A stretch of DNA of 47,529 nucleotides from Clostridia bacterium (GTDB lineage Bacteria; Bacillota; Clostridia; Christensenellales; Aristaeellaceae), in NCBI GenBank assembly GCA_017938695.1, contig JAGBBA010000002.1, positions 1 to 47,529 of the forward strand. Reading direction: 5' to 3'. Position numbers and translations under genes: made by a program. This document shows, piece by piece, positions 1 to 47,529 of this stretch (positions are counted from its first letter, which is position 1; every line of letters starts with the position of its first letter). The notes beneath the pieces were generated by a model. That model was given only the letters and a program-made list of their open reading frames with translations, was not told the DNA's origin and did no database searches.

Positions 1-129
1 CCTGCACGACAATGCCGAATTGAGGGGTGCTGGTGGGGCAGACGAGCCCGGGCCGCTACCCCATGGCGGGAAAGGGGGGCCGGGGCCGAGTCGCCGCATG
101 CTAAGATACGAGGCCCCGGGCGGCTTTTG

Positions 130-155
130 GTACTTTTCGCCGCGACGAAAAGTAC
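130..155. repeat. Perfect 10-bp inverted repeat
   Basis: GTACTTTTCG at 130-139 is repeated inverted as CGAAAAGTAC at 146-155 around a 6-base loop. No T-tract follows on either strand, so it is not an obvious intrinsic terminator. Palindromes built on 'ACTTTTCG...CGAAAAGT' recur between genes in many clostridial genomes, so a dispersed repeat is the likeliest reading. Confidence 0.7.
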
Positions 156-210
156 AGCCTCAAGGCAGAGTCAAGTTGGGAGAAAAGAAACAATGTGGGA
201 ACAGCAGCAG

Positions 211-369
211 AACTCTCCCTCAGTCGCCTTGCGGCGACAGCTATCCGCAACCTCAATCGTCGCACTCTCGCTAACGCTCGATTGCTCGTTTCGGTTGATT
301 CGCTCAGCTCGCTCTTTGTCGCCACTGGCGACGCTCGCATCGCTCACCCCCAAAGAGGGAGCCTCAGTT
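211..369. repeat. Repeat element with terminal CTCCCTC/GAGGGAG arms
   Basis: The element is bounded by CTCCCTC (215-221) and GAGGGAG (355-361). Inside are two copies of the same small palindrome: GTCGCC-N4-GGCGAC at 223-238 and GTCGCC-N3-GGCGAC at 318-332. It therefore looks like a nested or duplicated hairpin element, roughly MITE-like, without any coding capacity. Only one copy is in this window; the assignment as a dispersed element is inference from its structure. Confidence 0.5.
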
Positions 370-411
370 TGATGCACCCCGGACGATCCCAGTTCCTCCC
401 CCTACAATAGA

Positions 412-438
412 AATAGAAAAGACACCGCCGAAGCGGTG
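412..438 (-). terminator. Intrinsic terminator after metF
   Basis: On the minus strand CACCGC (438-433), a TTCG tetraloop and GCGGTG (428-423) are followed by TCTTTTC. A UUCG-capped GC stem plus U-run just past the metF stop fits a rho-independent terminator for the glycosyltransferase-thioesterase-metF operon. Confidence 0.75.
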
Positions 439-444
439 CCTCCC

Positions 445-1308
445 TTACCCCATTTTGATCACATGGGACAAATTATCCACAATTGCCTTGGTGATCCAGG
501 GCTTGTTCATCGTATACAAATGAATATTGGTGATCCCGTTGGCCACCAGGTCAATGATCTGCTCGGTGGCAAAGGCAATGCCAGCCTGAGTCATAGCCGC
601 AGGGTCATCCGCAAACCGGTCGGCAATGGCCGCGAACCGGGGCGGCATGATGGAGCCGGACAGCTTCACCACGCGATCCACCTGCTGGGTGGTGGTGATG
701 GGCATGATACCCGCGCACACCGGCACATCAATGCCGGCACGCAGCGCGCGGTACAGGAAATTGTACAGAATGCCGTTGTCGAAGAACATCTGCGTGGTGA
801 GGAAATCCACACCGGCGTCCACCTTACGCTTCAGGTAGTCAATGTCCTTGATGCGGCCGCCGCTCTCGGGATGCCCCTCGGGATAGCAGGCCGCACCCAC
901 GCAGAAATCACCCTGCTGATGGATGAACTCCACCAGCTCGGAGGCATAGGCAAATTCCTTCACCGGCTCGCCTTCCTTGGGCAGGTCGCCGCGCAGGGCC
1001 AGCACGTTCTCCATACCGGCAGCCTTCATGTCGCTGAGCACCTGGCGCACATGCTCCCGGGTGGACTGCACGCAGGTCAAGTGGCACAGGGGCGTTACGT
1101 CCTTCTCGGCCACAGCCTTGGCAATGGCCAGGGTATGCCCCGGGGTGGAGCCAGCCGCGCCGTAGGTCACGGACATAAAGGCAGGGCGCAGGTCGGCGAT
1201 CTCCTGGGCCACCTGGGCGGCCTGGGCAATGCCGTCGAACTTCTTGGGCGGGAAAACCTCGCAGGACAGGTGTACCTTGCCGTCCCGCAAAAGGGAGCCA
1301 ATCTTCAT
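445..1308 (-). CDS. metF: Methylenetetrahydrofolate reductase
   Basis: A 287-residue protein that matches the usual MetF length. It reduces 5,10-methylene-THF to 5-methyl-THF, the methyl donor for methionine synthesis, using FAD in a TIM barrel. Visible family marks are SCEVFPPKK near the N-terminus (with the catalytic Glu), SVTYGAAGST, LALRGD, and NIHLYTMN at the C-terminus. I start it at the ATG at 1308, which has AAGGAG eight bases upstream. A longer open frame exists but only adds sequence from inside the preceding gene. The ATG shares one base with the stop of the thioesterase gene (TGATG), so translation is probably coupled. It is the last gene of a three-gene minus-strand operon. Confidence 0.93.
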   Translation of the reverse strand: MKIGSLLRDGKVHLSCEVFPPKKFDGIAQAAQVAQEIADLRPAFMSVTYGAAGSTPGHTLAIAKAVAEKDVTPLCHLTCVQSTREHVRQVLSDMKAAGMENVLALRGDLPKEGEPVKEFAYASELVEFIHQQGDFCVGAACYPEGHPESGGRIKDIDYLKRKVDAGVDFLTTQMFFDNGILYNFLYRALRAGIDVPVCAGIMPITTTQQVDRVVKLSGSIMPPRFAAIADRFADDPAAMTQAGIAFATEQIIDLVANGITNIHLYTMNKPWITKAIVDNLSHVIKMG

Positions 1309-1781
1309 CAGTAATTCTCCTTCTGGCGCAGGTTGCGCAGCGCACGGCGGCGCATGCCCGCATCCCACTCCGCTTTATCTTCTTCCGTTTCCAGCACCAG
1401 CTGGGGCACCGGCACGGGCTTCTGGTTCTTGTTCAGGGCTACCATCACCAGATAGGCCCGGTTCACCTGATGGCGCGTGCCGCCCAGCGCTTCTACAAAG
1501 GTATCCACCCGTACCTCCATGCTGGAGGTGCCTACGCAGGTGATGCGGCCCTCCAGCACAACGGTATCATTGGAGAAGGCAGGGGCTTGGAAGGCCAGGT
1601 TGTCCACCGAAGCGGTGGTCACTTCGCATCCGGAATGCCTGCGCGCCACCACAGCGGCCACCACGTCGATCCACTCCATCAACTTGCCGCCGAACAAGCG
1701 GCCATAGCCGTTCAGATCCCCCGGCATCAGGATATGCACCTGGGTGCTGCGGCTTTCCGCCACGGTTTTAGGTGTACACAT
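1308..1781 (-). CDS. Acyl-CoA thioesterase, hotdog fold (YciA/BFIT type)
   Basis: A 157-residue protein with the acyl-CoA thioesterase signature: HILMPGDLNGYGRLFGGKLMEW (24-45, partly degenerate), then WIDVVAAVVARRH and TASVDNLAFQAP. These proteins hydrolyse acyl-CoA thioesters in the cytoplasm and act as hexamers of a single hotdog domain. The Asp of WIDVVA region and the GG turn are in place. The start overlaps the end of the upstream glycosyltransferase gene by 14 bases, and its stop overlaps the metF start, so the three genes are tightly packed. Substrate chain length cannot be read from sequence. Confidence 0.85.
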   Translation of the reverse strand: MCTPKTVAESRSTQVHILMPGDLNGYGRLFGGKLMEWIDVVAAVVARRHSGCEVTTASVDNLAFQAPAFSNDTVVLEGRITCVGTSSMEVRVDTFVEALGGTRHQVNRAYLVMVALNKNQKPVPVPQLVLETEEDKAEWDAGMRRRALRNLRQKENY

Positions 1782-3264
1782 GGGCTTCCTCCTCGCGGCT
1801 CATCATGGTCAGGGTCAAAAGCTCCCGGTTGCCAGGCATGTCCACCAGCTCGAACCAGTCCGCATGCTCCCTGATCAGCATCAGCCACAGTTCCGTTTCC
1901 TGGGGCAGATGGCCCCGGGTGTTCAGTTCGCTTTCACACAGGGCCGCGATCTCCCGGCACAGGGTGAGCAGCTTGTCGTCGGGCACCACCAGCATAGACA
2001 CATCCGGCACGCCGTTCACCATGCTCAGCATGATCTTATCCCGGCACACATTGGCCCAGTCAATGGCCGCCCGCTCATACACAGGATACCGCAGATAGCC
2101 GAAATCAATCCACACATAATGGCTGTGGTTGAGGAACTTCTCCCGGCTGCGGGCCAGAATGAAGGGCTTGGACAGCTTGAGGAAATTCATGGCCTCGTCG
2201 GCAGGCACCTCGCCCTCCACGGGCAAGCCATAACGCCGCTTGTATTCCAGCACGTTGGGGTGCATGGGCATGATCTTCCTGGTGGAGTCCCCGTCACCAT
2301 AGCACAGCAGCGACAGGTTCTTCAGCCGGGACAGATACCCGAACCAGCACAGGTACTGCTCGCCCATGTTGGGGCCCTGGGTGGGCAGCGTCAGGTAAGC
2401 GGTGATGCACAGGGGCGACACCTTGCTCAGCCGGTTGGTCACCTCCCGCAGGGCTTCCTGGGCGCGGACGGTGTAGGGCACGCTGACGGGGAAGGTCAGG
2501 TCTGCGGTGAAGATGCCCTGCCGGGCCATGGCCGTCAGTTGCCTCGTGGCAAAGCGCATGCCGTACCGCTTTTCAAAGCGGCTCAGGCCGGGGATGTGCT
2601 CCTCCCCCACTTCCGGCATGGCGCAGGGGGACAGGGCCATATCGTCCCGGATGTGGATCAGCGGCCGGTGCAGGGTGTAGACCTCCCACTTGCGCTGGAA
2701 GGCCGCCAGGAACAGAGGCATGTCCTCTTCCATCATTTCCCGGAAGAACCCGGCCGGGGCAAAGCAGAAATCCGTGTGGATGAACGCGCTGCGCTGGGGC
2801 GAGGTGGCATAGCGCAGGGGCGTGCCACGGTGGAAGCACAGCCGGCCCTCGCCGTCAAAGCCCTCGGCTGCCACGGGGCACACTGCGTCCACCGGGTCCT
2901 GGGGCCGGGGCAGATAGCCCGTCAGCACCGCGGAAAACAGGCTGTCCTTGCGGCACTGGCGCAGGGTACGCAGAAGCTGCATATCCCAGTTTTTCGTAAA
3001 GGACATGGCCGGATGGGCGATGAGCACATAGCCTTCGCCCTGCCACAGGGCCTCCACGTCCTGCCAGCTGGAGCCGCCGGGACACAGGAACTGCACCGAG
3101 CCCAGGCTGCGCATGGCCGTATGGTCGGCCGCGTCAGGCTCCTGGCGCAAAGAGAGGCCGTAGGAGATCCGCTCCGGCGAGGCCGCGTTGTCCCGGGCAG
3201 AGCGCAGGGCCACGTCTGCCTGGGCATATTCGTCGGATGACATCAATAACAGGATTCGATCCAT
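1768..3264 (-). CDS. Putative two-domain glycosyltransferase (GT60-like plus HtrL/YibB-like)
   Basis: A 498-residue cytoplasmic protein with no signal peptide or membrane segment. The first ~230 residues resemble GT60-type GlcNAc transferases: a beta strand with SSDEY, then ARDNAASPERISYGL, a WQDVEALWQGEGYVLIAHP segment and FTKNWD where such enzymes place their donor-binding acidic residues. The last ~260 residues resemble HtrL/YibB proteins: KPFILARSREKFL followed by HYVWIDFGYLRYP. Both calls are from remembered patterns and are uncertain. It starts at the ATG at 3264 behind an AGGAGG and heads the operon with thioesterase and metF. The acceptor is unknown; a polypeptide or surface glycan is possible. 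Confidence 0.5.
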   Translation of the reverse strand: MDRILLLMSSDEYAQADVALRSARDNAASPERISYGLSLRQEPDAADHTAMRSLGSVQFLCPGGSSWQDVEALWQGEGYVLIAHPAMSFTKNWDMQLLRTLRQCRKDSLFSAVLTGYLPRPQDPVDAVCPVAAEGFDGEGRLCFHRGTPLRYATSPQRSAFIHTDFCFAPAGFFREMMEEDMPLFLAAFQRKWEVYTLHRPLIHIRDDMALSPCAMPEVGEEHIPGLSRFEKRYGMRFATRQLTAMARQGIFTADLTFPVSVPYTVRAQEALREVTNRLSKVSPLCITAYLTLPTQGPNMGEQYLCWFGYLSRLKNLSLLCYGDGDSTRKIMPMHPNVLEYKRRYGLPVEGEVPADEAMNFLKLSKPFILARSREKFLNHSHYVWIDFGYLRYPVYERAAIDWANVCRDKIMLSMVNGVPDVSMLVVPDDKLLTLCREIAALCESELNTRGHLPQETELWLMLIREHADWFELVDMPGNRELLTLTMMSREEEAHVYT

Positions 3265-3295
3265 GGCGGTTATCCGCCTCCTATGGAAAAAGGAT

Positions 3296-3326
3296 TGTAG
3301 GGGCAGGGCAACGCCCCGTCCCTACA
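3296..3326 (-). terminator. Long hairpin after the GGDEF-EAL gene
   Basis: Arms TGTAGGGGCAGGGC (3296-3309) and GCCCCGTCCCTACA (3313-3326) pair at 12 of 14 positions around a 3-base loop. On the minus strand the stem is followed by ATCCTTTTT, so it can end transcription of the GGDEF-EAL gene before the next operon. GTAGGGGC...GCCCCTAC hairpins are also a common dispersed type, so it may be a repeat co-opted as terminator. Confidence 0.6.
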
Positions 3327-3354
3327 TCAATAACGATCCAGGCTTTGATTTTCT

Positions 3355-6342
3355 TTACAGAAACTGCTGCCTGCGGGAGAAATTCAGAACCTCCTGGCGC
3401 ACCGATTGCAGCAGCTGCTGGGGCTTTTCTCTGGGCATGCCCAGGTAGAAGCCCTGCAGGTAATCCACGCCGAAGCCGATCAGGGTTTCCATTTCCTCGC
3501 GGGTTTCCACGCCCTCGGCCAGCACGGCAATGTTGCGGGCACGGGCGTAGCTGATCAGGTTCTTCACCAGGGCCTGCTTGTTGATATCGGTGTCCACGTT
3601 GCGCACGAAGGATGCATCCACCTTCACGATGTCGCAGGGGATCTGCACCAGGGCCAGCTCGCTATTGTAGCCGGTGCCGTAGTCGTCGATGGCCACCATG
3701 CCGCCGTTGCTGCGGATGAACTTGATCTTGCGCTGGGTGAAGTCCTCGTTGTTGTCCTCGCTCTCAGTAACTTCCAGCACCACGCTAGGCAGGATATCGC
3801 TGTAACAGTCGATGATGTGCTGGCGTTCCACCAGGTCCATCTTCTGGCTGGCGATGGAGTTGATAAACAGCTTCGTATCCTTTTTCAGCATGCCGCGCTC
3901 GATGTTCATTTTGGCGGACTCCAGGCCGCAGAACCATGTGATCCGCTCGATGTGGTGCAGCTTGCCCTGGGCTTTGGCCAGGCGCAGCACCGCGCCGGGG
4001 CTCTTGAGCTCGGGCACGTCGGGGCGCATCAGCAGTTCGTAACCCCAGATCTCGCCGCTCTTGACCTCCACCACCGGCTGGTAGGCATAGTGCATCAGCT
4101 GGTTGTCGATCAGGCGGTCCAGGGCCTCGCGGGCATTGAGCAGGAAGGCCTCTTCCGTGTAGACGCTCATGTCGAAGCGGGCCAGGCTGCCCTTGTTCTC
4201 CTGCTTGACCTTGTACATGGCAAAGTCGGCATAGTGCAAAAGCTTGGACAGGGTGGTGGCGTCATCCGGATACCAGGCCAGGCCGCCGGAAGCGCGGAAG
4301 CGGTAGAAGCTGCCGTCGGGCAGCAGCAGGCCCTGGGTAGCCACCTGGGCCCAGGCCGCGTTGATGTGGTCTTCCAGCTCATCGCGGTTTTCATAGCCGT
4401 AGAGCAGCATATAGAACTCGTCGCCGGAGCGGCGGGCCACCACGCTGTGGCCATCCTCTTCAAAGGCACCCAGCGCATGGGCAAAGGCGCGGATGAAGCT
4501 GTCGCCGGTGTCGTGGCCGTAGGTGCTGTTGAGGTACTTCAAATTGTCCAGGTCCACCATGATCATGGCAGTCACGCCCATCTCGTCGCGGCGGCGGCCG
4601 AACAATTCCTGGGTGATGCGGGTAAAGGCGCGGCGGTTGGGGATGCCCGTCAGGGAGTCCACATCGCGGGCACGTTCCAGATCCATGCGCTTCTGCATTT
4701 CGTCGGTCACGTCCATCAGCGTACCCACGATCTTATGCTCGTTGCCCACCTGCTTGTAGCGCAGGTACAGCTCCTCGCCCCGGACGTTGAAACGCCAGAT
4801 GTCGTCGTCCACCGCCTCGGTGAAGCAATCCAGCATCACCTTGCGGAAGGTTTCGCGGCTGATCTGGTCACCCTCGTGGGGGATCTCATCGCAGGCCAGC
4901 AGCTCAAAGAAGCCGGGGGAACAATAGGCCTTGTCGCCGTCCAGGGGCACTTCCACCACGCCCACGCGCATGCCGGTCATCTCCAGGATGGAGGCCAGGC
5001 GTTCGGCGGATTCCGCCACGTCGTGATGCAGATCTTCGATGGCTTCGGCCAGGATGTCGATCTCGGCGATGTTGGTAGGATCCAGCTGCAATTCGGTTTT
5101 GGGGTCAGCGTCCTTCACCTGCTTCACCAGGCTGGTGATGGGCTTGGTCATCTTGCGGCTGCTGATCAGGGCCACCACCACGCACAGCAGCATGGAGGTG
5201 ATCATCGCCGCCGCCAGCAGCTGGCGGAACTTGTTGGAGAACGCCATCAGGGAGTCCTCCGGCTGCATGCCCATCAGCACCCACTGATCGTCTTCAAAGG
5301 CGGTGTTGGGGCTGTACAGCTGCAGGGGCATCACGGAGGCGTACATGGTTTTGCCGTTGCGGCTGCCCTTCAGGGCGATGCTGTTGCTGTCCCACATTTG
5401 GGTGGGCATCAGCACGGTTTCGCCGGGGTTGAAATACTGCTTGTAGCTGCTGCCAGCAGCAGCGGCCACCAGGATCCCCTCATCGCTGCGGTGGATGCCC
5501 AGCACATAGCTGCCGGGCTCGGTGCGGATGAACTCACCGCTGTTGAGGATGCTGGTGAGATAGCTGGTGGTGATGTCCACACCGATCACGCCCAGCACCT
5601 GGCCCGTTTTGTCCAGGATGGGCATGGTGTAGGTCATGGCGGCGGTGGGGTTGTTTTCATCCAGCTGGAAGGGCATGCACCAGTAGCCGTAATGAGCCGG
5701 ATCGTCGGACGTGCCCATCTGCACAGCCTCCATGGGCTTGAAGAAATAATCGCCGTTGTCCTTGGTAAAGGTGAAGGAGGCCTGCCAGTAGCTGTCCAGG
5801 GAAACGCCCAGCTCGCGGCTCACCGGGGGCAGACCGCGGAGCATCAACAGGTCGCTGTTGGTGCTGTTGTTGGCCGAAGGATCGGCGTCCCGCAGGTAAA
5901 TGCCAGCCCAGGTATCCGGCTGGTCGGCAATGCCGATGCCGTTGAGGATCACAAAGATACCCGTGGTGCCGCCTGCCCGCAGCTTGGATACCAGCGTGGG
6001 CGCGATGTCCATCACGATCTCCGCATTCAGCGCAGCATCCGTCTTCATGTCCTGGATATCAAGGTTCTTCACCACCAGGTGGCGGTTGATCACGCTGCGG
6101 ATCGTTTCGGCGGTGGATTCCAGGTTGCTCCAATGGTCGATCATGCTGTCCTGCAGAGGCTGACGCTTGTTCTGGGTGCGCTCGTCCAGCATGTCAAGGG
6201 CATTGTTGGTCAGCTCGGTAAACGCGCCGCCAACGCTCAGGGATGCCACCAGAAAGGAGGTCGTCAAAACCGCGATGATTAGCAGCGAAAGCAAGATCCG
6301 CTGCATGATCGACCGTTTTCTCTTTGCATTGCGGGCCATCAT
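3355..6342 (-). CDS. Membrane sensor with dCache, HAMP, PAS-like, GGDEF and EAL domains
   Basis: A 995-residue bifunctional cyclic-di-GMP protein. Order: TM1 (~15-37), a large extracellular dCache-type sensor (~45-370), TM2 (~375-395), HAMP (~396-450), a PAS-like part (~455-545), GGDEF (~555-715) and EAL (~735-985). The diguanylate cyclase loop reads RRSGDEF, a variant often still active; I see no RxxD inhibitory site before it. The phosphodiesterase part keeps YELLMRP, FINSIASQ, LEVTES, AIDDYGTGY, VKVDASF, AEGVET and LQGFY, so its metal-binding residues look complete. I start at the ATG at 6342, eight bases after GGAGGG. It follows a solute-binding protein gene by 45 bases, which suggests a periplasmic-type binding protein feeding this sensor. 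Confidence 0.88.
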   Translation of the reverse strand: MMARNAKRKRSIMQRILLSLLIIAVLTTSFLVASLSVGGAFTELTNNALDMLDERTQNKRQPLQDSMIDHWSNLESTAETIRSVINRHLVVKNLDIQDMKTDAALNAEIVMDIAPTLVSKLRAGGTTGIFVILNGIGIADQPDTWAGIYLRDADPSANNSTNSDLLMLRGLPPVSRELGVSLDSYWQASFTFTKDNGDYFFKPMEAVQMGTSDDPAHYGYWCMPFQLDENNPTAAMTYTMPILDKTGQVLGVIGVDITTSYLTSILNSGEFIRTEPGSYVLGIHRSDEGILVAAAAGSSYKQYFNPGETVLMPTQMWDSNSIALKGSRNGKTMYASVMPLQLYSPNTAFEDDQWVLMGMQPEDSLMAFSNKFRQLLAAAMITSMLLCVVVALISSRKMTKPITSLVKQVKDADPKTELQLDPTNIAEIDILAEAIEDLHHDVAESAERLASILEMTGMRVGVVEVPLDGDKAYCSPGFFELLACDEIPHEGDQISRETFRKVMLDCFTEAVDDDIWRFNVRGEELYLRYKQVGNEHKIVGTLMDVTDEMQKRMDLERARDVDSLTGIPNRRAFTRITQELFGRRRDEMGVTAMIMVDLDNLKYLNSTYGHDTGDSFIRAFAHALGAFEEDGHSVVARRSGDEFYMLLYGYENRDELEDHINAAWAQVATQGLLLPDGSFYRFRASGGLAWYPDDATTLSKLLHYADFAMYKVKQENKGSLARFDMSVYTEEAFLLNAREALDRLIDNQLMHYAYQPVVEVKSGEIWGYELLMRPDVPELKSPGAVLRLAKAQGKLHHIERITWFCGLESAKMNIERGMLKKDTKLFINSIASQKMDLVERQHIIDCYSDILPSVVLEVTESEDNNEDFTQRKIKFIRSNGGMVAIDDYGTGYNSELALVQIPCDIVKVDASFVRNVDTDINKQALVKNLISYARARNIAVLAEGVETREEMETLIGFGVDYLQGFYLGMPREKPQQLLQSVRQEVLNFSRRQQFL

Positions 6343-6387
6343 GGTCCACTCCCTCCACATACTTGCTTAAAAACCGTTCAACCGGGG

Positions 6388-7797
6388 TCAGTTGTTCAGG
6401 ACCTGCTCCATGTCGGCCTTGAATTTGGCCAGCCAGGCTTCAAAGGCTTCGTCGCCGGTCAGCCGTTCGATGGCTTCCTCCCGGGCCATGCCGGCTTCCA
6501 CCAGCAGGGCCAGTTCAACCTTGGCATGCTCAGCGGCTTCCACCATGCTGGTATCCACCACCTGGCGGGCCTCGTAGCCGTTGTCAAAGGCGTTGTTGGT
6601 ATACAGCCGGTAGGTGCTGGTGATCTGCGCACCGGTGTGGATGATATCGTGCAGAAGGCCCGTCACGCCGCGCTCGATGGCGATCTCATGCAGCACCTCG
6701 GGATCGTTGGCAGCCTTCTTCACCGGCAGATAACCGCTGCTGAGGGAGAAAGCGATGTTGTTTTCCACCTCGGTGAACCACTTGAGGAACACCGTGGCAG
6801 CATATTCCTTTTCAGGGGTGGATTTGGTGACCACCATGCCGGCACCCTGCTGCACCGCGCAGGGCGAGGTGCCCTCAAAGTTGGGCAGGGGCAGGGCCAG
6901 GCTTTCGATGGCGTAGGTGGAGCCGTCGTCGCGGGTCACTTCCTTGGGGAAGTACAGCGCGCCGCTGGTGGAGCCCACCAGGGCCACCAGCTGGCCGGTC
7001 TTCACATCGTCCGAGCGGAAGCGGCCATAGGCACCGAACCAGCCGTTCACATAGGGCACCACATAATTGTCCCACAGGCGGCGCATGACCTGATCATCAA
7101 TGTTCAGGGTCATCACGTCGTTTTCCACCTGGAACATCTCCACACCCAGCTGCAGGCTGCCGATGAGGATATAGTTGGCAAAGGCGTCACGGCCGAAGAA
7201 GGCCTTGCCGCCGCTCCATTCGTAATACGCCTTGGAGATCTCCACCACGCCTTCCCAGGTGGCAAGCTTGTTGATATCCGCGCCGGTGTCCGCCACGAAG
7301 GCGTCCCACTCGGTTTTGTTGATCAGTGTCATTTCGGTGGATTTGGCGATGGGGAACACCTTCAGGCCGCCCTGGGCGTCCAGCCGCCCCTCCGCCATGT
7401 AGGAATCCATATATTCGGCCTGTTCTTCTTCCGTCATGTAGGCGGAGATATCCGCCACCAGGCCCATCTTGTTCACCGCGTGGGCCGTATCGGCATAGGC
7501 GGCGAAGATATCCGGCATGTTGTCTGCACCGGTCTTGCGGTTGGCGGCATCCATCAGCTTATCCGTCAGGTCGTTCACGCCGCCCTGGCTCATGGGCTCG
7601 ATGATGATGCCCTTCTCCATGCCCACGGTTTCGTTGAATTCCAGCACCAGCTGGTCGAAGGTCTGCTGCTGCATGCCGTTGTAATAATGCCACAGCGTCA
7701 GCACCTGGGGGTTATCCGGGGACAGCTTCACCGTCTGCGCCGAAGCCGTCACAGAAAACAGTGTCAAAGCCAGTAATATACTCAAAAAGCGCTTCAT
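6388..7797 (-). CDS. Extracellular solute-binding protein, sugar ABC type
   Basis: A 469-residue family 1 solute-binding protein. The N-terminus MKRFLSILLALTLFSVTASAQ is a signal peptide with an AxA-type cleavage site but no lipobox cysteine, unusual for a Gram-positive binding protein, which is normally a lipoprotein. The mature start VLTLWHYYNG and GGVNDLTDKLMDA are typical of this family. No permease or ATPase gene for a sugar transporter is adjacent. Instead the next gene downstream is the dCache-GGDEF-EAL sensor, 45 bases away on the same strand. I infer a role in ligand presentation to that sensor rather than uptake. The protein may be released, anchored otherwise, or use a distant transporter. 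Confidence 0.82.
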   Translation of the reverse strand: MKRFLSILLALTLFSVTASAQTVKLSPDNPQVLTLWHYYNGMQQQTFDQLVLEFNETVGMEKGIIIEPMSQGGVNDLTDKLMDAANRKTGADNMPDIFAAYADTAHAVNKMGLVADISAYMTEEEQAEYMDSYMAEGRLDAQGGLKVFPIAKSTEMTLINKTEWDAFVADTGADINKLATWEGVVEISKAYYEWSGGKAFFGRDAFANYILIGSLQLGVEMFQVENDVMTLNIDDQVMRRLWDNYVVPYVNGWFGAYGRFRSDDVKTGQLVALVGSTSGALYFPKEVTRDDGSTYAIESLALPLPNFEGTSPCAVQQGAGMVVTKSTPEKEYAATVFLKWFTEVENNIAFSLSSGYLPVKKAANDPEVLHEIAIERGVTGLLHDIIHTGAQITSTYRLYTNNAFDNGYEARQVVDTSMVEAAEHAKVELALLVEAGMAREEAIERLTGDEAFEAWLAKFKADMEQVLNN

Positions 7798-7816
7798 TCG
7801 TACATTCCCCCTTTAT

Positions 7817-7851
7817 CCTATTATAATGCGCTATCTGGCATCAATTGTCAA
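7817..7851 (-). promoter_or_regulatory. Promoter of the binding protein-GGDEF operon
   Basis: On the minus strand TTGACA (7851-7846) is a perfect -35 box. TATAAT (7825-7820) lies 20 bases downstream; a poorer CATTAT sits at the ideal 17. The site lies directly after the znuB stop codon, so the binding protein gene probably has its own transcript. Confidence 0.6.
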
Positions 7852-7854
7852 GTA

Positions 7855-8697
7855 TTATCGTTTTAATAGACTTCTTGCCGCCAGGGACAGGGCATAGCAC
7901 CCTGCTGCATACAGCACGATGGCTGCGCCGGCGGAGGTATCCCACGCATAGGCGCTGAGCAGTCCGGCCACGCCGCTGCCCAGGGCGATCAGCACGCTGA
8001 ACAGCGCATGCTGCCTGCTGTTGCGGGCCAGGTTGCGCCCTGCCGCCGCAGGGAGGATCAAAAGCGCGTTGATCAGCATCACGCCCACCCATTTGATAGC
8101 CAGCATCACCGCCACGGCCACCAGCACCACAAAGGCGCATTCCGTCAGCCGGGTACGGATGCCGCGGCTGCGGGCCAGGGATTCATTCACACTGGTCAGC
8201 AGCAGGCTGTTGTACATCTGCACCCACAGCGCCGCGCCAACCACCAGGGCGATCAGCAGCCAGCCCAGGTCGGCAGGGGTCACGGCCAGCACATCGCCAA
8301 TGAGCAGCGTGGAGTACTTGGCAAAGCCGCCGCCCCGGGAGAGGATCAGCAAGCCTGCCGCAATGGACGTGGAGGAAAACACGCTGATCACCGTATCGGT
8401 GGAGGTGGCACCCGTCTGCTTGATGCGGCAGATCAGCACCGCCCACACCACGCCGAAGACGATCATGCTCAAAAGGTCGCTGCTCACCCCCAGCACGATG
8501 CCCAGGCCGATGCCCGTCAGCGCGCTGTGGCCCAGTGCATCCGAGAAAAAGGCCATCTGCTGGTTTACCGCCATGGTGCCCAGCAGGCCCAGCAGCGGCG
8601 TCAGCAGAACGATCGCCAGAAAGGCGTTTTTCATAAAAGAGAACTGCAATGCCTCCAGGGGCAGCACAGCGTCCATGATGCTGTAGATCACGTCCAT
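7855..8697 (-). CDS. znuB: Zinc/manganese ABC transporter permease
   Basis: A 280-residue integral membrane protein of the ABC-3 family that imports Zn2+ or Mn2+. Marks include FMKNAFLAIVLLTPLLGLLGTMAV at the first membrane helix, MAFFSDALGHSALTGIGLG (family signature) and about eight hydrophobic helices. The preferred start is ATG at 8697, seven bases after GGAGG; a GTG three bases earlier is also possible. The ATG shares one base with the stop of the ATPase gene, giving translational coupling. No cognate metal-binding lipoprotein (ZnuA/AdcA) is next to it. The metal cannot be told from sequence. Confidence 0.87.
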   Translation of the reverse strand: MDVIYSIMDAVLPLEALQFSFMKNAFLAIVLLTPLLGLLGTMAVNQQMAFFSDALGHSALTGIGLGIVLGVSSDLLSMIVFGVVWAVLICRIKQTGATSTDTVISVFSSTSIAAGLLILSRGGGFAKYSTLLIGDVLAVTPADLGWLLIALVVGAALWVQMYNSLLLTSVNESLARSRGIRTRLTECAFVVLVAVAVMLAIKWVGVMLINALLILPAAAGRNLARNSRQHALFSVLIALGSGVAGLLSAYAWDTSAGAAIVLYAAGCYALSLAARSLLKR

Positions 8698-9437
8698 CAC
8701 TGCGCCTCCTTTCCCTGGCCGAACACCGCATCGAAGGCTTCGGTACCGAACACGCGCTCCGCCGGGCCCTGGGCCAGCACGGTTTTATCCAGCAGCACCA
8801 CATGGTCGGCATAGCTGCGCACCAGGTTCAGGTCGTGGCTCACCAGCAGAATCGCCATGTGGTGGGTCTCCTTCAGCCGCAAAACCGTATCCAGGAACAT
8901 GTTCAGGCCGTTCTGGTCCACACCGGAAACAGGCTCATCCAGCACCAGCAGGTCAGGGGCCGGGTGCAGGGCCAGGGCCAGCAGCACGCGCTGCAGTTCG
9001 CCGCCGGAGCACCGCCCCAGGGGACGCTGAGCCAGGTCGGCTGCTTCCACGGTGGCCAGGGCATCGCGCACCGCCTGCCGGGTCTTTTTGCTCACGCCCG
9101 TCCACACGGGCCGCCGGGTGAAAGCCGCGGCCATGAAGTCCTCCACGGTCACGGGCATTTCCTTGTCGAAATGCAGGTGCTGGGGCACATACCCCGTCCG
9201 CAGGTGAGGGATATCCCGTCCGTGGTCATCCACATGGCGGATGCTGCCCCCGTGGGGCAATTCCCCCAGCAGGGCGCGGATCAGCGTGGTCTTGCCTGCG
9301 CCGTTCTGGCCGATCAGCGCGGTGAGCTGCCCGCAGTGGATGTGCATGGATACATCGTGCAGGAGCGTCTGCCCGCCCCGCTGCACCGATACATCCTCCA
9401 ACCCTATATGACAAAGGGAACAATGATGTTCCGGCAT
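8697..9437 (-). CDS. znuC: Zinc/manganese ABC transporter ATPase
   Basis: A 246-residue ATPase. Visible: Walker A GQNGAGKTT, Q-loop YVPQHLHFD, signature SGGELQRV, Walker B LLVLDEPVSGVD and switch His LLVSHDLN. The FDKEMPVTVEDF segment following the Q-loop is typical of ZnuC/MntB-type ATPases. I start at the ATG at 9437 (MPEHHC), which has GAGGAGG nine bases upstream; the open frame runs further upstream but across the promoter region. It forms a two-gene operon with the permease. The N-terminal CSLCH stretch is unusual and could bind metal, but this is only a remark on composition. Confidence 0.87.
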   Translation of the reverse strand: MPEHHCSLCHIGLEDVSVQRGGQTLLHDVSMHIHCGQLTALIGQNGAGKTTLIRALLGELPHGGSIRHVDDHGRDIPHLRTGYVPQHLHFDKEMPVTVEDFMAAAFTRRPVWTGVSKKTRQAVRDALATVEAADLAQRPLGRCSGGELQRVLLALALHPAPDLLVLDEPVSGVDQNGLNMFLDTVLRLKETHHMAILLVSHDLNLVRSYADHVVLLDKTVLAQGPAERVFGTEAFDAVFGQGKEAQ

Positions 9438-9470
9438 AAGCTGCCTCCTCGAAAATGCTTTCTCCAATTT

Positions 9471-9479
9471 ATTATACCA
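9471..9479 (-). promoter_or_regulatory. Extended -10 promoter of znuCB
   Basis: TGGTATAAT on the minus strand (9479-9471) is an extended -10 element 34 bases upstream of the znuC start; I see no good -35 box. Farther upstream, between the divergent genes (9511-9530), lies an AT-rich stretch containing GATATTGATAAC, which matches the Fur-type GATAATGATAAT pattern at 10 of 12 positions. Control by a Fur-family metal sensor is a weak inference. Confidence 0.55.
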
Positions 9480-9546
9480 CAAACAGGCAGGACTTGGTGT
9501 CTTTTTCGCGTATATTATTGATATTGATAACAAGGAGGTTTTCCCC

Positions 9547-9993
9547 ATGATCGCATTGGCCTGTGACCATACCGGCATCGAGCTGAAAAAGGAAATCATG
9601 TCCCTGCTGGACAGCATGAACCTGGAGTATAAAGACTTCGGCACCAACGAGGCCGTCAGCTGCGACTATCCCATCTACGGCTACCGCGCCGCCAAGGCCG
9701 TGGCCTCTGGCGAGTGCGACCGGGGCATCCTGCTTTGCGGCACCGGCATCGGCATCGGCATCGCCGCCAGCAAGGTGAAGGGCGTGCGCGTCTGCACCTG
9801 CTCCGACGTCTACTCCGCCGAGCTCTCCAAGCGTCATAACAATTCCAACATCCTCACCATGGGTGCCCGCGTCGTCGGTGCCGACCTGGCCAAGATGATC
9901 GCCACCCACTGGCTCACCGCCGAGTTCGAAGGCGGCCGCCACCAGCGTCGCATCGACATGATCGCCGCCATCGAGAACGGCGAAGAGCTGTAA
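9547..9993 (+). CDS. rpiB: Ribose-5-phosphate isomerase B (RpiB/LacAB family)
   Basis: A 148-residue protein, the normal RpiB length. It interconverts ribose 5-phosphate and ribulose 5-phosphate in the pentose phosphate pathway. Family marks: ACDHTG at 5-10, GILLCGTGIGIGIAASK with the active-site cysteine C64, and SKRHNNSN with H97. An AAGGAGG lies eight bases ahead of the ATG. Transcribed alone, divergent from znuCB; the stop codon is part of a strong hairpin. Related sugar phosphate isomerases acting on allose- or galactose-6-phosphate share this fold, so the substrate is probable rather than certain. Confidence 0.92.
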   Translation: MIALACDHTGIELKKEIMSLLDSMNLEYKDFGTNEAVSCDYPIYGYRAAKAVASGECDRGILLCGTGIGIGIAASKVKGVRVCTCSDVYSAELSKRHNNSNILTMGARVVGADLAKMIATHWLTAEFEGGRHQRRIDMIAAIENGEEL

Positions 9994-10073
9994 GAGGGGG
10001 CTTTGCCCCCTCTTAACTCCCCCAGGAGGGGCTCTGCCCCTCCACCCCGCTTAAGGGCCCTTCGGCCCTTAAG
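9991..10073 (+). terminator. Three tandem GC-rich hairpins after rpiB
   Basis: Three perfect hairpins lie in a row. Arms 9991-10001/10005-10015 (TAAGAGGGGGC, starting at the rpiB stop codon), 10025-10032/10036-10043 (GGAGGGGC) and 10050-10059/10064-10073 (CTTAAGGGCC). Loops are 3-4 bases. None has a good T-run, so termination may be weak or bidirectional. The arrangement looks like a dispersed repeat cluster that also caps the rpiB transcript. Confidence 0.6.
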
Positions 10074-10121
10074 AATCCCATTCGGGGATGACGCTGCAGG
10101 GTGATCTTCGAGCTGGGGTCA

Positions 10122-10271
10122 CGGCGCATAACGGATGCGCCGCGACGCTGGGCAAGGCACGCGCCACCTCATCCGGCCTCACTTCGTTCGGCCACCTTCC
10201 CCTCAAGGGGAAGGCAAAATACTGGTGCCCACACTTTCAATTCCGCATTCCGCATTCCGAATTCCGAATTC
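10122..10271. repeat. Mosaic of short palindromes and the AATTC/GCATTCC repeat
   Basis: Gene-free DNA before the dipeptidase. It holds CGGCGCAT (10122-10129)/ATGCGCCG (10135-10142), and CCTTCCCCT (10195-10203)/AGGGGAAGG (10206-10214). Then, at about 10238-10271, come tandem units of AATTCCGCATTCCG type. The last motif recurs at 26934-27010 in this window, so it is a dispersed element. No gene is visible between 9994 and 10290. Confidence 0.65.
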
Positions 10272-10290
10272 TCCGAAAGGAGCTCCTCCC

Positions 10291-11190
10291 ATGTACATCA
10301 CCGACACTCATTCCGACACCCTTTTCGCCATGGCCCTGCAGCCCAATGATCCGCTGATGATCACCCCTGAGCGGCTGCGCGCAGGCGGCGTGACCCTGCA
10401 GGTCTGCGCCCTGTGGACGGGCCGCCACGGCAACAAGGGCGACGTGGACGCCATTGTGAATGCCGAGCTGGCCGCCATGCCCCGGTTGATGGAGGCCGGC
10501 ATCCGCAAGGTAGACGACCCGGCCGAGGCTAAGGACGGCGAAAATTGCTTCATGCTTTCCATTGAGGGCGGCGAGGTGTTCGAGAAGGGCATCCATACCG
10601 TGCAGGAATGGCGCGACAAGGGTGTGCGCATGGCCGCCCTTTTGTGGAACAACGAGAACGCCCTGGGCTATCCGGCCAAGTCCGGCGACAAGCGGGGCCT
10701 GACGGCTTATGGCCTGGAGGTTTCCAAAGAGATGCAGCGGCTGGGCATGGCGGTGGACGTGTCCCACCTGAACGAGGCCGGCTTCTACGACCTGTTCAGC
10801 AAGACCAACAAGCCGCCCATGGCCTCCCACAGCTGCTGCCGCAAGCTGTGCAATCACTTCCGCAACCTGACCGATGATCAGCTGCGCCTGATGATCCGCG
10901 AGGGCGGCTTCGTGGGTGTGAACTTCTACCCCCACTTCCTGGCGGAAAACGGCAAGGCGGATGCCGCGCTCATCGCTCGGCATATCGACCACATCTGCCA
11001 GCTGGGCGGCGCGGAGATCGTGGGCTTCGGCTCCGACTTCGACGGCATTGAGGTCACCCCCAGCGATGTGAACCACCCCGGCGAGATCCCCAACCTGCTG
11101 GAGGCCCTGCGCAAGCTGGGCTATGACGATGCCGCCATTGCTGGCATCGCCGGTGAAAACCTGAAAAAGTACTTCCAGCGCATTGCATGA
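10291..11190 (+). CDS. Membrane dipeptidase, peptidase family M19
   Basis: A 299-residue zinc dipeptidase of the renal-dipeptidase family, which cleaves a range of dipeptides including some with D-residues. Zinc and active-site marks are in place: DTHSDTL (H7, D9), MLSIEGGE (bridging Glu), DVSHLNEAGF, MASHSCC and GFGSDFDGIE. The start at 10291 has AAAGGAG eight bases before it. An open frame runs further upstream, but that part only translates intergenic repeats. There is no signal peptide, so it should be cytoplasmic. It is monocistronic, with a strong terminator right after it. The true substrate is unknown. Confidence 0.9.
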   Translation: MYITDTHSDTLFAMALQPNDPLMITPERLRAGGVTLQVCALWTGRHGNKGDVDAIVNAELAAMPRLMEAGIRKVDDPAEAKDGENCFMLSIEGGEVFEKGIHTVQEWRDKGVRMAALLWNNENALGYPAKSGDKRGLTAYGLEVSKEMQRLGMAVDVSHLNEAGFYDLFSKTNKPPMASHSCCRKLCNHFRNLTDDQLRLMIREGGFVGVNFYPHFLAENGKADAALIARHIDHICQLGGAEIVGFGSDFDGIEVTPSDVNHPGEIPNLLEALRKLGYDDAAIAGIAGENLKKYFQRIA

Positions 11191-11215
11191 TGGCTCCTAT
11201 ATTTCAATAACCTTT

Positions 11216-11246
11216 GCACGATGGTTTTGCTCCATCGTGCTTTTTT
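11216..11246 (+). terminator. Intrinsic terminator after the dipeptidase
   Basis: GCACGATGG (11216-11224) and CCATCGTGC (11232-11240) form a perfect 9-bp stem with a 7-base loop, followed by six T residues. Confidence 0.92.
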
Positions 11247-11308
11247 GATACCGTTCAGCCCCGAAAACTGACCGATGAGGCAAAAATCCCCCTTTTTCCT
11301 TCGCAGGC

Positions 11309-11317
11309 TGGTATAAT
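11309..11317 (+). promoter_or_regulatory. Extended -10 promoter of the ABC-2 exporter operon
   Basis: TGGTATAAT is an extended -10 element 31 bases before the ATPase start; no clear -35 box is seen. It follows the dipeptidase terminator, so the exporter genes form a new transcript. Confidence 0.7.
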
Positions 11318-11348
11318 CGGCCCTGCAATAACACCTGTGGAGGAGCTT

Positions 11349-12077
11349 ATGGACGCCATCAAAACCATGGACCTGACCAAGCAATACAAAGATGTGACTG
11401 CCGTCGATCACCTGAACCTGACCATCCGGCAGGGCGAACTGTTTTCCCTGCTGGGCGTGAACGGCGCAGGCAAGACCACCACCATCAAGATGCTTTCCTG
11501 TCTTTCCGCCCCTACCAGCGGCGATGCCCTTGTGGGCGGCAGCAGCATCGTCAGCGACGCACTGAAGGTGAAGAGCCTCATCGGCGTTTCGCCCCAGGAG
11601 ACCGCCGTTGCCCCCAACCTGTCCGTGAAGGAAAATCTGGAGCTCATGTGCGGCATCCACGGCTTTGCCCGGGACAAACGCCTGGCCAAAGTGGACGAGC
11701 TTTCGCGCCAGCTGGATCTGAACAGCGTTCTTTCCAAGCGGGCCGGGAAGCTCTCCGGCGGCTGGCAGCGCAGGGTCAGCATCGCCATGGCCCTGATCAG
11801 CGAGCCCGCCATCCTCTTCCTGGACGAGCCCACCCTGGGCCTGGACGTGATCGCCCGCAGCGAGCTGTGGGATGTGATCCGCGCCCTGAAGGGGAAGATC
11901 ACCATCATCCTGACCACCCACTACATGGAGGAAGCCGAAGCCCTGTCCGACCGCATCGGCATTATGAAAAGCGGCCGCCTGCTGATGACCGGCACAGCCG
12001 GTGAGCTGATGGCCCATGCCGGTACCGACCGGTTTGAGGATGCGTTTATTTCCATCGTGAAGGAGGCTCAAGCATGA
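11349..12077 (+). CDS. ABC-2 type exporter ATPase
   Basis: A 242-residue ATPase of the drug/antibiotic exporter type (CcmA/YhaQ-like). Visible: Walker A GVNGAGKTTT, Q-loop GVSPQETAVAPNL, signature LSGGWQRRV, Walker B ILFLDEPTLGLD and switch His TTHYMEEAE. The start at 11349 is preceded by GGAGGAG. Its last four bases overlap the start of the permease gene (ATGA), so the two are coupled and form one exporter. Substrate unknown; such pairs often export peptides, lipids or drugs. Confidence 0.88.
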   Translation: MDAIKTMDLTKQYKDVTAVDHLNLTIRQGELFSLLGVNGAGKTTTIKMLSCLSAPTSGDALVGGSSIVSDALKVKSLIGVSPQETAVAPNLSVKENLELMCGIHGFARDKRLAKVDELSRQLDLNSVLSKRAGKLSGGWQRRVSIAMALISEPAILFLDEPTLGLDVIARSELWDVIRALKGKITIILTTHYMEEAEALSDRIGIMKSGRLLMTGTAGELMAHAGTDRFEDAFISIVKEAQA

Positions 12078-12805
12078 GAACTTTTCTGTTTGCCAAACGC
12101 TGCGCCAAGGAGATCCTGCGCGACCCGCTGAACATGATGTTCGGCCTTGGGTTCCCCATCGTTCTGCTTCTGCTGCTCAGTGCCATCCAGGCCAATATCC
12201 CCGTGCCGCTGTTCACCATTGAAAAGCTGGCCCCGGGGCTGAGCGTCTTCGGGCTTTCCTTCATGACGCTGTTCTCCGCCACCCTGGTGGCCCGTGACCG
12301 GGAGAGTGCCTTCCTGCAGCGGCTGTACACCACGCCCCTGCGGCCGGTGGATTACATCCTGGGCTACATGCTGCCCCTGCTGCCCATCGCCGTGGCGCAG
12401 AGCGGCGTGTGCTACCTGGCAGCCATGCTGCTGGGCCTGCCCGCGAGCATCCACATCCTGCATGCGCTGTGGACGCTGCTGCCCATCGCCGCGTTTTACA
12501 TTGCCCTGGGCCTGTTGTGCGGCAGCGTGTTCAATGTGAAGCAGGTGGGCGGCATCTGCGGTGCGCTGCTGACCAACCTTTCCGCCTGGCTTTCCGGCAT
12601 CTGGTTCGATCTGGATCTGGTGGGCGGTGCGTTTGCCAAGGTGGCCTATGCGCTGCCCTTCGTCCACGGAGTGGAGGCCCAGCGTGCCGTGGTGGGCGGC
12701 GACCTGGCCGGGGCCTGGCCTCACCTGCTGCCCGTCATCGGTTATGCGGCGGTGATTCTCGCTGGGGCGGTGGTGCTGTTCCTGCGGCAGATGAAAAAGC
12801 AGTAA
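12074..12805 (+). CDS. ABC-2 type exporter permease
   Basis: A 243-residue membrane protein with about six hydrophobic helices. The N-terminal amphipathic start (FAKRCAKEILRDPLNMMF) leading to the first helix and the internal ARDRESAFLQRLYTTPLRPVDYILG loop are characteristic of ABC2_membrane proteins: a conserved E(R/S)..G/S..L..T.P loop between helices 2 and 3. It partners the ATPase with which it overlaps by four bases. Confidence 0.83.
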   Translation: MRTFLFAKRCAKEILRDPLNMMFGLGFPIVLLLLLSAIQANIPVPLFTIEKLAPGLSVFGLSFMTLFSATLVARDRESAFLQRLYTTPLRPVDYILGYMLPLLPIAVAQSGVCYLAAMLLGLPASIHILHALWTLLPIAAFYIALGLLCGSVFNVKQVGGICGALLTNLSAWLSGIWFDLDLVGGAFAKVAYALPFVHGVEAQRAVVGGDLAGAWPHLLPVIGYAAVILAGAVVLFLRQMKKQ

Positions 12806-12868
12806 CGTATACCCGGCGTGGTGCGATGCCATACTAACGGTCAGGATCGACACCCGGGAGGCACCGCC

Positions 12869-13588
12869 ATGCTCCGCACCGAAAACCTGACCAAGCTCTA
12901 CCCCCTCAGCGGCGGCACCGTGGCCGCGCTGGATCATGTGAACCTGCATGTGAAGGCAAGCGAGTACGCCGCCATCATCGGCCCCAGCGGCAGCGGCAAA
13001 AGCACGCTGATGCACATCTTAGGCTGCCTGGATAACCCTTCCTCCGGCAGCTACTGCCTGCACGGGCGTGACGTGGCCTCCCTGGGCAAGGACGAGCTGG
13101 CCCGGGTGCGGGGCGAGGAGATCGGCTTTGTGTTCCAGGGCTTCCAGCTGCTGCCGCGCCTGACTGCCGAGGAAAACGTGGCCCTGCCCCTGCTTTTGTG
13201 CGGTATCCCCGCCCGACAACGCACCGAAACCGCCCGCCGCCTTTTGACCCGGGTGGGCCTGGGGCAGCGGCTGCAGCACACCCCCAGCCAGCTTTCCGGC
13301 GGCCAGCAGCAGCGGGTGGCCATCGCCCGGGCCCTGGCCCGCGACCCGGCTGTGCTTCTGGCCGACGAGCCCACCGGCAACCTGGACGGACAAGCCACCG
13401 CCGACGTGCTGGCCCTGCTGGATGAACTCCACCAGGAGGGCCGTACCATCCTGCTCATCACCCACGATGGCGTGGTCGCCCAGCGCGCCCAGCGGCAGAT
13501 CGCCATCAGCCAGGGGCGCATCATTCATGATTCCGGCATAAAAAACCCTTCTTTCGACAATTTTTCTCCAAAAATTATGACAAAATGA
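12869..13588 (+). CDS. LolD/MacB-like ABC transporter ATPase without adjacent permease
   Basis: A 239-residue ATPase of the FtsE/LolD/MacB/BceA group. Marks: [18 protein letters not shown] (Walker A plus group signature), [44 protein letters not shown] and LLITHDG. The start at 12869 follows GGGAGG. Normally such ATPases sit beside an FtsX-like permease; none is present. The preceding permease belongs to a different (ABC-2) class with its own ATPase, and the next gene is a response regulator. The last ~15 residues are polar and extend past the usual domain end. Its partner is probably encoded elsewhere. Confidence 0.82.
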
Positions 13589-13600
13589 TTGCAAATCTAC

Positions 13601-13629
13601 TTGATTTATTTCATATTTTATCGTACAAT
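13601..13629 (+). promoter_or_regulatory. Promoter of the two-component/GerMN operon
   Basis: TTGATT (13601-13606), a 17-base spacer and TACAAT (13624-13629) form a near-consensus sigma-A promoter about 50 bases before the response regulator start. Confidence 0.75.
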
Positions 13630-13680
13630 TGATCCAGTGCCTTATCTTTTGGGGTGCAAATGAGGAAGGGTGTAAGTATT

Positions 13681-14373
13681 ATGGGCAAGCGCATTCTGCT
13701 GGTTGACGACGAGCCGTTGATTCTCAAGGGCCTGAAATATACGCTGGAACAGGAAGGTTATGAAACCGACAGTGCCATGGACGGCGAGGAGGCTCTCACC
13801 AAGTTCTTTGCGCAGCCTTATGACATGATCCTGCTGGACGTGATGCTGCCCAAGCTGGACGGCATCAGCGTGTGCCAGCGCATCCGCGAGCACAGCAATG
13901 TGCCGATCATCATGCTCACCGCCAAGGGCGAGGATATGGACAAGATCCTGGGCCTGGAATACGGTGCGGATGATTATATGACCAAGCCCTTCAACATCCT
14001 GGAGGTCAAGGCCCGCATCAAGACCATCCTGCGCCGTGCAGGCGGCATGCAGCCCGTGGAGGAGAAAAAGGTGCTGCGCGTGCGCGACATGGAGGTCAAC
14101 CTCATCAAGCGCACGGTGACCCTGGCCGGCAAGGAGGTTCGCCTCACCGCCAAGGAATTCGACCTGCTGCAACTGTTCATCAACAACCGCGGCAAGGTCT
14201 TCAGCCGCGAGCAGATGCTGGAAACTGTTTGGAAATACGACTATACCGGCGACGCCCGTACCGTGGACGTGCACATCCGCCGCCTGCGCGAGAAGATCGA
14301 GCGCAATACCTCCCAGCCGGAATTTATCTTTACCAAATGGGGAGTTGGTTACTATTTCACGGACAAGGACTAA
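13681..14373 (+). CDS. OmpR/PhoB-family response regulator
   Basis: A 230-residue DNA-binding regulator. Receiver domain 1-120: D9/D10, phosphorylation site D53 (MILLDVMLPKLDG), T80 and K102 (TKPF). Winged-helix domain ~130-228: RLTAKEFDLLQLF, REQMLETVWKYDYTGDARTVDVHIRRLREKIE and the terminal GVGYYF. The ATG at 13681 is preferred over a GTG/ATG farther upstream because the receiver begins right there. The kinase gene begins at, or overlaps, its end. It resembles WalR/MtrA/PhoB regulators, and the two GerMN lipoproteins that follow favour an envelope or cell-cycle role. Confidence 0.92.
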   Translation: MGKRILLVDDEPLILKGLKYTLEQEGYETDSAMDGEEALTKFFAQPYDMILLDVMLPKLDGISVCQRIREHSNVPIIMLTAKGEDMDKILGLEYGADDYMTKPFNILEVKARIKTILRRAGGMQPVEEKKVLRVRDMEVNLIKRTVTLAGKEVRLTAKEFDLLQLFINNRGKVFSREQMLETVWKYDYTGDARTVDVHIRRLREKIERNTSQPEFIFTKWGVGYYFTDKD

Positions 14374-15829
14374 GCTCCTGCCTTGGGCCAGCATCAGGTG
14401 GAAGATCCTGCTGGCCTTTCTTTTGATTATAGGCAGTTCTTTTGCGATCATGGCCTCTTCTCTTACCAACCTGGTCAGCGATCACCTTTATGAGCAGCGC
14501 ATCCGTCAAGACAGCCTTTCTGTTGAAAAGCTGGCCACGACCTTTGCGCCGCTTTTTCAGTCTGCCCAGGGGGATGCCCTGCAGGAAGCCCTGGTGGCCG
14601 CAGGCGGTGAAATGGGCGGCCGCCTCATGGTCATCGACGAGGACGGCAAGGTGCAGTTCGACAGCTTTTCCCGTTTGTGCGGAATACGCCTGCAATTGCC
14701 CGAGGTGCTGAGCATCCTCACCGGCGGCCAGAACACCGCCTACGGCATCCACCATCTGGAGGGCGGCCAGCACTCCCTCACCGCCGACGCAGCAGATGAA
14801 TATGTGGCTTACTGCACCGCCAGCATCATTGGCACCCGGGGCCGCCTGGGCGTGCTGCTTTTTGTTGCGCCCGTGCAGGAGATGATGACCAGCCTGAACA
14901 ACGTTCAACAGCAGCTCTTGCGCGTGTTCCTGGTGATCGCCACCGCTGCGCTGGTGGTGGCGATGGTGTTCTCCCGGGTCATCACCCGGCCCATCACCGC
15001 CCTGACCCGTACCATTCAGAAAATGGGCAAGGGCGACCTGTCTGCCCGTGTGAAGGTGCGCGGCTCCGGCGAAATGCGCCAGCTGGCGGAAAGCTACAAC
15101 ACCATGGCAGACCAGCTGGAACGGCTGGACCGCAGCCGCAACCAGTTTGTTTCCAACGCCTCCCACGAATTGAAAACGCCCCTGGCCACCATGAAGATCC
15201 TGCTGGAGAGCCTGATCTACCAGCCGGATATGCCTGCCGAGCTCCGGGCAGAATTCATGCAGGACATGAACCATGAGATCGACCGGCTGACCAGCATCAT
15301 CACCGATCTTTTGACCCTGACCCAGATGGACAGCCGCCGCATGGAGCTGCATACCTCCCTGGTGGACCTGTCCGAGCTGACTGAGGAGACCCTGCGCCTC
15401 CTGACCCCTGCTGCCGAGCAGCGCGGCCAGAACCTGACGGGCCGCGTCACCCCCGGCTGCACCCTGGTGGCCGACCGCTCCAAGCTGAGCCAGGTCATCT
15501 ACAACCTGACGGAAAACGGCCTGAAGTACACCCCCGACGGCGGCGAAGTGTCCGTAACGCTCTCGGTGGAAGGCCGCACAGCGGTGCTCACCGTGAAGGA
15601 CAACGGCGTGGGCATCCCTCCGGAGGATCAGGGCCACATTTTCGAGCGATTCTACCGGGTGGACAAGGCCCGCTCCCGGGAAACCGGCGGCACCGGCCTG
15701 GGCTTGAGCATCGTGCGGCAGATGGTCACGCTGCACAAGGGGCAGATCACCGTGGAAAGCGCGCCGGGCGAAGGCTCCACCTTCATCGTACGCCTGCCCA
15801 TGGACGGCAAGGAGGTATCCGCATCATGA
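14345..15829 (+). CDS. Membrane sensor histidine kinase
   Basis: About 480-494 residues: TM1 (~20-38), extracellular sensor (~40-190), TM2 (~192-212), HAMP with FSRVITRPITALTRTIQKMGKGDLSARV, HisKA SNASHELKTPLATMK (phospho-His), then HATPase with NLTENGLKYTPDGG, DNGVGIPPEDQ, FERFYRVDKARSRETGGTGLGLSIV. It pairs with the regulator directly upstream. The start is unclear. A TTG at 14345 has no usable ribosome site, while an in-frame CTG at 14378 lies eight bases after AAGGA, just past the regulator stop at 14373. Its end overlaps the next gene by four bases. Confidence 0.9.
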   Translation: MVTISRTRTKLLPWASIRWKILLAFLLIIGSSFAIMASSLTNLVSDHLYEQRIRQDSLSVEKLATTFAPLFQSAQGDALQEALVAAGGEMGGRLMVIDEDGKVQFDSFSRLCGIRLQLPEVLSILTGGQNTAYGIHHLEGGQHSLTADAADEYVAYCTASIIGTRGRLGVLLFVAPVQEMMTSLNNVQQQLLRVFLVIATAALVVAMVFSRVITRPITALTRTIQKMGKGDLSARVKVRGSGEMRQLAESYNTMADQLERLDRSRNQFVSNASHELKTPLATMKILLESLIYQPDMPAELRAEFMQDMNHEIDRLTSIITDLLTLTQMDSRRMELHTSLVDLSELTEETLRLLTPAAEQRGQNLTGRVTPGCTLVADRSKLSQVIYNLTENGLKYTPDGGEVSVTLSVEGRTAVLTVKDNGVGIPPEDQGHIFERFYRVDKARSRETGGTGLGLSIVRQMVTLHKGQITVESAPGEGSTFIVRLPMDGKEVSAS

Positions 15830-16800
15830 AAAAACGGCTGATCCCCCTCCTGCTGGCACTGCTTTTGCTTACCGCCTGCACCGCTCCCGGCGCAGGCCGC
15901 ACCGGCACCACCGCCACCAATGTGCCCGGCACCGCTCCCGTCCGGCCCGAGGCCATCGCCCCCGAAGACCTGGACAGTCGCGAGACCGCTACCCTGTATT
16001 TCCGCTACCTGTCCGAGCCTTATCTGGCCCCGGAAACGCGCATCATCACCCACTCCCCGTCCAAGCCCTACGAGCTTTCCCTGCTCACCGAGCTGCTCTC
16101 CGGCCCCGGCACCCATGCCGCCGACCTGACCAGCCTGTTCCCCACCGGCACCCAGGTGCTCTCCACCGTGACCCAGGGCCGCACCCTGTTCGTCACCCTG
16201 AGCCAGGAGATCATGTCCGGCTATGCGGACGACAAAAACGTGTCCCAACAGGAGCAGCAGCTCCGCCGCCAGCTTTGCATGCAAAGCCTGGTGGCCACCA
16301 TCACCGAGAATTGCGATATCGACCAGGTGCAGATCCTGGTGGAGCAGACGGACAACACCTCCGGCAGCCTGCGCCTGCAGGAGCGGTACTTCCTGATCGA
16401 TCCCCTGTCCACCTCCCTGGTGGGCCCCATGACCCGGGACGACGCTCTGCTGCTGACCCCCGGCAACACCGCTGAGGTGATTTGCCGTCTGTGGCTCAGC
16501 CGGGACTGGCAGCGGCTGTACCAGTACATCGCCCTGCGCGACCCCGTGACCGGCGTGGAGCGCAGCAGCTACCGCGACTTTGTTACCGCCATGGAAAACC
16601 TGCCCGTGCTGTGCGACTACGCCCTGTCCGGCGGCAGCGTAACGGCCGGTGGCGACCAGGCGACCTACTCCCTTTCCGCCGCCACGCTGCAATACAACCG
16701 GGAGACCCGGCACGAGGGCCGCATCCTGCGTCTGTGCCGGGAGAGCGGCATTTGGCGCGTGACGGTGAAACAGCTGACCGGCTGGCTGGAGGTGCAGTGA
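15826..16800 (+). CDS. GerMN-domain lipoprotein 1
   Basis: A 324-residue lipoprotein. MKKRLIPLLLALLLLTACTAP is a lipoprotein signal with lipobox LTAC. Residues ~60-180 form a GerMN domain: ATLYFRYLSEPYLAPETR, LLTELLSGPG, TSLFPTGTQVLSTVTQGRTLFVTLS. The remaining C-terminal part (~215-324) looks like a separate folded domain with YSLSAATLQYNRE. GerMN domains occur in spore germination protein GerM and in actinobacterial LpqB. Start overlaps the kinase stop (ATGA). Probably anchored outside the membrane and acting on or with the kinase sensor; inference. Confidence 0.83.
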   Translation: MKKRLIPLLLALLLLTACTAPGAGRTGTTATNVPGTAPVRPEAIAPEDLDSRETATLYFRYLSEPYLAPETRIITHSPSKPYELSLLTELLSGPGTHAADLTSLFPTGTQVLSTVTQGRTLFVTLSQEIMSGYADDKNVSQQEQQLRRQLCMQSLVATITENCDIDQVQILVEQTDNTSGSLRLQERYFLIDPLSTSLVGPMTRDDALLLTPGNTAEVICRLWLSRDWQRLYQYIALRDPVTGVERSSYRDFVTAMENLPVLCDYALSGGSVTAGGDQATYSLSAATLQYNRETRHEGRILRLCRESGIWRVTVKQLTGWLEVQ

Positions 16801-18332
16801 TGAACAAGCGACTCGTTTGCCTGCTGCTGGCTCTACTCATGCTCACCGGCTGCCAGGCACCCATTGAAAACACATCCGTTCCGGCCCACACCCTGCCCCC
16901 GGCAGAGGCCAAACATGCCGCGCCCAGCGGCTTTGACGGGCTGAAGCACACTGCCACGGTGCCGCTCTTCCTGCCCAGCAGGGACGGACAGCGGCTTTTG
17001 ACGGAGTACGTTACCCTGCCTCTGGATCACAGCCGTCACAGTGCCGAGGCCATCGTGCAGGCCCTGCTGAACTTCCCCGGCAGCGACCAGGCTGCGCCCC
17101 TGTCCGACCGGGTGACCCTGAGCCTGTACGGCCCTAATCCTGTGGAAGTTACCGGCGGCGTGTGCACGGTGAACCTGGCCGCCACCGCCCTGCAGCTGGA
17201 TGTGGAAAGCCTGCACCGGGTCAGCGCGGCCATCACCGCCACCCTGTGCGAGCTGGACGATGTGCATTATGTGAATCTTTTAGTGGCCGACCGCGCCGTG
17301 AGCATGGACATCACCGGCCACCTGCCCCTGGGCAGCCAGACGGCCCGCCCCGGCGAGGAGCTCACCTCCCTGTGGGAGCAGATGGACGCCCGCCGCACGC
17401 CCCTGGGCGAAAAGCCTGCGGACACCCCCGTTACAGCAGTGGCGACCCTGTATTTCCCCCTGGCAAACGGCTCCGGCATCGTGGCTGAGACCCGCAACCT
17501 GACCTTCCCCGGCCAGGACCCCGACCAGCTGGCCGCCGGGCTGGTCACCGCGCTTTCGGCCGGTGCGCAGTATCTTTCCGGCGCAAGCCCCATGCCCGAC
17601 CTTTCCACGCTGATGTCCGCCATGCCCCAGACCACCGAGCTGGACGACGGCGGCCGCATGATCAGCGTTTACTTCCACGCCGGGCTGGAAAACAGCCTGC
17701 GTGCCTCCGGAGTGGACATGCCCTGCCTGATCAGCGCGCTGACCTACACCCTGACCAGCTTCATCCCCTCGGTGACGTCGGTGCGCATCCACATCGGCAA
17801 TGCGCCCCTCACCAGCCTGTACAGCGCGGTGCACGGCAACCTGATTTTCCAGAACGGGCTGATCCTGCGCCAGCAGTTTGCCTCCTACCCCATGGAGCAG
17901 GTGACGCTGTACTTTGCCTCCGGCGACCGGCTGACCAAGGTGCTGCGGCCCCTGCCCTATCACCAGGCCCAGTCCTTGCAGGCACTGCTGCTGGAATTGA
18001 TCAAGGGCCCCACCCAAGCCGAGCTGGACGCCGGCTACGAGCCCGTTCTGCCCGACGGCCTGGACGAAAGCGACATTCTGGGCATGGCCCTGGAGGGCGA
18101 TACCCTGCTGGTCAACCTTTCCCCCCGCTGTGCTGAATTGCTCCGCACCCAGGCCGCCTCCTGGGAGCAGGTAGCCTGTTACAGCCTGGTGAACACCCTG
18201 TGCGAATCCATCGGTGCCCGGCGCATGCGCTTCTTCTTCGGCGGCCAGATGGCCGAGGAGCTGGGCGGCACACTGTACTGGGGCGGCGAGTTCCTGGTGA
18301 ACCCCAGCCTCATCGACCAAACATTGGGGTGA
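16800..18332 (+). CDS. GerMN-domain lipoprotein 2
   Basis: A 510-residue lipoprotein. The signal MNKRLVCLLLALLMLTGCQAP has lipobox LTGC. It appears to contain three successive GerMN-like units: ~55-175 (ATVPLFLPSRDGQRL), ~205-330 (ATLYFPLANGSGIVAETR) and ~365-495 (QVTLYFASGDRLTKVLRP, LLLELIKGPT, LPDGLDESDILGMALEGDTLLVNLS). The first base of its ATG is the last base of the previous stop (TGATG), so both lipoproteins are made together. Paralogous to its neighbour but longer. Function unknown beyond a surface location. Confidence 0.83.
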   Translation: MNKRLVCLLLALLMLTGCQAPIENTSVPAHTLPPAEAKHAAPSGFDGLKHTATVPLFLPSRDGQRLLTEYVTLPLDHSRHSAEAIVQALLNFPGSDQAAPLSDRVTLSLYGPNPVEVTGGVCTVNLAATALQLDVESLHRVSAAITATLCELDDVHYVNLLVADRAVSMDITGHLPLGSQTARPGEELTSLWEQMDARRTPLGEKPADTPVTAVATLYFPLANGSGIVAETRNLTFPGQDPDQLAAGLVTALSAGAQYLSGASPMPDLSTLMSAMPQTTELDDGGRMISVYFHAGLENSLRASGVDMPCLISALTYTLTSFIPSVTSVRIHIGNAPLTSLYSAVHGNLIFQNGLILRQQFASYPMEQVTLYFASGDRLTKVLRPLPYHQAQSLQALLLELIKGPTQAELDAGYEPVLPDGLDESDILGMALEGDTLLVNLSPRCAELLRTQAASWEQVACYSLVNTLCESIGARRMRFFFGGQMAEELGGTLYWGGEFLVNPSLIDQTLG

Positions 18333-18337
18333 ATATC

Positions 18338-19765
18338 ATGCGTAGCCCGCTTTTTCAGCGACCAGGCTGCACAGCCATCCTTGCAGCCGGAGGTCTTCTT
18401 CTGGCCGCAGGGATGTTTTTGCTTCCCGGCCTGATGGGGCAAATTGCCGCCCTGTTGCTGGGGCTTTTGTGCATCCTTTGCGTGCACCTGCTTTCTTCCA
18501 GCCTGAACCTGCCCCATCCCTGGCATTTGTCCAGGCCCCTTCGCGCCCTGTGGCACATCACCCTCCACGGCGATGTGCTCCTCGCGCCCCGCAAGGTCAC
18601 CCAGGCCTGCCTGCCCTTCACGCCCACAAGCCAGCCCAGGCTGCAATCCGGGGCGATCCTGTGGGCATCCGCCGCCACGGTGACCCATACCCTGGCGGAA
18701 CCACGCGACCGCGACGCCATCCTGGCCGCCGTGAAGCCCCTGGGCTTTACCCCGGAGAAATTCCTGGCCCGCTGCCCCATCCTGGGGGAAGTGGAGGCCA
18801 ATGGGCAAAAGGGCTATGTGGTGCGCGACGGCAACGGCTTCCGGGCCTATTTCCTGGGCGAGCCCGGGGCACTGCTCCCAGCCTGCACCCATGTGTGGGA
18901 GCAGCAGGAGCGTCCCCTGGCGGAGGACGACCCCGCCCGTCTGCCTGCCTCCCGGCCCGGGCTGTACGGCCTGGCCATGGCCCCCGCCGATGACGACGGC
19001 GTAGGCCCCCTGACCTACCTGGGCTCCCTGCTGGTGGAAACGCCCCTCCAGCACACCGATGCCCCCCAACGCCTGGCCAGCGGCGGCTTCCAGGTCACGG
19101 TGCTGCCTGCCGTCCAAGCACCGGAGCACACCGAGGCCCTCACCGCCCTTTCCACCGTGCAGGATATCCCCAAGCACTCTCTGCATGTGGCCCTGGAAGC
19201 ATCCGGCGATAACAGCTACACCGTGCCCGACCCTGAGATCGACTGGGTGGAAGACATCCTGGCCATGCAGCAGCGTTCGATGCACCATACCATTGAAATG
19301 TACGGGGCCCTCTGTGCGCCCCTTTGTGTGGCACTGGCTGCCGTGGCGTGGCAGCTCCCGGCCTGGCTGATCCCCCTGGGCATGGTACTCACCCTGCCCC
19401 GCAGCCTGGATTTCCTCTGCTTCGGCCAGAAACCCCGCGCCCTGCCCGGCAGCATCATCCGGCTTTGCATTTGCGTTATGCTGTGCCTGGCTGGCGGCAT
19501 GGGGCTGTATCATTTTGCCGGGTATGTATCGCCCCAGGATGCCCGCGACGGACTGGTCATCGCCTTCTGCGCCATGGCCACGCTGCTTTCGCTGGGACAG
19601 TCCGGCCTGGCCCTGAAGCTGGTATTGCCCCTGGGCGTAGCTGGCATCGCCGCGGCGTGGCTTATTCTGCAGGTGCCGGTGCTGCTTGGCGCGTTCTGCC
19701 TGCTGGCCGGGCTGCTCCTGGCCCTGGTACTGCGGCTTTTGCTCCGTCCGCTGGAATGTTCATGA
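18338..19765 (+). CDS. Membrane protein resembling a degenerate P-type ATPase
   Basis: A 475-residue protein: two hydrophobic segments (~13-53), a ~260-residue soluble part, then about six membrane helices (~322-470). By eye the soluble part follows a P-type ATPase order. GDVLLAPRKVTQ (78-89) sits where DVL.LDKTGTLT should be. YFLGEPGALLPACTHVW (171-187) looks like the N-domain KGAPE..L..C, PLAEDDPARL..GLYGLAMA (193-214) like the stretch leading to LALA, and YLGSLLVETPLQHTDAPQRLASGGFQVTVL (227-256) like the FLG...DP.R....I..L..AGI.V.M.TGD region. The phosphorylated Asp, TGES and GDGVND motifs are all missing, as is the actuator domain. I infer an inactive, shortened homologue. Start at 18338 behind GGGGTGA; last gene of the operon. 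Confidence 0.6.
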   Translation: MRSPLFQRPGCTAILAAGGLLLAAGMFLLPGLMGQIAALLLGLLCILCVHLLSSSLNLPHPWHLSRPLRALWHITLHGDVLLAPRKVTQACLPFTPTSQPRLQSGAILWASAATVTHTLAEPRDRDAILAAVKPLGFTPEKFLARCPILGEVEANGQKGYVVRDGNGFRAYFLGEPGALLPACTHVWEQQERPLAEDDPARLPASRPGLYGLAMAPADDDGVGPLTYLGSLLVETPLQHTDAPQRLASGGFQVTVLPAVQAPEHTEALTALSTVQDIPKHSLHVALEASGDNSYTVPDPEIDWVEDILAMQQRSMHHTIEMYGALCAPLCVALAAVAWQLPAWLIPLGMVLTLPRSLDFLCFGQKPRALPGSIIRLCICVMLCLAGGMGLYHFAGYVSPQDARDGLVIAFCAMATLLSLGQSGLALKLVLPLGVAGIAAAWLILQVPVLLGAFCLLAGLLLALVLRLLLRPLECS

Positions 19766-19822
19766 TTTTCCCACAAGTGTTCATAATCCGTTCATGCCAA
19801 GGACAAAATTATCCCGTACACT
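19759..19822 (+). promoter_or_regulatory. TTCAT direct repeats and promoter region of htrA
   Basis: TTCAT occurs three times in the same orientation, at 19759, 19780 and 19791. The spacings are 21 and 11 bases, close to two and one helical turns. Direct repeats at 11 bases are the usual binding geometry of OmpR/PhoB-family regulators. A candidate -10 TACACT follows at 19817-19822, 35 bases before the htrA start. The regulator encoded at 13681 is the natural candidate to bind here; inference. Confidence 0.5.
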
Positions 19823-19856
19823 ATGCTCGTAAACCACAAAAGGAGGTTTTTGCAAG

Positions 19857-21191
19857 ATGAAAAAGCGTTTGCTTGGATATGTGGCTGTGGCCCTGGTGTG
19901 CATGATGGTGGGCTCCGCCCTGACACTGACCATCAACCCCACCGCCCAGGCCGAAGAAACCGTGACCACCGTGGTCACCAGCCCCTTTACCGCCGCCATC
20001 GCAGAGGTTCGCGGCAGCGTGGTGGGCGTCAACAATTATCAAACGGTGCGCTACTCCAACCGCAACACCTATGACCTGGACGACTTCTTTGGCGATTTCG
20101 GCTTCCCCTTCGGCGGCTTCGGCGGCTATGGCGGCGGCAACAGCTACGGCAGCGACCGCGGCCTGGAGGAGCAGGTGCAGGAAGTGCTGGCCGGTACCGG
20201 CTCGGGCGTGGTGGTTGGCGAAGGCTATGTGCTGACCAACTTCCACGTGGTGGAAGACGCCACCCGCCTGGAAATCTCCGTGAAGGAAGAGAGTAAGGAG
20301 GAAGCCACCACCTACGCCTCCACCCTGGTGGCCTTTGACGAAAACCTGGACGTGGCCGTGATCTACGCTCCCGAATTGAAGCTGACCCCCGTCAAGCTGG
20401 GCAACAGCGATTCCCTCCTGGTGGGCGACTGGGCCATCTGCATCGGCAATCCCCTGAGCGAGCAGTTCACCGGCACGGTGACCGTGGGCATCGTTTCCGC
20501 CCTGGACCGCGCCGTGTCCTCCACCACCTATGACAAGTACGGCCGCAAGGAAACCATCACCAACACCATGATCCAGACCGACGCGGCCATCAACGCCGGC
20601 AATTCCGGCGGCGGCATGTTCTCCGTCACCGGCGAACTGATGGGCATCCCCACCCTGAAGTACACCGGCTCCGCCTTCAGCGGCACCCCGGTGGACGGCA
20701 TCGGCATGTGCATCCCCATCAACGCCGCCAAGCCCATCATTGAGGACGTGCTGAAGAACAACCTCACCGAGAACGTCAGCGACACCGCCTCCGCCGCTGA
20801 GGAAGCCACCGATACCTCCCTTATCGGCAAGCCCCGCATGGGCGTGAGCGTGGCCAACATCAACCAGAACAGCACCCTGGTGCTGCAGGGCATCCTGCCC
20901 AAGGGCGTGTATGTCAGCGAGGTTGAGGCTGGCTCCCCCGCCGAAAAGGCCGGTATGCTGCCCGGCGATATCATCGTGGACGTGGACGATACCATCGTCA
21001 CCAACTCTGCCGAGATGAACACCATCATCTCCGCCAAGGGCGTGGGCGATATGCTGAAGGTGAAGGTCTACCGCGCCCCCGGCCTGGCTGACCTGATGGA
21101 GCAGGGCTCCGTTAACCCCGACGACATTCCCGACGGCGAGTATGTGGACCTGGAGGTCGTGCTGGCCATCGTGGATGAGATCAAGCAGTAA
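19857..21191 (+). CDS. HtrA/DegP-type serine protease with PDZ domain
   Basis: A 444-residue membrane-anchored protease. An N-terminal hydrophobic segment (~7-27) ends in TAQA and could be a signal or anchor. A Gly/Phe/Tyr-rich linker (~78-98) precedes the trypsin-like S1C domain with catalytic H130 (LTNFHVV), D165 (ENLDVAV) and S250 (NAGNSGGG). A PDZ domain follows (~320-440) with GVYVSEVEAGSPAEKAGM. Such proteases degrade or refold damaged proteins outside the membrane. It has AAAGGAGG before its ATG and its own promoter region. It lies right after the two-component/GerMN operon, in line with envelope-stress control. Confidence 0.92.
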   Translation: MKKRLLGYVAVALVCMMVGSALTLTINPTAQAEETVTTVVTSPFTAAIAEVRGSVVGVNNYQTVRYSNRNTYDLDDFFGDFGFPFGGFGGYGGGNSYGSDRGLEEQVQEVLAGTGSGVVVGEGYVLTNFHVVEDATRLEISVKEESKEEATTYASTLVAFDENLDVAVIYAPELKLTPVKLGNSDSLLVGDWAICIGNPLSEQFTGTVTVGIVSALDRAVSSTTYDKYGRKETITNTMIQTDAAINAGNSGGGMFSVTGELMGIPTLKYTGSAFSGTPVDGIGMCIPINAAKPIIEDVLKNNLTENVSDTASAAEEATDTSLIGKPRMGVSVANINQNSTLVLQGILPKGVYVSEVEAGSPAEKAGMLPGDIIVDVDDTIVTNSAEMNTIISAKGVGDMLKVKVYRAPGLADLMEQGSVNPDDIPDGEYVDLEVVLAIVDEIKQ

Positions 21192-21200
21192 CATCCGCAA

Positions 21201-21236
21201 AAAGAAGCAGGAGCATCAAGCTCCTGCTTCTTTTTT
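21201..21236. terminator. Bidirectional terminator between htrA and the flavodoxin gene
   Basis: AAAGAAGCAGGAGC (21201-21214) and GCTCCTGCTTCTTT (21220-21233) pair perfectly around ATCAA, with a T-run to 21236. The A-run on the left lets it serve both converging transcripts. Confidence 0.93.
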
Positions 21237-21747
21237 ACTGCCCCTGGCAATGCGCCACCAGCGGCTGGATGTACTTTTCATCGGTCAGGTCATAGGACTT
21301 GCACAGCATCCGGTACATTTCGCTGTCCTCGCCCTCCTGCTTCTTGGTCATCGCCCGGAAGGCAGCCATCAGGGCCTTGTCCACCGCGCCCATCTTTTCA
21401 TAATTCAGACCGCCCGGGAAGTAGAACGCCCTGATGCGTTCCCACTGCTCCTGGGTGAAGTTGCGGCGCAGGGCAGATTCGATCTCCGGGTTTTCCGCAG
21501 GACTGGCCCCGACCGCAAACACCGCGATGTTCTTCTTCAGCGGTTCAGCCACCTTCAGGAATTTTTTCAGGCCAATGATGGAACCGGCATGGCACCAGCC
21601 GCCGTAGACCAGGGTGTCGTAGGCACTCAAGTCCATGGCCTGCGCGTCCTTCCACGCCACGGCTTCGCAGTTCAGTGCCGCGCCGATCCACCCGGCGTAC
21701 CGCTGGGTAAAGCCCGTTTTGCTCTGATAAATCACAATCGCTTTCAT
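21235..21747 (-). CDS. Flavodoxin-domain protein
   Basis: A 170-residue cytoplasmic protein with a flavodoxin fold. The N-terminal IVIYQSKTGFTQRYA is the FMN-phosphate loop, followed by YDTLVYGGWCHAG and AVFAVGASP at the expected later strands. The C-terminal helix-rich part (~110-165) is typical of the flavodoxin-domain family that also contains HemG-like proteins. Its start overlaps the stop of the TetR gene by four bases, so it is co-translated with a regulator that probably controls it. Redox partner unknown. Confidence 0.8.
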   Translation of the reverse strand: MKAIVIYQSKTGFTQRYAGWIGAALNCEAVAWKDAQAMDLSAYDTLVYGGWCHAGSIIGLKKFLKVAEPLKKNIAVFAVGASPAENPEIESALRRNFTQEQWERIRAFYFPGGLNYEKMGAVDKALMAAFRAMTKKQEGEDSEMYRMLCKSYDLTDEKYIQPLVAHCQGQ

Positions 21748-22310
21748 ACGTCCTCCTTCTGTGCCAGGCGCAGAAACGCCTGATAGGCATGCTCCAGCCG
21801 GGCCAGCAGCTCGCTTTCCGGCAAGTCGGCAGCGCCGGTGGCCAGCATGGTGCCGATGCCCGTAGTGAATACCAGCATGTTCAGGTGCAGCTCCTTCGCC
21901 CTCTCCAGCGGAATGTTCAGCTGCCGGGCAATGCCCTGGGGCACCCGGGGATCGGCATCCCGTCCATACAGGTCGTCCAGAGTGTGCATGTACGGCCTTT
22001 TCCGCTGGATAAACAGCTGGAAGAGATGGGGTTCCGTCTTGGCATAGTGTACATACGCATAGCCCGTGGAGCGGAACAGATCCGCCGGGTCAATGTGCTG
22101 CGCCATGAACGCCTGCATGTGCTCTGCCGCCTTTTCTGCCACGGCCGCGCGGAGTTCCTCCATGCTGTTGCAGTAGCTGTAAATCGGCTGCACAGAGCAG
22201 CCCAGCTCGTCGGCGATACGCTTCACCAGCACCTGGGCAATGCCCTCCTGCCGGGTGATGGCGAAGGCTGCATCCACCACCATTTCCCGGGTGATCCTCT
22301 GTTTAGGCAT
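21744..22310 (-). CDS. TetR-family regulator
   Basis: A 188-residue regulator. Helix-turn-helix at ~8-55: TREMVVDAAFAITRQEG, then VKRIADELGCSVQPIYSYC. The C-terminal domain (~70-180) would hold the ligand site and is not recognised more closely. Start at 22310 behind AAAGGAGG. It is first in a two-gene operon with the flavodoxin protein. A consensus promoter overlaps a palindrome upstream, as expected of autorepression. Confidence 0.87.
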   Translation of the reverse strand: MPKQRITREMVVDAAFAITRQEGIAQVLVKRIADELGCSVQPIYSYCNSMEELRAAVAEKAAEHMQAFMAQHIDPADLFRSTGYAYVHYAKTEPHLFQLFIQRKRPYMHTLDDLYGRDADPRVPQGIARQLNIPLERAKELHLNMLVFTTGIGTMLATGAADLPESELLARLEHAYQAFLRLAQKEDV

Positions 22311-22323
22311 AGCTACCTCCTTT

Positions 22324-22363
22324 TATATAAACCGATTATATAACTTGTTTATGTATCTGTCAA
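22324..22363 (-). promoter_or_regulatory. Consensus promoter with overlapping TetR-type operator
   Basis: On the minus strand TTGACA (22363-22358), exactly 17 bases, and TATAAT (22340-22335) form a perfect sigma-A promoter. The palindrome TATATAAAC (22324-22332)/GTTTATGTA (22347-22355) matches at 8 of 9 positions and brackets the -10 box. A bound TetR dimer would block polymerase. Confidence 0.82.
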
Positions 22364-22366
22364 CAC

Positions 22367-22393
22367 AAAACCCTGCCGGGGTTTCCGGCAGGG
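22367..22393 (-). terminator. Intrinsic terminator of the ctsR-clpC operon
   Basis: CCCTGCCGG (22371-22379) and CCGGCAGGG (22385-22393) pair perfectly; on the minus strand the stem is followed by TTTTG. It stands directly after the clpC stop. Confidence 0.88.
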
Positions 22394-22399
22394 CAAAGC

Positions 22400-24838
<2,439 letters not shown>

Positions 24839-24851
24839 ATCGTTCCTCCCG

Positions 24852-25844
24852 TTAATCCTTCAGCATGGCGCGGATGCACTCGGCGCGCTTTTCGTCCAGT
24901 GCGCGGCCGGTGACGGTAGATTCCATCAACGCCTGCAGATTGGCTTCCTGCACCTGCTCCAGCATGGCGTCCAGGGTGGCCAGCTTCACAGGCAGCATGC
25001 CCATGGCCGCGCCCAGGCGCACGCCGCTCCAATGCTTGAAAAACTCATTCTGGCCCATGCACCGGGCATATTGCATGATGCCCCACGCCCGGTAGATGCT
25101 GTCTTCCAGGGCATTGCGGCCGTTTTGCAGCGATTTTTCCCTGAGGGCCAGCTCCATGTCCGTCAGTTGATGGCCCACGGCGGTCACCGCGCTGATCAGC
25201 TCCTGCTCGGTTCTTCCCAGGGTGACCTGGTTGGACACCAGGTACAGGTTGCCCAACGCCTCGGAGCCCTCGCCGTACACGCCCCGGATGGTCAGGCCCA
25301 CCTTGGCCACGATCTGCCCCACGTTGCCCATCTGCTTGAGAATGGTCAGCATGGGCAGGTGGATCAAAAGCGATGCTCTCATGCCCGTGCCGGTGTTGGT
25401 GGGGCAGGCGGTGAGGTAGCCCAGCTGCTCGTCGTAGGCAAAGGACACCTGACGGCTGAGGGCGTCATCCATGCGGAAGCAGGCTTCCGCGGCCTCCTGC
25501 AAGGCCATGCCGCTGCGGATGGCCTGGATGCGCAGATGATCCTCCTCGTTCATCATGATGGATAGGCCTTCCGCCTCATTGAGCAGCACGGCGGCGGTGG
25601 CCGGATCACGCAGGAGATCCTTGCTGATCAGCCTGCACTCCGCCAGGGCCCTGCGCTGCACGTCGTCCATGTCGATGAGGCGCAAAAGCTCAAAGCCGCT
25701 GTCCTGCCCGGAAAGCCGCAGGGCGTTGCTGGTGCGGGCAATGCACATGGCCGCCGCGTCGGGCTTGTGGGCCACATCAAAGGGGATATCCTGATAGTTG
25801 CGGGCCAGCCGCACCCGGGAGGACAGCACGATGGGGTTGCTCAT
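24852..25844 (-). CDS. mcsB: Protein arginine kinase McsB
   Basis: A 330-residue phosphagen-kinase-like enzyme that phosphorylates arginines on misfolded proteins and on CtsR, marking them for ClpCP. Marks: VLSSRVRLARN at the N-terminus, IMMNEEDHLRIQ, and GYLTACPTNTGTGMRAS. The start overlaps the mcsA stop by four bases. The length is slightly below the B. subtilis protein (about 360) mostly through a shorter C-terminus. Confidence 0.95.
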   Translation of the reverse strand: MSNPIVLSSRVRLARNYQDIPFDVAHKPDAAAMCIARTSNALRLSGQDSGFELLRLIDMDDVQRRALAECRLISKDLLRDPATAAVLLNEAEGLSIMMNEEDHLRIQAIRSGMALQEAAEACFRMDDALSRQVSFAYDEQLGYLTACPTNTGTGMRASLLIHLPMLTILKQMGNVGQIVAKVGLTIRGVYGEGSEALGNLYLVSNQVTLGRTEQELISAVTAVGHQLTDMELALREKSLQNGRNALEDSIYRAWGIMQYARCMGQNEFFKHWSGVRLGAAMGMLPVKLATLDAMLEQVQEANLQALMESTVTGRALDEKRAECIRAMLKD

Positions 25845-26344
25845 GCCTCCGCCTCCTTTGCCGCCAGCTCCTTCAGCTGGTCGCGAATGCGAGCCGCCGT
25901 TTCAAAATCCTCCACGGCGATGGCCTGCTCCATCTGCCGGGTCAGGTCCTCCTGGCGGTAGCGGCTGCGCTGGGCATCCTCGGTGGCCAAGGGCTTGCGC
26001 CCGGCATGCTGCACCCGGCCGTGGATCTGCAGCAGCATGGGCTGCAATTGCTCGTGGAAGGCCTCATAGCAGGCCGGACAGCCCAGGTGGCCGGTTTTGG
26101 TGAACTGGCTGAGCGTCGTGCGGCACCGGGGGCACACCACCTCCGGCTGCTTCTCCGCAGGGGTATCATTCCCGGTAATCGCCGATAATATGGAGCTGAG
26201 CAGGCTTTTGATATTGCCGCTGGCGATGTTCATATTCATTTTGGCCATGCAGTCGCCGCACAGGTGACGGGTGGTGAGTTCCTCCCCCACCATCACCGAC
26301 AGGGTGTAGCTGGCCTCATTGACCTTGCATTCTTCACAAAGCAT
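25841..26344 (-). CDS. mcsA: McsB activator McsA
   Basis: A 167-residue zinc-finger protein that activates McsB. Cysteine pairs: CEEC near residue 3-6, CGDC near 29-32, CPRC and CPAC in the middle, giving two zinc sites. A UVR motif lies at the C-terminus (LTRQMEQAIAVEDFETAARI). It lies between ctsR and mcsB in the order usual for Bacilli and Clostridia. Confidence 0.94.
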   Translation of the reverse strand: MLCEECKVNEASYTLSVMVGEELTTRHLCGDCMAKMNMNIASGNIKSLLSSILSAITGNDTPAEKQPEVVCPRCRTTLSQFTKTGHLGCPACYEAFHEQLQPMLLQIHGRVQHAGRKPLATEDAQRSRYRQEDLTRQMEQAIAVEDFETAARIRDQLKELAAKEAEA

Positions 26345-26370
26345 GGAAAACCATCCTTTCGCTTAACAGC

Positions 26371-26844
26371 TTATGCCTCACGGTTCTGCCGCGCCACGGC
26401 CGTGAGCATGCTTTTCAGGCTGCGGGCGCGCAGGGCGTCCTTCATCTGGTCAGGCACGGGGATCGCCAGTGCCTGGCTGGATATAGCAGCGCGCATGATC
26501 TCCGCCTCGTGGACGGTAACCACCTGCTGCTGGGCCAGCTGCCCCAGCAGGCGAACTGCCTCTTCTTCGGAAATGGCCGTGCCGATCCTCTCGTTGATGA
26601 GATACGCCAACCGCTGCTGGCCGCTTTCCACCACGCGGACGATGCGGATATATCCGCCCCCGCCCCGCCGGGACTCGATCACATAACCGTCGTCCAGGGT
26701 GAAGCGGGTGGCCAGCACATAGTTGATCTGGCTGGGCGCACAGCCGAAATACTCGGCCAGCTCGTTGCGCTTCAGCTCGACCTCGGTTTCCTCCTGGCTC
26801 AAGAGCGTTTTGATAAAGCTCTCAATGGAATCGCTTAATCTCAT
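26371..26844 (-). CDS. ctsR: Heat-shock repressor CtsR
   Basis: A 157-residue repressor of clp and related heat-shock genes. The winged-helix domain is clear: ELAEYFGCAPSQINYVL, then TLDDGYVIESRRGGGGYIRI, where the RGGGG wing tip binds DNA and senses heat. The ATG at 26844 is better spaced from GAGGG than a second ATG two codons upstream. First gene of the operon and controlled by its own product through the box at 26859-26875. Confidence 0.95.
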   Translation of the reverse strand: MRLSDSIESFIKTLLSQEETEVELKRNELAEYFGCAPSQINYVLATRFTLDDGYVIESRRGGGGYIRIVRVVESGQQRLAYLINERIGTAISEEEAVRLLGQLAQQQVVTVHEAEIMRAAISSQALAIPVPDQMKDALRARSLKSMLTAVARQNREA

Positions 26845-26858
26845 GGTCATCCCTCAAT

Positions 26859-26890
26859 TCTGACTATCTTTGACCAAAACAAGTATACCA
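26859..26890 (-). promoter_or_regulatory. CtsR box and promoter of the ctsR operon
   Basis: On the minus strand GGTCAAAGATAGTCAGA (26875-26859) matches the CtsR consensus RGTCAAANANRGTCAAA at 16 of 17 positions. An extended -10 TGGTATACT (26890-26882) stands directly upstream, so the repressor sits on the transcription start. Confidence 0.9.
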
Positions 26891-26929
26891 CAAGGAGCAT
26901 GACTTTGCAAGCCATGACCCTTGTGGTAT
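26885..26929. repeat. Perfect 12-bp inverted repeat upstream of ctsR
   Basis: TATACCACAAGG (26885-26896) and CCTTGTGGTATA (26918-26929) are exact inverted copies around a 21-base loop. Each arm carries a TGTGGTATA sequence that can be read as an extended -10, outward on both strands. The left arm overlaps the ctsR -10 box, so the structure may have a regulatory role. Confidence 0.7.
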
Positions 26930-26933
26930 AAAT

Positions 26934-27010
26934 TCGGAATGCTGAATTCGGAATTGAGCGTGTGGACGGTAACTAAATTCCGCATTACGCATTCCGCATT
27001 CCGAATTCAA
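26934..27010. repeat. AATTCGGAATGC-type palindromic element
   Basis: AATTCGGAATGC-type units at the left end and GCATTCCGCATTCCGAATT units at the right end make the whole element a large imperfect palindrome. The same units stand at about 10238-10271. The spacer (26958-26979) is unrelated to the arms. It is a dispersed repeat by its two copies here; mobility is unproven. Confidence 0.7.
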
Positions 27011-27050
27011 AAAAATCATGCCGGAGAGCGATGCTCTCCGGCTGATTTTT
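27011..27050. terminator. Strong bidirectional terminator after the GH2 gene
   Basis: GCCGGAGAGC (27020-27029), GAT and GCTCTCCGGC (27033-27042), with A-run and T-run flanks that extend the stem apart from one bulged T. It ends the GH2 transcript right at its stop codon. Confidence 0.93.
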
Positions 27051-29287
27051 TACTTCTTGATCTGGTTCAGTGCGGCGTTGAGGGCCAGCAGCTGTTCCTT
27101 GCTGAAGGACACGTTGGCAGCACCCATCAGGCTGGTGAGGCGCAGCACGGTGAAGCCGCCCATCATCTTCATCATGTCGGGGGTCACGTCAAAGCCCATG
27201 GCCTTGCCGCCCTGCATCTGGCCCATGATCTGCTGCATCAGCTGACCAAAGAGCTGGGCACCGGCGGGGTTCTTCATGATGTCGTCCATCTTGTCGTTCA
27301 GGGAGAAGTAGCCCTCGGGCTCGGTGATGTCGAACCAGTTCAGGATCGCGCCCTTCTCCTTCAGGCGATAGGCGTCGTTGAACTTCTCCACCTTCACGAT
27401 CACGCTGTCGTCGGTGCAGTCACCGGCCACCGCATGGAGCTTGCTCACGCCGGCGTTGGGCACATCGAAGTAGAAGAAGTGATCCGCAGCGGCCTTCTTG
27501 CCCAGGGATTCGCCGTTCACGAACAGCTCTACTTCGGGCAGGTTGGAGTACACGGTGACGCGGGTCACGTCCTCCACACGGTCCACATAACGCTTGCCGC
27601 AGATGTGCACGAAGGGATCGTCGCTCAGCCAGGCCTTGTAGGCATAGAAGGCGTCCTTCTTGTACTTGCGGTCGAAGGTCATCAGGCCCTTGTGGTTCTG
27701 GCCGTTCTCGCCGCCCTCGGCACGGTTGTCGGCACCGAAGTCGAACATGTTCCACACATGGGTGGCCCAGATGTACTTGCGGGTGAACAGCTGCTTGATC
27801 AGCTCCTCATGATAGAAGGCCTGGTATTCCTCGGTGTAGTCGCCCTGGGTAGGCTTGGAGGTGTGCCAGTTCAGAGCCTCGCAGCCGTACTCGGAAACGC
27901 CCACGGGGATGTTGGGGTACTTGGCGTGGAACTGGTCGAACCAGGGGCCGTTCATGGTGGTGTCGCCGCCATACCAGCCGAAGTAGTGGTTCCAGCTCAC
28001 CACATCAGGGATCTGCACATACTCGGCATCCATGCTGCACATGGACACGATGGCCATGGTGGTCAGACGGGTCTTGTCCATCTCGTGGGCCAGGTCGTTC
28101 AGAATGCGGTGGTTCTCCAGCAGGTCGGGATCCTCCGCGCCCTTCATGGTGATCTCGTTGGACAGGCCCCACACCACGATGGAGGCATGGTTGTAGTTCT
28201 GGGTGATGAGCTCCTTCATCTGGGAGATGGTGTTCTCACGGCCCTTGGGCATGTGCTGGGAGATGTAGGGGATCTCCGCCCAGATGACCAGACCCTTCTC
28301 GTCGCACAGGTCGTAGAAATACTGGTCGTGCTGGTAGTGGGCCAGGCGGATGGTGGTGGCACCCAGCTCCATGATGTAGCCGATATCCTCTTCGTGGTGC
28401 TCAGGCAGCAGCGCGTTGCCGATGCCCCAGCGGTCCTGGTGACGGCTCACGCCGCGCAGGGGGTACTCCTCGCCGTTGAGGATGAAGCCGTTCTCAGGAT
28501 CGATCTTGAAGGTACGGCAGCCGAAGCGGGCGGACACCTGGTCGATCACTTCGCCGTTTTCGATCAGCTCCACCTCGGCGGTGTACAGGTAGGGATCCTT
28601 GCGGCCGTGCCACAGGTGCACGTTCTCGATGGTGATCTCATGCTCGGTCTTGCAGGCGCACAGGGTTTCTTCGGAAATCACGCAACCGCAGGCGGCCTTC
28701 ACGGTGTAGCGCAGCTGCTGGCCTTCCTTCACGCCGGTCACCCACACCTGGGTCTTGACCTTGGCGTCCTTGCCCTCCACCACGGGGGTCACAGCCAGGC
28801 CGGGGCCGCCGTAGTATTCCAGGTCGAAGTGGCTCTCGCCCACGCAGATCAGGTTCACGTCGCGGTAGATGCCGCCGTAGAAGGTGAAGTCTGCCACCTG
28901 GGGATACACATGGTCGTTGGCGGAGTTGTCCACAGAAATAGCCACCAGGGTGGATTCCTTCAGGGCTTCGGTCACGTCCACACGCCAGGTGGAGTAGCCG
29001 CCGTCGTGATGGGCCAGGTGCTTGCCGCCCACATACACATCAGCAGAGGAATTGGCACCGCGGATCTCCAGATAATACTTGGCGGCGGCGGGGATCTCCT
29101 CGCGGTCGATCTCCTTCACATACCAGCAGGTGCCGAAATAGCACTTGCCGGGGCCTTCCTGGCCGTCGATGGCATTCCAGGAATGGGGCAGGCTGACCCA
29201 ATAAGGCAGCTGGGGCACCTGCGCGGGATTGTGCTGGGCATCCTTGGTAAAAGCCCACTTGCGGTTCAGATTCATGATCTGGCGCAT
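27050..29287 (-). CDS. Glycoside hydrolase family 2 (beta-galactosidase/glucuronidase-like)
   Basis: A 745-residue cytoplasmic glycosidase. Sugar-binding N domain (~1-170, LNRKWAFTKDAQ, LPHSWNAIDGQEG), Ig-like domain (~175-270), TIM barrel (~275-560). Acid/base Glu is in VVWGLSNEIT, the nucleophile Glu in GVSEYGCEAL. The stretch GQNHKGLMTFDRKYKKDAF carries an NxK pattern found both in glucuronidases and in some galactosidases, so the substrate stays open. A further Ig-like domain follows, then a methionine-rich helical tail (~670-745) that I do not recognise. Start at 29287 behind AAGGAAG. Downstream partner of the sugar transporter gene. Confidence 0.85.
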   Translation of the reverse strand: MRQIMNLNRKWAFTKDAQHNPAQVPQLPYWVSLPHSWNAIDGQEGPGKCYFGTCWYVKEIDREEIPAAAKYYLEIRGANSSADVYVGGKHLAHHDGGYSTWRVDVTEALKESTLVAISVDNSANDHVYPQVADFTFYGGIYRDVNLICVGESHFDLEYYGGPGLAVTPVVEGKDAKVKTQVWVTGVKEGQQLRYTVKAACGCVISEETLCACKTEHEITIENVHLWHGRKDPYLYTAEVELIENGEVIDQVSARFGCRTFKIDPENGFILNGEEYPLRGVSRHQDRWGIGNALLPEHHEEDIGYIMELGATTIRLAHYQHDQYFYDLCDEKGLVIWAEIPYISQHMPKGRENTISQMKELITQNYNHASIVVWGLSNEITMKGAEDPDLLENHRILNDLAHEMDKTRLTTMAIVSMCSMDAEYVQIPDVVSWNHYFGWYGGDTTMNGPWFDQFHAKYPNIPVGVSEYGCEALNWHTSKPTQGDYTEEYQAFYHEELIKQLFTRKYIWATHVWNMFDFGADNRAEGGENGQNHKGLMTFDRKYKKDAFYAYKAWLSDDPFVHICGKRYVDRVEDVTRVTVYSNLPEVELFVNGESLGKKAAADHFFYFDVPNAGVSKLHAVAGDCTDDSVIVKVEKFNDAYRLKEKGAILNWFDITEPEGYFSLNDKMDDIMKNPAGAQLFGQLMQQIMGQMQGGKAMGFDVTPDMMKMMGGFTVLRLTSLMGAANVSFSKEQLLALNAALNQIKK

Positions 29288-29314
29288 TTTACATCTTCCT
29301 TTCTCTTTGCAAAT

Positions 29315-29348
29315 CGAGAAGGTGCCCCGCCTACGGAACACCTTCTCG
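29315..29348 (-). repeat. Hairpin between transporter and GH2 genes
   Basis: CGAGAAGGTG (29315-29324) and CACCTTCTCG (29339-29348) form a perfect 10-bp stem with a 14-base loop in the 80-base gap of the operon. No T-run follows on the minus strand, so I read it as an mRNA stability or processing hairpin rather than a terminator. Confidence 0.6.
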
Positions 29349-29367
29349 TGTAATCAACCGGGGGAAA

Positions 29368-30771
29368 TTATGCCTTGACTTCATGGCGGGCCTTCAGCTC
29401 GGCCTGCATGGTAGCCAGGTTCTTCTTGTTCAGGTTGTAGATCAGGCCCAGGCCCACGAACTGCATCACGGCACTCAGCAGGTACAGAGCAGCCACCAGG
29501 TAACGCATGTTCAGAGCGGTCTCGGGGGTCTGGTTGGCACCCAGGGTGCCCACATAGCCCAGAGCGGTCATCACGACCAGAGCCAGAGCGGGGCCAACGC
29601 CCTGAGCCAGCTTACGGAAGAAGGAGTGCAGAGCATACACGGTGCCTTCCTCGCGGTTGCCGGTCTTCCACTCGTTGTAGTCGATGGCGTCGCCCATCAT
29701 GGCCCAGGACACAGTGGAGTACACGCCCATGCCCAGGGAGTTCAGCAGCTGGCAGACAACATAGATGGCAATGCCCTTGCCGTCGGGGGTGATGGGCAGG
29801 ATCAGCATCAGGCCGCAGGCGATCATGGAGCAGATGGCACCGATGGTGGCCAGCTCCTTCTTGCCGTACTTGGTCACCATCTTACGGGCAAGAGGAGTGA
29901 AGATCACGATGGGAATCATGGAGAACAGAGACACCAGACCGGAGATCTAGGGATTCTGGAAGTAAATCTGGAAGGTAACGGAAACAGCGGTGGTGGCTGC
30001 CTGCATACCGATGAACATACCCATAGCAGCCAGGGTGGCACCCACAGCAGGACGGTTCTTCAGGAAGTTGGTCATGGCCTTCACCACGTTGAACTTCTCA
30101 AAGGCTTCGCCGGTGGTAGCATTCTGGGTATCCACACGGATTTCGGTGTTCTTGATCATAAACTGGAAGCAGATGAAGCCCAGCACACCCATGATCAGAG
30201 CGGTAACAAACACCATGGGACCGTTGAGGGACTTATCCTCGTTATAGATCAGGAAGGGCAGGATCACCATGGGCAGCATGTTGCCCACCATGGAACCCAC
30301 AGAACGCCAGGCAGACAGGGAAGCGCGGTCGGCTTCCTTATCAGAGATCAGGGACAACAGGGAGCCATAGGGCACGTTGGCCACGGTGTAGAAAGCATCC
30401 CACACGATGTAGCCAGCCATGAAGATGATGATCTTCGCCCACACAGGAGCATTGGGGAAGGGCAGGAAGCAGCAGGCACCGCCCACAATCAGGCCAATGG
30501 AGCCCACCCAGATGTACTGCAAGAACTTGTTGCGCTTGTACTGGTGCTTGTCAGCGTCGATCATGGAGCCGATCAGCGGATCGTTGATGGCGTCCCACAC
30601 CTGCAAGATGATGATCAGCAGGGAATACCATGCGCTCAGGCCCATGACCTGAGTCCAGAACAGAGCCATCGTTCCCTTCAGAGCAAAGGACATATTGCAG
30701 CCCAGATCACCGGCGGCATAGGCAAGGTTGTCGATCATGCCAAACTTGCGCTTCTGCTTGATTTCAGCCAT
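29368..30771 (-). pseudogene. GPH-family sugar:cation symporter interrupted by one in-frame UAG
   Basis: A 467-codon frame with start ATG at 30771 (MAEIKQKRK). It encodes a glycoside-pentoside-hexuronide symporter with ~12 helices; NLAYAAGDLGCNM, VWDAINDPLIGSMID and VPYGSLLSLI are family marks. Codon 275 is TAG (29949-29947), between YFQNP and ISGLVSLFSMIP. The frame continues unbroken through the second half to a TAA at 29368. Both halves are conserved and nothing else is damaged. Possible readings: a recent nonsense mutation (one change from CAG), a sequence error, or readthrough. It is the first gene of the sugar operon, divergent from an AraC regulator. Confidence 0.8.
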
Positions 30772-31042
30772 AGTTTTACCATTCCTTTCAAAGAGCTTTC
30801 CCTTTTTTATTTGGTCGTTCCTATCCTCCCGACAAAAATCGTCAGGCTCAGATGACTTTATTGTAATCCTGCCGCTTCGCAACAGTTATAATTTTTTTTG
30901 TGATTATCCGTAAGTTTTTTTCACGCCCTGGTTTTGCCATAAAAATTATACGAAATCGGAGAAAAATAAGAAGGTTTTTCCGCACACACTGTCGAACATG
31001 TAAGAAGAATTGTAAGCAATCTATGATAAGGGGGTGAAATGC
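30772..31042. promoter_or_regulatory. AT-rich divergent promoter region of the sugar locus
   Basis: No gene is seen here. The region is clearly more AT-rich than its surroundings. On the minus strand TATAAT stands at 30950-30945, with only a poor -35 (CTTCTT) 17 bases upstream; this would drive the transporter-GH2 operon with a leader of about 170 bases. A weak -35 is typical of promoters needing an activator, and an AraC-family gene starts at the other end. I see no clear promoter for that gene. Confidence 0.5.
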
Positions 31043-32251
31043 ATGGGGTATCAGGCAGAAATTGACTTTCTGTGCCTTGTCATGAAAAAATACGGTGTGC
31101 AAACGTTGCGCTTTCCCCGTGCCAATCCACCTGTGATTGACCTGGGGCTGCGCGAGAACATCCATCTCATCAATCTGCAAAACGATTTTTTTGCCGCCAT
31201 GCAGGATCGTACCCTGTATGCTGTTGATGATGCGCTTCTGTGCCACTACAACACCCTGCTCCTGCCCGAGGGCGACGAGGTGCTGCTGGTGGGCCCCTAT
31301 CTCACCCAGGATGTGACCGAGCAGACCCTGCTGGCCCTGATGGACAAGCACCGTCTGCCCTCCAGCATGCTGCCGGTGATCACCCATTACTACAAGGCGC
31401 TGCCGGTGATCATCGTCAACGACAGCATGATGCTCGGTCTGATGAACGCCCTGGCCGAACGGCTGTGGGGCAGCGACCAGGTCTACGAGTCCCGCTACAT
31501 CGAAAACGCCAGCCTGACGGATATCATCCGCAATGAGGATCCGGCCCACCTGTCCAAGATTATGGACGCAGCCGACCTGAAGCTGATGGAGGCCCGCTAC
31601 GAGGCTGAAAACCACCTGATGTACGCCGTTTCCCACGGCATGACCCACCAGGCCCAGTTGATGATCTCCCATGCCAACGAGCATGTGCTGGAGCAGCGCA
31701 CGCTGGACAACCTGCGCAACATCAAGAATTACGGCATCGTGCTCAACACCCTTCTGCGCAAGGCGGCCGAGGATGGCTCTGTGCATCCCCTGCACATCGA
31801 CCAGCTTTCCTCCGCCATGGCCCGCCGCCTGGAGCAGCTGCGCTCCCCTGCTGATGCGCTGAAGCTGTTCAGCACCATGGTGCACAAATACTGCCTGCTG
31901 GTGAAGAACCACTCCATGAAGAATTATTCCCAGCTGGTGCAGCATGTAATCCTGCGCATCGACGCCGACCTGACTGCCGATCTGAGCCTGAAAGCCCACG
32001 CGGAGTTCCTCAGCGTGAATCCCAGCTATCTTTCCACCCTGTTCAAGCGCGAGACCGGCATGACCCTCACCGACTATGTGAACCGTCAGCGCGTGGAGCA
32101 CGGCATTTTCCTGCTCAACGCCACCGACATGCAGGTGCAGACCATCGCCCAGTACTGCGGCATCCCCGATGTGAACTATTTCACCAAGACCTTCAAAAAA
32201 TTCATCGGCAAGACCCCCAAGGAGTACCGCCAGGATATCCGCGGGCGGTGA
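31043..32251 (+). CDS. AraC-family transcriptional regulator
   Basis: A 402-residue regulator with the DNA-binding domain at the C-terminus (~300-400): LSLKAHAEFLSVNPSYLSTLFKRETGMTLTDYVNRQRV, IAQYCGIPDVNYFTKTFKKFIGKTPKEYR, both helix-turn-helices complete. The N-terminal ~290 residues are not a cupin and have no membrane segment; I do not recognise a ligand domain. The ATG at 31043 follows AAGGGGGTG; a GTG nine bases earlier is less likely. Divergent from the transporter-GH2 genes, which it probably activates. A phosphoesterase gene follows 27 bases downstream. Confidence 0.88.
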   Translation: MGYQAEIDFLCLVMKKYGVQTLRFPRANPPVIDLGLRENIHLINLQNDFFAAMQDRTLYAVDDALLCHYNTLLLPEGDEVLLVGPYLTQDVTEQTLLALMDKHRLPSSMLPVITHYYKALPVIIVNDSMMLGLMNALAERLWGSDQVYESRYIENASLTDIIRNEDPAHLSKIMDAADLKLMEARYEAENHLMYAVSHGMTHQAQLMISHANEHVLEQRTLDNLRNIKNYGIVLNTLLRKAAEDGSVHPLHIDQLSSAMARRLEQLRSPADALKLFSTMVHKYCLLVKNHSMKNYSQLVQHVILRIDADLTADLSLKAHAEFLSVNPSYLSTLFKRETGMTLTDYVNRQRVEHGIFLLNATDMQVQTIAQYCGIPDVNYFTKTFKKFIGKTPKEYRQDIRGR

Positions 32252-32278
32252 TCCTCTCCACTGAAAGGAATATGCCCC

Positions 32279-33130
32279 ATGCTTCGCTTTCTGGTATTTA
32301 CCGACCTGCACATGGAAGACTGCCAGGACGGCCCCGAGCGGCTGGAAACCATCCTGCGCCACGCCAAAGACGAGCAGGTGGATTTCATCGTTTCCCTGGG
32401 GGACCTTTGCTTTCCTGTCGAGCAGCACGCCCATGTGATGGACAGGCTGAACACCTGCGGCATCCCCGTGCACCACACCATCGGCAACCATGATGTGCAG
32501 GAATGGGACATCGCCCACTCGCTGCGTTTTCTGGGCAAGGAACGCCCCTGGGAGGCCTTCGAAGCCGGGGGATACAAGTTCATCATCCTGGATACCTGCT
32601 ACTGGAAAAGCGAAAACGGTGCGTTCCACTTTCCCAACAAAGAGCGTATCCCCTCCCTCTACCCATGGGTTCCGGAGGAACAGCTGGCCTGGCTGAAGGA
32701 GCAGCTCGCCGACGGGAAGAAGTATGTGATCTTCTCCCACATGAGCCTGGTGAACCCCTTCGCCCGCCGCGGCATTGCCAACAAAGAGGCCATCCAGCAG
32801 CTGTTTGAGGGCAAGGATATCCTGCTGTGCATGAACGGCCACGACCACGGCAGCGACCTGAAATGGGTGAACGGCGTGCCCTACTGCACCGTCAGCTCCG
32901 CCTCCCAGTTCTGCTGGTGGGGCGGCGATCCGCCCCGGGTGGAAAACATCTTCTACAAGGATCCCCTGCATGTGATCGTGGAGATCGACGATCAGGAGAT
33001 CCGCATCCTGGGCATGGAGAGCGAATTCGCCGGCCTGACGCCGGAGGATGTGGGCGTGACGGATTACCGCTGGAACGGTGTGGATGTGCACCCCCGGGCC
33101 CAGTCCCATACCATCAAACGACAGCAATAA
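32279..33130 (+). CDS. Calcineurin-like metallophosphoesterase
   Basis: A 283-residue cytoplasmic phosphoesterase. The two-metal site is complete: FTDLHME (D, H), VSLGDLCFP (GD), TIGNHDV (GNHD), IFSHMSL and MNGHDHGS (GHxH). No signal peptide. It starts at 32279 with AAAGGA twelve bases ahead and sits behind the AraC gene in the same direction, probably one transcript. The substrate is unknown; related proteins act on cyclic nucleotides or phospholipid-derived diesters. Confidence 0.87.
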   Translation: MLRFLVFTDLHMEDCQDGPERLETILRHAKDEQVDFIVSLGDLCFPVEQHAHVMDRLNTCGIPVHHTIGNHDVQEWDIAHSLRFLGKERPWEAFEAGGYKFIILDTCYWKSENGAFHFPNKERIPSLYPWVPEEQLAWLKEQLADGKKYVIFSHMSLVNPFARRGIANKEAIQQLFEGKDILLCMNGHDHGSDLKWVNGVPYCTVSSASQFCWWGGDPPRVENIFYKDPLHVIVEIDDQEIRILGMESEFAGLTPEDVGVTDYRWNGVDVHPRAQSHTIKRQQ

Positions 33131-33425
33131 GAAAAAGCCCCTCTGCCTGACGAGTTGTTTTGTCAAGGGTGTTTTCACATTTTCGCCACTGGCAGATGCT
33201 TGGCATTTGCCAACGTAATGTGAAACACATTACGGCAACACAGCATTTCAATCGCAATACAGAAGTAGAACAATCAGAATCACAGAAGACACACCCTGAA
33301 CTATTTCGCTTCAGGGTGTGTCTTTTATTCCATCAATTTGCTTTTTGAATGTGCTTACTAATGAAATTCGTCTTAATAAGTAAGGGCTGCGACTTATCAT
33401 CATAGCCCTATACTTGTTTCTGCCG
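33131..33425. other. Gene-free stretch with two hairpins
   Basis: No gene is seen. A 9-bp perfect hairpin lies at 33214-33234 (CGTAATGTG, AAA, CACATTACG) and a terminator at 33286-33330. The base composition drops relative to the left side. It separates the sugar locus from the radical SAM region and could be an old junction. Confidence 0.6.
33286..33330. terminator. 15-bp bidirectional terminator
   Basis: AAGACACACCCTGAA (33286-33300) and TTCAGGGTGTGTCTT (33310-33324) pair perfectly around a 9-base loop and are followed by TTATT. It can end the phosphoesterase transcript from the left and any read-through from the HdeD-like gene on the right. Confidence 0.88.
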
Positions 33426-33962
33426 TCAGGCCTTTTGCTGGTTCATTGCAAAGGAGATGATATCTGCAACGGCCTCCACAATCAGAGAGATGCCAGTGAA
33501 AACCCACAGATAGACCGTAGTGGCAAAGGGATTGAAGAAAATGATCAGAGAGCAGATGATCGCAATGGCTGCGGAAATCGCAACGATATACCACCGATCA
33601 TTGCCCAGACGGCGCTGATCAACGGCAGTCTGGATCTTCTCCACGCCCAGCATCATCAACGCCACCGCATAGATGATTCCCAGGAAAGGTACAGCAGCCA
33701 TCAGCCACTGATAGCGGAAGGCACAGAAACCGCCGATCAGCAGCATGATCAGACCACGGGAAAGACTGCGCTGTTCCGCTGCTGTTTGGGCAGAGGTGCG
33801 GAAGTAACGGATGATCTCCAGCAAGCCCTTGACCATCAGGCCAATGCCGGCACAGATAATGATGCCGGAGGTAAAGCCTACGGGCTTGATCAGCAGCAGA
33901 ATACCGACGATCAGCTCTGCCACACAGAGGATCAATGCGTTGATTTTCTTATCCTTGTTCAT
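33426..33962 (-). CDS. HdeD-like membrane protein (DUF308)
   Basis: A 178-residue membrane protein with about six helices arranged as three repeated hairpins, each of LIxGIxxL-type. Marks include LIVGILLLIKPVGFTSGIII and a matching AISAAIAIICSLIIFFNPFATT. HdeD in E. coli is linked to acid stress; the role in clostridia is unknown. ATG at 33962 behind AAGGA. Third gene of the radical SAM-degV-hdeD operon, 16 bases after degV. Confidence 0.8.
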   Translation of the reverse strand: MNKDKKINALILCVAELIVGILLLIKPVGFTSGIIICAGIGLMVKGLLEIIRYFRTSAQTAAEQRSLSRGLIMLLIGGFCAFRYQWLMAAVPFLGIIYAVALMMLGVEKIQTAVDQRRLGNDRWYIVAISAAIAIICSLIIFFNPFATTVYLWVFTGISLIVEAVADIISFAMNQQKA

Positions 33963-33978
33963 GGCTATCCTTCTTTCT

Positions 33979-34866
33979 TTATCTGTTGTTTCCAAAGTAA
34001 ATGAGTGCCAGCACACCGGGGCCTGCGTGTGCGCCAATGATGGGGCCGATGTCGGCGATGATGACCTGCGCCTCCGGGAATCGGCTGGTGATCATGTCAG
34101 CAAGGCTCGCGGCAGTATTCGGGCAATTCCCATGACCGATCACAATGCGGCGGCTGATGTCCGGCAGCCAACCGGCTTCCAGGTACTCCATCAGCTTGCG
34201 CAGCGCTTGCCGCTGGCCGCGCGGCTTCTGCATGGCTTGCAGCTTGCCCTGTTCATCCACATGCAGGAGGGGCTTGATATTCAGGATAGTTCCCATGGCA
34301 GCCGCAGCCGCTGATACTCTGCCGCCGTGCTTCAGATGCGCAAAGGTATCCACCGTGAACCAGTGACAGACCTGCAGGCGGTGCTGCTCGATCCATTGCG
34401 CCAGCTCGTCAATGGAAAGCCCTGCTGCCTGCAAACGGGCGGCTTCATGGACAAGAAGCCCCTCGCCGATGGAAGCGGCAAGCGAATCAACACAGAGGAT
34501 CTTTCGCTGCGGATATGCTGCCTTCAGCTCTGCAATGCACATTCTTGCAGCATTGATCGTGCCGGAAAGCCCGGAAGTAAAGCAGATATACAGTACGTCA
34601 TACCCGCTTTTCAGCGCCTTCTCAAAGGCTTTGCGGTAGGTCTGGGGATTGATCTGCGAGGTGGATGCAAACTGTCCCTCGCGCAGCATCTGGTAGAATG
34701 CGTCCGTCATGAGATTCCCATGCGGCCCGTAGGTGTAGGCGGCATCACCCACCTGTACCTCCATGGGAATGACCTCGATGGACGGCAGTCCGCTTTGCAG
34801 CGCCGTGTTCAGGTCAGCCGTTGCATCCGTGAATATCCTGTAGGACGGAAACACCTGCGTTGCCAT
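33979..34866 (-). CDS. DegV family fatty-acid-binding protein
   Basis: A 295-residue protein of the EDD fold (DegV/DhaK). Marks: RIFTDATADL at the N-terminus, STSQINPQTY, CFTSGLSGTINAAR (ligand carboxylate contact), DSLAASIGEG, VDTFAHLKHGGRVSAAAAAMG, LNIKPLLHVDEQGK, GHGNCP and IGPIIGAHAGPG. Some members (FakB) present bound fatty acids to the kinase FakA. No FakA-like gene is near. The ATG at 34866 lies two bases after the stop of the radical SAM gene, so expression is coupled. Confidence 0.9.
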   Translation of the reverse strand: MATQVFPSYRIFTDATADLNTALQSGLPSIEVIPMEVQVGDAAYTYGPHGNLMTDAFYQMLREGQFASTSQINPQTYRKAFEKALKSGYDVLYICFTSGLSGTINAARMCIAELKAAYPQRKILCVDSLAASIGEGLLVHEAARLQAAGLSIDELAQWIEQHRLQVCHWFTVDTFAHLKHGGRVSAAAAAMGTILNIKPLLHVDEQGKLQAMQKPRGQRQALRKLMEYLEAGWLPDISRRIVIGHGNCPNTAASLADMITSRFPEAQVIIADIGPIIGAHAGPGVLALIYFGNNR

Positions 34867-34868
34867 CG

Positions 34869-36221
34869 TTATTTCCCCTTGCAGCCGGAGCAATGTGCGC
34901 AGCTCCACAGTTCATCCGCCTTGGGCGTCCAGTTGGCGGCATAAGGCGTGGTCTTGTCGCAGAGGTGATCCACGTCCTCCGGGCTTTCGTAGTCCGTGCT
35001 GACAGCGCCGGTGGCCTTGACCATGGCCCGCAGCTTTTCGGGATTCTCCAGCATCGGGCAGGGACGCAGCATGTTGTCGTTGAAGGGCTGGCCTTCCTTG
35101 TAGGCCATGAACAGCGGGCTCTTGAGGGCTTCCAGCAGCGTCACGTCATGGATGTTGCAGTTGGAATAGTGGATGAACACGCAGGGTTCCACATCGCCCT
35201 TGGCGTTGATGTGCAGATAGTTCCTGCCACCGGCAATGCAGCCGCCCACATACTCCGCGTCGTTCTGGAAGTCCATGGAGAAGATCGGCTTGGTCTGACG
35301 GTAGCTGCGGATGCGCTTCATGACGGTCTCGCGCTGATCGGGCGTAGGCAGCAGTTCAGGCGCGGCGGCATTGCCCACGGGCATGTAGTGGAAGAACCAC
35401 ACGAACAGCGCGCCGGAATCGATCATGTAGTCGAAGAATTCCTCGCTGGAGATGTCGGCGTAATTCTTGCTGGTGTAGCAGGTGGAAATGCCGAAGGGCA
35501 GCTTGTGTTCCTTCAGCAGCCGCATGGCGTTTGCAACCTTCTGATATACGCCCTCGCCGCGGCGGCCATCGTTGGCGTCCTCGAAACCTTCCAGAGAAAT
35601 GGCAGGCACAAAGTTCTTCACACGCAGCATCTCCTGGCAGAATGCCTCGTCGATCAGCGTGCCGTTGGTGAAGGACAGGAACTCGCAGTCCGGGTGCATC
35701 TCGCACAGCTTGATCAGATCAGCCTTGCGTACCAGCGGCTCGCCGCCGGTGTAGATGTAGAAGTAGGTGCCCATCTCCTTGCCCTGGCGGATGATGGAAT
35801 CAATGGTTTCCAGGCTCAGGTTCAGGCGGTTGCCGTACTCGGCAGCCCAGCAGCCGGTACAATGCAGGTTGCAGGCAGAGGTAGGATCCAGCAGGATCGC
35901 CCACGGCACGTTGCAGCCCTCGCGCTTCTTCACTTCTTCCTGAATGGCGCTGCCCTTCAGGCTGGCGTTGAACAGGAAGTTCTGGAAGAATGCCTTGCGC
36001 ACGCCGGGATCCAGCTCGTAAAGCTTCAGGATCAGCTGATACCAGTTGTTCTTCTCGGCAATCGCGGTGCGCAGAGCGGAACGCTGCCCCTCGTACCAGC
36101 CTTCGGGCAGCAGCTTGTCTGCCAGCGCCATCAGCTTGGGGATATTCTCGTCCGGGTTGCCCTCGATGTACTTCAGGGCCTGGTTGACAGCAAATTGCTG
36201 CACGGTGTCTTTTACGCTCAT
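34869..36221 (-). CDS. Radical SAM enzyme of unknown reaction
   Basis: A 450-residue protein. Residues 1-105 are an alpha-helical extension. The radical SAM core begins at PWAILLDPTSACNLHCTGC, with the cluster cysteines C117, C121 and C124 (CX3CX2C), and YTGGEP at 157-162. Then follow SFTNGTLID and ISLEGF. The C-terminal ~130 residues are rich in cysteine (GGCIAGG, PCVFIHYSNC, LRPCPM, CAHCSGCKGK at the very end), so one or two auxiliary Fe-S clusters of SPASM-like type are likely. Start at 36221 with AAAGGAG eight bases upstream. First in an operon with DegV and HdeD-like genes; a divergent paralogue lacks the cluster motif. No peptide substrate gene is visible. Confidence 0.87.
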   Translation of the reverse strand: MSVKDTVQQFAVNQALKYIEGNPDENIPKLMALADKLLPEGWYEGQRSALRTAIAEKNNWYQLILKLYELDPGVRKAFFQNFLFNASLKGSAIQEEVKKREGCNVPWAILLDPTSACNLHCTGCWAAEYGNRLNLSLETIDSIIRQGKEMGTYFYIYTGGEPLVRKADLIKLCEMHPDCEFLSFTNGTLIDEAFCQEMLRVKNFVPAISLEGFEDANDGRRGEGVYQKVANAMRLLKEHKLPFGISTCYTSKNYADISSEEFFDYMIDSGALFVWFFHYMPVGNAAAPELLPTPDQRETVMKRIRSYRQTKPIFSMDFQNDAEYVGGCIAGGRNYLHINAKGDVEPCVFIHYSNCNIHDVTLLEALKSPLFMAYKEGQPFNDNMLRPCPMLENPEKLRAMVKATGAVSTDYESPEDVDHLCDKTTPYAANWTPKADELWSCAHCSGCKGK

Positions 36222-36281
36222 CAGAAATGCTCCTTTCGTCGGTGGGTTGAAAAAAGCATAGGCTGGTTTTGTCAAAATGTC

Positions 36282-36379
36282 ATGGGACAGATGTGGACCA
36301 TCCGTCCCATTTTGCGACAGATGCGGCAAAGTGTTACACTTTGGGACAAACGGCAGGAAGTGTCCCTTGTTGCTGTCCC
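36282..36379. promoter_or_regulatory. GGGAC/GTCCC operators between the divergent radical SAM genes
   Basis: Two inverted repeats: ATGGGAC (36282-36288)/GTCCCAT (36304-36310) with a 15-base spacer, and GGGACA (36343-36348)/TGTCCC (36361-36366) with a 12-base spacer. A further TGTCCC half-site lies at 36374. The second repeat has the same layout as the one at 38816-38839 in front of the P-type ATPase. I infer binding by the TetR/DhaS-like regulator encoded at 37481-38026. Confidence 0.65.
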
Positions 36380-36426
36380 CGATCCCGGTTAATCTATCCG
36401 TACTATGACCATCGGAGGAAAGCATC

Positions 36427-37437
36427 ATGGCGGCAAGCACCAACCGCATTCTGATCGAGACCTTTGTCCGCAAGGCGCTGCGGGATGTCCAGTCCGCGCC
36501 GGAGCGGAGCATCCGCAATCTGGTGGATATGGGGCTGACCTTCAGCAAGGGGCGGTTCCAGACCCGGCTGTTCCAGAGCGTGCAGCATATGCTGACGGAT
36601 GAACACAGTGCCTATTATCCGCTGGTTCGCAACATCGTGACCAATGTGGAGCATGACCGGCTGCTGAACTTTGGCATGAACGTGGGATACAACAGCTGCA
36701 CCCTGGGCGCAAGAAGAATCAGGCAGATCGAAGCCGAAGAGGGCTTCAACATTCCGTGGACGCTGTATCTGGAAATCGACAAGGCGACCTTCACGCAGCA
36801 TCAGACGGACTATGATGACCTGATCTGCCAGGGCAAGGAGCTGGGCATCTACACCTGGTTCATTTCTGCAGGCGATCTGTGTACGGAGCTGTTTGACCTG
36901 CTGGTGAAGCACGACGACTGCGCTTTTGCCCTGCTGTGCAATGCCGAGAGCCTCACCGACGAGATGCTGGAGGAGCTTGCCGGACTGCCCCACACGCTGG
37001 TCAGCATAGAGCTGTGCGAACAAGCAGAGGCGTTGTGCAGCGAGCTGCGTCAGCGCAAGCTACTCTACGCCGTCCACAAAACCTATACCAGCAGCGACGT
37101 GCCGGAGATCCTCAATGATGATCTGCTCTACGATACCCAGAGCCTGCAAGCGCCCATCACCGCGCTGATCCCCGGTAAGGACTGCACCGACGCAGAACGC
37201 AAGCAGGTCTTTGACTACATCCTTCGAAAGCGGGAGGGGCAGGATTTCGCCACCATCCTGTGGGATGTGGTGCAGGACGTGCTGGGCATCGACACCATCA
37301 TTTCGGAGGACTGCTGCTCTGCAGGGTTCAAGGCAGACGGAACCTTCTTTGTGCTGGCAGATCAGCGCGATACCAGCGATTGGAATCTGTTCCGGCATGA
37401 TTTGAAAACGATCTTACAGAGTTGTCTCCAGAAATAA
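36427..37437 (+). CDS. Radical-SAM-like protein lacking the cluster cysteines
   Basis: A 336-residue protein. By eye it aligns along most of its length with the divergent radical SAM enzyme. ALRDVQSAPERSIRNLV matches ALKYIEGNPDENIPKLM. EEGFNIPWTLYLEID (104-118) matches REGCNVPWAILLDP. DLICQGKELGIYTWFISAGD matches SIIRQGKEMGTYFYIYTGGE. KTYTSSDVPEILNDDLLYD matches the CYTSKNYADISSEEFFDYM stretch. The segment that should hold CX3CX2C is missing, GGEP has become AGDL, and the Cys-rich C-terminus is gone. So it cannot bind the SAM cluster and is probably a pseudoenzyme partner or regulator. ATG at 36427 behind GGAGG; a strong terminator follows. Confidence 0.72.
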   Translation: MAASTNRILIETFVRKALRDVQSAPERSIRNLVDMGLTFSKGRFQTRLFQSVQHMLTDEHSAYYPLVRNIVTNVEHDRLLNFGMNVGYNSCTLGARRIRQIEAEEGFNIPWTLYLEIDKATFTQHQTDYDDLICQGKELGIYTWFISAGDLCTELFDLLVKHDDCAFALLCNAESLTDEMLEELAGLPHTLVSIELCEQAEALCSELRQRKLLYAVHKTYTSSDVPEILNDDLLYDTQSLQAPITALIPGKDCTDAERKQVFDYILRKREGQDFATILWDVVQDVLGIDTIISEDCCSAGFKADGTFFVLADQRDTSDWNLFRHDLKTILQSCLQK

Positions 37438-37443
37438 AAATAC

Positions 37444-37475
37444 ACGCGTCGGATGCTGTGTCCGGCGCGTTTTTC
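37444..37475 (+). terminator. Intrinsic terminator after the radical-SAM-like gene
   Basis: ACGCGTCGGA (37444-37453) and TCCGGCGCGT (37461-37470) form a 10-bp stem with one G-T pair, followed by a T-run; A-rich DNA on the left may let it work for the opposing TetR transcript as well. Confidence 0.85.
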
Positions 37476-37480
37476 GTATA

Positions 37481-38026
37481 TCAATCATCATACTTTTTCA
37501 GAATGTACTTGGCGGTGGCAAGGATGCAGGAGAAGAAGTGCGGAATGAATTCCTCCGGCGGCTCGCAGTTTTCGTCCCTGATCCATCGGATGATCGCCCC
37601 CAGCAGCGCATCCAGGAAGAAGGTGATGTAGAAGTCGGGGGCGGTTTCCTCTGCCAGGGCGTCCCGCATCCTGTCCTGCAATATGGGCGCGGCGATTTCC
37701 CGGATATGCTCGCTCAGGGAGTTCTGGCCCTGCACGGAAAGCGCATTGCGATAAAACGCGCGGTTGTCGTAGAGAATACGGAACAGCGTGGTCAGCTCCT
37801 TGACCGACTGATCCGGCGTGCCCTTTTCGATCAGCCCAATGAACTCCATGTCAAAGATCCAGTTCATCAGCTCATACTTATCCTGAAAATGATAGTAGAA
37901 GCTCTTGCGGTTCATGTCGCACTTTTCGCAGATGTCCGCCACGCTGATTTTGGCGAAGGCCGTGGTTTGCATCAGCGTTTTCAGCGCATTGGCCAGCGCG
38001 CGCTTGGTGATGTTCGAGTCAGCCAA
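37481..38026 (-). CDS. TetR-family regulator, DhaS-like
   Basis: A 181-residue regulator starting at TTG 38026, six bases after AAAGGAGGG; no ATG fits. The DNA-binding part reads TKRALANALKTLMQTTAFAKISVADICEKCDMNRKSFYYHFQDKYELMNWIF, the pattern of DhaS-type TetR proteins. As I recall, L. lactis DhaS binds GGACACAT-N6-ATTTGTCC, which is GGACA-N12-TGTCC. That exact geometry occurs twice in this window (36344, 38817). DhaS needs the DhaK-like co-activator DhaQ; the DegV protein nearby has a related fold. Transcribed behind mntP, so under the same Mn riboswitch. Confidence 0.8.
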   Translation of the reverse strand: MADSNITKRALANALKTLMQTTAFAKISVADICEKCDMNRKSFYYHFQDKYELMNWIFDMEFIGLIEKGTPDQSVKELTTLFRILYDNRAFYRNALSVQGQNSLSEHIREIAAPILQDRMRDALAEETAPDFYITFFLDALLGAIIRWIRDENCEPPEEFIPHFFSCILATAKYILKKYDD

Positions 38027-38039
38027 AATACTCCCTCCT

Positions 38040-38597
38040 TTACAGGATGCCCGTATGCTCCAGCAGGATGCAAACACCCATCACCAGCAGGATGATGCCG
38101 CCCGCCATTTCCGCTTTGGACTTGTACTTCGCGCCGAACTGGTGGCCGATGCGCACGCCTGCGGCAGAGAACAGGAAGGTGGTCACACCGATCAACAGGA
38201 TGGCCGGAAGGATGGAAACCTTCATGAAAGCGAAGGTCACGCCCACGGCCAGCGCATCAATGCTGTCGGCGATCGCCAGCGGGAACATGGCCTTTGCGGA
38301 GAAATCCGCATCCAGCTTTTCTGTATCGCCCCGGGCTTCGCGGATCATGTTGACGCCGATGATCGCCAGCAGCGCAAAGGACAGCCAGGGAGCAGCCTTG
38401 GTGACAGCATCGGCAAAGGTACTGCCCAGCAGATAGCCGAGCAGCGGCATCAGCGCCTGTGCGCCGCCGAACCACAAGCCGGTGATGGCCATGTGTTTCT
38501 TCTCCAGCTTTTCCACGCTCAATCCTTTGCAGATGGCGATGGCAAAGGCGTCCATCGAAACGCCGACGGCCACCACAAACAGCTCCCACATGCTCAT
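38040..38597 (-). CDS. mntP: Manganese efflux protein MntP
   Basis: A 185-residue membrane protein with six helices that exports Mn2+. Marks: VAVGVSMDAFAIAICKGL in helix 1 and LAIADSIDALAVGVTFAF in helix 4, the two-fold repeated Asp motif of the MntP (DUF204) family. Start at 38597 with GGAGG seven bases upstream. It follows a leader with a yybP-ykoY Mn riboswitch, which settles the metal. The TetR gene follows after 13 bases in the same operon. Confidence 0.93.
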   Translation of the reverse strand: MSMWELFVVAVGVSMDAFAIAICKGLSVEKLEKKHMAITGLWFGGAQALMPLLGYLLGSTFADAVTKAAPWLSFALLAIIGVNMIREARGDTEKLDADFSAKAMFPLAIADSIDALAVGVTFAFMKVSILPAILLIGVTTFLFSAAGVRIGHQFGAKYKSKAEMAGGIILLVMGVCILLEHTGIL

Positions 38598-38641
38598 GCG
38601 TATTCCTCCGATCTTCTCCTGTGTTTATCTTTCCCTGATAT

Positions 38642-38753
38642 AAAAACAGACGAGACCCCACCTGCCGCAGCAGATAAGTCTCGTCATTTCAGATGCAGCC
38701 AGGAATCGCTTCCAGAATGTTGACGGCATCACACATTGTGTTGACTACTCCCT
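38642..38753 (-). ncRNA. yybP-ykoY manganese riboswitch with terminator
   Basis: On the minus strand the leader starts with GGGAGTAG (38752-38745), then GTCAACATTCTGG and later GACGAGAC, the conserved strands of the yybP-ykoY aptamer. GACGAGAC (38685-38678) can also pair with GTCTCGTC (38656-38649), which is followed by TGTTTTT, a terminator. In this class Mn2+ binding stabilises the aptamer and frees the downstream gene, here mntP. The pairing partners and the order all fit; the inner hairpins were not folded by computation. Confidence 0.88.
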
Positions 38754-38765
38754 TATACCATCTCT

Positions 38766-38794
38766 ACTATATCAGAAAACAAAGGCAGCATCAA
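38766..38794 (-). promoter_or_regulatory. Promoter of mntP-tetR
   Basis: On the minus strand TTGATG (38794-38789), 17 bases and TATAGT (38771-38766). The transcript would start around 38759, a few bases before the riboswitch aptamer. Confidence 0.8.
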
Positions 38795-38809
38795 GGCAAA
38801 ATCACGCTA

Positions 38810-38846
38810 ACTTTTTGGACAAATGACGGCATCTGTCCAAAAAAGT
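38810..38846. promoter_or_regulatory. GGACA-N12-TGTCC operator upstream of the P-type ATPase
   Basis: ACTTTTTGGACA (38810-38821) and TGTCCAAAAAAGT (38834-38846) form an almost perfect palindrome with a 12-base spacer. An extra TGTCCA half-site lies at 38892. It sits between the divergent mntP promoter and the ATPase gene. It shares its layout with the site at 36343-36366. Confidence 0.72.
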
Positions 38847-38956
38847 AACAGTATTTCCGATCTGTGAAAAAGTGCGACGCTCCAGGAAAGCTGTCCAATG
38901 CATTTTCTGCGCCGCCTGCCTATACTATGCCTATCAACCAAAAAGGAGGATGTCAC

Positions 38957-41572
38957 TTGCTGCATCATCATGAAACTGCGCAAAGCGTGATCGCTGAGCT
39001 TGACTCCGATCTCCAGCTGGGTCTGAGTGCTCAGCATGTGGAAGCAAGGCAAAGGCAATACGGCGAAAACAAGCTGCAGGAAAAGAAGAAGAAAACCAAC
39101 TGGCAGCGCTTTCTGGATCAGTTCAAGGATGTTATGATCCTGATCCTGATCGCCGCCGCTGCGATCTCCTTTGTGATCGCCTGTGTGGAGGGCAATCCCA
39201 AGGAATTCTTTGAGCCGGTGCTGATCCTGCTGATCGTCATCATGAATGCGGTGATGGGCGTGATGCAGGAGAGCAAGGCCGAAAAGGCGCTGGATGCACT
39301 CAAGAGCCTGTCCGCGCCCCATGCCCGAGTCATCCGCGACGGCACGGAGGAAGTGATCGACGCTTCCCAGCTGGTTCCCGGCGACATCATCCGGCTGGAA
39401 GCGGGCGACTTTGTTCCGGCGGATGCACGGCTCATCCGTAGCATCAGCCTGAAGAGCGAGGAATCCGCCCTCACCGGCGAATCTGTTCCTTCTGAAAAGG
39501 ATGCGGATGTGGTCGTGGCGGAGGACGCGCCCCTGGGTGACCGCACCAACATGGTGTTCTCCGGCTGCTCCATCACCTACGGCACGGCGACTGCCATCGT
39601 CACCGCCACGGGCATGAACACGGAGATGGGCAAGATCGCCAACCTGCTGGACAACGAGGAAGAAGGCCAGACGCCCCTGCAGCAGAAGCTGGCGCAGCTG
39701 GGCAAGTACCTGGGCATCCTCGCGCTGGCGGCCTGTGCCATCATCTTCGTGGTGGGCCTGACCAACGGCATCCCGGTGATGGAGATCTTCATGACCGCCG
39801 TTTCGCTGGCGGTGTCCGCCATTCCCGAGGGCTTGCCCGCCATCGTCACCATCGTGCTGTCCATCGGTGTGCAGCGCATGGTGAAGAAGAACGCCATCAT
39901 CCGCCGCCTGCCTGCGGTGGAGACCCTGGGCAGCGCGTCCATCATCTGCTCCGACAAGACCGGCACCCTGACGCAGAACCGAATGACGCTGGTGCAGGCC
40001 TATCTGGACAAGGGCGAGAAGAAGGAAGGCATCAGCAGCGCCAATTCTGCGGAGGTGCGGGAGCTGCTGCGCTACGGCACGCTGTGCTGCGACGGCTCCG
40101 TGTCCTTCCATGGCACGGAGGAGAAGCACATCGGCGATCCCACCGAGACTGCTATCGTTCTGGCCGCCCACAAAAACGGCATGCCTAAAGACGAGCTGAC
40201 CCGCCAGTATCCGCGCCTGGCAGAGATTCCCTTCGACTCCGACCGCAAGCTGATGACCACTGTCTGCCAGATAGAGGGTAAGCTGGTCGCCATTGTGAAG
40301 GGCGCCTTCGACGTGATGGCTCCCCGCTGCATCGCCGGGGATATGCAAGCCGCCCGCAAGGTCAATGATGAAATGAGCAGCAACGCCCTGCGTGTGCTGG
40401 CCATCGCAACCCGCGAGCTGGACGAAATGCCCGCCGAGATCACCCCGGATGTGCTGGAAAAGGACCTGACCTTCCTGGGTCTGGTGGGCATGATCGACCC
40501 GCCGCGCCCGGAGGCCAAGGAAGCCGTCAAGACCTGCCGCAAGGCCGGTATCAAGCCTGTGATGATCACCGGCGACCATGTGGTGACCGCCTCCGCCATT
40601 GCCCGTGAGCTGGGCATTCTTGAGAAAAACGACCGTGCCATCACCGGCGCAGAGCTGGACGCCATGACCGACGCCGAACTGGATGCGCAGGTGGAGAAGA
40701 TCTCCGTGTACGCCCGCGTATCACCTGAAAACAAGATCCGCATCGTAAAGGCATGGCAGCGCAAGGGTCAGGTGGTCTCCATGACCGGCGACGGCGTGAA
40801 CGATGCGCCAGCCCTGAAGGCTGCGGATATCGGCTGCGCCATGGGCATCACCGGCACCGATGTTGCCAAGGGCGCTGCGGACATGACCCTGACCGATGAC
40901 AACTTCGCCACCATCGTGGACGCTGTCCGTGAGGGACGCGGTATCTATGCCAACATCCGCAAGGTGGTGGGCTTCCTGCTGGGCACCAACATCGGCGAGG
41001 TCATCACCGTATTCGTGGCTATGCTGCTGTGGCACAAAACGCCGCTGCTGTCCATGCAGCTTTTGTGGATCAACCTGGTCACCGACAGCCTGCCTGCCAT
41101 CGCGCTGGGCATGGAGGCGGTGGAGGACGACATCATGGAGCAGCGCCCCAAGCCCAAGAACGAGGGCATCTTCGCTCATGGCTTGGGTCTGCGGACGGTC
41201 ATCCAGGGCGTGATGTTCGGTACGCTATCGCTGATCGCATTCTGGCTGGGCGAGAAGCTCACCGGTGTGCTGGAAGGCGGCCAGACCATGGCCTTCATGG
41301 TGCTGGCGCTCAGTCAGGTGGTGCAGGCGTTCAACATGCGCTCTGAGCACTCCCTGTTCAAGATCGGCCCCTTCACCAACAGGAAGCTGAACATGGCGGC
41401 ATTGGCTTCGGTGCTTCTGGTCGCGCTGGTGGCGTTCACGCCCCTGCGCGGTGCATTCGGGTTGATCGTCCTGCCCGGCAAGTGCTACGCCATTGCGCTG
41501 GGGCTGATCCTCGTACCGCTGCTGACCATGGAATGCTCCAAGGCGTTCGGGCTGACGAAGCATCACAGGTAA
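38957..41572 (+). CDS. P-type Ca2+/Mn2+ exporting ATPase (PII-A type)
   Basis: An 871-residue P-type ATPase from TTG 38957, seven bases after AAAAAGGAGG. An in-frame ATG at 38926 lies ahead of that ribosome site and is unlikely. Order: N-terminal cation ATPase region, M1-M2, actuator with LTGESVPSEKD, M4 with IPEGLPAIVT, CSDKTGTLTQNRM (phosphorylated Asp), N domain with VKGAFDVMAPRC, TGDGVNDAPALK, and M6 with WINLVTDSLPA. PEGLP plus NLVTD place it with SERCA/PMR1-like pumps that move Ca2+ and often Mn2+. Its neighbour mntP and the shared control region favour a Mn2+ role. A candidate -10 TATACT lies at 38921-38926. Confidence 0.92.
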   Translation: MLHHHETAQSVIAELDSDLQLGLSAQHVEARQRQYGENKLQEKKKKTNWQRFLDQFKDVMILILIAAAAISFVIACVEGNPKEFFEPVLILLIVIMNAVMGVMQESKAEKALDALKSLSAPHARVIRDGTEEVIDASQLVPGDIIRLEAGDFVPADARLIRSISLKSEESALTGESVPSEKDADVVVAEDAPLGDRTNMVFSGCSITYGTATAIVTATGMNTEMGKIANLLDNEEEGQTPLQQKLAQLGKYLGILALAACAIIFVVGLTNGIPVMEIFMTAVSLAVSAIPEGLPAIVTIVLSIGVQRMVKKNAIIRRLPAVETLGSASIICSDKTGTLTQNRMTLVQAYLDKGEKKEGISSANSAEVRELLRYGTLCCDGSVSFHGTEEKHIGDPTETAIVLAAHKNGMPKDELTRQYPRLAEIPFDSDRKLMTTVCQIEGKLVAIVKGAFDVMAPRCIAGDMQAARKVNDEMSSNALRVLAIATRELDEMPAEITPDVLEKDLTFLGLVGMIDPPRPEAKEAVKTCRKAGIKPVMITGDHVVTASAIARELGILEKNDRAITGAELDAMTDAELDAQVEKISVYARVSPENKIRIVKAWQRKGQVVSMTGDGVNDAPALKAADIGCAMGITGTDVAKGAADMTLTDDNFATIVDAVREGRGIYANIRKVVGFLLGTNIGEVITVFVAMLLWHKTPLLSMQLLWINLVTDSLPAIALGMEAVEDDIMEQRPKPKNEGIFAHGLGLRTVIQGVMFGTLSLIAFWLGEKLTGVLEGGQTMAFMVLALSQVVQAFNMRSEHSLFKIGPFTNRKLNMAALASVLLVALVAFTPLRGAFGLIVLPGKCYAIALGLILVPLLTMECSKAFGLTKHHR

Positions 41573-41580
41573 CATACGCG

Positions 41581-41621
41581 GCGGCTGTCTGATTGCAGGC
41601 AGCCGCTGTTGTGCTGTTTTT
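41581..41621 (+). terminator. Terminator after the P-type ATPase
   Basis: GCGGCTGTCTG (41581-41591) and CAGGCAGCCGC (41596-41606) pair with one T-G wobble around a 4-base loop. The following DNA is T-rich, with a T-run at 41617-41621. Confidence 0.72.
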
Positions 41622-41719
41622 CTGATGTTTTTTCAGACAGCAATTCATGAAAAATTCACCCGATCGACTAAAATAGACATGTTGATTGTATACATACGCA
41701 CGAGTACAGGAATGATGTT

Positions 41720-44700
41720 ATGAACCAAGACACAACCATGAAGACTTATCAGGCCGGCATCGACGTGGGCTCCACCACCGTCAAGCTGGTGATTCTGGAT
41801 GAAAAGGGAGATCTTATTTTCGGCGAATACCGCCGCCATATGGCGCAGACCCAGCAGACCCTGGCGCAGCTTTTGCGGGAGGCGCAGGCAAAACTGGGCA
41901 ACTGCGCGCTGAAGGTGTGCATCACAGGCTCCGGCGCGATCAACCTGGGCAAGGCACTCAACATCAGCTTTGTTCAGGAGGTGGTGGCGGTGGCCGCTGC
42001 CCTCCAACACGCTGCGCCCCAGACAGACGTAGCCATCGAGCTGGGCGGCGAGGATGCGAAGATCATCTACTTCACCGGCGGCCTGGAGGAACGCATGAAC
42101 GGCGTGTGCGCAGGCGGCACCGGCTCCTTTATTGACCAGATGGCCGCCCTTTTGCAGACCGACGCGGAAGGGCTGAACAACGAGGCCAAGGCTTATCAGC
42201 GGATCTATCCCATTGCCGCCCGCTGCGGCGTGTTTGCCAAGACGGACATCCAGCCGCTGATCAACGAAGGCGCGGCGCGCGCTGACCTGGCGGCGTCCAT
42301 CTTTCAGGCAGTGGTCAACCAGACCATCTCCGGCCTGGCCTGCGGCAAGCCCATCCGCGGGCATGTGGCATTCCTGGGTGGCCCGCTGCACTTCCTGACC
42401 GAGCTGCAGGCCGCCTTCGTCCGCACGCTGAACCTGACGAAGGAGACCACCATCGACCTGGAGAACAGCCACCTCTTTGCAGCCATGGGCGCAGCGATGG
42501 AGGCAGTCCATGCCGAAGCAGTACCGCTGACTGATCTGGCCGCCCATTTGTCACAGGGCGTGGACATGGCCTTCGAGCTGAAGCGACTTGATCCGCTGTT
42601 TGCCGACCGGGATGAATACATCGCCTTCATCGCCCGGCACGACCACGCCACCGTCCGCAAGGCTGCGCTGTCGGACTATACCGGCGACTGCTTCCTGGGC
42701 ATCGACGCAGGTTCCACCACCACCAAGGCAGCGCTGATCGGCACGGAGGGTCAGCTGCTGTTCAGCTATTATGCCAACAATCAGGGCAACCCCATCCGAA
42801 CGGCCATGGAGGCCATGGCACTGCTGCAAAAACAGATGCCTGCCACCGCCCACATCGCCCGCGCCTGCTCCACCGGCTATGGTGAAACGCTGCTGAAGTC
42901 CGCCTTTTCCCTGGACGAAGGCGAGGTGGAGACCATCGCCCACTGCACCGCCGCCGCTTTCTTCGACCCGAAGGTGGACTGTGTGCTGGACATCGGCGGG
43001 CAAGACATGAAGTGCATCCGCCTGCGGGAGGACTGTGTGGATTCGGTGATGCTTAACGAGGCCTGCTCCTCCGGCTGCGGGTCGTTCATCGAGAGCTTCG
43101 CCAATTCGCTGGGGTATACCGCCCACGACTTCGCCCGGGAGGCGCTCTTTGCCGAGCATCCCATCGACCTGGGCACCCGCTGCACGGTGTTCATGAACTC
43201 CAATGTGAAGCAGGCGCAGAAGGAGGGCGCGCCGGTGGCGGACATCTCCGCAGGCCTGGCGTACTCCGTGATCAAGAACGCGCTGTACAAGGTCATCAAG
43301 CTGGCGGACGTGTCCGAGCTGGGCAAGCATATCGTGGTGCAGGGCGGCACGTTCCACAATCAGGCGGTGCTGCGGGCGTTTGAAAAGATCGCCGGGGTAG
43401 AGGTCACCTGCCCGGATATTGCCGGTATGATGGGTGCATTTGGCGCGGCGCTGATCGCTCGCAGCCGCTACGCAGGTCAGCCCAGCACCATGCTGCCTCT
43501 GGAGGACATCGCCCACCTGGAATATACCACCGCTACCGCCCGCTGCAAGGGCTGCACCAACCGCTGTACCCTGACCATCAACACCTTTCCCGGCGGCAGA
43601 AAGCACATCACCGGAAACCGCTGCGAGAAGGGGCTGGGGACAACAAACAGCGGCCCCAAAGGTGAAAATCTGGTGGAATACAAGCGCCAGCGACTGTTTC
43701 AGTATGAGCCGCTGACGGAAGCGGAGGTGCGTCGCGGCACGGTGGGATTGCCCCGGGTGCTGAACATGTACGAGAACTATCCCTTCTGGGCGACCTTCTT
43801 CCGAGAGCTGGGCATCCGTGCGGTGCTGTCGCCCTTATCCACGCGCAAGCTCTACGAGCTGGGCATGGAGTCCATTCCTTCTGAGTCGGAGTGCTACCCG
43901 GCTAAGCTGGCTCACGGCCATGTGCAATGGCTGATCGACCAGGGCGTGAAGACCATCTTCCACCCCTGCGTTTTCTATGAGCATCAAGAGAGCGACGCGG
44001 CCCAGAACCACTACAACTGTCCCATCGTGGTTTCCTACGCGGAGAACCTGAAAAACAACGTGGAGGCCATCACCTCCGGCGAGGTGCATTACGTCCGCCC
44101 GTTCATCGCTTTCACCAGCGAGCAGACCGCCGCCCAGCGCCTGATCGACGTGTGCGCAAAGGAATGGAACATTCCTGCCAATGAGGTCACCGCAGCCGTC
44201 CATGCCGCATGGGCTGAGCAGCAGCACGCCAAGGAGGACATCCGCCAAAGGGGCGCTGCGCTGCTGAAATCCATGGAGGAACGCGGAGAGTGCGGCATCG
44301 TGCTGGCGGGCCGCCCCTACCACATCGATCCGGAGATCAACCACGGCATCCCGGAGCTGATCGCCTCCTATGGCCTGCACGTCTTCACTGAGGACAGCCT
44401 GCCCCAACTGAACAGCAGCGAGCGTCCGTTGCGGGTGCTGGATCAATGGGTGTACCATTCCCGGCTGTACAATGCGGCGGAGTTCGTCAGCGCCCGCGAC
44501 GACCTGGAATTGGTGCAGCTCAACTCTTTTGGCTGCGGGTTGGACGCGGTAACCACCGATCAGGTGAACGACATTCTGACGGGGAGCAACAAGCTCTATA
44601 CCGTCCTCAAGATCGACGAGGTGAACAACCTGGGCGCGGTGCGCATTCGCATCCGCAGCCTGCTGGCCGCCATGAAGCTACGCCGGGAGCAGAAAATCAC

Positions 44701-45964
44701 CGCTGTCCCTGCCAGCGCGGCCTATCACCGCAGCGAATTCACCGAGGAGATGTACCGCGAGGGCTACACCATCCTCGCACCGCAGATGAGCCCCATCCAC
44801 TTTGACCTGCTGGAGCCGGTGTTCCGCAAATTCGGCTTTCATATGGAGGTGCTGGACAACGACAACCGCACCGCCATCGACACCGGCCTCAAATATGTCA
44901 ACAACGACGCCTGCTTCCCCTCCATCACCGTGGTGGGGCAGATCATGGAGGCGGTGCTGTCCGGGCGGTACGATACGGACAAGCTGGCCATCATCATGAC
45001 CCAGACCGGTGGCTGCTGCCGCGCCAGCAACTACATCGGCTTCATTCGCCGTGCGCTGGACAAGGTGAACCTGGGGCACATTCCGGTGATCTCCCTCAAC
45101 TATGTGGGTCTGGAGAAAAACAGCGGCTTCAAGGTACCCGTGAAGCTGTTGATCAAAGCCGCCCACGGCATTGTGTACGGCGATCTGTTTATGCGCTGCC
45201 TGTACCGGGTGCGCCCCTACGAGAAGGTTCCCGGCGTTGCCAATGCGCTGCACGAGAAGTGGAAGCGGATCGCCATTGACAGCCTGGTGAACGACAGCAG
45301 CATATGGAGCTACCGCAGCGTGTGCAAGGGCATCGTCAAGGCCTTTGATGCTTTGCCCATTGATGAAACGCTCCGCAAGCCCCGCGTAGGCATCGTGGGC
45401 GAAATTCTGGTGAAATACATGCCCCTGGCCAACAATCATCTGGTGGAGTTACTGGAGCGCGAGGGTGCGGAGGCAGTGGTTCCCGATCTGATGGACTTCG
45501 CCAACTTCTGCCTCTACGGCGGCGACTACAAGCACAAGTATCTGGGCGAAGGTCGTTCCTCCCGGGCGCTGGCGAAGGTCGGAGTGGCAGCGATCCAGTT
45601 CCTGCGCCGTCCCGCCCTGCAGGCGCTGAAAAAGAGCCGGCGCTTCGAAGCACCCATGCCCATCGGCAAGGTGGCCGAGCTGGCCAAGCCCTTCCTGTCC
45701 ATCGGCAACCAGTACGGCGAGGGATGGTTCCTCACCGGCGAAATGGCGGAACTGATCACCACGGGCGTGCCGAACATTGTGTGTATCCAGCCCTTCGCCT
45801 GCCTGCCCAACCATGTGGTGGGCAAGGGCGTAATCAAGCAGCTGAAGAAGGCCTATCCGCAGGCAAATATCATTGCCGTGGACTATGATCCCGGTGCGTC
45901 GGAGGTCAACCAGCTCAACCGTATCAAGCTGATGCTGTCCACGGCCAGGCAGCGGATGGAATGA
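41720..45964 (+). CDS. Large 2-hydroxyacyl-CoA dehydratase activase-related protein
   Basis: A 1414-residue cytoplasmic protein. It has two ASKHA ATPase domains: first GIDVGSTTVKLVILDE, LGGEDAKI and CAGGTGSFIDQMA (~8-290); second GIDAGSTTTKAALIG, LDIGGQDMKCIRL, NEACSSGCGSFIESFA (~322-590). A Cys motif CKGCTNRCTL with a further GNRCEKG follows (~608-640). Then comes the DUF2229 part (NMYENYPFWATFFRELG) and a C-terminal HgdB/dehydratase-like part with GGCCRASNYIGF. Activases of this class feed low-potential electrons to dehydratases in an ATP-driven manner. The whole arrangement matches a known family of about this length, whose job is undefined. The ribosome site (GGAATG) is weak; MKTY at 41741 is an alternative start. 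Confidence 0.85.
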   Translation: MNQDTTMKTYQAGIDVGSTTVKLVILDEKGDLIFGEYRRHMAQTQQTLAQLLREAQAKLGNCALKVCITGSGAINLGKALNISFVQEVVAVAAALQHAAPQTDVAIELGGEDAKIIYFTGGLEERMNGVCAGGTGSFIDQMAALLQTDAEGLNNEAKAYQRIYPIAARCGVFAKTDIQPLINEGAARADLAASIFQAVVNQTISGLACGKPIRGHVAFLGGPLHFLTELQAAFVRTLNLTKETTIDLENSHLFAAMGAAMEAVHAEAVPLTDLAAHLSQGVDMAFELKRLDPLFADRDEYIAFIARHDHATVRKAALSDYTGDCFLGIDAGSTTTKAALIGTEGQLLFSYYANNQGNPIRTAMEAMALLQKQMPATAHIARACSTGYGETLLKSAFSLDEGEVETIAHCTAAAFFDPKVDCVLDIGGQDMKCIRLREDCVDSVMLNEACSSGCGSFIESFANSLGYTAHDFAREALFAEHPIDLGTRCTVFMNSNVKQAQKEGAPVADISAGLAYSVIKNALYKVIKLADVSELGKHIVVQGGTFHNQAVLRAFEKIAGVEVTCPDIAGMMGAFGAALIARSRYAGQPSTMLPLEDIAHLEYTTATARCKGCTNRCTLTINTFPGGRKHITGNRCEKGLGTTNSGPKGENLVEYKRQRLFQYEPLTEAEVRRGTVGLPRVLNMYENYPFWATFFRELGIRAVLSPLSTRKLYELGMESIPSESECYPAKLAHGHVQWLIDQGVKTIFHPCVFYEHQESDAAQNHYNCPIVVSYAENLKNNVEAITSGEVHYVRPFIAFTSEQTAAQRLIDVCAKEWNIPANEVTAAVHAAWAEQQHAKEDIRQRGAALLKSMEERGECGIVLAGRPYHIDPEINHGIPELIASYGLHVFTEDSLPQLNSSERPLRVLDQWVYHSRLYNAAEFVSARDDLELVQLNSFGCGLDAVTTDQVNDILTGSNKLYTVLKIDEVNNLGAVRIRIRSLLAAMKLRREQKITAVPASAAYHRSEFTEEMYREGYTILAPQMSPIHFDLLEPVFRKFGFHMEVLDNDNRTAIDTGLKYVNNDACFPSITVVGQIMEAVLSGRYDTDKLAIIMTQTGGCCRASNYIGFIRRALDKVNLGHIPVISLNYVGLEKNSGFKVPVKLLIKAAHGIVYGDLFMRCLYRVRPYEKVPGVANALHEKWKRIAIDSLVNDSSIWSYRSVCKGIVKAFDALPIDETLRKPRVGIVGEILVKYMPLANNHLVELLEREGAEAVVPDLMDFANFCLYGGDYKHKYLGEGRSSRALAKVGVAAIQFLRRPALQALKKSRRFEAPMPIGKVAELAKPFLSIGNQYGEGWFLTGEMAELITTGVPNIVCIQPFACLPNHVVGKGVIKQLKKAYPQANIIAVDYDPGASEVNQLNRIKLMLSTARQRME

Positions 45965-45965
45965 C

Positions 45966-45994
45966 TTTACGCGCAAAGGGTTTTCTGCTATGAT
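45966..45994 (+). promoter_or_regulatory. Promoter of the ketopantoate-reductase-like gene
   Basis: TTTACG (45966-45971), 17 bases and TATGAT (45989-45994) lie directly after the upstream stop codon. Confidence 0.65.
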
Positions 45995-46030
45995 GGGATC
46001 GGCGGCTTTGGCTGCAAAGGAGGAAGAAAT

Positions 46031-47044
46031 ATGCGGAGTGCAATTTATGGCGCTGGTTCCCTGGGGACGGTGCTGGGCGCATACATCACGAAAAACGGCG
46101 GCGAGATCGACCTGATCAATCGCAACCGCGCCCATGTGGAGGCGCTGAACACCACGGGTGCGCACATTACCGGCACCGTGGACATGACCGTGCCGGTCAA
46201 GGCTATCACGCCTGACCAGATGACCGGCAAGTATGATATCATCCTGCTGCTGACCAAGCAGCTGCAAAACGTTGAGGTCGTGACCATGCTCCGGGATTAC
46301 CTGGCGGAGGACGGCATGATCGTCACGCTTCAAAATGGCCTGCCGGAGCCCGGCATCGCGGAGATCGTTGGCACCCACCGCACCATGGGCTGCGTGGTGG
46401 AGTGGGGCGCGACGCTGGAATCCCCTGGCGTTGTTCGCCTGACCAGTGCGCCGGACAGCCTCTCCTTCCACATGGGCCGCATGGAGGGCATCTCCGACGC
46501 CCAGTACAACGCCGTGAAGGCCCTGCTGGAGAAGATGTGCCCCGTGCATGAAGAACCCAACCTGCTGGGTGCCCGCTGGTCGAAGCTGCTGATCAACGCC
46601 ACCTTCTCCGGCCTGGGTACAGTGGTGGGCGGCACCTTCGGCGACGTGTCCGAGATCAAGGACGCCCAGAAGGTGGCCATCCGCTGCATGAAGGAGTGCA
46701 TCGATGTGGGCCATGCTGCCGGTGTGACCTTCGCTCCTGTGCAGGGCAAGGACATCACCAAGCTGTTCTACTACAAGGGTGCTCTCAAGCGGGCCATCGG
46801 TATTCTGCTGCTGCCCATCGCCATGAAGAAGCACCGCGCCATCGAACCCTCCATGCTGCAGGACATCCGCAACGGCAAGCCCTGTGAGGTGGACGCCATC
46901 AACGGCGTGGTCTGTGCCTATGGCCGTAAGCTGGGTGTGCCCACCCCTATCAACGATAAGATCGTGGAGATCATCAAGCAGGAACAGGCCGGCGAGCTGC
47001 CCCTTAAGGCAGGCAACATCCGTCTGTTCGATCAGCTGCTGTAA
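46031..47044 (+). CDS. 2-dehydropantoate 2-reductase family protein (PanE/ApbA-like)
   Basis: A 337-residue NADPH-dependent dehydrogenase. Rossmann fold with YGAGSLGTVLGAY at the N-terminus, the strand IILLLTKQLQN and VTLQNGL; C-terminal helical domain with WSKLLINATFSGLG, whose Lys and Asn are the family's catalytic and substrate residues. PanE makes pantoate for CoA, but many paralogues act on other 2-oxoacids. No pan genes are near and the C-terminus is slightly long. AAAGGAGG precedes the ATG. A membrane protein gene follows after 32 bases. Confidence 0.82.
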   Translation: MRSAIYGAGSLGTVLGAYITKNGGEIDLINRNRAHVEALNTTGAHITGTVDMTVPVKAITPDQMTGKYDIILLLTKQLQNVEVVTMLRDYLAEDGMIVTLQNGLPEPGIAEIVGTHRTMGCVVEWGATLESPGVVRLTSAPDSLSFHMGRMEGISDAQYNAVKALLEKMCPVHEEPNLLGARWSKLLINATFSGLGTVVGGTFGDVSEIKDAQKVAIRCMKECIDVGHAAGVTFAPVQGKDITKLFYYKGALKRAIGILLLPIAMKKHRAIEPSMLQDIRNGKPCEVDAINGVVCAYGRKLGVPTPINDKIVEIIKQEQAGELPLKAGNIRLFDQLL

Positions 47045-47076
47045 TGCAACCAAGCACTACGAAGGAGAAAACTACA

Positions 47077-47529
47077 ATGGCGAAAAGTGTGAATCCCAAA
47101 CTGTTTCTGTTCGGCGCTTTCGGTCACCTGCTGTGCTGGCTGGGCGGTGATCTGCTGCTGTACTTTATGCCCAGCGGCCCGCTAAATGTGATGGGTCTCT
47201 TTGATTACCAGACCACCGCCGCCATGCTGGAGGGTGCATCCGCCCTGCAGTTCACGCTGTCCGGCGTGTTCGGCGTCATCGCCATGATGGTCATCATGCC
47301 CGGCTACTTCCAGATTGCCAACTTCCTGAAGCCCGTGTCGGAAAAGTCTGCCCGCATTGTGCAGGTGGGCACGGCGCTGACCAGCGTGGCCGGTGCGGTG
47401 ATGCACTTTACCTGCACCAGCATGCTGTGGCATTTCGTCAAGGCCGGGGCAACGGAGCAGGCGCACAGCATTATGCTCAGCTTCTTCTTTGAAACCTGCG
47501 CCACCTCCGCCATGTGCAACATCGGCGTA
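47077..47529 (+). CDS. Multi-pass membrane protein, cut by the window end
   Basis: 151 codons are visible from ATG 47077 (GAAGGAG before it) to the window end without a stop. The sequence starts MAKSVNPKLFLFGAFGHLLCWLGGDLLLYF and contains at least four hydrophobic helices, with histidines inside membrane segments (GHLLCW, MHFTCTS). I do not recognise the family with confidence; it resembles DUF6796-type proteins. It is probably cotranscribed with the reductase gene 32 bases upstream. Confidence 0.7.
   Translation, partial: MAKSVNPKLFLFGAFGHLLCWLGGDLLLYFMPSGPLNVMGLFDYQTTAAMLEGASALQFTLSGVFGVIAMMVIMPGYFQIANFLKPVSEKSARIVQVGTALTSVAGAVMHFTCTSMLWHFVKAGATEQAHSIMLSFFFETCATSAMCNIGV

Follow-up and report, generated by a model that had tools for sequence, protein, structure and literature searches.

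The gene at the centre of this analysis encodes PSE, a pseudo-radical SAM protein, and the evidence favours a DhaS-like TetR regulator, rather than the divergently encoded radical SAM/SPASM protein (rSAM), as its steadier partner. We tentatively propose that PSE is a dead paralogue of rSAM that may act as a ligand-sensing accessory, or co-regulator, of the adjoining TetR, and we favour this role because the DhaS family offers a precedent, a TetR that is co-activated by the dead enzyme paralogue DhaQ. The TetR gene lies downstream of PSE and tracks it best among its partners, and it was absent from the preliminary description of this DNA. The PSE family is apparently undescribed so far, as no description of it was found in the open-licence literature, nor of any pseudo-radical SAM family that has a regulator for a partner. 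The features needed here, all in the window (the whole stretch of 47,529 nucleotides that was analysed), are as follows.

33426 to 33962, minus strand: DUF308/HdeD-like membrane protein, downstream of rSAM
33979 to 34866, minus strand: DegV-family protein, downstream of rSAM; 109 bits against the FakB1 model, below its cut-off of 350
34869 to 36221, minus strand: rSAM, radical SAM/SPASM protein, 450 aa from ATG; carries CX3CX2C and GGEP and matches the SPASM model
36344 to 36365, no strand: predicted TetR operator GGACA-N12-TGTCC between the rSAM and PSE genes, its first base 83 bp ahead of PSE
36427 to 37437, plus strand: PSE, pseudo-radical SAM protein, 336 aa, ATG start, no CX3CX2C and no GGE
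37444 to 37470, plus strand: terminator-like hairpin between the PSE and TetR genes
37481 to 38026, minus strand: DhaS-like TetR regulator (TetR_N and TetR_C_8), downstream of PSE and convergent with it
38040 to 38597, minus strand: MntP-family putative manganese efflux pump, on the same strand as the TetR gene and upstream of it
38817 to 38838, no strand: second predicted operator GGACA-N12-TGTCC, between MntP and the P-type ATPase
38864 to 41572, plus strand: P-type ATPase, whose best NCBIfam models are calcium-transporting
41720 to 45964: large CoA-enzyme activase (BcrAD_BadFG and DUF2229)

The preliminary description had aligned PSE with rSAM by eye over about 250 residues, and had seen in it a complete frame with a ribosome site and a terminator that had lost CX3CX2C and GGEP, all of which stood up to closer analysis. 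By sequence comparison the resemblance is shown to be homology: BLASTP of PSE against the window rSAM gives E = 9e-11 (22% identity over 258 columns) and hhalign of profiles from 29 PSE and 16 rSAM sequences gives E = 5.4e-42 (probability 100%) over 326 columns, longer than the stretch first noticed and reaching the part opposite the start of the SPASM region, where PSE stops. Searches with a PSE profile pick up rSAM proteins, often across model positions 11-333 of 338, and PSE forms a single group (SH-aLRT 100%) in a tree of 29 PSE and 16 rSAM sequences. The loss of the motifs is real too: neither CX3CX2C nor the GGE motif of SAM binding occurs in any of the 31 PSE proteins (0/31 for each). 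The ATG of PSE is preceded by GGAGG in the window sequence and the frame is followed by the hairpin at 37444-37470, to be read against a background of six such hairpins in the scanned stretch and 2.4 in shuffles.

Library searches with the PSE of the window returned no Pfam match up to E = 1, no match among PDB sequences up to E = 10 and a single chance match in NCBIfam (E = 0.043). The 29 PSE members had no match in Pfam, including its SPASM model, none to the NCBIfam radical SAM models at E up to 0.01, and one chance match in NCBIfam, by one member (Prp protease, E = 0.0043). The PSE alignments omit G010, a near-copy of G004, and the fold alignment also omits L104 (from G237), which carries masked letters.

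Structure prediction, which the preliminary description had suggested alongside a profile search, gave an AlphaFold model of PSE (pLDDT 92) whose top matches are radical SAM structures, and a partial TIM barrel of radical SAM type without a cluster site is a confident prediction from it. The model has a five-helix N-terminal domain, the partial barrel and a C-terminal hairpin; the Foldseek and VIA structure lists behind these matches speak for the families present in them and barely probe the N-terminal helices. Seven residues are invariant in the 29-row alignment (R27, R30, Y63, G94, W111, G140 and I292), of which all but G140 and I292 fall at or before W111. PSE sequences share a mean pairwise identity of 0.43 in the N-terminal domain and 0.22 in the barrel, a pattern reversed in rSAM, whose N-terminal helical domain is of the same kind (0.35 and 0.69, the two proteins being compared through alignments of unequal depth). 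As judged from these alignments, PSE is most tightly constrained in its helical domain and rSAM in its active-site barrel.

Enzyme-derived regulators are already known, and so are radical SAM relatives without a cluster in model libraries. NCBIfam includes a pseudo-radical SAM family, TIGR04347, and TIGR04150 of Bacteroidales is another such family. Both are like PSE in being radical SAM relatives without the cluster motif, but the 29 PSE members match no radical SAM model in that library, which includes TIGR04347 and may include TIGR04150. The radical SAM/SPASM enzymes SuiB, SkfB, PqqE and anSME differ from PSE, which is without CX3CX2C, GGE and a SPASM match.

The PSE and rSAM genes of the window diverge across a 205-bp intergenic region. 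The rSAM subfamily is widespread (found in 86 of the 391 genomes of the class, E up to 1e-90), without a name in the libraries searched, and carries a highly conserved IPWAILMDPTSACNLHCTGCWAAEYG stretch. We gathered 31 PSE loci in related genomes: 11 came from 100 relatives, one from a contig titled Lachnospiraceae and the rest from order and class samples, which added seven from 347 genomes of the order and 12 from 391 of the class. An rSAM gene lies within 1.1 kb of PSE in 12 of the 31 loci, divergent in 11 and co-directional in one (G127), and a patatin gene separates divergent PSE and rSAM in G004 and G010. Eight PSE genomes have rSAM elsewhere, and in 11 of the 31 no rSAM of the same subfamily was found at cut-offs of 1e-60 or 1e-90; several of these are incomplete, and they include G675 (99% complete), G466 (98%) and the single-contig G091 (95%).

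In the order sample, rSAM is present in 8/12 PSE genomes and 22/335 others (Fisher 4.7e-7), at a cut of E up to 1e-100 that was chosen after the list had been seen, with a second group starting from about 1e-78. The class sample gives 10/14 against 76/377 at E up to 1e-90 (Fisher 7.8e-5), and since the samples overlap and their genomes are akin, the two tests are not independent trials. Co-occurrence of rSAM with PSE is above chance. Read from the other side, PSE is absent from 22 of 30 rSAM genomes in the order sample and from 76 of 86 in the class sample. The two genes had been expected to co-occur, with homologues lacking any radical SAM neighbour counting against their pairing; the co-occurrence and the frequent divergent arrangement held, but 11 genomes lacked a detected rSAM, which goes partly the way of that refutation and argues against PSE as an obligatory subunit.

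We also inspected 33 rSAM loci without an adjoining PSE, eight of them from genomes with PSE elsewhere. A TetR gene was called near rSAM in 12, directly upstream and on the same strand in seven, and these TetRs mostly fall outside the group of the PSE-linked ones; the association of rSAM with TetR regulators is therefore wider. In G445 (L205) a TetR of the PSE-linked group lies directly before rSAM, and PSE was not found in the genome, a locus where PSE was possibly lost and the TetR-rSAM link kept.

At 25 of the 31 loci a gene for a DhaS-like TetR lies no more than about 5 kb from PSE; in 23 it converges on PSE and in two it runs in the same direction. Five of the remaining six genomes (G225, G426, G171, G025 and G049) carry it at another place, and their TetRs fall in the main PSE-linked group (98% SH-aLRT); the sixth, G034 (97% complete), has PSE, and a TetR search there gave nothing reaching E = 1e-20. 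Fifteen genus-mates without PSE have just two weak TetR paralogues (E about 1e-29 and 1e-30). A TetR profile, with rows from five of the 12 PSE genomes and none from the other seven, found 23 of 314 genomes in the order sample at E up to 1e-40, namely the 12 with PSE, without exception, and 11 of the 302 remaining (Fisher 8.7e-16), the 302 being counted as PSE-free from earlier PSE searches and 271 of them not being listed individually. Where the tree divides PSE-linked from rSAM-linked TetRs, the 11 extra ones all go with the former, most of them nested among these, so this TetR is not confined to genomes with PSE; this extended tree omits the RS rows L220, L223 and L111, G010 and seven weaker paralogues. 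In G164 (L283), where PSE was undetected, the TetR gene is flanked by rSAM and a divergent P-type ATPase gene, with operator-like sites, and GGACATTTTGCCGAAACTGTCC lies between rSAM and TetR. The TetR gene of G115, another of the 11, lies with rSAM and a patatin gene.

The window TetR scores 121.3 bits against the DhaS model TIGR02366, under its cut-off of 129, as do all three members compared (121.3, 125.3 and 123.7 bits), and it matches the solved DhaS 2iu5 (E = 6.5e-15) and 4mk6, a probable dihydroxyacetone kinase regulator (E = 2.6e-22). Distances among PSE proteins correlate with those among TetRs (r = 0.83, 25 genomes). Where rSAM is linked (12 genomes), PSE-TetR stands at 0.92 and PSE-rSAM at 0.70, and PSE-rSAM reaches 0.86 in the eight genomes with unlinked rSAM and 0.62 over all 20. 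The value of 0.86 makes the mirror-tree argument weaker, and its support is weak because the correlations still include species signal. A regulon link between PSE and TetR is well supported.

All exact five-base palindromes with spacers of 0-16 were enumerated in 30 PSE upstream regions, omitting G010 as a near-copy of G004 and making no use of the DhaS consensus. GGACA-N12-TGTCC was the commonest, occurring in 9 of the 30, whereas any palindrome reached at most four in 100 dinucleotide-shuffled sets; the exact form was not found in the other 21 PSE promoters. A predicted operator before PSE genes is well supported statistically, and its layout is that of the Lactococcus lactis DhaS operator, which we take to be GGACACAT-N6-ATTTGTCC. 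Across 18 PSE genomes there are 17 exact sites against four for the reversed control, seven at PSE loci, one at the G091 ATPase and nine elsewhere. Eight of these nine were inspected and showed no common theme apart from the pair G434 and G634, which share a site near serS and an alcohol dehydrogenase gene (read from translations).

PSE and the ATPase gene lie about 49 kb apart in G091, with the predicted operator before both. A P-type ATPase matched at cut-off in 18 of the 22 PSE genomes searched, and control of this ATPase by TetR in general was rejected, the exact operator standing before it only in the window and G091 among those genomes. No exact operator preceded 14 ATPase genes from 14 genomes without PSE (24 searched), and at TetR genes of loci without an adjoining PSE the best core matches were 6-8 of 10 (13 cases), none exact. 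Two more palindromes in the rSAM/PSE intergenic region of the window, GGGAC...GTCCC and CAAAGTG...CACTTTG (36282-36343), may be extra regulator sites.

The DegV and HdeD-like genes had been suggested as further parts of the system, and a unit of PSE, rSAM, DegV and HdeD was given up, since DegV occurs in 7 of the 31 loci and HdeD near PSE in the window only. FakB proteins belong to the DegV family, and the FakB1 model that the window DegV protein matches under the cut-off is described as fatty-acid-binding. A patatin phospholipase gene lies beside PSE or rSAM in G004, G010, G047, G693 (L212) and G115; together, the patatin and DegV neighbours make a lipid theme that is suggestive only. At four loci of one family (L037 in G081, L102 in G106, L103 in G225 and L105 in G214), PSE lies directly before an FtsH protease gene and is divergent from a P-type ATPase gene, and FtsH is also found near PSE in G654 and G466. 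A gene of the CoA-enzyme activase cluster is also near PSE in G434 and G634.

Two described systems touch on this theme. In the accessible part of PMC12647141, FasR (SPV_0647) of Streptococcus pneumoniae is a TetR regulator of membrane fatty acids encoded beside fakB3, which is like the window in placing a TetR near a FakB-type gene in a membrane context; that part of the source mentions no radical SAM partner, and the likeness drawn here is one of gene context. The Mss/Tes membrane-spanning lipid synthases are, in the accessible parts of PMC13274423 and PMC8941075, radical SAM enzymes acting on lipids. Such an identity for the window rSAM was dropped as doubtful, its match to GDGT-MAS having just E = 0.2 and a Z below those of RiPP maturases.

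The closest precedent for PSE and its TetR is the dha operon of Lactococcus lactis, in which DhaQ, a paralogue of the enzyme subunit DhaK, was reportedly described by Christen and colleagues in 2006 as the co-activator of DhaS. The likeness lies in a TetR related to DhaS whose companion is an enzyme paralogue without catalysis, whereas PSE is a radical SAM paralogue and not of DhaK type, the regulated genes differ and an interaction of PSE with TetR is only inferred here. PSE is not itself a DhaQ, since both its homology and its predicted fold are of the radical SAM kind. DhaQ is also named as coactivator of the DhaKLM operon in the accessible part of PMC7911632.

Under the co-regulator proposal, PSE would have lost its cluster and SAM motifs and then become a ligand-sensing accessory of TetR. 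Its barrel may bind a small molecule akin to the rSAM substrate or product, and its conserved N-terminal helical domain, by a presumed contact, would alter TetR activity at GGACA-N12-TGTCC operators. The genes governed through these predicted operators would be PSE, those of the divergent rSAM operon and the nearby membrane genes for the P-type ATPase and MntP, and in other genomes the membrane genes under control could be FtsH and patatin phospholipase. From the neighbour genes, our guess is that the ligand is a membrane lipid or fatty acid. The fuller idea, that a dead rSAM paralogue senses the substrate or product of rSAM and switches a membrane regulon, which would make a second, independent case of the DhaQ-DhaS kind with a different fold, we regard as slightly more doubtful.

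Part of the evidence would look much the same if PSE were no sensor at all. The presence of TetR near PSE in 25 of 31 loci, and in 12/12 PSE genomes against 11/302 others, agrees with a co-regulator, but a mere target gene of TetR would co-occur with it equally; same-group TetRs without PSE, in those 11 genomes and in G445, suggest that TetR can work alone, and G034 has PSE without such a TetR. We also weighed PSE as a stand-alone pseudoenzyme effector, controlled by TetR but not bound by it, whose task would be to bind or pass on a membrane-related molecule. The operator before PSE and the co-occurrence with TetR require regulation only, and TetR in genomes without PSE, like PSE in 11 of 31 genomes without a detected rSAM of the subfamily, would fit such an effector, yet the idea leaves the origin from an rSAM paralogue and the proximity of rSAM in 12/31 loci unexplained by itself, and we consider it somewhat less likely than a co-regulator. 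The co-regulator proposal draws further on the conservation of PSE being concentrated in the N-terminal domain, the reverse of rSAM, on GGACA-N12-TGTCC being the top palindrome before PSE, on the TetR matches to 2iu5 and, below cut-off, to the DhaS model, and on the DhaQ-DhaS precedent. It must accommodate an exact palindrome in only 9 of 30 PSE promoters and, among 22 PSE genomes, before the ATPase only in the window and G091; PSE distances follow TetR closer than rSAM in linked-rSAM genomes (0.92 against 0.70), but the unlinked PSE-rSAM value of 0.86 is as high as the 0.83 for PSE-TetR.

Less likely again is a role for PSE alongside the divergent rSAM, as its non-catalytic subunit or substrate carrier. 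The shared N-terminal domain, full-length homology, divergent placement in 11 loci and co-directional placement in one across several families, enrichment of rSAM in PSE genomes and correlated distances (0.70 with linked rSAM, 0.86 with unlinked rSAM and 0.62 for the 20 genomes together) would all suit a subunit, but the 11 PSE genomes without a detected rSAM of the subfamily and the absence of PSE from most rSAM genomes (22/30 and 76/86) would not. A new catalytic activity of the barrel that needs no Fe-S cluster is improbable: the barrel model is well formed, but the barrel is less conserved than the N-terminal domain (0.22 against 0.43), and just two of the seven invariant residues, G140 and I292, are placed beyond W111. 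That PSE is a functionless, decaying copy is hardly credible, as the low barrel identity that could hint at decay is set against frames that are intact across many families of the class, listed PSE matches without internal stops, a single tree group, a conserved N-terminal domain, and a TetR partner with an operator.

If PSE is indeed a ligand-sensing co-regulator of its TetR, it would give a way into a radical SAM family of this class that is still uncharacterised, and the ligand of PSE would point to the substrate of rSAM.
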